Of a stretch of DNA of 34,116 nt, positions 1 to 34,116 are shown one piece after another. The stretch's first letter is position 1. Every line of letters begins with the position of its first letter. Origin of the DNA: Polyangiaceae bacterium (GTDB taxonomy: Bacteria > Myxococcota_A > Polyangia > Polyangiales > Polyangiaceae); NCBI GenBank assembly GCA_013141295.1, contig JABFRG010000186.1:1-34116 (forward strand), in the 5' to 3' direction. A model generated the notes under the pieces. The model worked only from the letters and a program-made list of their open reading frames with translations. It ran no database searches and had not been told where the DNA came from. The position numbers and the translations under genes were made by a program.

Positions 1-276
1 CCCCCCGCCCCCGCGGCCGCCACCTCGGTGGCCGACGTCAAGCCCGAGCCCTCGGCCGCGCCGCCGCGCGAGCCTGGCTTTCTCACCATCGACACCTACC
101 CGTGGACGCGTGTCACCGAGGGAGGGCGCGTGATCGGCAACACGCCGGTGGTTCGGGCTTCGCTGTCGCCCGGTACTCACGTCATCTCGCTCGACAACCC
201 CGCAGAGAACGTTCACCAGACGACCACGGTGACGATCAAAAGTGGTGAGCTCGTCTCCCGTCGTTTGGCATTCTAA
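1..276 (+). CDS. C-terminal fragment of a PEGA-domain protein (probably the tail of a Ser/Thr protein kinase); 5' end outside window
   Basis: Open frame continues to window start; PEGA-like pattern GFLTIDTYPWTRVTEGGRVIGNTPVVRASLSPGTHVISLDNP. Confidence 0.7.
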   Translation, partial: PPAPAAATSVADVKPEPSAAPPREPGFLTIDTYPWTRVTEGGRVIGNTPVVRASLSPGTHVISLDNPAENVHQTTTVTIKSGELVSRRLAF

Positions 277-293
277 TCAGAGGCCGTGCCCGC

Positions 294-1151
294 ATGTTCC
301 GAAGTCTCGCTATCACGCTCCTTCTCTCGACGACGCTCCTCGTGGCCGGCATCGGCCACGCCGCGAGCAACCCCCGGGCGCAAGCCGAGATCGCGGCCGC
401 CGAGAAGGCGTACACTGCACTCGACTACGTGCAGGCGCGGCAGCAGGCCGAGCGTCTCCGCGACCAAGGGGGGCTGACCCACGAGCAGCTTCAGCGCACC
501 GTGCGCATCATCGCCCTATCGAACGCTGCGCTCGACAAGCCGGAAGCTGCGCGCGACGCGTACACTTTGCTGCTGGCGTACGATCCGGACTTCAAGGTCG
601 ACACCAAGTTGGGCCCCAAGTTTCAGGAGCCGTTCGCCGAGGCGCGGGGCTACTGGAAGGCCCAGTCGAAGCGACCCGGCGTCGAGACCACCGCTTCGCT
701 GCACGTGGGGGCGCTCGGCGCGATTCGCGTTCAGACCCGTGACCCCAGCGAGATTGCGGTGCGCGTGGCCATGGGGTACCGGTGGGCGCCGGCTCGGGAA
801 TACCAGGTGACGCCAGCACGCCTGGGCGACACGCAGGTCGACGTCTCCGCGCCGCCGGCCGGGGCCACCCGCCTCGACTTCTATGTTCAGGTCTTCGACG
901 CGAAGGACAGCGTCGTCTTCGAAGATGGCAATCCCGAGTCGCCGAAGACCGCCATTGCCACCGCCGACGCCGCGAGCGCGCGGAAGAGCGACAAAAGCGT
1001 TCTCGCCAGTCCGTGGTTCTGGGTGGTCGGTGCCGCGGTGCTGGCGGCGGGCGGCGTGGGTACCTACTTTGCCGTGCGCCCCACCCAGTCGGACCCCACG
1101 TCGTTCCGCGCCAGCGGCGTCGCCGTGTGCGGCGGCGCACCGTGTAACTGA
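294..1151 (+). CDS. Secreted/membrane protein with TPR-like N-terminus and C-terminal TM helix
   Basis: Signal peptide MFRSLAITLLLSTTLLVAGIGHA; C-terminal TM WFWVVGAAVLAAGGVGTYFAV; 17 bp downstream of the PEGA gene on the same strand. Confidence 0.75.
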   Translation: MFRSLAITLLLSTTLLVAGIGHAASNPRAQAEIAAAEKAYTALDYVQARQQAERLRDQGGLTHEQLQRTVRIIALSNAALDKPEAARDAYTLLLAYDPDFKVDTKLGPKFQEPFAEARGYWKAQSKRPGVETTASLHVGALGAIRVQTRDPSEIAVRVAMGYRWAPAREYQVTPARLGDTQVDVSAPPAGATRLDFYVQVFDAKDSVVFEDGNPESPKTAIATADAASARKSDKSVLASPWFWVVGAAVLAAGGVGTYFAVRPTQSDPTSFRASGVAVCGGAPCN

Positions 1152-1276
1152 AGAGGTCGCAGGGCAGCTCGGTGGGCGCGCCCCGGGCGTGACCCGCGCG
1201 CAGCAGCGCGTCCCCCTGGAGTTTCCGAGGCTTGCACGCGATGGCGCGTGGCCACGGGCTTGCAACTCCGACGTTC

Positions 1277-2125
1277 ATGTCGATCCGCAAGCATGTGATG
1301 GTGGCGATGGTGGCCGCGTCCTTCGGCGCAATCTTGTTCGGGCAACGCGAGGCCACGGCGCAAAGTCCGGCCGGTGCTTCCGGGCGTGGCGCCGCGGTGT
1401 TCACCAAGCGCAACATGTTCGGCGTGAGCTGTGGAAACTCGATGGCCGAGTGCAAGGCCTTCTGCTCCGCGGCGTGCGACATCCTGCCTTCGGGCGGCGC
1501 CAACTGCCCGCGCGTTCCCACCTCCGGCGAGGGGCTCATCGCTGGAGACTCGTCGCAACTCATGTCCATCGCCAAGGCGTTGCCGAACCTCAAGTACGTG
1601 AAGGTCGCGGCGGGCGCCAAGGCCACGCAGGAAGTGGTCGACGGCCTGAAGCGCCTCGACGGATGGTTGGCGACCTCGCCTGACCGTGCAAAGTACAACT
1701 ATTCGATCCAGGTCAACAACTGCTGGCGCGACGGCGTCTACGACAGCAAGGTCGAATGCTACTTCATCATGAAGGATAAGAATCCCCAGGACCTGAAGCT
1801 CGCTTGGCCCGGCGCCACGCCCCACAGCAGTGGCAAGGCGTGCGATCTGGTGCTGGTGGACCAGGCTGGCAAGGTGGCGACGCCGAGCAACGCCTGCACC
1901 GCCGACGCGAAGACCTCCTCCCGCGTGGACTTCAAGACTGCCTCGAAGCTTCTCGACGAGGCGCTCACCAACGACGTGGTGGGCGCCCAACGGCTCAACT
2001 ACGAGGCGTGGCACTTCGAGTGGGGCGGCGCCGTGCGCGCCGACGACTGCCGCTGCAAGGCCCCCGAGTGTCAGGAGAAGTTCTGGCCTCCGTCGTGTAC
2101 GCCGGCCGGCTGCCGCGCGCACTGA
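1277..2125 (+). CDS. Exported M15-like (D-Ala-D-Ala carboxypeptidase/dipeptidase fold) peptidase
   Basis: HSSGKACD fits HxxGxAxD and NYEAWHFEW fits ExWH, the M15 zinc motifs; signal peptide after ATG 1277. Confidence 0.75.
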   Translation: MSIRKHVMVAMVAASFGAILFGQREATAQSPAGASGRGAAVFTKRNMFGVSCGNSMAECKAFCSAACDILPSGGANCPRVPTSGEGLIAGDSSQLMSIAKALPNLKYVKVAAGAKATQEVVDGLKRLDGWLATSPDRAKYNYSIQVNNCWRDGVYDSKVECYFIMKDKNPQDLKLAWPGATPHSSGKACDLVLVDQAGKVATPSNACTADAKTSSRVDFKTASKLLDEALTNDVVGAQRLNYEAWHFEWGGAVRADDCRCKAPECQEKFWPPSCTPAGCRAH

Positions 2126-2129
2126 TCCG

Positions 2130-3014
2130 CTACGGAGTGGGTTTGCAGTCGAAGAGGTCGGCGTTCTCTTCGCCCCAGGAGCGTGGATCGTTGACCGTGC
2201 CGGTGACGGTGATCTTCGCCTTCGCGCCCTTTTGCTCGGGTGGGTTCGCGCCCTTGGGCACCTTGCAGAGGAGCACCTTCTTCGGATCGGGATCGCCGAG
2301 CATGCCGATCATCATGCTCTGGCCCATGGAGATGCCCTCGTAGGTGCCGGTGACGGTGACCTTCTTGCCGATCCACTTGCTCGGTGCTGCAGCGAGGCCG
2401 GCGGCGAGCTCGGGTTTGGTGATGGTGGCCTTGGGGCCCTGGCCCTTGGGATCGTCCGGGGGGAGCCCGGGCTTCTGGCCCAGGATGGTCAGGCACTCGG
2501 CGTACTTGTCCCATTCCCGGGAGAGCTGGTTCTTTTCGCTGAAGTCGTCGGAGGTGACCTTGGCCGGCATCTCCACCTTCTTGCTGCCGCTGTCCTCGGT
2601 GAGCATGCCGGGGCCGCCCAGCACGTCGGGGATCTGGATGGCGAAGTACACGGCGCAGGCGTGGCCGTCGCTCGCGGCCCACTGGTACTGATCCTGCTTC
2701 TTGCCGACCAGGGCGTGGTTCTTGGAAACCGTCTTGGTGGGCGGGCCCAGCAGGCTCACCAGTTTTCCGTAGGACTCGCCGTAGGGCTTCATCCCCTGGA
2801 TCACGCCCTGCGCCGATGCGACGCGATCCACCGTGAGGGGGCCGGCAAACGCGGCCGGAACGGGAACCACCGGTGCGGCGGAGGAGGGCGCGGAGGCGGA
2901 GCGCAGGGTCGGCTGCGCGGGCGCAGCACCGGCCTCGGGCGATTCGGACGTGGTCTTGCAGGCGAATGAAACGAGGACGAGCGCGGGGATCGCGGCAGAA
3001 AACGGTAGGCGCAT
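2130..3014 (-). CDS. Lipoprotein with C-terminal OB-fold (tRNA_anti-like) domain
   Basis: MRLPFSAAIPALVLVSFAC lipobox; WIGKKVTVTGTYEGISMGQ...KITVTGTVND OB-like pattern; start chosen at ATG 3014. Confidence 0.75.
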   Translation of the reverse strand: MRLPFSAAIPALVLVSFACKTTSESPEAGAAPAQPTLRSASAPSSAAPVVPVPAAFAGPLTVDRVASAQGVIQGMKPYGESYGKLVSLLGPPTKTVSKNHALVGKKQDQYQWAASDGHACAVYFAIQIPDVLGGPGMLTEDSGSKKVEMPAKVTSDDFSEKNQLSREWDKYAECLTILGQKPGLPPDDPKGQGPKATITKPELAAGLAAAPSKWIGKKVTVTGTYEGISMGQSMMIGMLGDPDPKKVLLCKVPKGANPPEQKGAKAKITVTGTVNDPRSWGEENADLFDCKPTP

Positions 3015-3096
3015 GGGGACTATTGACGCCGCGCGCCGCCATCCGTCACGAAATCGTCCACGCTCCCGTCGCTCCGGAGGCGCGAGCCTGCCCCCG

Positions 3097-4098
3097 TCAG
3101 TCGTAGGCGCAACCCGCCCGAGGGAAGTATGCGTGGGATACGCCGTACACGATGGGGCCGGCAGCGATGCCGCAGTACTGCGCCGAGAGCCCCTGGATGG
3201 GCTCCGGCAGGTGGGTGCATTCGGGTGAGAGAATGCGCGCCACGGTGCCCTCCTTGGTTGCAAAATACATGGTTCTGTACAGCGTTTCGAGGAAGGCAAC
3301 GTGCTCCGCCAGCGCGCATGCAGCTGCGTCTGCGCCTTCGCCGATGACCAATTGCCCGTCGCGGGTCATCGCCGCCCAAGCGTAGCCGTTCCCGGTGGAG
3401 CCTACGAAGTCTCCGGTACCCGCGGAGAGTCGCGTGACGCGCTTGGTCTTGTCGACGTGATACGCGAGCCCGCCGTCGCCCAGGGCTATGAGCGCGCCAC
3501 GGTCGAGTGCCTGAACGAGCCGGAAGCTGCCGGGGACCACGAGCGTTGCTGCGCCCGACGGTCCGCAAAAGAGACCCTGGCCCGTGGCCGCGCAGCGCTC
3601 TGTCTCCGACAGCGCGACAGCTGCGCGTGTGTCGGGTGGGTACACCCACGGATCCTGCGCGCAGCCGCCCGGCGGACACGGGGCACCCACGAACGGATTG
3701 CACAGCGCGGGCTCGTAGGTGAGGGGCGCGCATACGTCTTTGCGGTAGGCAGTGGTGCAGTTCATCGGCCCCGCCGGCGAGTGAAAGCCGTCCGCCTCGA
3801 GCGTCCAATCGGCGGGTGGATCGTCGAGCCGAGAGAACGCGAGAGGCCCCGCGTCGCATGCGTCACCCGGCACCTTGTACGGCGCGGGGCATCGAGCGGG
3901 ATCCAGCATCGCGCAGCGATCGACCAGCTCCTGGTGTGCCCGGGCGTCGACGAGCGCCGTGGCGTCGGTCGATCCGGCGTCGCCGGCGTCCATCGCGGTT
4001 CCCGCGTCGGTACCGCCGCCACTGCCAGCGCCCGCCGCTGCGCATGCGCCGCACGCGAGCACCCACCCCAGTAGCCCCGGCAACGTTGCTCTCCCCAT
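3097..4098 (-). CDS. Predicted lipoprotein, unknown function
   Basis: MGRATLPGLLGWVLACGAC signal/lipobox; Cys-rich secreted composition. Confidence 0.75.
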   Translation of the reverse strand: MGRATLPGLLGWVLACGACAAAGAGSGGGTDAGTAMDAGDAGSTDATALVDARAHQELVDRCAMLDPARCPAPYKVPGDACDAGPLAFSRLDDPPADWTLEADGFHSPAGPMNCTTAYRKDVCAPLTYEPALCNPFVGAPCPPGGCAQDPWVYPPDTRAAVALSETERCAATGQGLFCGPSGAATLVVPGSFRLVQALDRGALIALGDGGLAYHVDKTKRVTRLSAGTGDFVGSTGNGYAWAAMTRDGQLVIGEGADAAACALAEHVAFLETLYRTMYFATKEGTVARILSPECTHLPEPIQGLSAQYCGIAAGPIVYGVSHAYFPRAGCAYD

Positions 4099-4130
4099 GA
4101 GGGGAGCCTACGTCAAAGCGGCGTTGTTTG

Positions 4131-5591
4131 CTACCGCCCGGTCACGCAACCGCAGTCGAGGACGTACCAGGTCCACGCTTCGACGCGGCCTTGGCCGGCG
4201 ATGAGACCGGTGGCGCACTCCTGGTACACGTAGAGATCGCTGGTCCAGATGCGTCCGAGCCGGGTGTCGCCGCAGGCCTGCTTCGCGAGCGTGGTGCTCT
4301 CCACTTGCGTGAAGAAGCTGCGATCCGGCAGGAGGTGACGCATCGGGCGACCCTCGTTGGTGGCCGCGCGAAACACCACGTCCGGCCGGTAGTAGAGAAT
4401 CGCGATGGGGGCGCCGGTGGAGGCCACCAGCTGCGCGCCCGGGGGAAACACCGTGGCCTGGCTCCGGGCCGAGGCGAACGGCTTCTGCAGGTCTTCGGCG
4501 AGCGTGCCGAGACCCAGGCCATTGAGCAGTAGGATCCAAGGGGAGAGCAGCGCCAGCGCCGGGACCCCGAGCCACGGTCGGGTTCGCGCGAGCTGCACGG
4601 CGACGGCCACGAGCGCCGCAGCTGCCGGCAGCGCGATGAAGATCAGATGCCTGTAATGTGCACCAGTCCGGGTGACGAAGGTGTAGGTGAGGGCCGCCGA
4701 GGCCAGCGCCCAGCCGAGGCCGAACACCCGGGCTTTGCGGTCGCGTCGCCAAAGGACGACGAGCACCAGCACCGCCATGCCCGCGAACGTCGGGAGCTCC
4801 AGCCGATCCACCAGGGACGCCGAGGGCCACTCCGGAAGCATCCACGTGCCCTCGGCCTGAAAGAACGCGCGGCGCCACACCCGCGCCACCGAGACGAAGC
4901 GAACGTCGAGGAGCGCGGCGCTCTCGTTCATGTGCAGCGAACGCTCCGCGTGCGGCAGCGCGAAGGCGAGCGCCAGGAGCGGCCCGGGGGCGCAGGCGAG
5001 ACCGTGCGCCAGCGGCGCGAACGAACGAACCCGCACTGCGCGCACACCGACAGCGACCGCGATAGCCGAGGCCACCAGCAACGAGGCATGGAGGTTGAGC
5101 ACGCCGCAGGCGGCGCTTGCGAAGACGAGCGGGGCGAGGTGCCCACGGCGGGCCCGCGCGTAGGCGAGCGATGCAGCCCAACCGGAGAGGGCGAGGCCGT
5201 GCGCCAGGCCGTACTGTCGCGCGACGATGCCGCCCTCGAAGAGACACGGGTACGAGAGCGCCAGGAGTCCGGTGGTGATCCACGCCGCGCGAACGTTCGT
5301 AAGCTCGCGCGCGAGCCGGAAGATGCCGCGCAACAGGACCGCGTACCCGGCGCCTGCGAGCACCGCCAGGCTCACGTTGCCGAACACGTAGTCCAGGACC
5401 TTCATGAGGAGGAAGATCCCCGGCGGCACGCCTTCGATGCGCGCCACGCGGAGCATCTCGCCGAGCGGCAGTCGCCCCACCAGCACTGTTTGCGCCTCGT
5501 CGCGCCAGGGCTCGTGAAAAAGGGCGGCGAGCGTGCCCAGCAAGAGCGCAGCGGCGAGGAACGGCCAGCCGCCGCGCAGAGAAGGTCGCAC
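4131..5591 (-). CDS. Polytopic membrane protein, GT-C/PMT-like glycosyltransferase
   Basis: Multiple hydrophobic segments; N-terminal HEPWRDEAQ acidic motif followed by TM helices, as in GT39/ArnT-like proteins. Confidence 0.65.
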   Translation of the reverse strand: MRPSLRGGWPFLAAALLLGTLAALFHEPWRDEAQTVLVGRLPLGEMLRVARIEGVPPGIFLLMKVLDYVFGNVSLAVLAGAGYAVLLRGIFRLARELTNVRAAWITTGLLALSYPCLFEGGIVARQYGLAHGLALSGWAASLAYARARRGHLAPLVFASAACGVLNLHASLLVASAIAVAVGVRAVRVRSFAPLAHGLACAPGPLLALAFALPHAERSLHMNESAALLDVRFVSVARVWRRAFFQAEGTWMLPEWPSASLVDRLELPTFAGMAVLVLVVLWRRDRKARVFGLGWALASAALTYTFVTRTGAHYRHLIFIALPAAAALVAVAVQLARTRPWLGVPALALLSPWILLLNGLGLGTLAEDLQKPFASARSQATVFPPGAQLVASTGAPIAILYYRPDVVFRAATNEGRPMRHLLPDRSFFTQVESTTLAKQACGDTRLGRIWTSDLYVYQECATGLIAGQGRVEAWTWYVLDCGCVTGR

Positions 5592-5606
5592 GGTCGCTCG
5601 CGGAGG

Positions 5607-7262
5607 TTACTGCTTGCTCTCGAAGTCGAGGAAGCGGTGCTCGAGCTCCCACTGCATGGTGGCGCGCTCGCTCTTGCCGAGGAAGGTCTTGCAGGCCTCG
5701 CTCGGCGTGTCGCCCACCGCGCTCTTGGCGTCGGCGGCGCAATCGGCCACCGGCTTGCCTTCGGCGACCGCGGTCCAGAGGCTGTCGCCCGGGAGGAACG
5801 CGTGCTCGAGGCTGTTGCGCGCCATGGTCTTGAGCTGGCGGTAGCCGAGCTTCTGGTCCATCGCCGCGCGCACGTACTCGCCGGCGAGGCTCGAGCGCGA
5901 CACGCCCTGATCGTCGGTGGCCAGGGCCACCGGAACGCCGGCCTTCAGGTACTCGGCGAGCGGGTGCTTGGCGCCGGCGATCTCGAGGATCTGCGCGTTG
6001 CTGCTGAGACACACCTCGACCAGCACGTTCCGCGCGTGCATGTCGGCGAGGAGCGTGGGCGCGTCGGTCTCGCTCAGCACGTCGATGCCGTGGCCGATAC
6101 GCTCGGCATGGCCGGCGTCGATGGCGTGGCGCACGTGGTAGGTGTTGGCGTCGGCGTACGCGGCTGGCAAGAACTGCGGGGTGAGCTCTCCGGCGTGGAG
6201 CGTGACGTGGAGCGGGCTCTTCTTGGTGACCGTGTACTTGGCGTACAGGAAGTCGAGCATCGCCATGTGCAGATCGTAGTTCCGGAGCGAGGTGGTGTCG
6301 TCTTCCGGCGACGAGAGGTTCACGGCCACGATTTGCCCGGTCTTGGCGGCCATTTCATAGGCGCTCACCAGCTGCCCGAAGATGGTGTCGTTGGCGCCGG
6401 TGCGCGAAACCTGGGCCACGAAGCGTACGCCCACCTTGCAGCCGGGCGCCGGGCTCCCGCCGTTGCACCCGAGGACGTTCTTGTAGGCGGCGCCCGCAGA
6501 ATTCACCGCGGCTACGTCGGCGTCGACCTGCGCATTGAAGCCGGCGTTGGTGGTGAGGGTGTCGTAGAAGCCGGGCAGGGCGTCGGCGGTGACGCTGCCG
6601 GAGAACACCGACGCGGCGAGGGTGCCCACGTTCTTGCCGAGGTTGAACATGGTCTCGACGTAGAGCTGGTTCTCGTCGGCCGCGCGGTTCAGCACGTCGG
6701 CGATGCTGTCGTCGCGATGGGCGCCGGCGATGGCGCCGTACTTCCCGAAGGTGGCGAAGAAGTGATCGTGCCCCGTCTCGGCGCCGGGCACGAAGTCCTT
6801 CATGCTCCAGGCCTTGAGGATCTGATCGAAGAACGCGCCCGAGGTGGGCGCCGGTTGCGTGGCGGCGGAGCACTGGTTCCCGTACACGGCGGCGAAGGTG
6901 GTGCTGTTGACGCAGTCGCCGTCGGCCTTGCCCCAGTCGAGGTAGGTCTCGGCGTACACCGCGCCGCTCAGGTGGTTGTGGAGATCGCCGCCCTTGGGCA
7001 TCGCCTTGGCGAAGGCCGCGAGATCGGCGGGGGTGCTCACCACCGCGTCGAAGCGCTCCGAAGCCCGCTGCTCCCAGGCGCTCGCGCACTCGGCCGAGGT
7101 CCCGGTGCAGGCGGGGCCCGCATCGGCGGTGATCTCGGCGTCGGGCGTGCCGCCGTCGGCGCCCGGCAGTGGCTGCGTGGCGCCGCCGCCGCTGGAAGAG
7201 CAAGCCCAGCCGGAAGCAGCCGAGAGACCAATCAGGCAACCAAGGACCGCTACACGGGACAT
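5607..7262 (-). CDS. Adenosine deaminase-like amidohydrolase, predicted lipoprotein
   Basis: MSRVAVLGCLIGLSAASGWAC lipobox; DLHNHLSGA, LHAGE, ERIGHGID, SSNAQI, ATDDQGVSRSSL match ADA-family catalytic motifs. Confidence 0.85.
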   Translation of the reverse strand: MSRVAVLGCLIGLSAASGWACSSSGGGATQPLPGADGGTPDAEITADAGPACTGTSAECASAWEQRASERFDAVVSTPADLAAFAKAMPKGGDLHNHLSGAVYAETYLDWGKADGDCVNSTTFAAVYGNQCSAATQPAPTSGAFFDQILKAWSMKDFVPGAETGHDHFFATFGKYGAIAGAHRDDSIADVLNRAADENQLYVETMFNLGKNVGTLAASVFSGSVTADALPGFYDTLTTNAGFNAQVDADVAAVNSAGAAYKNVLGCNGGSPAPGCKVGVRFVAQVSRTGANDTIFGQLVSAYEMAAKTGQIVAVNLSSPEDDTTSLRNYDLHMAMLDFLYAKYTVTKKSPLHVTLHAGELTPQFLPAAYADANTYHVRHAIDAGHAERIGHGIDVLSETDAPTLLADMHARNVLVEVCLSSNAQILEIAGAKHPLAEYLKAGVPVALATDDQGVSRSSLAGEYVRAAMDQKLGYRQLKTMARNSLEHAFLPGDSLWTAVAEGKPVADCAADAKSAVGDTPSEACKTFLGKSERATMQWELEHRFLDFESKQ

Positions 7263-7419
7263 CGACACACTCGCTGGGCAAGTTGGGCGCTGGACTACAG
7301 CGCCGCAATCGTGCACCTTTTCCACGAAACCGGCGCCGACGCAACCCGTGCGGCGCCTATGGCGCATCGCGTTGCACGGACGTGGCACCGATGGGGCGCC
7401 GGTGACACGAAGCGCGGGC

Positions 7420-8889
7420 TCAGGTCCAGGCGCCGAAGGTGGCAACGCCCGCGAGGTAGCCGGGGAGCCAGGCGACGATGAAGAGCGGCGTGGTGCCATA
7501 GAGCTGCGATTCCTCGAAGCGGACGAAGGCGACCTGGGGTGAGGCGGCGCGGAGGAGCGCATCGGCCTTGGCGTACGCCGAGAGCGCGTGCTTCTCGTGG
7601 TACTCCTTGGGGCTCTTCCGCACGTCCTCGGAGTGCGCGTAGAAAAGGTTGTCGCTGATGCGGCGGCCTTGGCGGCTCGCCACCGGGCGCTCCACCAGGA
7701 GCTTCTCGTCGGGTCCCAGCGAGAGCGCGGCCCGGAGCGCCGCCTCCGAGGTGTCGGCCACCGGGGCGACGAAGGGCACGTAGGGCCAATCGGTATCGGT
7801 GGAGCAGTACGCGTGCCGGAGCGCTTTGGTGACGGAGGTGGCGAGCGCGTGCGCCGCCAATAGATCGTCGAGACGCTCGGCCAAAGGTCCGAGCTTGGTG
7901 CCTTCCGGAAAGCAGCCCCAGCTGGTGGCGACGAGCTTCAGGAAGGTGGGCTCGCTGGGGTAGTTCGCTGCGCGGACCTCGTTGCAGTCGAGGAAACCAC
8001 CCATGAGCGGCCGATCGATGGCGATGTCCCCCCGTTTGGCGGCGATGGCGTCGGTTTTCGAGAGATCGAGGGACGCGAGCAGCGCAGGCGTCAGGCGGTC
8101 GTCCTCCTGCTCTTCTTCTTCCTCCTCGTCGTCTTCTTCTTCTTCCTCTTCGTCGCCGTCGTCTTCTTCCTCTTGCTCTTCGTCGCCGTCTTCTTCCTCT
8201 TCTTCCTCCTCCTCTTCGGAGTCCACCATCAGTCCGATGAGGGTCTGCAGATTCTCGCTGCGGTCATCGATCTCTCCGAAGGCCTCGTCGATGGCGGCCA
8301 CGCGTTTGGGGCTGCTCTTTCGTAGCGCCAGAACTGCACCGAAGCGCGCGCCCAGAGTGGCGTTCTCGTCGCGCACGATCTTCTCGAGATCGGCTGCCTT
8401 CTGGGGGAGAGCCGGGAGCGACGTTGCGTTCGGTCCTTCGGACTCGCTCTCGAGAACCGCAATGCCGTCGCGCTCTCCGGGGAAGAGCTGGACCAGCACG
8501 TGGGCCGCGGAGAGCTTGGTGACGCGCGCGATGTAGGTGCCGGCAGCTACGTCCAGGGGCCACGAATCACCGCGGTAGCCATCCACCAGCACCGGGGAGG
8601 CGCCCAGCTCCAGCGGCGCCTCGACCACCCATTCGGATCCGGCGGCGACGTGCGAGGGGCGCTGCTCGGCGACCTCGACGGTGACGCGCGCGAACTTCGC
8701 GTCGACCACCACCCCGAGCATCTGCGCGGCGACGCCCACCCTACGGTCTTCCCACACGTCGTTCTCGAACAGATCGTTCCAGCGCTCGGGCGCGTCCAGA
8801 TCGCCGAGCAGGCGTTGCCGGGTTCCGACGAACACCAGTGACATGGCGACCGTCTGACCGATATCGAGCACAACACGCATCCGAGGCAT
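7420..8889 (-). CDS. Uncharacterised protein with long internal acidic low-complexity tract
   Basis: 489-aa ORF; EEEEEEEEEDGDEEQEEEDDGDEEEEEEDDEEEEEEQEDD linker between two ordered-looking regions. Confidence 0.75.
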   Translation of the reverse strand: MPRMRVVLDIGQTVAMSLVFVGTRQRLLGDLDAPERWNDLFENDVWEDRRVGVAAQMLGVVVDAKFARVTVEVAEQRPSHVAAGSEWVVEAPLELGASPVLVDGYRGDSWPLDVAAGTYIARVTKLSAAHVLVQLFPGERDGIAVLESESEGPNATSLPALPQKAADLEKIVRDENATLGARFGAVLALRKSSPKRVAAIDEAFGEIDDRSENLQTLIGLMVDSEEEEEEEEEDGDEEQEEEDDGDEEEEEEDDEEEEEEQEDDRLTPALLASLDLSKTDAIAAKRGDIAIDRPLMGGFLDCNEVRAANYPSEPTFLKLVATSWGCFPEGTKLGPLAERLDDLLAAHALATSVTKALRHAYCSTDTDWPYVPFVAPVADTSEAALRAALSLGPDEKLLVERPVASRQGRRISDNLFYAHSEDVRKSPKEYHEKHALSAYAKADALLRAASPQVAFVRFEESQLYGTTPLFIVAWLPGYLAGVATFGAWT

Positions 8890-8990
8890 CCCTTCGTTCG
8901 AGCTGCGGGCGCGAAGCGCGACCGTGGACTACTCTACGTTCGCCCGCCGTCCACCTTTCCCAGCCTCGATTGAAATGCGAAACGATTCCA

Positions 8991-9010
8991 GTGCGCTATC
9001 GCGAGCGCAC
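8991..9010. promoter_or_regulatory. 20-bp dyad GTGCGCT-ATCGCG-AGCGCAC, candidate operator
   Basis: Perfect 7-bp arms in the 8889/9046 divergent intergenic region; same arms, spacer length and central CG as two other sites. Confidence 0.65.
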
Positions 9011-9045
9011 GGGGCGCGAACGGTGGCGTACTCTGGAGCCGAAGC

Positions 9046-9846
9046 ATGGGTAAGCGAACCTTCCACCTCGTCGACGAAACTTCCAACAAGTTCTGGCAGG
9101 TCTGGACCGCTGGCAACGAGCTCCACACCCGGTACGGCCGCATCGGGACCGACGGGAAGACCACCGCCAAGGCGCTGGGCACGTCCGAGCTCGCGCAGGC
9201 GGCCATGGGCAAGCTCATCTCGGAGAAGGTCGGGAAGGGATACGTGGAGGTCGACGAGGTCGAGGCCCGCACGGCGCCCAAGAAGCCCATCGCCCGCGTC
9301 GCCGCTGCGCCGCCGCCCGCCAAGATGGACGAAGAAGCCTTCTGGGACATCCTCTCGCGCCTGAACTGGAAGAAGCAGGGCGACGACGACAAGGTGCTCG
9401 CTCCCGCGGTGAAGGTGCTTTCGCAGATGTCGAAGAGCGACATCGAGCAGTTCGAGATCCTGATGGCGGAGAAGCTCTTCGCGCTCGACACCCGCGAGCA
9501 CGCGCGGGCGGTCTACAAGGGCGAGGTCGACCCGGACGACGGCGACCAGTACATCTCCGCCGACGATTCTCTCTACACGCGCTGCGTGATGCTGGTGAAC
9601 GGGCGCGAAGCCTACGAGAACGCCGTGAAGGATCCCACGACGATGCCGCAAGCGTGCGAGTTCGAGTCCATCTTGTACCTGGGGGCCAAGGCCTACGAGC
9701 TCAAGACCGGTGAGGAGCTCGACGTCCGCACGCCGGTCTCTTACGAGTCGTTCTCCAACGAGGAGGGCTGGAGGCCGACCGCGCACACCAAGTCGGGCTG
9801 GACCAACAGCGAAAGGGTGCCCCCCGGCAACCGTCGCCCGGGCTGA
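9046..9846 (+). CDS. WGR domain + DUF4240-like protein
   Basis: FHLVDETSNKFWQVWTAGNELHTRYGRIGTDGKTTAKALG matches the WGR pattern; FWDILSRLNWKK...GDQYISADDSLYTRCVMLVNGREAYENAVKDP is DUF4240-like. Confidence 0.8.
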   Translation: MGKRTFHLVDETSNKFWQVWTAGNELHTRYGRIGTDGKTTAKALGTSELAQAAMGKLISEKVGKGYVEVDEVEARTAPKKPIARVAAAPPPAKMDEEAFWDILSRLNWKKQGDDDKVLAPAVKVLSQMSKSDIEQFEILMAEKLFALDTREHARAVYKGEVDPDDGDQYISADDSLYTRCVMLVNGREAYENAVKDPTTMPQACEFESILYLGAKAYELKTGEELDVRTPVSYESFSNEEGWRPTAHTKSGWTNSERVPPGNRRPG

Positions 9847-9850
9847 AATG

Positions 9851-10468
9851 CTAGCGCGCGGGCCGGATCCGGACCTTCTTGCCGTCCGGAAGGTTTCGAA
9901 GCTGCGCTGCGAAGCTGCCTCGCATGCGCATGGCAGCTACCTCGTCCTTCGCGACGAGGTTGGCGACGTCGGATGTGCCGCCGATGACGAACGGCTTTCG
10001 GGGTACCAGGCGAAACCCCTCGGCGAGCGGCCCATGCTGCGCCTGCCATTCGCGGGCCGCCTCGTACCCGGTCTCGGCTTCGAGCTCGTCGAGCACGAGC
10101 TTGGCCCACGCGTCGAGGGAGCTCGCCGCTTCGGAGAACCGACCGGTCTCCGCCTCCATGCGCTCGACCCTGCCTCGGTGGAGGCAGAACTGATCACCGA
10201 AGACGTCCTCGCCGAAGAACCAACGCTCCGCGAGCGCCGGGTCTTCGTAGCTGTCGATCCACCGCGTCGGCGCGTTCCAGGTGACGAGCCCATCGCCGCG
10301 ACCGGGCACATCGTCCAACGCGCGCACGTGGAGCGCGGAAGCGAACGCGTAGAATCCGTTACGCTCGCCGAGCAACGTGACGAGCTCTGGAGGCACCGTG
10401 CTGGGCCAGGTACGCGGCGGACCGGCCTTGGGCTCTGAAGAGATGGCGAGGAGCCGTTCGATGTTCAT
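9851..10468 (-). CDS. SUKH/SMI1-KNR4-like protein
   Basis: PPELVTLLGERNGFYAFASALHV...FFGEDVFGDQFCLHRGRVERMEAETGRFSEAASSLDAWAKLVL is SUKH-like; start chosen at ATG 10468. Confidence 0.65.
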   Translation of the reverse strand: MNIERLLAISSEPKAGPPRTWPSTVPPELVTLLGERNGFYAFASALHVRALDDVPGRGDGLVTWNAPTRWIDSYEDPALAERWFFGEDVFGDQFCLHRGRVERMEAETGRFSEAASSLDAWAKLVLDELEAETGYEAAREWQAQHGPLAEGFRLVPRKPFVIGGTSDVANLVAKDEVAAMRMRGSFAAQLRNLPDGKKVRIRPAR

Positions 10469-10475
10469 GGCGCTA

Positions 10476-10715
10476 CTACCCGCCAAGCGAGGCTGGATCC
10501 GTGCTCCATTGTTCGGGGGCAACGGAAAACACGAATGCCGCCTGGCGCTGGGCTTCCGCGATAGTCGCGTGCCAAGTGTCTGCCACGCAAGCCCCCGAAG
10601 CATCGTACTGAAGCAAGAAGAAGCACCCGTCCGTCGGTTCGATCCGCAGGGTCGAGATCTCCTTGTTGCCATTCACTCGTGCGATCAACGTCACTGGGCT
10701 CTCCGTCGCTGACAT
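10476..10715 (-). CDS. Small conserved-looking protein, unknown function (79 aa)
   Basis: Plausible ORF MSATESPVTLIARVNGNKEISTLRIEPTDGCFFLLQYDASG; 7 bp upstream of the SUKH-like gene, same strand. Confidence 0.6.
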   Translation of the reverse strand: MSATESPVTLIARVNGNKEISTLRIEPTDGCFFLLQYDASGACVADTWHATIAEAQRQAAFVFSVAPEQWSTDPASLGG

Positions 10716-10803
10716 ATTCTGTCATGTTGCTCGGGAAGTTTTTGGAAATCGTTCACTTCAGGTCGTTGTTACGGCGCCGGAACGCATCGACCCGCGAGCG
10801 CCC

Positions 10804-10836
10804 GCAGAGGGGGTCCCTCGCTTCGTTCGGGATGAC
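10804..10836. repeat. Dispersed intergenic repeat, copy 1
   Basis: gcagagggggtccctcgcttcgttcgggatgac; 32/33 identical to 23091-23123. Confidence 0.85.
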
Positions 10837-10936
10837 GCGTTGCTTCTTCGACCCTTTTGGACACGGAGAGGCGGCATGAAGATCGCACTGTGTCCGACGT
10901 GCGTGCGGTAAAGTCGCCGCACGGAGGAACACGAAG

Positions 10937-11416
10937 ATGCCCCACAAAAATACCATCTGCCTGTGGTTCGACAAGGACGCCGAAGCGGCCGCGCGCTTCT
11001 ATGCCGCGACATTCCCGAACAGTGAGGTCACCGCCGTTCGCAAGGCGCCGGGCGACTATCCCGGCGGCAAAGGCGGCGATGTACTGACCGTCGAGTTCAC
11101 GGTCGTCGGCATCCCGTGCATGGCCATCAACGGTGGGCCCTACTTCCGACAAAGCGAGGCATTCTCGTTTCAGATCGCCACCGAAGATCAGGAAGAGACC
11201 GACCGATACTGGAACGCCATCGTCGGCAATGGCGGCCAGGAGAGCCAGTGCGGGTGGTGCAAGGATCGCTGGGGAGTCTCGTGGCAGATCACCCCGCGCG
11301 TCCTCACGGAAGCGATGGCTGCCGGCGGAGCCGAGGCGAAGCGCGCGTTCGAAGCGATGATGCCCATGAAGAAGATCGACGTCGCTCGCATCGAAGCGGC
11401 GCGGAAAGGCCAATAG
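10937..11416 (+). CDS. VOC superfamily / PhnB-like (3-demethylubiquinone methyltransferase-like) protein
   Basis: ICLWFDKDAEAAARFYAATFPNSEV...CMAINGGPYFRQSEAFSFQI...CGWCKDRWGVSWQITP. Confidence 0.85.
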   Translation: MPHKNTICLWFDKDAEAAARFYAATFPNSEVTAVRKAPGDYPGGKGGDVLTVEFTVVGIPCMAINGGPYFRQSEAFSFQIATEDQEETDRYWNAIVGNGGQESQCGWCKDRWGVSWQITPRVLTEAMAAGGAEAKRAFEAMMPMKKIDVARIEAARKGQ

Positions 11417-11418
11417 CC

Positions 11419-12129
11419 ATGACCGCCAAGCTCACACCGGCCGACGAGCTGGCAGCGAAGCGCAAACCACGTTTCTCGAGCGAGAGCGCGGCATACGCAA
11501 AGGCCCGACAGGCGCTCCTCGCGGAGGAGCTCGAGGTGCGGCGTCATCTCGGACGCCTCGCGCGACAGAATCGTGAGCTGCCCGAAGGTCCAGAGCTGTC
11601 CGGCGACTGGAAGTTCATCGGCATGAACGGAAACGAGACCGGGCTCGCCCAGATGTTCGGTCGGCACGACACCTTGGTGCTCTACCACTGGATGTACGGG
11701 CCCGAGCGGAATCGGTCATGCCCCATGTGCACCAACCTCCTGGGGCCGCTCGCCGCAAATGCCGCCGATCTGCGGCAGCAGGTCGCGCTCGCGGTGGTGT
11801 CGCGGTCGAAGGTCGAGCGCATGGTCGCCTTCGGCATCGAGCGCGGCTGGCGTGAACTTCCCTACTACCAGGCGGTGGGCGACGACTTCTCCGTGGCCAT
11901 CGGCGGCTTCGACGTCGAGAAGCGCGCCGAGATCCCGGTGCTCATGGTGCTGCGCAAGAAGGGCACGAACGTGCGTCTCCACTGGATGGGCGAGACCACG
12001 ATGGAGATGGCCGACCCCGGCGAAGATCCGCGGGGAGCCGTGGACATCGCACCTCTGTGGAACATCCTCGATCTCACCCCGGCGGGGCGCGATCCGAAGT
12101 GGTATCCGCGCCTCTCGTACGGGGACTGA
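11419..12129 (+). CDS. DUF899 family thioredoxin-like protein
   Basis: LYHWMYGPERNRSCPMCTNLLGPL motif; starts 2 nt after the VOC stop codon. Confidence 0.85.
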   Translation: MTAKLTPADELAAKRKPRFSSESAAYAKARQALLAEELEVRRHLGRLARQNRELPEGPELSGDWKFIGMNGNETGLAQMFGRHDTLVLYHWMYGPERNRSCPMCTNLLGPLAANAADLRQQVALAVVSRSKVERMVAFGIERGWRELPYYQAVGDDFSVAIGGFDVEKRAEIPVLMVLRKKGTNVRLHWMGETTMEMADPGEDPRGAVDIAPLWNILDLTPAGRDPKWYPRLSYGD

Positions 12130-12225
12130 CCCCAGAACGCGCCTTCGCGCAGAGCTGACGAGGGCGCCGAAGAAGGTGACGGCCGCGCCACAACGCGGGG
12201 GCCGGGGCGGTGCTTGAGTTGGCGC

Positions 12226-13773
12226 ATGCGTGCACGCACCCTTCCCCACGCTTTGCTGCTCCTGGCCGGCCTGTCGATGGCCGCCTGCGCGGCAGACGGG
12301 GGGACGGGCTTTGCCGAACCGGATGCAGGATGCACCGGACCGAGCTGTCGCACCATCGACGCGGGGACGGAGCCGGAGGCGGCGACGGTGGACGGCGGCG
12401 AAGCCGGCGCCCCGCTCATGGTGTGCGACGTGAAGACCTTCGGCGCCGTGGGCGACGGCAAGGCCAAGGATACGCGCGCCATCCAGGCGGCCATCGACGC
12501 GTGCGCGGCGAGCGCCAGCGGTGGCGTGGTGAAGCTCCACGACGGGACCTTCCTCTCGGGCACGGTGAAGCTCGCGAGCAACCTGGTGCTCGACATCGCG
12601 CCCACGGCGACGCTGCTGGGCAGCCAGAACCCGGCGGACTATCCCGATCAGAATCCGCCCTTCCAGAGCTCCCAGCTGGGCAACTGCAAGCGCGCGCTGG
12701 TGTACGCCGAGGGAGCCACCCACGTGCGCATCGAAGGCGGGGGCACCATCGCCGGCAACGCGCGCGGCGTTGCCGACTGGAATGGCAACAAGATCAAAGA
12801 GGCCCTGAGGCCCATGGCGGTATTCGTGGCCGGCGGCACCGACGTGACCGTCCAGAACCTCACGGTGAAGGACGCGGCCACCTGGGCGGTGGTGGTGATG
12901 GAGGTCACGCACGCGGCCATCCGCAAGCTCACCGTGAGCACCGATCTCGGTCCCACCCACGACGGCATCGACGTGGTGGACGGCCGCGACGTGGTCGTCG
13001 AGGACTGCAACGTGACCAGCGGCGACGACTCCATTTGCCTGAAGAGCGGCAGCGTTCGCGGGCTCCACGACGTGGTGGTGCGCCGGTGCCAGACCAACCA
13101 GTCGGGCGTCGCCAACGGCGTCAAGCTAGGGACCGCCAGCGTCGGCGCGTTCGAGAACATCCTGGTGGAGGACGTGGCGATTCGCAACGCGCAGTCGGCC
13201 GCCATGGCCGTGGAGTCGGTGGACGGCGCGCTCGTCTCCAACGTCACGTTCCGACGCATCACCGTCGACAACACCGGAACCCCGTTCTTCGTCCTGCTGG
13301 GCAGTCGCGACCGCGATCCCACGCGGGTGGGACGCATCGATGGGCTGGCCTTCGAGAACATCACCGGGCGGAATCTTCGCTACGCCTGGGGCTCGCTCGT
13401 CACCGGCACCAAGATCGCCGACACCACGTTCGGTATCTCGAACATCGCATTTCGCAACATCGATATTGCCTTCAAGGGCTCAGGCATTCCCGCGAACCCC
13501 GCGCCGTTCACCGACGACAACTTTCCCGAGTACCAGGGGCCGGTTCCGGGGCGCGCGGGACAGTTCTACAACCAGTACCCGGACGCCAAGTTCATCGCGG
13601 GCACCGGCGGCGGCGAGAACATCGCCTATCACGGGCCCGGTTGGGGCTTCTTCCTGCGACACGCCAGCAACGTGAGCTTCCAGAACTGCAAGGTCACGGT
13701 GTCCCCCGTCGACCCGCGCCCGTGGCTGGATACCAAAGACACCGTCGCCGTCACCGGCACGTGCGGGCCCTGA
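12226..13773 (+). CDS. Glycoside hydrolase family 28 (polygalacturonase-like) lipoprotein
   Basis: FGAVGDGKAKDTRAIQAAIDAC, THDGIDVVDGRDVVVEDCNVTSGDDSICLKSG, HDVVVRRC; lipobox near MAACAAD. Confidence 0.88.
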   Translation: MRARTLPHALLLLAGLSMAACAADGGTGFAEPDAGCTGPSCRTIDAGTEPEAATVDGGEAGAPLMVCDVKTFGAVGDGKAKDTRAIQAAIDACAASASGGVVKLHDGTFLSGTVKLASNLVLDIAPTATLLGSQNPADYPDQNPPFQSSQLGNCKRALVYAEGATHVRIEGGGTIAGNARGVADWNGNKIKEALRPMAVFVAGGTDVTVQNLTVKDAATWAVVVMEVTHAAIRKLTVSTDLGPTHDGIDVVDGRDVVVEDCNVTSGDDSICLKSGSVRGLHDVVVRRCQTNQSGVANGVKLGTASVGAFENILVEDVAIRNAQSAAMAVESVDGALVSNVTFRRITVDNTGTPFFVLLGSRDRDPTRVGRIDGLAFENITGRNLRYAWGSLVTGTKIADTTFGISNIAFRNIDIAFKGSGIPANPAPFTDDNFPEYQGPVPGRAGQFYNQYPDAKFIAGTGGGENIAYHGPGWGFFLRHASNVSFQNCKVTVSPVDPRPWLDTKDTVAVTGTCGP

Positions 13774-13808
13774 AGCCTGCACTTCTTCACCTTCATCGGA
13801 GCTCGAAC

Positions 13809-14579
13809 ATGAAACGGACCGTCTCGCCCCTTCTCGGCCTTCTTCTCTTGGCCATGGCCTGCACTGCACCCACCGACGACACGTCGGAAGAGGGAGAAGC
13901 AGCCGCGCTCACCAGCGCCAAGCCGGTGGCGTTTCGCTACACGCAGCAAGCCGCGGGTGGAACCGCAGCGGTCATCGACGTCAAGACGCCGGCCGCGGGG
14001 GTGCGTCGCGAGGTGGTGGTGCACTACAAGAACGGCGATAACCGTTGGGTCGACGCCGCGGCCAAGGTGCTCTCCGTGAAGAACGGCCACGAGCTGTGGT
14101 CCGTCGCAGGCCTGCGCACGAACGAGCTCGCCGTTCGCTACACCGAGGGCGGTCGCACGTTCTGGGACAACAACGACGGTCGCAACTACCGGGCCAGCGA
14201 CGTCGGGCCGGGCCTGGACCTGGTGGTCGCCGGCGTATCCGTCGTGGAGTATCTCGGTCGAGGCGACGCGTTGGACATCGACGTGGTGGCGCGCGCGGGC
14301 GTGGAGAATATGCGTGCTGTGTACACGCAAGATGGGAAGGCCTCGACGCAGTATGCCGAGACCAATCGCGGCGAAGCCCACTGGCGCATCCTCGCGCCCA
14401 TTCACTCGGCGGTGAACGCACCCTTCTCGGTGCGCTTCTCGGTGGTGGCCGACAAGGGCACCCGCACCGTGTACGACGACAACTATCGCAAGCAGTTCGA
14501 GTGCCACGGCCGCGGCGTGCAAGGGCAGGGGAGCGACGGCACCTGGAGCTGCAGCGGCGACCAGCTGGTCGCGCGATGA
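13809..14579 (+). CDS. Lipoprotein with two CBM21-like carbohydrate-binding modules
   Basis: MKRTVSPLLGLLLLAMAC; VVVHYKNGDNRWVD...FWDNNDGRNY and a second copy ending VYDDNYRKQF. Confidence 0.65.
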   Translation: MKRTVSPLLGLLLLAMACTAPTDDTSEEGEAAALTSAKPVAFRYTQQAAGGTAAVIDVKTPAAGVRREVVVHYKNGDNRWVDAAAKVLSVKNGHELWSVAGLRTNELAVRYTEGGRTFWDNNDGRNYRASDVGPGLDLVVAGVSVVEYLGRGDALDIDVVARAGVENMRAVYTQDGKASTQYAETNRGEAHWRILAPIHSAVNAPFSVRFSVVADKGTRTVYDDNYRKQFECHGRGVQGQGSDGTWSCSGDQLVAR

Positions 14580-14590
14580 CGGCCGGGCGC

Positions 14591-15016
14591 CTACGTGCGC
14601 TTCACGAAGGCAATCGAGCTCGAGCGCGCCGCGATTCGTTCCGCCTCGGGCTGGGGCACCGCGGAGCCGGAGAGCTCGATCGCGTACACGGGGCCGTCGA
14701 TGCTCGGATCGGTGACCCATACCGCGACGAGCTCCGGCGGAATCTCCAGGCCACTGGGAAATGACCATTCGCCGGGAGCGAAGATATCGGTGACCGCGAC
14801 CAACGCGAATGGGACCTCGGGTCCTTGCCACTTGACCTGGTCGCGCGTACCGCCGAGCCACCGCGCGTAGTCACCAGGGACCTCGCAGTCGCCGAAGATG
14901 TCGTTCAAGAACGTTGCGCGCTCGGAGAGCGTCGCCCAGTCGAAGACCAGCACGTCGTGTGGCTCACCGTTCAAGGTGGCGATGCATTCTTGGCCGAACC
15001 ATTCTTGGAGACCCAT
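14591..15016 (-). CDS. Uncharacterised cytoplasmic protein
   Basis: MGLQEWFGQECIATLNGEPHDVLVFDWATLSERATFLNDIFGD; start chosen at ATG 15016. Confidence 0.65.
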   Translation of the reverse strand: MGLQEWFGQECIATLNGEPHDVLVFDWATLSERATFLNDIFGDCEVPGDYARWLGGTRDQVKWQGPEVPFALVAVTDIFAPGEWSFPSGLEIPPELVAVWVTDPSIDGPVYAIELSGSAVPQPEAERIAARSSSIAFVKRT

Positions 15017-15068
15017 GGTGGCATCCGAGCACGAAACTGCGCGCGCGTGAAGACGCGTGCTGAGCGCG

Positions 15069-16667
15069 TCAGATCGACGCGTCGATCCGGCGAGCCGTTT
15101 CTTCGTAGATCTCGGCGGCTCGGGCATCTCCCAGATCGGCAAGCGCCTTGGCGATGGCTTCGCGAACGTCGAGCTTTCGCGCCTGGAGGTTCGCCCTGAG
15201 CGCCGCCTCGGTTCGTGCACCGGGGCGCGCGACCAGGAGCGGCGCAATGATGCGCGGCCACTTCTTCAGCGACGCGAGCGCGAGCGCGTAGACGCGATCG
15301 TCGTCCATTCGGCCGAACACCAGCGCGGCGATGCGCTCGTGGACGCCCTTCTTCTTCAAGGTCGGGAGGAGCCGCTCGAGCGTCGCGTCGTCGATCGACG
15401 CGCCGTTCACCAAGCGCGCATCGGTCACCGGCCATTCGAGGCCGTGCTCCGCCAGGCCGACGAGGGCATTCGAGAGATCGTCGGAACGAATTCCGTCGAG
15501 CGCCGTGAGTGCGGCGCTCGACGTCTGGTAGTCGAACCGCGTCGCGTGGACGAGATAGACGAGAACCAGAGGCCATGCTGCTTCCAGGTGCGGCCCGCTC
15601 AGATCTACCTGGTTGAGGCGGACTGCTGCCTCCACGAGCTGCCTACAGCCTTCCGAAAGTGGATACGTACGCGCCTCCTCCGACCAACGATCCCACGCGA
15701 GCCGTCGCATGACCGCGAAGCGCAAGGATGGGGGACAGGCGGCCGCGAGCTCCCGAACCCGTCGCAGCGGCGCGGAATGGGGCAGTGCGTCCCAGGCCAC
15801 GAGCCAACGCGAGAGGAGCGACTCGTAGTCCATGAGCGGCGCCTCGAGGGGCGGTCGCGCGTCGTCGGGGATCGGCTCGCGGAGCGGCATCGCCTCGATC
15901 TGCGCGTGTTCCTCGGCGAACGGCCCGGGGCGCATCGCCACCCGCCGCGCGCCTTCGGCCCACGCGCGCACCGTCGCGCTCCGCCATGGCTCCGACCCGA
16001 AGAGCTCCTCGGGTACACCCGGGAGCGTTCCAAAGCGCCGCCTCGTCACCGTGGCGAGCGTCTCGACCGCGTCCGCCCGGGCTTCTGGAGGGATTGCGTC
16101 GCCTCCCGCACCGCACAACGCAGCGAGGAGGGAGTGAACCGCGAGCGCGAACGGTTCACCCGCGAGCGCAGCCTCGAGCAGACCGTCCGCGTCTTCGCCC
16201 GCGTGAATGGCCCGCAGATACGTGGCGGGCCCGTCGAAGGACGGTGACACGAAGGTCAGCTCGATTCCCCAGTCGTGTTTTGCGACCCATTCACCTCGTG
16301 ACGCGTCCCAGACCTCCTCGGAGAGCGGGAACAGCAGGCTCGCGCGTTTCGCAAGCGCGTCGAGGAGATCGTCGACGGATGCGCCGAGCGAAAGAGCGCA
16401 CCCCGCGCAGGTGAGGAGATAGAAGTGCTCGATGCCGTCGGCATCGCGCGCCGTGGCCAGGGCGCTTCCGAACGTGTCGCGCGCGAACACCACGAGCGCG
16501 TCGAAGTGCGCGCTGTGGATGCCGGCGAAGTATCCACGACTCCGAAGGAGGCGAGCCGAGCCTTGCCACTCGTTCCACCTCTCGCCGTTCGGCTCCACGA
16601 CCTCGAAGAAGCCCGCGATCCATCCGAGCCCGTGCATTGCGACCAGGTCGGCGATGGCGGGCTGCAT
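15069..16667 (-). CDS. Uncharacterised protein with helical-repeat-like C-terminus
   Basis: MQPAIADLVAMHGLGWIAGFFEVV...; C-terminal KKWPRIIAPLLVARPGARTEAALRANLQARKLDVREAIAKALADLGD is HEAT-like; start could be upstream at 16733. Confidence 0.65.
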   Translation of the reverse strand: MQPAIADLVAMHGLGWIAGFFEVVEPNGERWNEWQGSARLLRSRGYFAGIHSAHFDALVVFARDTFGSALATARDADGIEHFYLLTCAGCALSLGASVDDLLDALAKRASLLFPLSEEVWDASRGEWVAKHDWGIELTFVSPSFDGPATYLRAIHAGEDADGLLEAALAGEPFALAVHSLLAALCGAGGDAIPPEARADAVETLATVTRRRFGTLPGVPEELFGSEPWRSATVRAWAEGARRVAMRPGPFAEEHAQIEAMPLREPIPDDARPPLEAPLMDYESLLSRWLVAWDALPHSAPLRRVRELAAACPPSLRFAVMRRLAWDRWSEEARTYPLSEGCRQLVEAAVRLNQVDLSGPHLEAAWPLVLVYLVHATRFDYQTSSAALTALDGIRSDDLSNALVGLAEHGLEWPVTDARLVNGASIDDATLERLLPTLKKKGVHERIAALVFGRMDDDRVYALALASLKKWPRIIAPLLVARPGARTEAALRANLQARKLDVREAIAKALADLGDARAAEIYEETARRIDASI

Positions 16668-16783
16668 GCTGCCGGTATGGACGCGGCACCGCGTCGGTTC
16701 GCCACGGCGCGCGAGACGTTCCCATCCCTTCACTCGTCACCCGCTCCGTTCACGGCGCTGCGCGCGTTCGGCACTTCCCGAGG

Positions 16784-17395
16784 CTAGCCGGACGGGGGTG
16801 CGACGTCGAGGCCGTCGGACGGCAGCGTCCAGAGGCCGACCACGCGAAAGGGCGCGTGCTCCGGGACGCGCGCGTTGGTGAACGCGCGAAAGGCGAGCGC
16901 GAGGGCCGCGTCGGCGAAGAGCCCGTGCTGGTTCAGGCACGACGCCCACTTCTGCCGGAGGGCGCTGGTCTCCGTCGGCCCGTAGCCGCAGTTGACGAGA
17001 CCGCTGATGCCCCCGTCGAAGACGTCGAACCCCAGGAAGGTCCAGCTCGGAGGCGCGACCAGCGGCTCGGTGATCCCGTGGTCGCGGGCAAGCGCACTCG
17101 CTTCGCGCTCGTCTTCGGCAACAGCGCCCAGGGCAACGAGCACCCAGTGGCCCGCGGGAGCGCCGAACGTGGTAATCGCGCGGGCACGCACGTCGTCGGT
17201 GGTGATCCAGGGGAGCGCATCGAAGCGCGGCGCATCGGGCCTTCGCGGCGGGCTCCAAACGCTTCGATCTACCGACAGGGGCCGAGCGACATCGAGGCAT
17301 AGCAGGTACGTCTCCCGTCGGTCTGCGGTCCAGTCCGCGTCGGGGAGCGCCGGATCCTCCCGGACCTCCGCGCCCTCGTAGAGGATGCTCGGCAT
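16784..17395 (-). CDS. Uncharacterised protein
   Basis: 203-aa ORF from an ATG; WTFLGFDVFDGGISGLVNCGYGPTE. Confidence 0.65.
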   Translation of the reverse strand: MPSILYEGAEVREDPALPDADWTADRRETYLLCLDVARPLSVDRSVWSPPRRPDAPRFDALPWITTDDVRARAITTFGAPAGHWVLVALGAVAEDEREASALARDHGITEPLVAPPSWTFLGFDVFDGGISGLVNCGYGPTETSALRQKWASCLNQHGLFADAALALAFRAFTNARVPEHAPFRVVGLWTLPSDGLDVAPPSG

Positions 17396-17482
17396 GCCAC
17401 ACGATGGATGGCACGTGCGGCGGCGTCAATGGGCACCTGCAATTCGGCGCCGCGCGGCCGGGGCCCACGATACTATCGACCG

Positions 17483-19702
17483 ATGAAGCGACTGGCCCTG
17501 CCAGTGTTCGTCGCCGCAACCTTTCTCGCTGCGTTCGTGCTGTTCGCCATGCAGCCCTTTGCGGGTCGCGCACTCTTGCCGCAGTACGGAGGCGCTCCGC
17601 ACGTTTGGGTGACGACGGCGGTGTTCTTCCAGGTAGCGGTGCTCCTGGGGTACAGCTACGCGCACGCAGCTCCCAAGCGCCTCTCGCCGGCGCCGTTGGC
17701 AGGCCTTCACGTTGCGCTCGCGATCGTTGCGTTCATCGCCTTTCGACCGAACGGCCTGGTGGGGGCGGCGGCGCTCGGCAAGCTCCTCGCCGGGGCTCCT
17801 CCCGGCGTGCGACTCCTTTGCCATCTCGCGGTCACCGTGGGCATCCCCGCGTTCTTTCTCTCGTCCACGTCTCCGCTGGTTCAGCTCTTCGTCACACGGA
17901 CGAAGACCATCTCGAATCCGTACTATCTGTATGTTGCAAGTAACGGCGGTAGCCTCCTCGCGCTCGTGGCGTACCCTGCGGTGGTCGAGCCCAACATCGG
18001 GCTCGCCACGCAGTCGGCCTGGTTGCGTGCTGCCCTTGCGGCCGCCGTTGCCTGCGTAGCCGCGTCTGCGTGGCTCGGGAGACTGCGGCCCCCGGATGGG
18101 GCTCCCGACGCCCCCAGCCCAGCGCCGACCGAGGCTCGCGCCTCCGGAGCGACGGGAGAGGCCGCGGAAGGCTCTCCCGCCGCGCCCGATGCGGCGACGC
18201 AGTGGCGCTGGTTTCTTCTGGCTTTCGGTCCCTCCCTGCTCCTCTCCGGCATGACGTTGCACGTGACCACCGACGTCGTGGCGATTCCCCTCTTCTGGGT
18301 CGTTCCCCTCGGCATCTACCTCGTTTCGTTCATGGTCGCGTTCGGACGCTACGGGCAACGCATCTCCGGCCCCGTCCGCCGCATGGCGCTCCTCTTCGGG
18401 ACGTTCCTGATCTGCGCGATGCACGCGAACGTCGCTTCCCTCTGGGCCATTCTTCCGCACGCCCTCTATCTCCTTCTGGCCGCCACCGCCTGCCACTCGA
18501 TCCTGGCCACTTTGCGGCCGCACCCGGTGCATCTCACGCGTTTCTACTTCGTCATGAGCCTCGGGGGCGCCGCGGGCGGCGCGTTCTGTTCCATCGTGGC
18601 GCCGCTCCTTTTCCGGGACCTCACGGAGTACCCCATTGCGATTGTGCTGGTCGCATGGCTGCTCGTTGACGGAACGGATCGACTGCGACCATGGTTCTTG
18701 GCCATCCCCCTCCTCACCGGTGCTCTCACCTACGGTCTCTCGCAGGTCTCACAGCGATGCGCGCTGACCGGGTCGACGGCCGCGGCGTTGGTTTTCGGTC
18801 CGGTCATCCTCCTCGCGCACGGGTTCTCGAAGTACAAGAATCGCTACGCGCTCGCCGTCGCCGGCATCTTCGTGGCCTCCACGCTCTTCTTGCGGGGCGA
18901 TCTTGCCTATCGGAACAGGAACTTCTTCGGAGTTCTGCGCGTCGTCCGCGAGGGCAACGGGCGCTTTCTTTCCATCGTGAACGGTACGACCACCCACGGC
19001 ATCGAGGACGTGCGCGCGCCGGGCACCGCGCTTTCCTACTACCATCCGACGGGCCCCGCCGGAGACTTCTTCGGCATATTGAACCAGCAGCCTCCAGGCC
19101 ATCGCGTCTTCATCATCGGTCTCGGTATCGGGACGCTGGGGGCATACGCAGCGCCGGAAGACCGTTGGACGTTCTTCGAGCTCAACGACCTCGACGTCTA
19201 CTTGGCAAAGGATGCAGGCTACTTTCATGCGCTTTCCTCCATGCGCGCCCCCTACGAGATCGTCGTCGGAGACGCGCGCCTCGAGCTCGAGCACCGGACA
19301 GCCGCCGCGGGGGATGCGGATGTGGTCGTGGTGGACGCATTCAGCTCGGACATGATCCCCATTCACCTGCTCACGGTCGAAGCGGTGAAGCTCTACGACT
19401 TCCACGCGCGGTGGGCGATCCTCTTCCATCTCTCCAACCAGTTCGCGGACCTGGCGCCGGTCACCGCCGCCGCCGCAAGCGCCGTGGGCATGTCTTCGCT
19501 GGTGCGGACGGACCTCGAGCTCAGCCCAGCGGACGTGGGCAAGCGAGCCTCCAGGTGGCTGGTTGCGACGCGGGATCCGCAGCTACTGCGGGCTCTTGCA
19601 CAACGGAATCCGGACTGGGTCACGCCGGCCCCGACGCGTGCGCCGTGGACCGACGACAAGGCGGACGTCCTCTCCGCGCTGAGCGCGAAGACCCCGCATT
19701 GA
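17483..19702 (+). CDS. Polytopic membrane protein fused to spermidine-synthase-like (SAM-fold) domain
   Basis: N-terminal TM helices; C-terminal GHRVFIIGLGIGTLGAYAAPEDRWTFFELNDLDVYLA...GDARLELE...ADVVVVDAFSSDMIPIHLLTVEAV. Confidence 0.85.
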   Translation: MKRLALPVFVAATFLAAFVLFAMQPFAGRALLPQYGGAPHVWVTTAVFFQVAVLLGYSYAHAAPKRLSPAPLAGLHVALAIVAFIAFRPNGLVGAAALGKLLAGAPPGVRLLCHLAVTVGIPAFFLSSTSPLVQLFVTRTKTISNPYYLYVASNGGSLLALVAYPAVVEPNIGLATQSAWLRAALAAAVACVAASAWLGRLRPPDGAPDAPSPAPTEARASGATGEAAEGSPAAPDAATQWRWFLLAFGPSLLLSGMTLHVTTDVVAIPLFWVVPLGIYLVSFMVAFGRYGQRISGPVRRMALLFGTFLICAMHANVASLWAILPHALYLLLAATACHSILATLRPHPVHLTRFYFVMSLGGAAGGAFCSIVAPLLFRDLTEYPIAIVLVAWLLVDGTDRLRPWFLAIPLLTGALTYGLSQVSQRCALTGSTAAALVFGPVILLAHGFSKYKNRYALAVAGIFVASTLFLRGDLAYRNRNFFGVLRVVREGNGRFLSIVNGTTTHGIEDVRAPGTALSYYHPTGPAGDFFGILNQQPPGHRVFIIGLGIGTLGAYAAPEDRWTFFELNDLDVYLAKDAGYFHALSSMRAPYEIVVGDARLELEHRTAAAGDADVVVVDAFSSDMIPIHLLTVEAVKLYDFHARWAILFHLSNQFADLAPVTAAAASAVGMSSLVRTDLELSPADVGKRASRWLVATRDPQLLRALAQRNPDWVTPAPTRAPWTDDKADVLSALSAKTPH

Positions 19703-19741
19703 GCCAATCCCCGACGTCGAAGTCGGCGACCGCAGATCACC

Positions 19742-20287
19742 TCACCGCGGATCGGGGAGCGTCGATTCCTCGGGGGATCCACCCAGGAACACGAAGCGAT
19801 CCTTCTCCGGTTTGGCGTAGGCGTGGCCGTTGGTCGGATGGCCGTCGAAGGGGCCGGCCTTCACCAGGTGCCTGCCCGCTTCCCAGCTGAGCTGAAGACC
19901 GTGCTCGGGCTCCCACGCGACCTCGGCCTCCATTTGCACGTATGCGGTGTCGATGGGCGCGTACTTGCCCGCTTCGAGCATCCCGAAAAAGATGCTGCGG
20001 GGCCGAACGAGCGTCCACACGGTGTCGAGCGTCGGCAGCGCGCCGCCCGGCAGGTCCTCGAGGATCTCTTCACCGACCGCGTCGACGGTCGACGCACAGT
20101 AGGCCACGAGGTGGCGCCCGTCGGCGAGGCGCTCGTCCGGGGTTCGTGCGAGGAAGCTTCGAAGCGCCGGCAACGCCAGGTCGACAGGGATGTCGGCTGG
20201 CTCCACCCGAACCCGCGCGCCATCCAAGTAGGGAATCGCGAGGCTTCCGCCCTTTCGAAGAAGCTCGAGCAGCTCGTGGTCGCTCAA
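19742..20287 (-). CDS. Uncharacterised protein, translationally coupled to the upstream lipoprotein
   Basis: TTG start 20287 overlaps the TGA of the upstream gene (TTGA); LSDHELLELLRKGGSLAIPYLDGARVRVEPADIPVDLALPALRSFLARTP. Confidence 0.6.
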   Translation of the reverse strand: MSDHELLELLRKGGSLAIPYLDGARVRVEPADIPVDLALPALRSFLARTPDERLADGRHLVAYCASTVDAVGEEILEDLPGGALPTLDTVWTLVRPRSIFFGMLEAGKYAPIDTAYVQMEAEVAWEPEHGLQLSWEAGRHLVKAGPFDGHPTNGHAYAKPEKDRFVFLGGSPEESTLPDPR

Positions 20288-21063
20288 CGCACCACCACGT
20301 CGGTGCTCGCAGGAAGGACGATCCACTCCGGCTTGGACCAGGTGCGGAGGCTGGTCTGCACCCGATACGTTCCCGGCGTGAGCGGCTTGGTCGCGATGGG
20401 AATCATCACGTCGGTGCCCATGCAGCTCGCCAGGCAATCTTGCGGGCGCGCAGGAGGCCACGCCACCCGACTGGCTTGCCACGTCACCGCGCCTTCGATG
20501 ACGCCGCCCGGCAGGAGCGCCACCACGACGCCGCGCGGGATGGTCACGTGCGAGCACGTCATCCCCATGCACTTGGCGTTCGGCGTGATGGGCATCGGAC
20601 CGGCGGGCGGTGCGATGGTGACGTTCTTATCGGTGGTCACCACGAGGCTCTCGGAAGCGGGGAGCTCGGTGCGAATCGACAGGGTGTGATCGGATACGTT
20701 CGTGATGCGAACGTCGAGGACGAGGGGACCCCCAGGCGAGACGGTGGGCGTGCGCGGGGCGAAGGTGACGCGCACGTCGGAGGCTCGTGGCGCCGCGCCG
20801 TCGAGGCATTGATGCTCCGCGTCGTCCGCGGATCGCGTGAGGCTCGCCTTCTTGACCGCGCACGAGGATGACGCGGCAGCGTCCGCCGGAGCATCGACCG
20901 TGGCGGAGGCATCGACGATCTCCGGCGCCGGGCTCACGACGCCGGCGTCCAGCGGTGCCGCGACCTCGGTGGGCTTCGGTGGCGGCGCTCCCCCGCACGC
21001 CGCGCCGGCCGAAAGCGCGATGAGAGCAAGGAGGGCGCGAGGGTTCGGTGCGAAGGCGAGCAT
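20284..21063 (-). CDS. Predicted lipoprotein, unknown function
   Basis: MLAFAPNPRALLALIALSAGAACGGAPPPK lipobox. Confidence 0.8.
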   Translation of the reverse strand: MLAFAPNPRALLALIALSAGAACGGAPPPKPTEVAAPLDAGVVSPAPEIVDASATVDAPADAAASSSCAVKKASLTRSADDAEHQCLDGAAPRASDVRVTFAPRTPTVSPGGPLVLDVRITNVSDHTLSIRTELPASESLVVTTDKNVTIAPPAGPMPITPNAKCMGMTCSHVTIPRGVVVALLPGGVIEGAVTWQASRVAWPPARPQDCLASCMGTDVMIPIATKPLTPGTYRVQTSLRTWSKPEWIVLPASTDVVVR

Positions 21064-21128
21064 CGTCTTGTGTGAAACGGGAGCGTAGCGCGAGTCTTAC
21101 ACGACGAGAAAGACGTCTCGTTCGCTCG

Positions 21129-21148
21129 GTGCGCTTGCGGCAGCGCAC
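21129..21148. promoter_or_regulatory. 20-bp dyad GTGCGCT-TGCGGC-AGCGCAC, candidate operator
   Basis: Perfect 7-bp arms near the midpoint of the 21063/21215 divergent intergenic region. Confidence 0.65.
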
Positions 21149-21214
21149 GGACAGTGGGCGCCAACGTGCGGTGGGACGATTGCGAGCGGTGAACGCGCAT
21201 GTCACCGTCTGGCC

Positions 21215-22072
21215 ATGGCTTCTACGCACCGTACGCGATCGCTCTCCCTGCTGGTCGGGGCCGTTGGCCTGCTCTTCGCCTGTTCTCAGGGAGCCTCGGA
21301 GACGCCCAGCTCTCCGACGAACGCCGACGGCGGCGTCACCTCGGAGGAGGCGGGCGCCGCCACGGTGGACTTCACGTTCCGCGTGACGGGTATGCGCGCC
21401 TACTTCCAATTGATGGGCGAGTCCGAGGTCGAGGCGATGCTGGCGGTGGCGGAGACCGAGTCCGGCAAGCGCGTCTTCTGGAAAGCGAGCACCATTCGCT
21501 CGAGCGTCGACGTCGTCGAGTTCTCGGCGCCCGGTCTCCTGCAGAAGGGTGTATCCTACAGCATTGGTGCCGCGGTCGGAGGCTACGGCTACCTGGAGAT
21601 ACCGCCGGTCACGGACCAGGTCGTCGTGGAGATGACGCAGGAAGAATACCGGACCAAGCTGGGCAACGAGTACAAGCGGGCCTACGACCTGCTCACCACG
21701 CCGCTCAAGCTCAAGCCCGGCACCTACGAAGGTCGCGTCGCCGCAACCGGCACGCAAATCCAATACGTGGTGGGGTCCGAAGGGTACTTGAGCCCGGTCC
21801 ACCTCATCTACGGATGCACCGGCAGCACGTCCACATGCGGGGGCCCTGCGGGGCAGTCCATCGAGCCGTGCTCGCGATCGCTGGTGCGTGGGGACACGGA
21901 GCAGGCGCATATCGGCACCTCCGTGAGCTCGGGCCTCAGCCTGGTGGGCGACATTCGGGCCGACACCGACAAGCTCGTTTTCACCGGGAAGGTCGCCAAG
22001 ACGAATTGCTGTTCCGAGGCACTCAACCTCGACCTTGTGCGCATCTCGAACAACACCCAGGGCTGCAAGTAG
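21215..22072 (+). CDS. Predicted lipoprotein, unknown function
   Basis: MASTHRTRSLSLLVGAVGLLFACSQG lipobox. Confidence 0.8.
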   Translation: MASTHRTRSLSLLVGAVGLLFACSQGASETPSSPTNADGGVTSEEAGAATVDFTFRVTGMRAYFQLMGESEVEAMLAVAETESGKRVFWKASTIRSSVDVVEFSAPGLLQKGVSYSIGAAVGGYGYLEIPPVTDQVVVEMTQEEYRTKLGNEYKRAYDLLTTPLKLKPGTYEGRVAATGTQIQYVVGSEGYLSPVHLIYGCTGSTSTCGGPAGQSIEPCSRSLVRGDTEQAHIGTSVSSGLSLVGDIRADTDKLVFTGKVAKTNCCSEALNLDLVRISNNTQGCK

Positions 22073-22179
22073 GTCCGTTCTTCGGCGTGCGGTCGCCCCA
22101 CGAAGTCCGCCGCCGCCTCGCCCGCGGTGAGCCTCGGCGGAGTTGACCCGGCCCGGGGCCATTCTTCAAGCGCGCCGAC

Positions 22180-22992
22180 TCAGCGGGCTTGGGATGCAAC
22201 GAGCCAGTGGCCGAAGTTGTTGTTGCAGCGGAAGCCGTACAGATCACGGGCGGCGACGCCGCTCTCCTTGGCTTTCTGCGCGGCCTCGAGCTCCCGGTCC
22301 ACGGCCGCGAAAAGCTCCGCCTGCTGTTGCTCCACCGCCGCACCGTTGTAGCGCGCGCCGTTCAGGAAGAACGTGGGACTGCCCTCCAGCTTGAGCCGCT
22401 TCGCCTCCTCCATGGATGCCGATACCCGTGCGGCATACGCGTGACTCTCCAGCGCGCTTCGAAAGGCGCCCTTGTCCGCAACCCCCGCGAGTTGTCCCAT
22501 ACCGACCATGTTATCGACGGTCGCGGTGCCCTGGAACGCGGCGAGGCGCTCCAGCATGGCCTGCAGCGCAGGTGTTCGGCCGAGCGCGTAGGCGGCATGA
22601 AGCGCTTCCGCGGCGATTCCCTGATCGGGCCAGTAAGGCATGTAATAGTCTCGCCACACGAAGCGGATCGCATCGCCGTAGCGCTGCTGCAATTTGTGCG
22701 TGAGCTCCAGCGTCAACTGGGCCATCCGTCGCGTATACGCTCCGTAGTGGACCCACGTCAGCGGCGCCGTGCGCGTGCCGAGCACGGTGTCTTCGTCGGT
22801 CACCCGGATGGGGGCGCGCTCCTGCGGAAACGCGTCCGACTCGGCCACGCGTTGGGGTCGGGTCTCTCGCGCCGAAGACGCCTCGACGGTCGGCGTTGCC
22901 GAGCCTGCAGCCGCGGGAACCGAAGGCTCGGTGGCGGGGGGACATGCGGCGCACAGCGCGCAGAACAGCGAAACGGTGAACGACGAACGCAT
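22180..22992 (-). CDS. DsbA-fold (thioredoxin_4-like) lipoprotein lacking CxxC
   Basis: MRSSFTVSLFCALCAAC; APLTWVHYGAYTRRMAQLTLELTHKLQQRYGDAIRFVWRDYYMPYWPDQG and EGSPTFFLNGARYNGA cis-Pro loop. Confidence 0.8.
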   Translation of the reverse strand: MRSSFTVSLFCALCAACPPATEPSVPAAAGSATPTVEASSARETRPQRVAESDAFPQERAPIRVTDEDTVLGTRTAPLTWVHYGAYTRRMAQLTLELTHKLQQRYGDAIRFVWRDYYMPYWPDQGIAAEALHAAYALGRTPALQAMLERLAAFQGTATVDNMVGMGQLAGVADKGAFRSALESHAYAARVSASMEEAKRLKLEGSPTFFLNGARYNGAAVEQQQAELFAAVDRELEAAQKAKESGVAARDLYGFRCNNNFGHWLVASQAR

Positions 22993-23090
22993 GGGCGCAC
23001 GGACTACCATGCAGCGCCGCTTCGGTCACGCACCCTGGCCTCCGGCGCATCCGCGCAATGCGCCACATGGCGCCAGCCGTTCTGCACATG

Positions 23091-23123
23091 GCAGAGGGGG
23101 TCCCTCACTTCGTTCGGGATGAC
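23091..23123. repeat. Dispersed intergenic repeat, copy 2
   Basis: gcagagggggtccctcacttcgttcgggatgac; 32/33 identical to 10804-10836. Confidence 0.85.
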
Positions 23124-23148
23124 CCCAGGGGGGTCGTGACGATGCGGT

Positions 23149-26100
23149 CTACTCGCGCACCATGGGCTCGCGCTGGCGGGCGAATACTGCGATGAGCGCA
23201 GCGCCGTCGGTGGTGACGTTCTCGATGCGGAGGCCGAAGCCGGGGACCAGGCTGGCGCCTTCGTCGTCGACGAGATCCTGGCGGAAGAGCACGGTGCCTT
23301 CCACGTCGCAGTGGGCGCCGCCGGGGAAGGCGAGGCGCGCGGTGGCGCGGGCGCCGAGGGGCGGGAGCTTCTCGTAGGTGGCCACGAAGAGGCCGCCGTG
23401 GGCGATGACGTCGTTGCCCTCGAAGCCGCGGAAGAAGTTGCTGGGGCTGCCGGCGTCGAGGGCGACCTCGTAGGAGAGGCTGCTGCCAGAGGGGGCCCGG
23501 AGCTTTTGCTCCATACGCTCGAGGATGCGTGCCAGATCTTCGATGCGCGCGGCGACCTCGTGGCCTCCGCCGCCTTGCGCCGGCGGCAGCTGGCTCGGGC
23601 GCTTGGCCAACGCGGTGATGACCTGCGAGAGCAGGGCGGTGTGCTCGGCCACCACCGAGGTGAGCTCGGCGGCGCCGCCGCTCTCCAGGTGCAGGTCCAC
23701 CCGCGGGGCCTGCATGCGAGAGAGTGTGGACTGCACCTTGTCGAGGAGGCCGCTCCAGTCGGGGGTGCGCGCTTCGTCGTCGAGGCCGCGCTTGAGGGTC
23801 TCGCCGATGCCCTGCAGCTGCGAGTCGAGGCCGCTCAGGGTGCCGGTGACGCGGGCGACGGGATCGTCGTCCTTGCCGCCCATGCGCTTCTTCCGCAGGA
23901 ACTCTTCCTTGATGGCCTTCCAGCGCTGCTGCTGCTCGGGGGTGATGCGCCCGCGCATCTCGGCGAGCTTGAGGACGTTCTGCTCGGCGCTGGTGGTCAG
24001 CGTCTGCGATTCGCCCTTGTAGTGGTCGTCGATGAGCCGCAGGAGCTCTTCCTGGTTCATGGCCGGCACCACTTTTTCCGCCAGCTTGTTCATGTTGCGG
24101 TAGCTGCCCTGGAGCTTGAACGGCGGCTCGGTGCGGTAGCTGTCGTCTTGCGAGGCCGAGGCGATGTACTCGCGATTCACCTGGAGCAGGGTGGCCTGCA
24201 CGGTGAAGAGGCGCTGGAACACCGCGGTGAAGTCTTCCACCTCGGCGCCGGAGTAGCCGTGCGATAGGTCCGTGAGCGGCAGCTCTTCGCCCTGGGCCAG
24301 GCGAATGAGCTTGTGCACGTCTTTCGGCTCGCGGCCGGCGAGAGGGGCCAGGATGGAGCTCGAGGTGAGGGCGTTCTCCAGGTACGAGAGCGCGAAGATG
24401 TCTTCCTTGCCTCCGAGGATGTCTCCGAGATTGTAGGTGTCGGCGCGATTGGCCAGCATGTCGGGAATCCGGAATCGCTCGCCGGACTCGGTATACGGAT
24501 TACCGGCCATGACGATGCAGAACTTCTTGCCGCGAAGATCGTAGGTGCGGGTCTTGCCCTTCCACACGCCCTCGATGCGCCGCTGGGCGTCGCACAGGGA
24601 GATGAACTTCTGAAGGAGCTCGGCGCTGGTATGCTGGATATCGTCCAGATACAGCATCACGTTGTTGCCCATTTCGAGGGCGAGGCTGATCTTCTCCACT
24701 TCCTGGCGCGCGGTGGCGTTCTTGGCCTCGGCCGGGTCGAGGGAGGTGACGTCGTGGCCCAGGGCCGGGCCGTTGACCTTCATGAACACCAGGCCGAGCT
24801 TCGAAGCCACGTACTCCATGAGCGTGGTCTTGCCGTAGCCGGGGGGCGAGATGAGCAGCAGCATGCCCATCAAGTCGGTGCGCTTCTTCTCGGAGACGTC
24901 GCCGATCTGCTTGGCCAAGTTGGCGCCGATGAGCGGCAGATACACCTCGTCGATGAGGCGATTGCGAACGAACGAGGTGAGCACCCGCGGCGCGAACTCC
25001 GAGATGCGCAGGCGCGCCTTTTCGCGCTCCAGAATCTCGGTGCGCAGCTTGCGATAGGCGCGGAAGCGCGGGAGCTGTTCGCCGATGAAGGCGTCGACCC
25101 GGGGCAAGAGCTCGTCGAGCGAGACCTCGAGCTTGCGGTCCTCGATGCGCGGGTGCCGCCCCAGCAGGCCCGTCACCTGCACCCGGGTGACCGCCGCGCT
25201 CTCGTCGCGATCCACGCGGCCTTCGGTGGTCCACACCACCGCGGCTTCCAGCAGGAAGGGGCGCAGGGCTGCGCGCTCCGGTTTCTTTAGAAAGCCTTCG
25301 AGGTAGGCTCGGGCGATGGGCAACGCCTCGTGCGGGCCGAGGGCGGCGAGATCGGCCTCCACCTCGCTCTGGCTCCCCAGGGCGGTGAGCTCCCGGCGAA
25401 GTGCGCCCACCAGCTCCACCGCTTCGCGGGTGGTGGTGAAGCGCAGGGGCTCCCGCGACAGCTCCAGGATCAAGTACTCGGCAGCAGCGCGCGCGGCGGC
25501 CGGGCTCATCGCCAAGTCGCTCCCGATGGTCCGCGCGGCCATGGCCTCGCCGAGGGTACCTGTAAGATGCACGAGATGGTCGCTGTCGCCCAGCTCCTCG
25601 CGGATGCGCACGGCGGCGCGGGCCTTGCGGCGAAGGCTGGTTTGATCGGCTTCTGCCAGCGCGAGCCAGTGGAGCGTGGCCTGGGCCCGGGCGTCCGGTG
25701 AGAAGCGCAGGAGGCCCACCGTCTCGCGGAGCGAGAGCAGCCTTTCCAGGACGAGCGAGGCGTCGAAGTCGTGGACCCCGCGCTCGTAGCCCTCGTCGAT
25801 GCGATCGCGGGCGAACTCCCGAACGGCGTCCAGGAGGCCTTCGGTCTTGGTGCCGGCGAGCTTGAGCGTCTCGAAGGTGAGCCCTTGGCGCTTGGCCTCG
25901 GCAGCGGCGAAGATCTGCGTGGCGAGGAACTCGCCCCGGTACACCGCGTTCGACTCCGACGGCAGCGCTTGATCCCAAAGGTCCTTGGCCGCGGCGAGGT
26001 CGGCGTCGTCCAAGGTCTCGTAGAAGTCGGTGCCCGTGAGGTGCAGCATCATGGTCCCCTCGCGGGGAATGAGCGTCAGCTCCATGGGCTGGGTGTTCAC

Positions 26101-28692
26101 GCTGAAGCGGTGCGCGCCGAAGCGAATGGCACCTTCGGCGAAGAGATCGGTCTTGTCGCGAAGCGCGCGCTGCGAATCCTGCCTAGCGGACTTCAGGCGT
26201 GAGGCGATCTCGTCGGCGCGGACGGTGTCGCCCATGCGCCCGAGCTCCTTCTGCAGCTCCTGCACCTTCTGGATGCTGGGATCGGAGGCGAAGTAGGCGT
26301 TCAGCTCGTCCTGGGTGGCGAAGGTCTGCGCCCGCCGCACCACACCGGCCAGTACGCGTTCTGCGGCCTGCGCGAGGTTGCCGGCGCGCTTCTGGCGCTC
26401 GTCGGTGAGCAGCTGCCTACGCGCGGAGATGGCGTCTTGCACTTCCTGGCGCTTGTCGGCGAGCTCCACCGCGAACTCGTCGAACTGGGCGAACTTGCCT
26501 TCCAGCTCCTCGAGCGAGAGGAGCAGCTTGGAGAGCTCTTGGTCGCAGCGCTCGGGGGTGTCGCACACCGCCAGCGCGCCAGCCACCGCTTGGCCGAAGA
26601 GCTTGAACTGTACACCGAACTCGGCCTTGCCCTCCTTCGACGAGAGCTCCTTCTTGCGCGCCTGGAAGGTGGCGCGGGCGCGGTTCAACTGTGCGAAGGC
26701 GGCGCTCACGCCTTCGAGGATCTTGGTGCGCTCGGTGACGTCGTCGATGGCCAGCGCCGAGACCACGTCGCCCAGCAGCGTGAGCCCGGTCTGCACCGTG
26801 TCGAGATCCTTCTCGAAGGGCAAGAGCTCGCTGGCCTTCACCACCTTCTCGATGGCCACGATGCTGCCGTCGAGGCGCGTCACCAAATCGGCGAAGGCGT
26901 CGCGGGCCAAAAGGAACTTCACGCAGGCGGCGCTCACCGCGTCGAAGAGCGCGACCGCCTTTTGCTCCAGCGCGTCGATGCGCGGCGGCTCCACGCCACG
27001 GAGCTCGCGCAGGGTCACCAGCTCGCCGCGAAAGCGCCGCAGATCGGTGAGCGCCCCGAGGAAGGCGTCGATGCTGCCCAGGCCGTCCGGCGCCAGGCGC
27101 TTTTCGAGCTCCGCGAAGGTGGTCTCCGACTTGGCAGTTTGCTCCGCGGCGCGCTTGCGAATCTCCGCGAGCTTCTCGAACTCGTCGATGATGAGCTCGG
27201 AGGTCTTCTTCAGCGTCTGCAGCGTGGCCAGCAGGTTTCCCGCTTCGTCGTTGCCGAGCCAGTAGTAGGCGTCGATGAGGCGCCCGATGCCGCGCACCAC
27301 GTCTTCGTAGGTCTGGCGTGAAGGGTCTTCCTTGCTGGCCAGGCGCCGGAGGGCCAGCGCGTCGCTGATGCCCCGCACCAAATCGGCATTGCCCACCTTG
27401 GCCAGGTACGAGCCGTCGGTCTTGGCGCCGGCGGCGAACTCGGCGGTGGTGAAGGGCGTGCGCCACACCTGGATCGGGTGGATGCGCGTAGCCTCGGCGG
27501 AGGCCCGGAAGATGGCCAGCGTCCCGTCGGGAAAGAGGCTGTAGCCGTTGCACCGCATGGGCGAGTCGGCCTCTTTGCGGATGAGGTTGTACGGCATGAT
27601 GACGTACTGCCCGTCGTGGTGGCGGTAGAACACGTAGGCCACGTCTTCGCCGTTGGGCGAGGGGATGACCCGCTCGAACTCCATGTCGGCGATGTCGCCG
27701 TCGAAGACCTTGCGCTCGCCGCTGTCGAGGTACACGCCGCCCGGGAACACGATGCCGTGCCCCTCCGGAAGCCCCAGGCAGGCCTGGCCGATGGCGTCGA
27801 TGCGGGTGACGCGCTTGTTGCGTGTATCGTACACAAGGTAGCGATAGGCTTGTTCGCGGAAGGGGCGAATCTTCAGGAGGATGAGCGAGCCCACCTTGGC
27901 ATACGCGATGTCGGCGTCGTCCAGGGTCTGGTTGGGATCGTCTACCGGCTCGCGGTAGATGCCTTGGCCCTCCTTGGTGTTGTTCTCGACCTTGATGGTG
28001 AGATCGCCACCCAGGGTCTCGACGAACACCTCGTTGAGCACCGAGATGTGGGGGAACTTGCCGGCCACCTGGTTCTCGCGGCCGGTGGCGGTCCAGGCGA
28101 AATCGTGGGAGCGGGGCGGGGCGTAGTCCTCGTCGCCGCGCGCATCCATGTACGAGACGCCACCCTTGGCGTCGATGGCCCAGCGGAAGACCTTCACGTC
28201 CTTCACGCTGGCGCCCACTTGCACGCTGCACAGCAGGCGGGTCTCGGTGCGCCGCAGCTGCGAGAGCTTGGCGTCCTTCATGTAGCGAAAGACGTCCTTG
28301 AACTCCTTCACGAAGGTGGCGTCGGAGAGGAAGGCGAGGGGACCGTCGGGCGGCACCTCGGCGATGTCGTAGCCCTCGGCCGTTTTGCCGAAGCGATGGA
28401 AGGTGAGGACGTCGGAGACCTTCACTTCTTCCTTGAGGCCCATGAAGACCTCGAAGCCGAAGAGGAGATGCCCCGCGACGCTGACCATGTCGCGGGGAAT
28501 GCAGTTGTTCTCGGTGCGGGCCCGCTCGTTGGCGACGAGGCCGAGCTCGGTGCCCCCGAATACCGTCTTGCGCTTCTGGTTCAGCGCCTCGGCCTTGGTG
28601 CCGATCTCTGCCGCTTGCTCGAGGAGGCGCCTACGAATGACCTCGTAGTTGCCGCCCTCGAGCGTCTCCTTGGGCTGGGCCTGGTCCGACAT
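23149..28692 (-). CDS. Giant AAA+ ATPase ('DNA repair ATPase'-type annotation) with coiled coils and C-terminal PilZ-like domain
   Basis: Walker A LLLISPPGYGKTTLMEYVA, Walker B VMLYLDDIQ; long coiled coils; C-terminal GGLFVATYEKLPPLGARATARLAFPGGAHCDVEGTVLFRQD...GFGLRIENV resembles TIGR02266/PilZ. Confidence 0.9.
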   Translation of the reverse strand: MSDQAQPKETLEGGNYEVIRRRLLEQAAEIGTKAEALNQKRKTVFGGTELGLVANERARTENNCIPRDMVSVAGHLLFGFEVFMGLKEEVKVSDVLTFHRFGKTAEGYDIAEVPPDGPLAFLSDATFVKEFKDVFRYMKDAKLSQLRRTETRLLCSVQVGASVKDVKVFRWAIDAKGGVSYMDARGDEDYAPPRSHDFAWTATGRENQVAGKFPHISVLNEVFVETLGGDLTIKVENNTKEGQGIYREPVDDPNQTLDDADIAYAKVGSLILLKIRPFREQAYRYLVYDTRNKRVTRIDAIGQACLGLPEGHGIVFPGGVYLDSGERKVFDGDIADMEFERVIPSPNGEDVAYVFYRHHDGQYVIMPYNLIRKEADSPMRCNGYSLFPDGTLAIFRASAEATRIHPIQVWRTPFTTAEFAAGAKTDGSYLAKVGNADLVRGISDALALRRLASKEDPSRQTYEDVVRGIGRLIDAYYWLGNDEAGNLLATLQTLKKTSELIIDEFEKLAEIRKRAAEQTAKSETTFAELEKRLAPDGLGSIDAFLGALTDLRRFRGELVTLRELRGVEPPRIDALEQKAVALFDAVSAACVKFLLARDAFADLVTRLDGSIVAIEKVVKASELLPFEKDLDTVQTGLTLLGDVVSALAIDDVTERTKILEGVSAAFAQLNRARATFQARKKELSSKEGKAEFGVQFKLFGQAVAGALAVCDTPERCDQELSKLLLSLEELEGKFAQFDEFAVELADKRQEVQDAISARRQLLTDERQKRAGNLAQAAERVLAGVVRRAQTFATQDELNAYFASDPSIQKVQELQKELGRMGDTVRADEIASRLKSARQDSQRALRDKTDLFAEGAIRFGAHRFSVNTQPMELTLIPREGTMMLHLTGTDFYETLDDADLAAAKDLWDQALPSESNAVYRGEFLATQIFAAAEAKRQGLTFETLKLAGTKTEGLLDAVREFARDRIDEGYERGVHDFDASLVLERLLSLRETVGLLRFSPDARAQATLHWLALAEADQTSLRRKARAAVRIREELGDSDHLVHLTGTLGEAMAARTIGSDLAMSPAAARAAAEYLILELSREPLRFTTTREAVELVGALRRELTALGSQSEVEADLAALGPHEALPIARAYLEGFLKKPERAALRPFLLEAAVVWTTEGRVDRDESAAVTRVQVTGLLGRHPRIEDRKLEVSLDELLPRVDAFIGEQLPRFRAYRKLRTEILEREKARLRISEFAPRVLTSFVRNRLIDEVYLPLIGANLAKQIGDVSEKKRTDLMGMLLLISPPGYGKTTLMEYVASKLGLVFMKVNGPALGHDVTSLDPAEAKNATARQEVEKISLALEMGNNVMLYLDDIQHTSAELLQKFISLCDAQRRIEGVWKGKTRTYDLRGKKFCIVMAGNPYTESGERFRIPDMLANRADTYNLGDILGGKEDIFALSYLENALTSSSILAPLAGREPKDVHKLIRLAQGEELPLTDLSHGYSGAEVEDFTAVFQRLFTVQATLLQVNREYIASASQDDSYRTEPPFKLQGSYRNMNKLAEKVVPAMNQEELLRLIDDHYKGESQTLTTSAEQNVLKLAEMRGRITPEQQQRWKAIKEEFLRKKRMGGKDDDPVARVTGTLSGLDSQLQGIGETLKRGLDDEARTPDWSGLLDKVQSTLSRMQAPRVDLHLESGGAAELTSVVAEHTALLSQVITALAKRPSQLPPAQGGGGHEVAARIEDLARILERMEQKLRAPSGSSLSYEVALDAGSPSNFFRGFEGNDVIAHGGLFVATYEKLPPLGARATARLAFPGGAHCDVEGTVLFRQDLVDDEGASLVPGFGLRIENVTTDGAALIAVFARQREPMVRE

Positions 28693-28696
28693 CGAA

Positions 28697-30703
28697 TTAC
28701 TTGGTGGGCGTGCCGGCGCTCAGGAGCTGCTGCAGGCGCGCCTTCTGGGCGTCGTCGGCGCGGCTCATGAACTGCGAGAGCAGGCCGCTGATGGCGGGGT
28801 CGCCCGAGGCCTTACCCAGCACGTCTTGCGCGAGCGTGCGCACGGTCTCGCTGTGGTCCATGACGCCCTCGATGGACTGACCCACCGAGACGGCCTTGAT
28901 GAAGCGGTCGAAGAACTGCCCGTCGCCGCCCACGATGTTGATCTTGGCGTGGCTGAAGGCTTCCTTCATGACCTCGGCCTGGGCGGTGGCGATGTCTTTC
29001 CGGTTCTTGATGGACTCGAGCTCCACCACCTTCTCTTTGTCGAGCCGCAGGCGGAACTCTTCGTGGCCGCGACCGGCCTCGTCGAGCGCCTTCATGGCCG
29101 AGGCCTTCTCGGCGATGCCGGCGGCTTCTGCCAGGAGCTTCTGGCGGGTGGCCGATGCGTCGGCGGTGCCACGCTTCTCGATGGCGGCGGCTTCGGCTTC
29201 CTTCACGCGCGCAGCAGAGAGGCCCTTTTGCTCGTCGCCGGCGGCTTCTGCCAGGAGCTTCTCGCGCACCACGTTGGCGGCGGCGCGACCCAGCTTCTCG
29301 GTGGCGACGGCGTCGGCCTCGCGCACCTTCACGTTGGCCAGGCCTTCGGCAGCAGCCTCGGCTTGCTTGCCTTCGGCCAGGCGAATCTTGGCGCGCGCCA
29401 CCTTGTCGGCGGTGTCGAGCTCGGCGTCGGCGGTGACGATCTTCTCCCGGGCCTTGAACTTGGCGGCCTCTTCGCTGGCCTCGGCGGCCTTGATCTGCTT
29501 CACGAGCGAGCCCTGGGCCTCGGCCTCGGCGGCGATGCGAATGACGTCCTTCTCGCGGGTGGCTTGGGAGTTGGCGCGCAGATCCTTGATGGCCTCTTCC
29601 TCGGTGGCGACGGTCTTGTCGACGGCGATGCGTGCGCGGATGGCGTCGGCGATCTCCTTCTTCTGGAGCTCGACTTCCTTTTCCTTGGCGATGGTGCCGA
29701 GGGTCACTTCGCGTTCGCGGTTGATGACCTCGAGCTGACGCGCCTTCTCGACGCGCTCGGTCTCCACGGCGATTTCCCGCTCGCGGTTTTTCTCGGCCAC
29801 CGCGATGCCGCGGGCCCGCGCCTGGTCGGCGATGCTCGATTCCTCGTCGTTCTTGTGCTGCACGAGGAGGGTCTTCTTGTGCTCGTCGGAGGCGATGCGC
29901 TGGGCCTCGTTCTGCTCGCGCGACTTGGCGACGGCGATCTCGCGTTCCTTCTTGGCCTCGGCCTCGGCCCGGCGCTGCTCGAAGCGGAAGACCGCTTCGT
30001 CGGCGGTGAGGTTCTGGCTGCCGATCTCCATGCGCTCCTTCTGCCGGAGCTCGTTGGTCTGCACGTTCTGGATGACCGTGAGATCGGTGATCTTGCGGAT
30101 ACCGTCGGCGTCCATGATGTTGTTGGGGTCGAGCGACGAGAGCGGCGTCTGCTCGAGGAAGTCGATGGCGGCGTCGTCGAGGATGAAGCCGTTGAGGTCG
30201 CGACCGATGACCTTGATGATCTGGTCCTTGAACTCCTCGCGCATCTTGTAGAGGTCTTCGAAGTTGAAGTGCTTGCCCACGGTCTTCAGCGCTTCGGAGA
30301 ACTTGGCGCTGAAGAGCTCGCGCAAGGCCACCGCGTCGGACGCCCGAGCGCAGCCCACCGATTGCGCCACCTTGAGCACGTCTTCCTGGGTCTTGTTCAC
30401 CCGGATGAAGAAGCTCACGTTGATGTCCGCACGGATGTTGTCCTTGCAGATGAGCCCCTCCTTTCCGCGGCGGTCGATCTCGACCATCTTCACCGACATG
30501 TCCATGAGCTCGGCGCGGTTGACGATGGGATAGACCACCGCACCGGTGAAGGTGACGACCGGCTCCGAGCGCATCGTGTTGACGATGAGGGCGCGGCCCT
30601 GATCCACCTGCCGATAGAACCTTGCCACCATGATCAGCGTACCGAACACGATGAGCACCGCGATGACGATGAGGATGATGAGAAGGGGAAGATTCTCCGC
30701 CAT
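28697..30703 (-). CDS. SPFH/flotillin-family protein (YqiK-like)
   Basis: N-terminal TM LLIILIVIAVLIVFGTLIMVARFYRQVDQGRALIVNTM; SPFH region; long A/E/K-rich coiled coil. Confidence 0.93.
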   Translation of the reverse strand: MAENLPLLIILIVIAVLIVFGTLIMVARFYRQVDQGRALIVNTMRSEPVVTFTGAVVYPIVNRAELMDMSVKMVEIDRRGKEGLICKDNIRADINVSFFIRVNKTQEDVLKVAQSVGCARASDAVALRELFSAKFSEALKTVGKHFNFEDLYKMREEFKDQIIKVIGRDLNGFILDDAAIDFLEQTPLSSLDPNNIMDADGIRKITDLTVIQNVQTNELRQKERMEIGSQNLTADEAVFRFEQRRAEAEAKKEREIAVAKSREQNEAQRIASDEHKKTLLVQHKNDEESSIADQARARGIAVAEKNREREIAVETERVEKARQLEVINREREVTLGTIAKEKEVELQKKEIADAIRARIAVDKTVATEEEAIKDLRANSQATREKDVIRIAAEAEAQGSLVKQIKAAEASEEAAKFKAREKIVTADAELDTADKVARAKIRLAEGKQAEAAAEGLANVKVREADAVATEKLGRAAANVVREKLLAEAAGDEQKGLSAARVKEAEAAAIEKRGTADASATRQKLLAEAAGIAEKASAMKALDEAGRGHEEFRLRLDKEKVVELESIKNRKDIATAQAEVMKEAFSHAKINIVGGDGQFFDRFIKAVSVGQSIEGVMDHSETVRTLAQDVLGKASGDPAISGLLSQFMSRADDAQKARLQQLLSAGTPTK

Positions 30704-30852
30704 GTGTCGACTCCAGGTGCGCACGCTCGAGGATTCGCCCTCTTTCTGCGCAGCGGTAAGCGTACGGAGCTGTGGCGAAGGGAGCCAACTTCCTTGCGGC
30801 CGCGGCTCGGTGGCAGCGGAAAAGTGTAAGCCCGTGCCCGCAGCTCGGTACC

Positions 30853-31554
30853 ATGCGGACCATGCTCCGCACGCGCTTCGCGCTCCCGCTCCTCGTTCTC
30901 TCCGTCGGCTGCCGCAAGAGCGTGGGCGACGCCGAGCCCGGCACCGTACCCTCGGTGGGCACCGTCGCCTCCGCCGCGACGGCCGCGACCGCTGCCGGCA
31001 CCGCGCGCGAGAAGGCCCCCCCGCCGGCGCTCGGGGTGCTGTACGCGCAGGTGAACGGCAAATGCATCGTCCCGCCCACCGACACCCAGTCGCCGGTGCC
31101 GCCGGAGCCGGCTCGGCCGGGTGCAACCAACGCCTGCGAGAAAGATGCAGAGTGCACCAAGGGAAAGAACCCCCGCTGCCGCAGCGTCTACATCGGGCAC
31201 GGAATGTCGCACAAGGAGTGCACCGCCGACGCCTGCGAGAAGGACGCCGACTGCGCCACCGGCACACGGTGCTTCTGCGGCGGCGCCCACGATGGTCGCA
31301 ACGCCTGCATCGCCTTCAACTGCCGGAGCAACGCCGACTGCGAGAAGGGCTACGTCTGTGGCCTCGCCGGGATGTCCGGCGGGCACCTCCACCCGCCCGC
31401 GGGCTCGTTCTGCCGCACCTCGCGCGACACCTGCGTCGACGACGGCGACTGCGGGACCGGCAACACACCCGGAGCACCCTCCAAGGTCTGTGACTACGTG
31501 GCCGCCAGCAATCGCTTCGAGTGCGTGGCGACGCACTATCCGCCGCCGGGCTGA
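30853..31554 (+). CDS. Cys-rich lipoprotein with four C-x4-DxDC-type repeats
   Basis: LLVLSVGC lipobox; CEKDAEC, CEKDADC, CRSNADC, CVDDGDC. Confidence 0.8.
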   Translation: MRTMLRTRFALPLLVLSVGCRKSVGDAEPGTVPSVGTVASAATAATAAGTAREKAPPPALGVLYAQVNGKCIVPPTDTQSPVPPEPARPGATNACEKDAECTKGKNPRCRSVYIGHGMSHKECTADACEKDADCATGTRCFCGGAHDGRNACIAFNCRSNADCEKGYVCGLAGMSGGHLHPPAGSFCRTSRDTCVDDGDCGTGNTPGAPSKVCDYVAASNRFECVATHYPPPG

Positions 31555-31573
31555 GCGCGGGCGAGAGCCCTCG

Positions 31574-31593
31574 GTGCGCTCACGAAAGCGCAC
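31574..31593. promoter_or_regulatory. 20-bp dyad GTGCGCT-CACGAA-AGCGCAC (arms extend to 9 bp), candidate operator or RNA hairpin
   Basis: CGGTGCGCT CACGAA AGCGCACCG, 20 bp after the 31554 stop, at the presumed VWA start. Confidence 0.6.
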
Positions 31594-32608
31594 CGGACGC
31601 GGCAAAAATAGGCCCTTCGGCGCAATTACGCGGTGGCGCGCGCGGGCCCTCGGTCTCGCCCTGTTCGCCTCCCTCGCGGTCGTCTCCGTCGCGTGCGGAG
31701 CATCCGGTACCGCCACCTTCGAGGATGGCGCCGACGGGGGGAGCAGCGGCAGCAGCGGCAGCAGCGGTGGCGGCTTCGGTGTTCCCGGCGGTGACGGCGG
31801 TGGCGCCGGCGACGGCGGGGCCGGCTGCAACAAGATGGATATCCTGTTCGTGGTCGACAACTCCGGGAGCATGTCCGAGGAGCAGACCAACCTCGCTGCC
31901 AACTTTCCCAAGTTCGTGAGCGTGCTCGACGCCACCACCGGGCCCAACGGCCCCCTCGACTATCGCGTCGCCGTCACCACCACCGGCAAGTCGTACAAGA
32001 TCAAAGGGCCCTTCGGCATCACCGTGGACGACGTGAAGGGCGACGACGGTGCCTTCCGGAACAACTGCGGCGGTGCCAAGCGCTGGCTCGACCGCGGCGA
32101 GGCGGCGGCCTCCTTCGGCTGCCGGGCCACCGTGGGCACCGACGGCCCCTCCGAAGAGATGCCGCTGCAGTGCATGAAGATGGCGCTCACCGATCGCGTG
32201 GCCGACGGCACCAACGCCGGCTTCTTGCGCAAGGACGCGCTCCTCGCCATCGTGTTCCTCACCGACGAGGACGACTGCTCCTACGCCGCCAAGGACCTCG
32301 ACGAAGGCTTCGGCGACGTGTGCAGCGACCTCAAGGGCGCGGAGAAACCGCAGGACTACGTGACCATGCTGGACGGGCTCACCGGCGATCGCGCCCGCTG
32401 GGCCACCGCGGTCATCGCCGGCAAATCCAGCTGTACCTCGACGTTCGGCTCCGCGGCAGAGGCCAAGCGCCTCGGCGACTTCGTCACCGCCACCGGCAAG
32501 AACGCCGTGTTCAGCAGCATCTGCGACGGCGATCTCTCGAAGAGCCTCAAGGAGGCCATCGACAAGTTCGGTACCGCCTGCCGCGATCTGCCGCCGCCCC
32601 CGCGCTGA
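31574..32608 (+). CDS. VWA-domain lipoprotein
   Basis: MIDAS-like DILFVVDNSGSMSEEQ; lipobox VVSVAC; the GTG start at 31574 is uncertain because it coincides with a repeated dyad. Confidence 0.8.
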   Translation: MRSRKRTGRGKNRPFGAITRWRARALGLALFASLAVVSVACGASGTATFEDGADGGSSGSSGSSGGGFGVPGGDGGGAGDGGAGCNKMDILFVVDNSGSMSEEQTNLAANFPKFVSVLDATTGPNGPLDYRVAVTTTGKSYKIKGPFGITVDDVKGDDGAFRNNCGGAKRWLDRGEAAASFGCRATVGTDGPSEEMPLQCMKMALTDRVADGTNAGFLRKDALLAIVFLTDEDDCSYAAKDLDEGFGDVCSDLKGAEKPQDYVTMLDGLTGDRARWATAVIAGKSSCTSTFGSAAEAKRLGDFVTATGKNAVFSSICDGDLSKSLKEAIDKFGTACRDLPPPPR

Positions 32609-32615
32609 AGCCTTC

Positions 32616-33395
32616 TTACTTGCGCGCCTTCGTCGGAGCGTCGAGCTCGGCCGCCGACATGGGCGCCACCAGGAACGCGTCTTTTTCCTCGTCGAAGCCC
32701 ACGATGACCGCTTGTTCGCCGCGCTTCAGCGACTCGCCGGCGTCGATGCGCACGCGCACCACCAGGCCCGCGCCGCCGTCTTCCAGCGTGGCTTCGCCGA
32801 AGGTGTCGTCCACGGTGCCGGTGCGCACCACGCAGATCTTCCCTACCAGCTCCTTCTGCCGCGTCGCGGTGCGGTGCTTGAAGAGCGGCGCCAGCGGCCG
32901 GATGGCCAGCGAGGTGAGCGGGAGCGCCAGCACCGGCGCCAGGAGCAGGATGGCCGTGCCCAGGAGCGCGGTGGAGAGGGTGGGGAACGCGTGGCTCGCC
33001 CAGTTCATCCCCATCACGGCGATGATCCACGCGAACAGGATGATGAAGCTGAGGCTCACCGTGGCCGGCACCGAGCGGAGCTTGAGGGCCGCCAGCATGT
33101 TCACCGAGCCGCCAGGCGTGTCGCCTTCGCCGGCGTGATCGCCACCGGCGTCGCCGTCGCCGCCGTCGCCCACGTCACCGCCGCCATGATCGCCGCCCAC
33201 GTCTGCGTGGTGCCCGCCGCCCACGTCACCCACGTCGCCACCGTCGAGGGCGCCATCGAGCGCACCGTCGGCGTGGCTGGCGTCGATGTGCACGGCGCCC
33301 AGCACCACGAACAGCCAGTAGACGAGCACCACGCCCAGGGCGACGGTGTAGACCACCGCCGGATAGCTCACCAGGAGCGCGAGGAGGCCGGCCAT
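32616..33395 (-). CDS. YqiJ/NfeD-like membrane protein with C-terminal OB-fold and H/D/G-rich segment
   Basis: TM helices, C-terminal ELVGKICVVRTGTVDDTFGEATLEDGGAGLVVRVRID..GESLKRGEQAVIVGFDEEKDAFLVAP. Confidence 0.8.
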   Translation of the reverse strand: MAGLLALLVSYPAVVYTVALGVVLVYWLFVVLGAVHIDASHADGALDGALDGGDVGDVGGGHHADVGGDHGGGDVGDGGDGDAGGDHAGEGDTPGGSVNMLAALKLRSVPATVSLSFIILFAWIIAVMGMNWASHAFPTLSTALLGTAILLLAPVLALPLTSLAIRPLAPLFKHRTATRQKELVGKICVVRTGTVDDTFGEATLEDGGAGLVVRVRIDAGESLKRGEQAVIVGFDEEKDAFLVAPMSAAELDAPTKARK

Positions 33396-33850
33396 CACCG
33401 GGAGCCGGGCGCGGGGCCGTCCACGCTGGCGGGAGAAGGAACGGCGGGCGTGAGCGCCTCGATGAGCTTGTCGAGTCGCTCCACGATGCGCGTGTCTTCG
33501 GGGCCCTTGCGCAGCATGTTGGCGCTGAGCGCCGGACCATAGGTCATGACCAGGCTGGCGACCGCCTTGCCGGCCTCGGTGCGCGCGAAGATGTCGGAGT
33601 AGCCCACGGACATGCAGGTGGAGATGAACACGAAGGCGTCGCCCAGGGTCTCGACCTTGGGGTTCTGCCCCTTCTCGGCCACGTAGAAGAGGAGCGACGC
33701 GGTGCCGATGAAGCCCAGCGCTGCGTCCATGGGATCCGCATCCACCGTGTCGCGGATGGTCTCCTTGAGGCGACCCCAGGAGAGGAGATCCGGCGCGGCG
33801 GTGGTGGCGAGGGCGAGGAGGGTCGCGGCGCTCTGCAGTCGGGGGGTCAC
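33395..33850 (-). CDS. Two-TM potassium-channel-like pore protein with atypical filter
   Basis: TM1 AALGFIGTASLLFYVAEKG, pore VETLGDAFVFISTCMSVGYSDIFARTEAGKAVASL, TM2; ATG of the next gene overlaps its TGA (TGATG). Confidence 0.7.
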   Translation of the reverse strand: MTPRLQSAATLLALATTAAPDLLSWGRLKETIRDTVDADPMDAALGFIGTASLLFYVAEKGQNPKVETLGDAFVFISTCMSVGYSDIFARTEAGKAVASLVMTYGPALSANMLRKGPEDTRIVERLDKLIEALTPAVPSPASVDGPAPGSR

Positions 33851-33954
33851 CCGGACAGCTTACCGGGCTCACCGGAGGAGCGCGAATTTCGCGGTGCCCA
33901 CCACTTCTCTGCCGCAACCACGGGTCGCGGGGCCCTCGGACTTGCAACGAAGTG

Positions 33955-33977
33955 GCAGAGGGGTCCCTCACTCCGTT
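33955..33977. repeat. Dispersed intergenic repeat, copy 3 (diverged)
   Basis: gcagaggggtccctcactccgtt; one G shorter, then diverges from copies 1 and 2. Confidence 0.65.
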
Positions 33978-34116
33978 CCTAAGAAACAGGGCGGCGAACC
34001 CACTCCGTTTCAGTTGAACGAAGCCGCTGCGCGGCGGTGGTTTCGGCATGCGCCAGGTCCCAGCACGAATGAGCGCCATGCGGTCTCCTTGTCTCAGCGA
34101 CGCCCGTTCGCGGCGC

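Follow-up and report, generated by a model that had tools for sequence, protein, structure and literature searches.

The window analysed here, a 34,116-nucleotide stretch of DNA (contig C753), belongs to the genome of a Polyangiaceae bacterium that we searched as a whole (G000; 9.19 Mb in 1283 contigs). It contains three copies of a 20-bp palindrome, in which the arms GTGCGCT and AGCGCAC are separated by 6 bp (Table 1). These copies had been pointed out in a sequence-only reading of the window, and we found all three at the same positions, with no mismatch. The distances that this reading gave for site 1 are correct as well, both to the WGR start (ATG 9046) and to the divergent ATG at 8889, which is 101 bp away. 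Site 3 is not cleanly intergenic: it covers the GTG at 31574, which is the likely start codon of the next gene. We rejected the idea that the window is a contaminating contig. Its tetranucleotide distance to the other contigs of the genome is 0.065, as compared to a mean of 0.060 and a maximum of 0.077 for random poolings and 0.177 for relatives. Because 0.065 falls within the range of the random poolings, the composition of the window is not foreign to this genome.

Table 1. Palindromic sites and genes in the window.
Feature	Position	Strand	Remarks
Palindromic site 1, GTGCGCTATCGCGAGCGCAC	8991..9010		Divergent gap between the 486-aa gene (-) and the WGR-DUF4240 gene (+); profile score 19.2 bits
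Palindromic site 2, GTGCGCTTGCGGCAGCGCAC	21129..21148		Divergent gap between two predicted lipoprotein genes; 66 and 67 bp to their starts; 18.1 bits
Palindromic site 3, GTGCGCTCACGAAAGCGCAC	31574..31593		20 bp past the stop of the gene ending at 31554; overlaps GTG 31574; 18.6 bits
Gene downstream of site 1	7420..8880	-	486 aa from ATG 8880, 489 aa from ATG 8889; no Pfam match
WGR + DUF4240 protein, 266 aa	9046..9846	+	Start 35 bp after site 1; one of the 5 WGR genes of the genome
Predicted lipoprotein (..LSAGAACGG..), 259 aa, downstream of site 2	20284..21063	-	No Pfam match
Predicted lipoprotein (..VGLLFACSQG..), 285 aa, downstream of site 2	21215..22072	+	No Pfam match
1847-aa protein	23149..28692	-	DUF3686 (described as DNA-repair ATPase), DUF7902 and AAA domain
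668-aa protein, beside the DUF3686 protein	28697..30703	-	No Pfam match; N-terminus looks flotillin-like
Predicted lipoprotein-like gene, stop codon before site 3	30853..31554	+	No Pfam match
Predicted lipoprotein (..VVSVACGASG..)	31574..32608	+	von Willebrand A match is weak (under the Pfam cut-off); site 3 contains GTG 31574

The palindrome recurs across the genome more often than expected by chance, as had been proposed. The pattern GTGCGCTN6AGCGCAC has 8 exact matches, 33 matches with one mismatch, and 282 with up to two mismatches. As a control, we arranged the same halves as a direct repeat, which has the same composition but no symmetry. Counting both strands, this control had 0 exact matches, 15 with one mismatch, and 305 with up to two mismatches, which corresponds to an expectation for the palindrome of 0, ~7.5, and ~152. 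Subtracting the control leaves ~33 strong sites above chance, or perhaps ~130 if degenerate ones are included. The narrower 16-base pattern, with a central CG, is present four times in the 9.19-Mb genome, and three of these are in the window; with its letters reversed, it is absent from the genome. The crowding of sites in the window, which had been described as very unlikely by chance, is only modestly surprising: if there are 32-75 sites genome-wide, then three sites in a given 34-kb stretch have P ~0.0003-0.003, and there are ~270 such stretches.

The spacing of the arms is fixed. Perfect arms with a spacer of 0-30 bp are present at 17 places in the genome, and in 8 of these the spacer is 6 bp. 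None have a spacer of 0-5 or 7-11 bp, so all 8 copies with a spacer of 0-11 bp have exactly 6. The spacer itself is weakly biased, and the central CG that had been taken as part of the motif is present in just 4 of the 8 exact copies. If intergenic sites are aligned along with their reverse complements, T2, G3, C4, G5, C6, and T7 are nearly invariant and G1 is conserved in ~80%, but these sites were selected by the pattern, so the conservation of the arms is partly built in. There is a weak preference at C8 and T9. The information is confined to the 20 bp and the flanks carry none. The implied consensus (GTGCGCTCTCGAGAGCGCAC) has an exact occurrence on contig C921. Intergenic sites with one mismatch are changed mainly at the outer base (1/20), and their GCGC core is almost invariant, whereas coding matches with one mismatch are changed more often at the inner bases.

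To place the sites relative to genes, we used gene calls from a codon-usage model on the fetched loci, in which start codons are approximate. The sequence-only reading had suggested looking for enrichment in intergenic DNA, and this is what we see. The sites that have no more than one mismatch number 41; 27 of them are intergenic and another 3 overlap the edge of a gene (30/41), while the fetched loci are ~14% noncoding (86% coding). The matches are not spread through coding DNA, and the strong copies do not number in the hundreds. We also built a profile from the intergenic sites and used it to find further sites. Outside the profile set, 19 profile-found sites could be placed, and 10-12 of these are intergenic (12 were called as such, and two of those are probably coding on closer look). 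Some of the weak profile sites are due to chance, because those at loci L056 and L063 seem to lie inside signal-peptide coding sequence (if the upstream start is taken). Some sites are repeated: locus L019 has a second, adjacent site, and contig C399 has three. Those on contig C399 (locus L058, 1200-4300) score 15.6, 15.3, and 11.5 bits and lie within ~1.1 kb. In L019 (296-3029), the two adjacent sites are between tandem lipoprotein genes with similar N-termini (..VACGTSGSGF..), and the weaker site spans the stop codon.

All 30 of the intergenic and edge sites are upstream of at least one gene, at distances that range from overlapping the start to ~250 bp. For 28 sites there are genes on both sides, and of these gaps 12 are divergent, 16 are co-directional, and none are convergent. 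Convergent gaps are rare here in any case: the 56 site-free gaps comprise 19 divergent, 34 co-directional, and 3 convergent. We did not find a preference for divergent promoters (12/28 placed sites versus 19/56 site-free gaps). Sites in divergent gaps are mostly 15 to 230 bp from the starts, and co-directional sites are up to ~250 bp from the next start. We did not find a -10/-35 element that keeps a constant distance to the site, or a common AT peak or TANNNT position.

In co-directional gaps, the sites are close to the stop codon of the upstream gene. Where the upstream gene is called with confidence, 11 of 12 co-directional sites lie 1-14 bp after the stop. If sites were placed uniformly in these same gaps, then 1.8 would be expected within 15 bp, and none of 200,000 simulations reached 11.

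The genes next to the sites include two IgGFc-binding domain proteins, two RCC1-repeat proteins, a serpin pair, M4 and trypsin-like peptidases, and three protein kinases. Many of the adjoining proteins have no Pfam match, and the genes downstream of the sites do not point to a single pathway. The serpin genes (locus L047; E = 1e-95 and 2e-96) are adjacent, the second is apparently a lipoprotein, and the site is 5 bp behind the first. Downstream of the pattern sites, there is a modest excess of lipoproteins, at about twice the expected share: 15 of the 32 nearest downstream genes are lipoproteins, as compared to 14 of 63 other genes that have a comparable gap upstream (P = 0.014). How large the effect is depends on the lipobox rule, since a different rule, which was the first that we used, gave P = 0.0004. 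Lipoprotein-like genes make up a high share of the fetched loci in any case (23/115, or about a fifth), and this weakens the case for a strong lipoprotein regulon. Together with the size and GC content of the genome, this abundance of lipoproteins points to a myxobacterium. Two of the genome's five WGR genes have a site upstream, 36 and 49 bp before the start; the second of these is on contig C931 (L044/L092). This coincidence was noticed after the fact. We did not identify a regulator gene: the adjoining genes that have DNA-binding domains (a sigma-70 region 4 protein and a sigma-54 activator) are isolated cases.

We saw little sign of the palindrome in other genomes. In contrast to the 8 exact copies here, each of 376 other genomes of the phylum has at most two. 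The shorter core TGCGCTN6AGCGCA is present 22 times in this genome and 0-13 times per genome in 107 others of the family. In four of the relatives with higher core counts, 15 of the 16 fetched copies are inside genes, so these are most likely chance matches. As judged from these genome searches, the palindrome signal is confined to this lineage, which is known here from one genome.

We propose that the palindrome is probably the operator of a dimeric, sequence-specific DNA-binding regulator that is peculiar to this lineage. Conservation in the arms is of the letters and not of the pairing, and there is no covariation in the spacer, which favors recognition as DNA; and the constant spacer favors a rigid dimer. 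Together, these make the operator of a putative dimeric regulator the best reading. The 6-bp spacing would then follow from the two-fold symmetry of the dimer, with each subunit recognizing one half-site, (G)TGCGCT(C). Such a protein would bind at some 30 to 100 places, in most cases upstream of a gene, and would control transcription there. Many of these genes encode lipoproteins or other exported or eukaryote-like proteins, and their promoters would be switched as a group. A transcription-factor operator is also what the sequence-only reading had suggested, and the 6-bp spacing, the intergenic placement, and the lack of pairing covariation make it the best reading still, without the central CG that had been part of it and without a preference for divergent promoters.

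A plain promoter operator does not predict the adjacency to stop codons (11/12 versus 1.8 expected). It is possible that the operator is the outermost of the downstream gene's regulatory elements, and that useless DNA between it and the stop codon has been deleted. Alternatively, the protein, once bound, may block read-through as well. At locus L036, what looks like a separate stem with a T tail comes between the site and the next gene, and this speaks against the site being an operator for the downstream gene there.

The adjacency to stop codons would be expected if the palindrome acted as RNA, with a transcribed 7-bp stem and 6-nt loop that ends, stabilizes, or insulates transcripts after stop codons and that sits in 5' leaders in the divergent cases. 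Taken by themselves, the strands of the site also fold well (-8 to -24 kcal/mol). We nevertheless consider such an RNA element unlikely. Co-directional sites depart from the consensus pairs 12 times: 9 of these changes break the pair, 2 give G-U (about as often as by chance), and 1 is compensatory (Watson-Crick). Nor did we find covariation between the spacer pairs (32 paired, versus 31.8 in shuffles) or at pair 1/20, although the numbers in these pairing tests are small and the pattern search restricts double changes. Below 12 nt, the spacer is always 6, while the other post-stop hairpins of this genome have varied loops, and for this reason we also rejected generic hairpins whose loops vary. 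The stem is rarely followed at once by a T-run: among the listed sites, more than three Ts directly follow the arm only at L025 (TTTTT), which is in a divergent gap, and L031 (TTTT). Finally, equally exact copies are present between divergent genes. Near the palindromic sites at L028 and L045, there are also terminator-like stems that have TTTGCGGGCGTTTTT in common, which may be a recurrent type of terminator in this genome.

Another reading would combine both roles: a single protein-bound palindrome, right behind the stop codon of the preceding gene or between divergent promoters, would mark the upstream edge of transcription units and would both prevent read-through and control the promoter that follows. 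This would apply to a set of genes rich in surface lipoproteins, and to this lineage only. We consider this quite unlikely.

We think it very unlikely that the palindrome is a dispersed repeat of the REP kind, that is, a short extragenic palindrome that spread by copying and has no fixed regulatory role. The palindrome does have the length (~20 bp), the extragenic location, and the closeness to stop codons that would suit a REP, but the GTAG and CGTC tags are not enriched in the 12-bp flanks of our sites (2/32 and 4/32, versus 1.2 and 4.6 expected). The spacers and flanks vary between copies, unlike copies of one master, the strong copies number in the tens rather than the hundreds, and divergent gaps are not avoided. 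We found no RAYT transposase among the neighboring genes that we scanned.

The palindrome could also be bound by a chromosome-organizing or boundary protein at the edges of transcription units, as a roadblock or an insulator, instead of by a classical promoter regulator. This would account for both the post-stop and the divergent positions and would explain why the distance to the downstream start is not fixed, but such a protein would not be expected to have only ~30-100 sites in 9.2 Mb or to be linked to particular types of genes (WGR, lipoproteins), and we view it as very doubtful. Lastly, the idea that a GC-rich palindrome simply recurs by chance in a genome rich in GC has practically no prospect of being correct. 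The matches in the window were noticed after the fact, and relatives have the core pattern 0-13 times per genome, inside genes in those examined, but the direct-repeat, spacing, and placement controls refute it, and the enrichment, fixed spacing, and intergenic placement hold genome-wide and were reproduced on sites outside the profile set.

Overall, the palindrome is real, lineage-specific, and of a regulatory type, as judged from its sequence and placement; its sequence is new, but its kind is ordinary. Without any data beyond the sequence, some 30 to 100 promoters of a lipoprotein-rich lineage can be grouped into a candidate regulon, and the exact bait sequence for finding the regulator is now at hand. 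The tight placement after stop codons is the one positional oddity, and it could bear on how neighboring transcription units are separated in GC-rich genomes. We searched a library of papers by sequence string and by topic and did not find a described operator with the half-sites GTGCGCT-N6-AGCGCAC (the listed string matches were judged to be unrelated by title).

Among known systems, REPs are found chiefly downstream of coding regions, in many cases near a stop codon or overlapping it, and favor co-directional and convergent gaps over divergent ones (PMC3733652). The palindrome is likewise short, extragenic, and often near or overlapping stop codons, but it lacks the GTAG/CGTC tag and a conserved spacer or flank, it does not avoid divergent gaps, and it has fewer copies. 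It resembles intrinsic terminators in being a GC-rich inverted repeat that comes soon after the stop codon in 11 of 12 co-directional cases; it differs from them in that it usually has no T-run after the stem, its 6-nt spacer is invariant, and it is also found between divergent genes. The operators of dimeric helix-turn-helix regulators consist of two inverted half-sites of 6-7 bp with a fixed spacer, lie upstream of scattered genes, and are sometimes repeated. The palindrome has these same features (inverted half-sites, a fixed spacer, scattered genes, and some repeats) and differs from such operators in that many of its copies abut stop codons.
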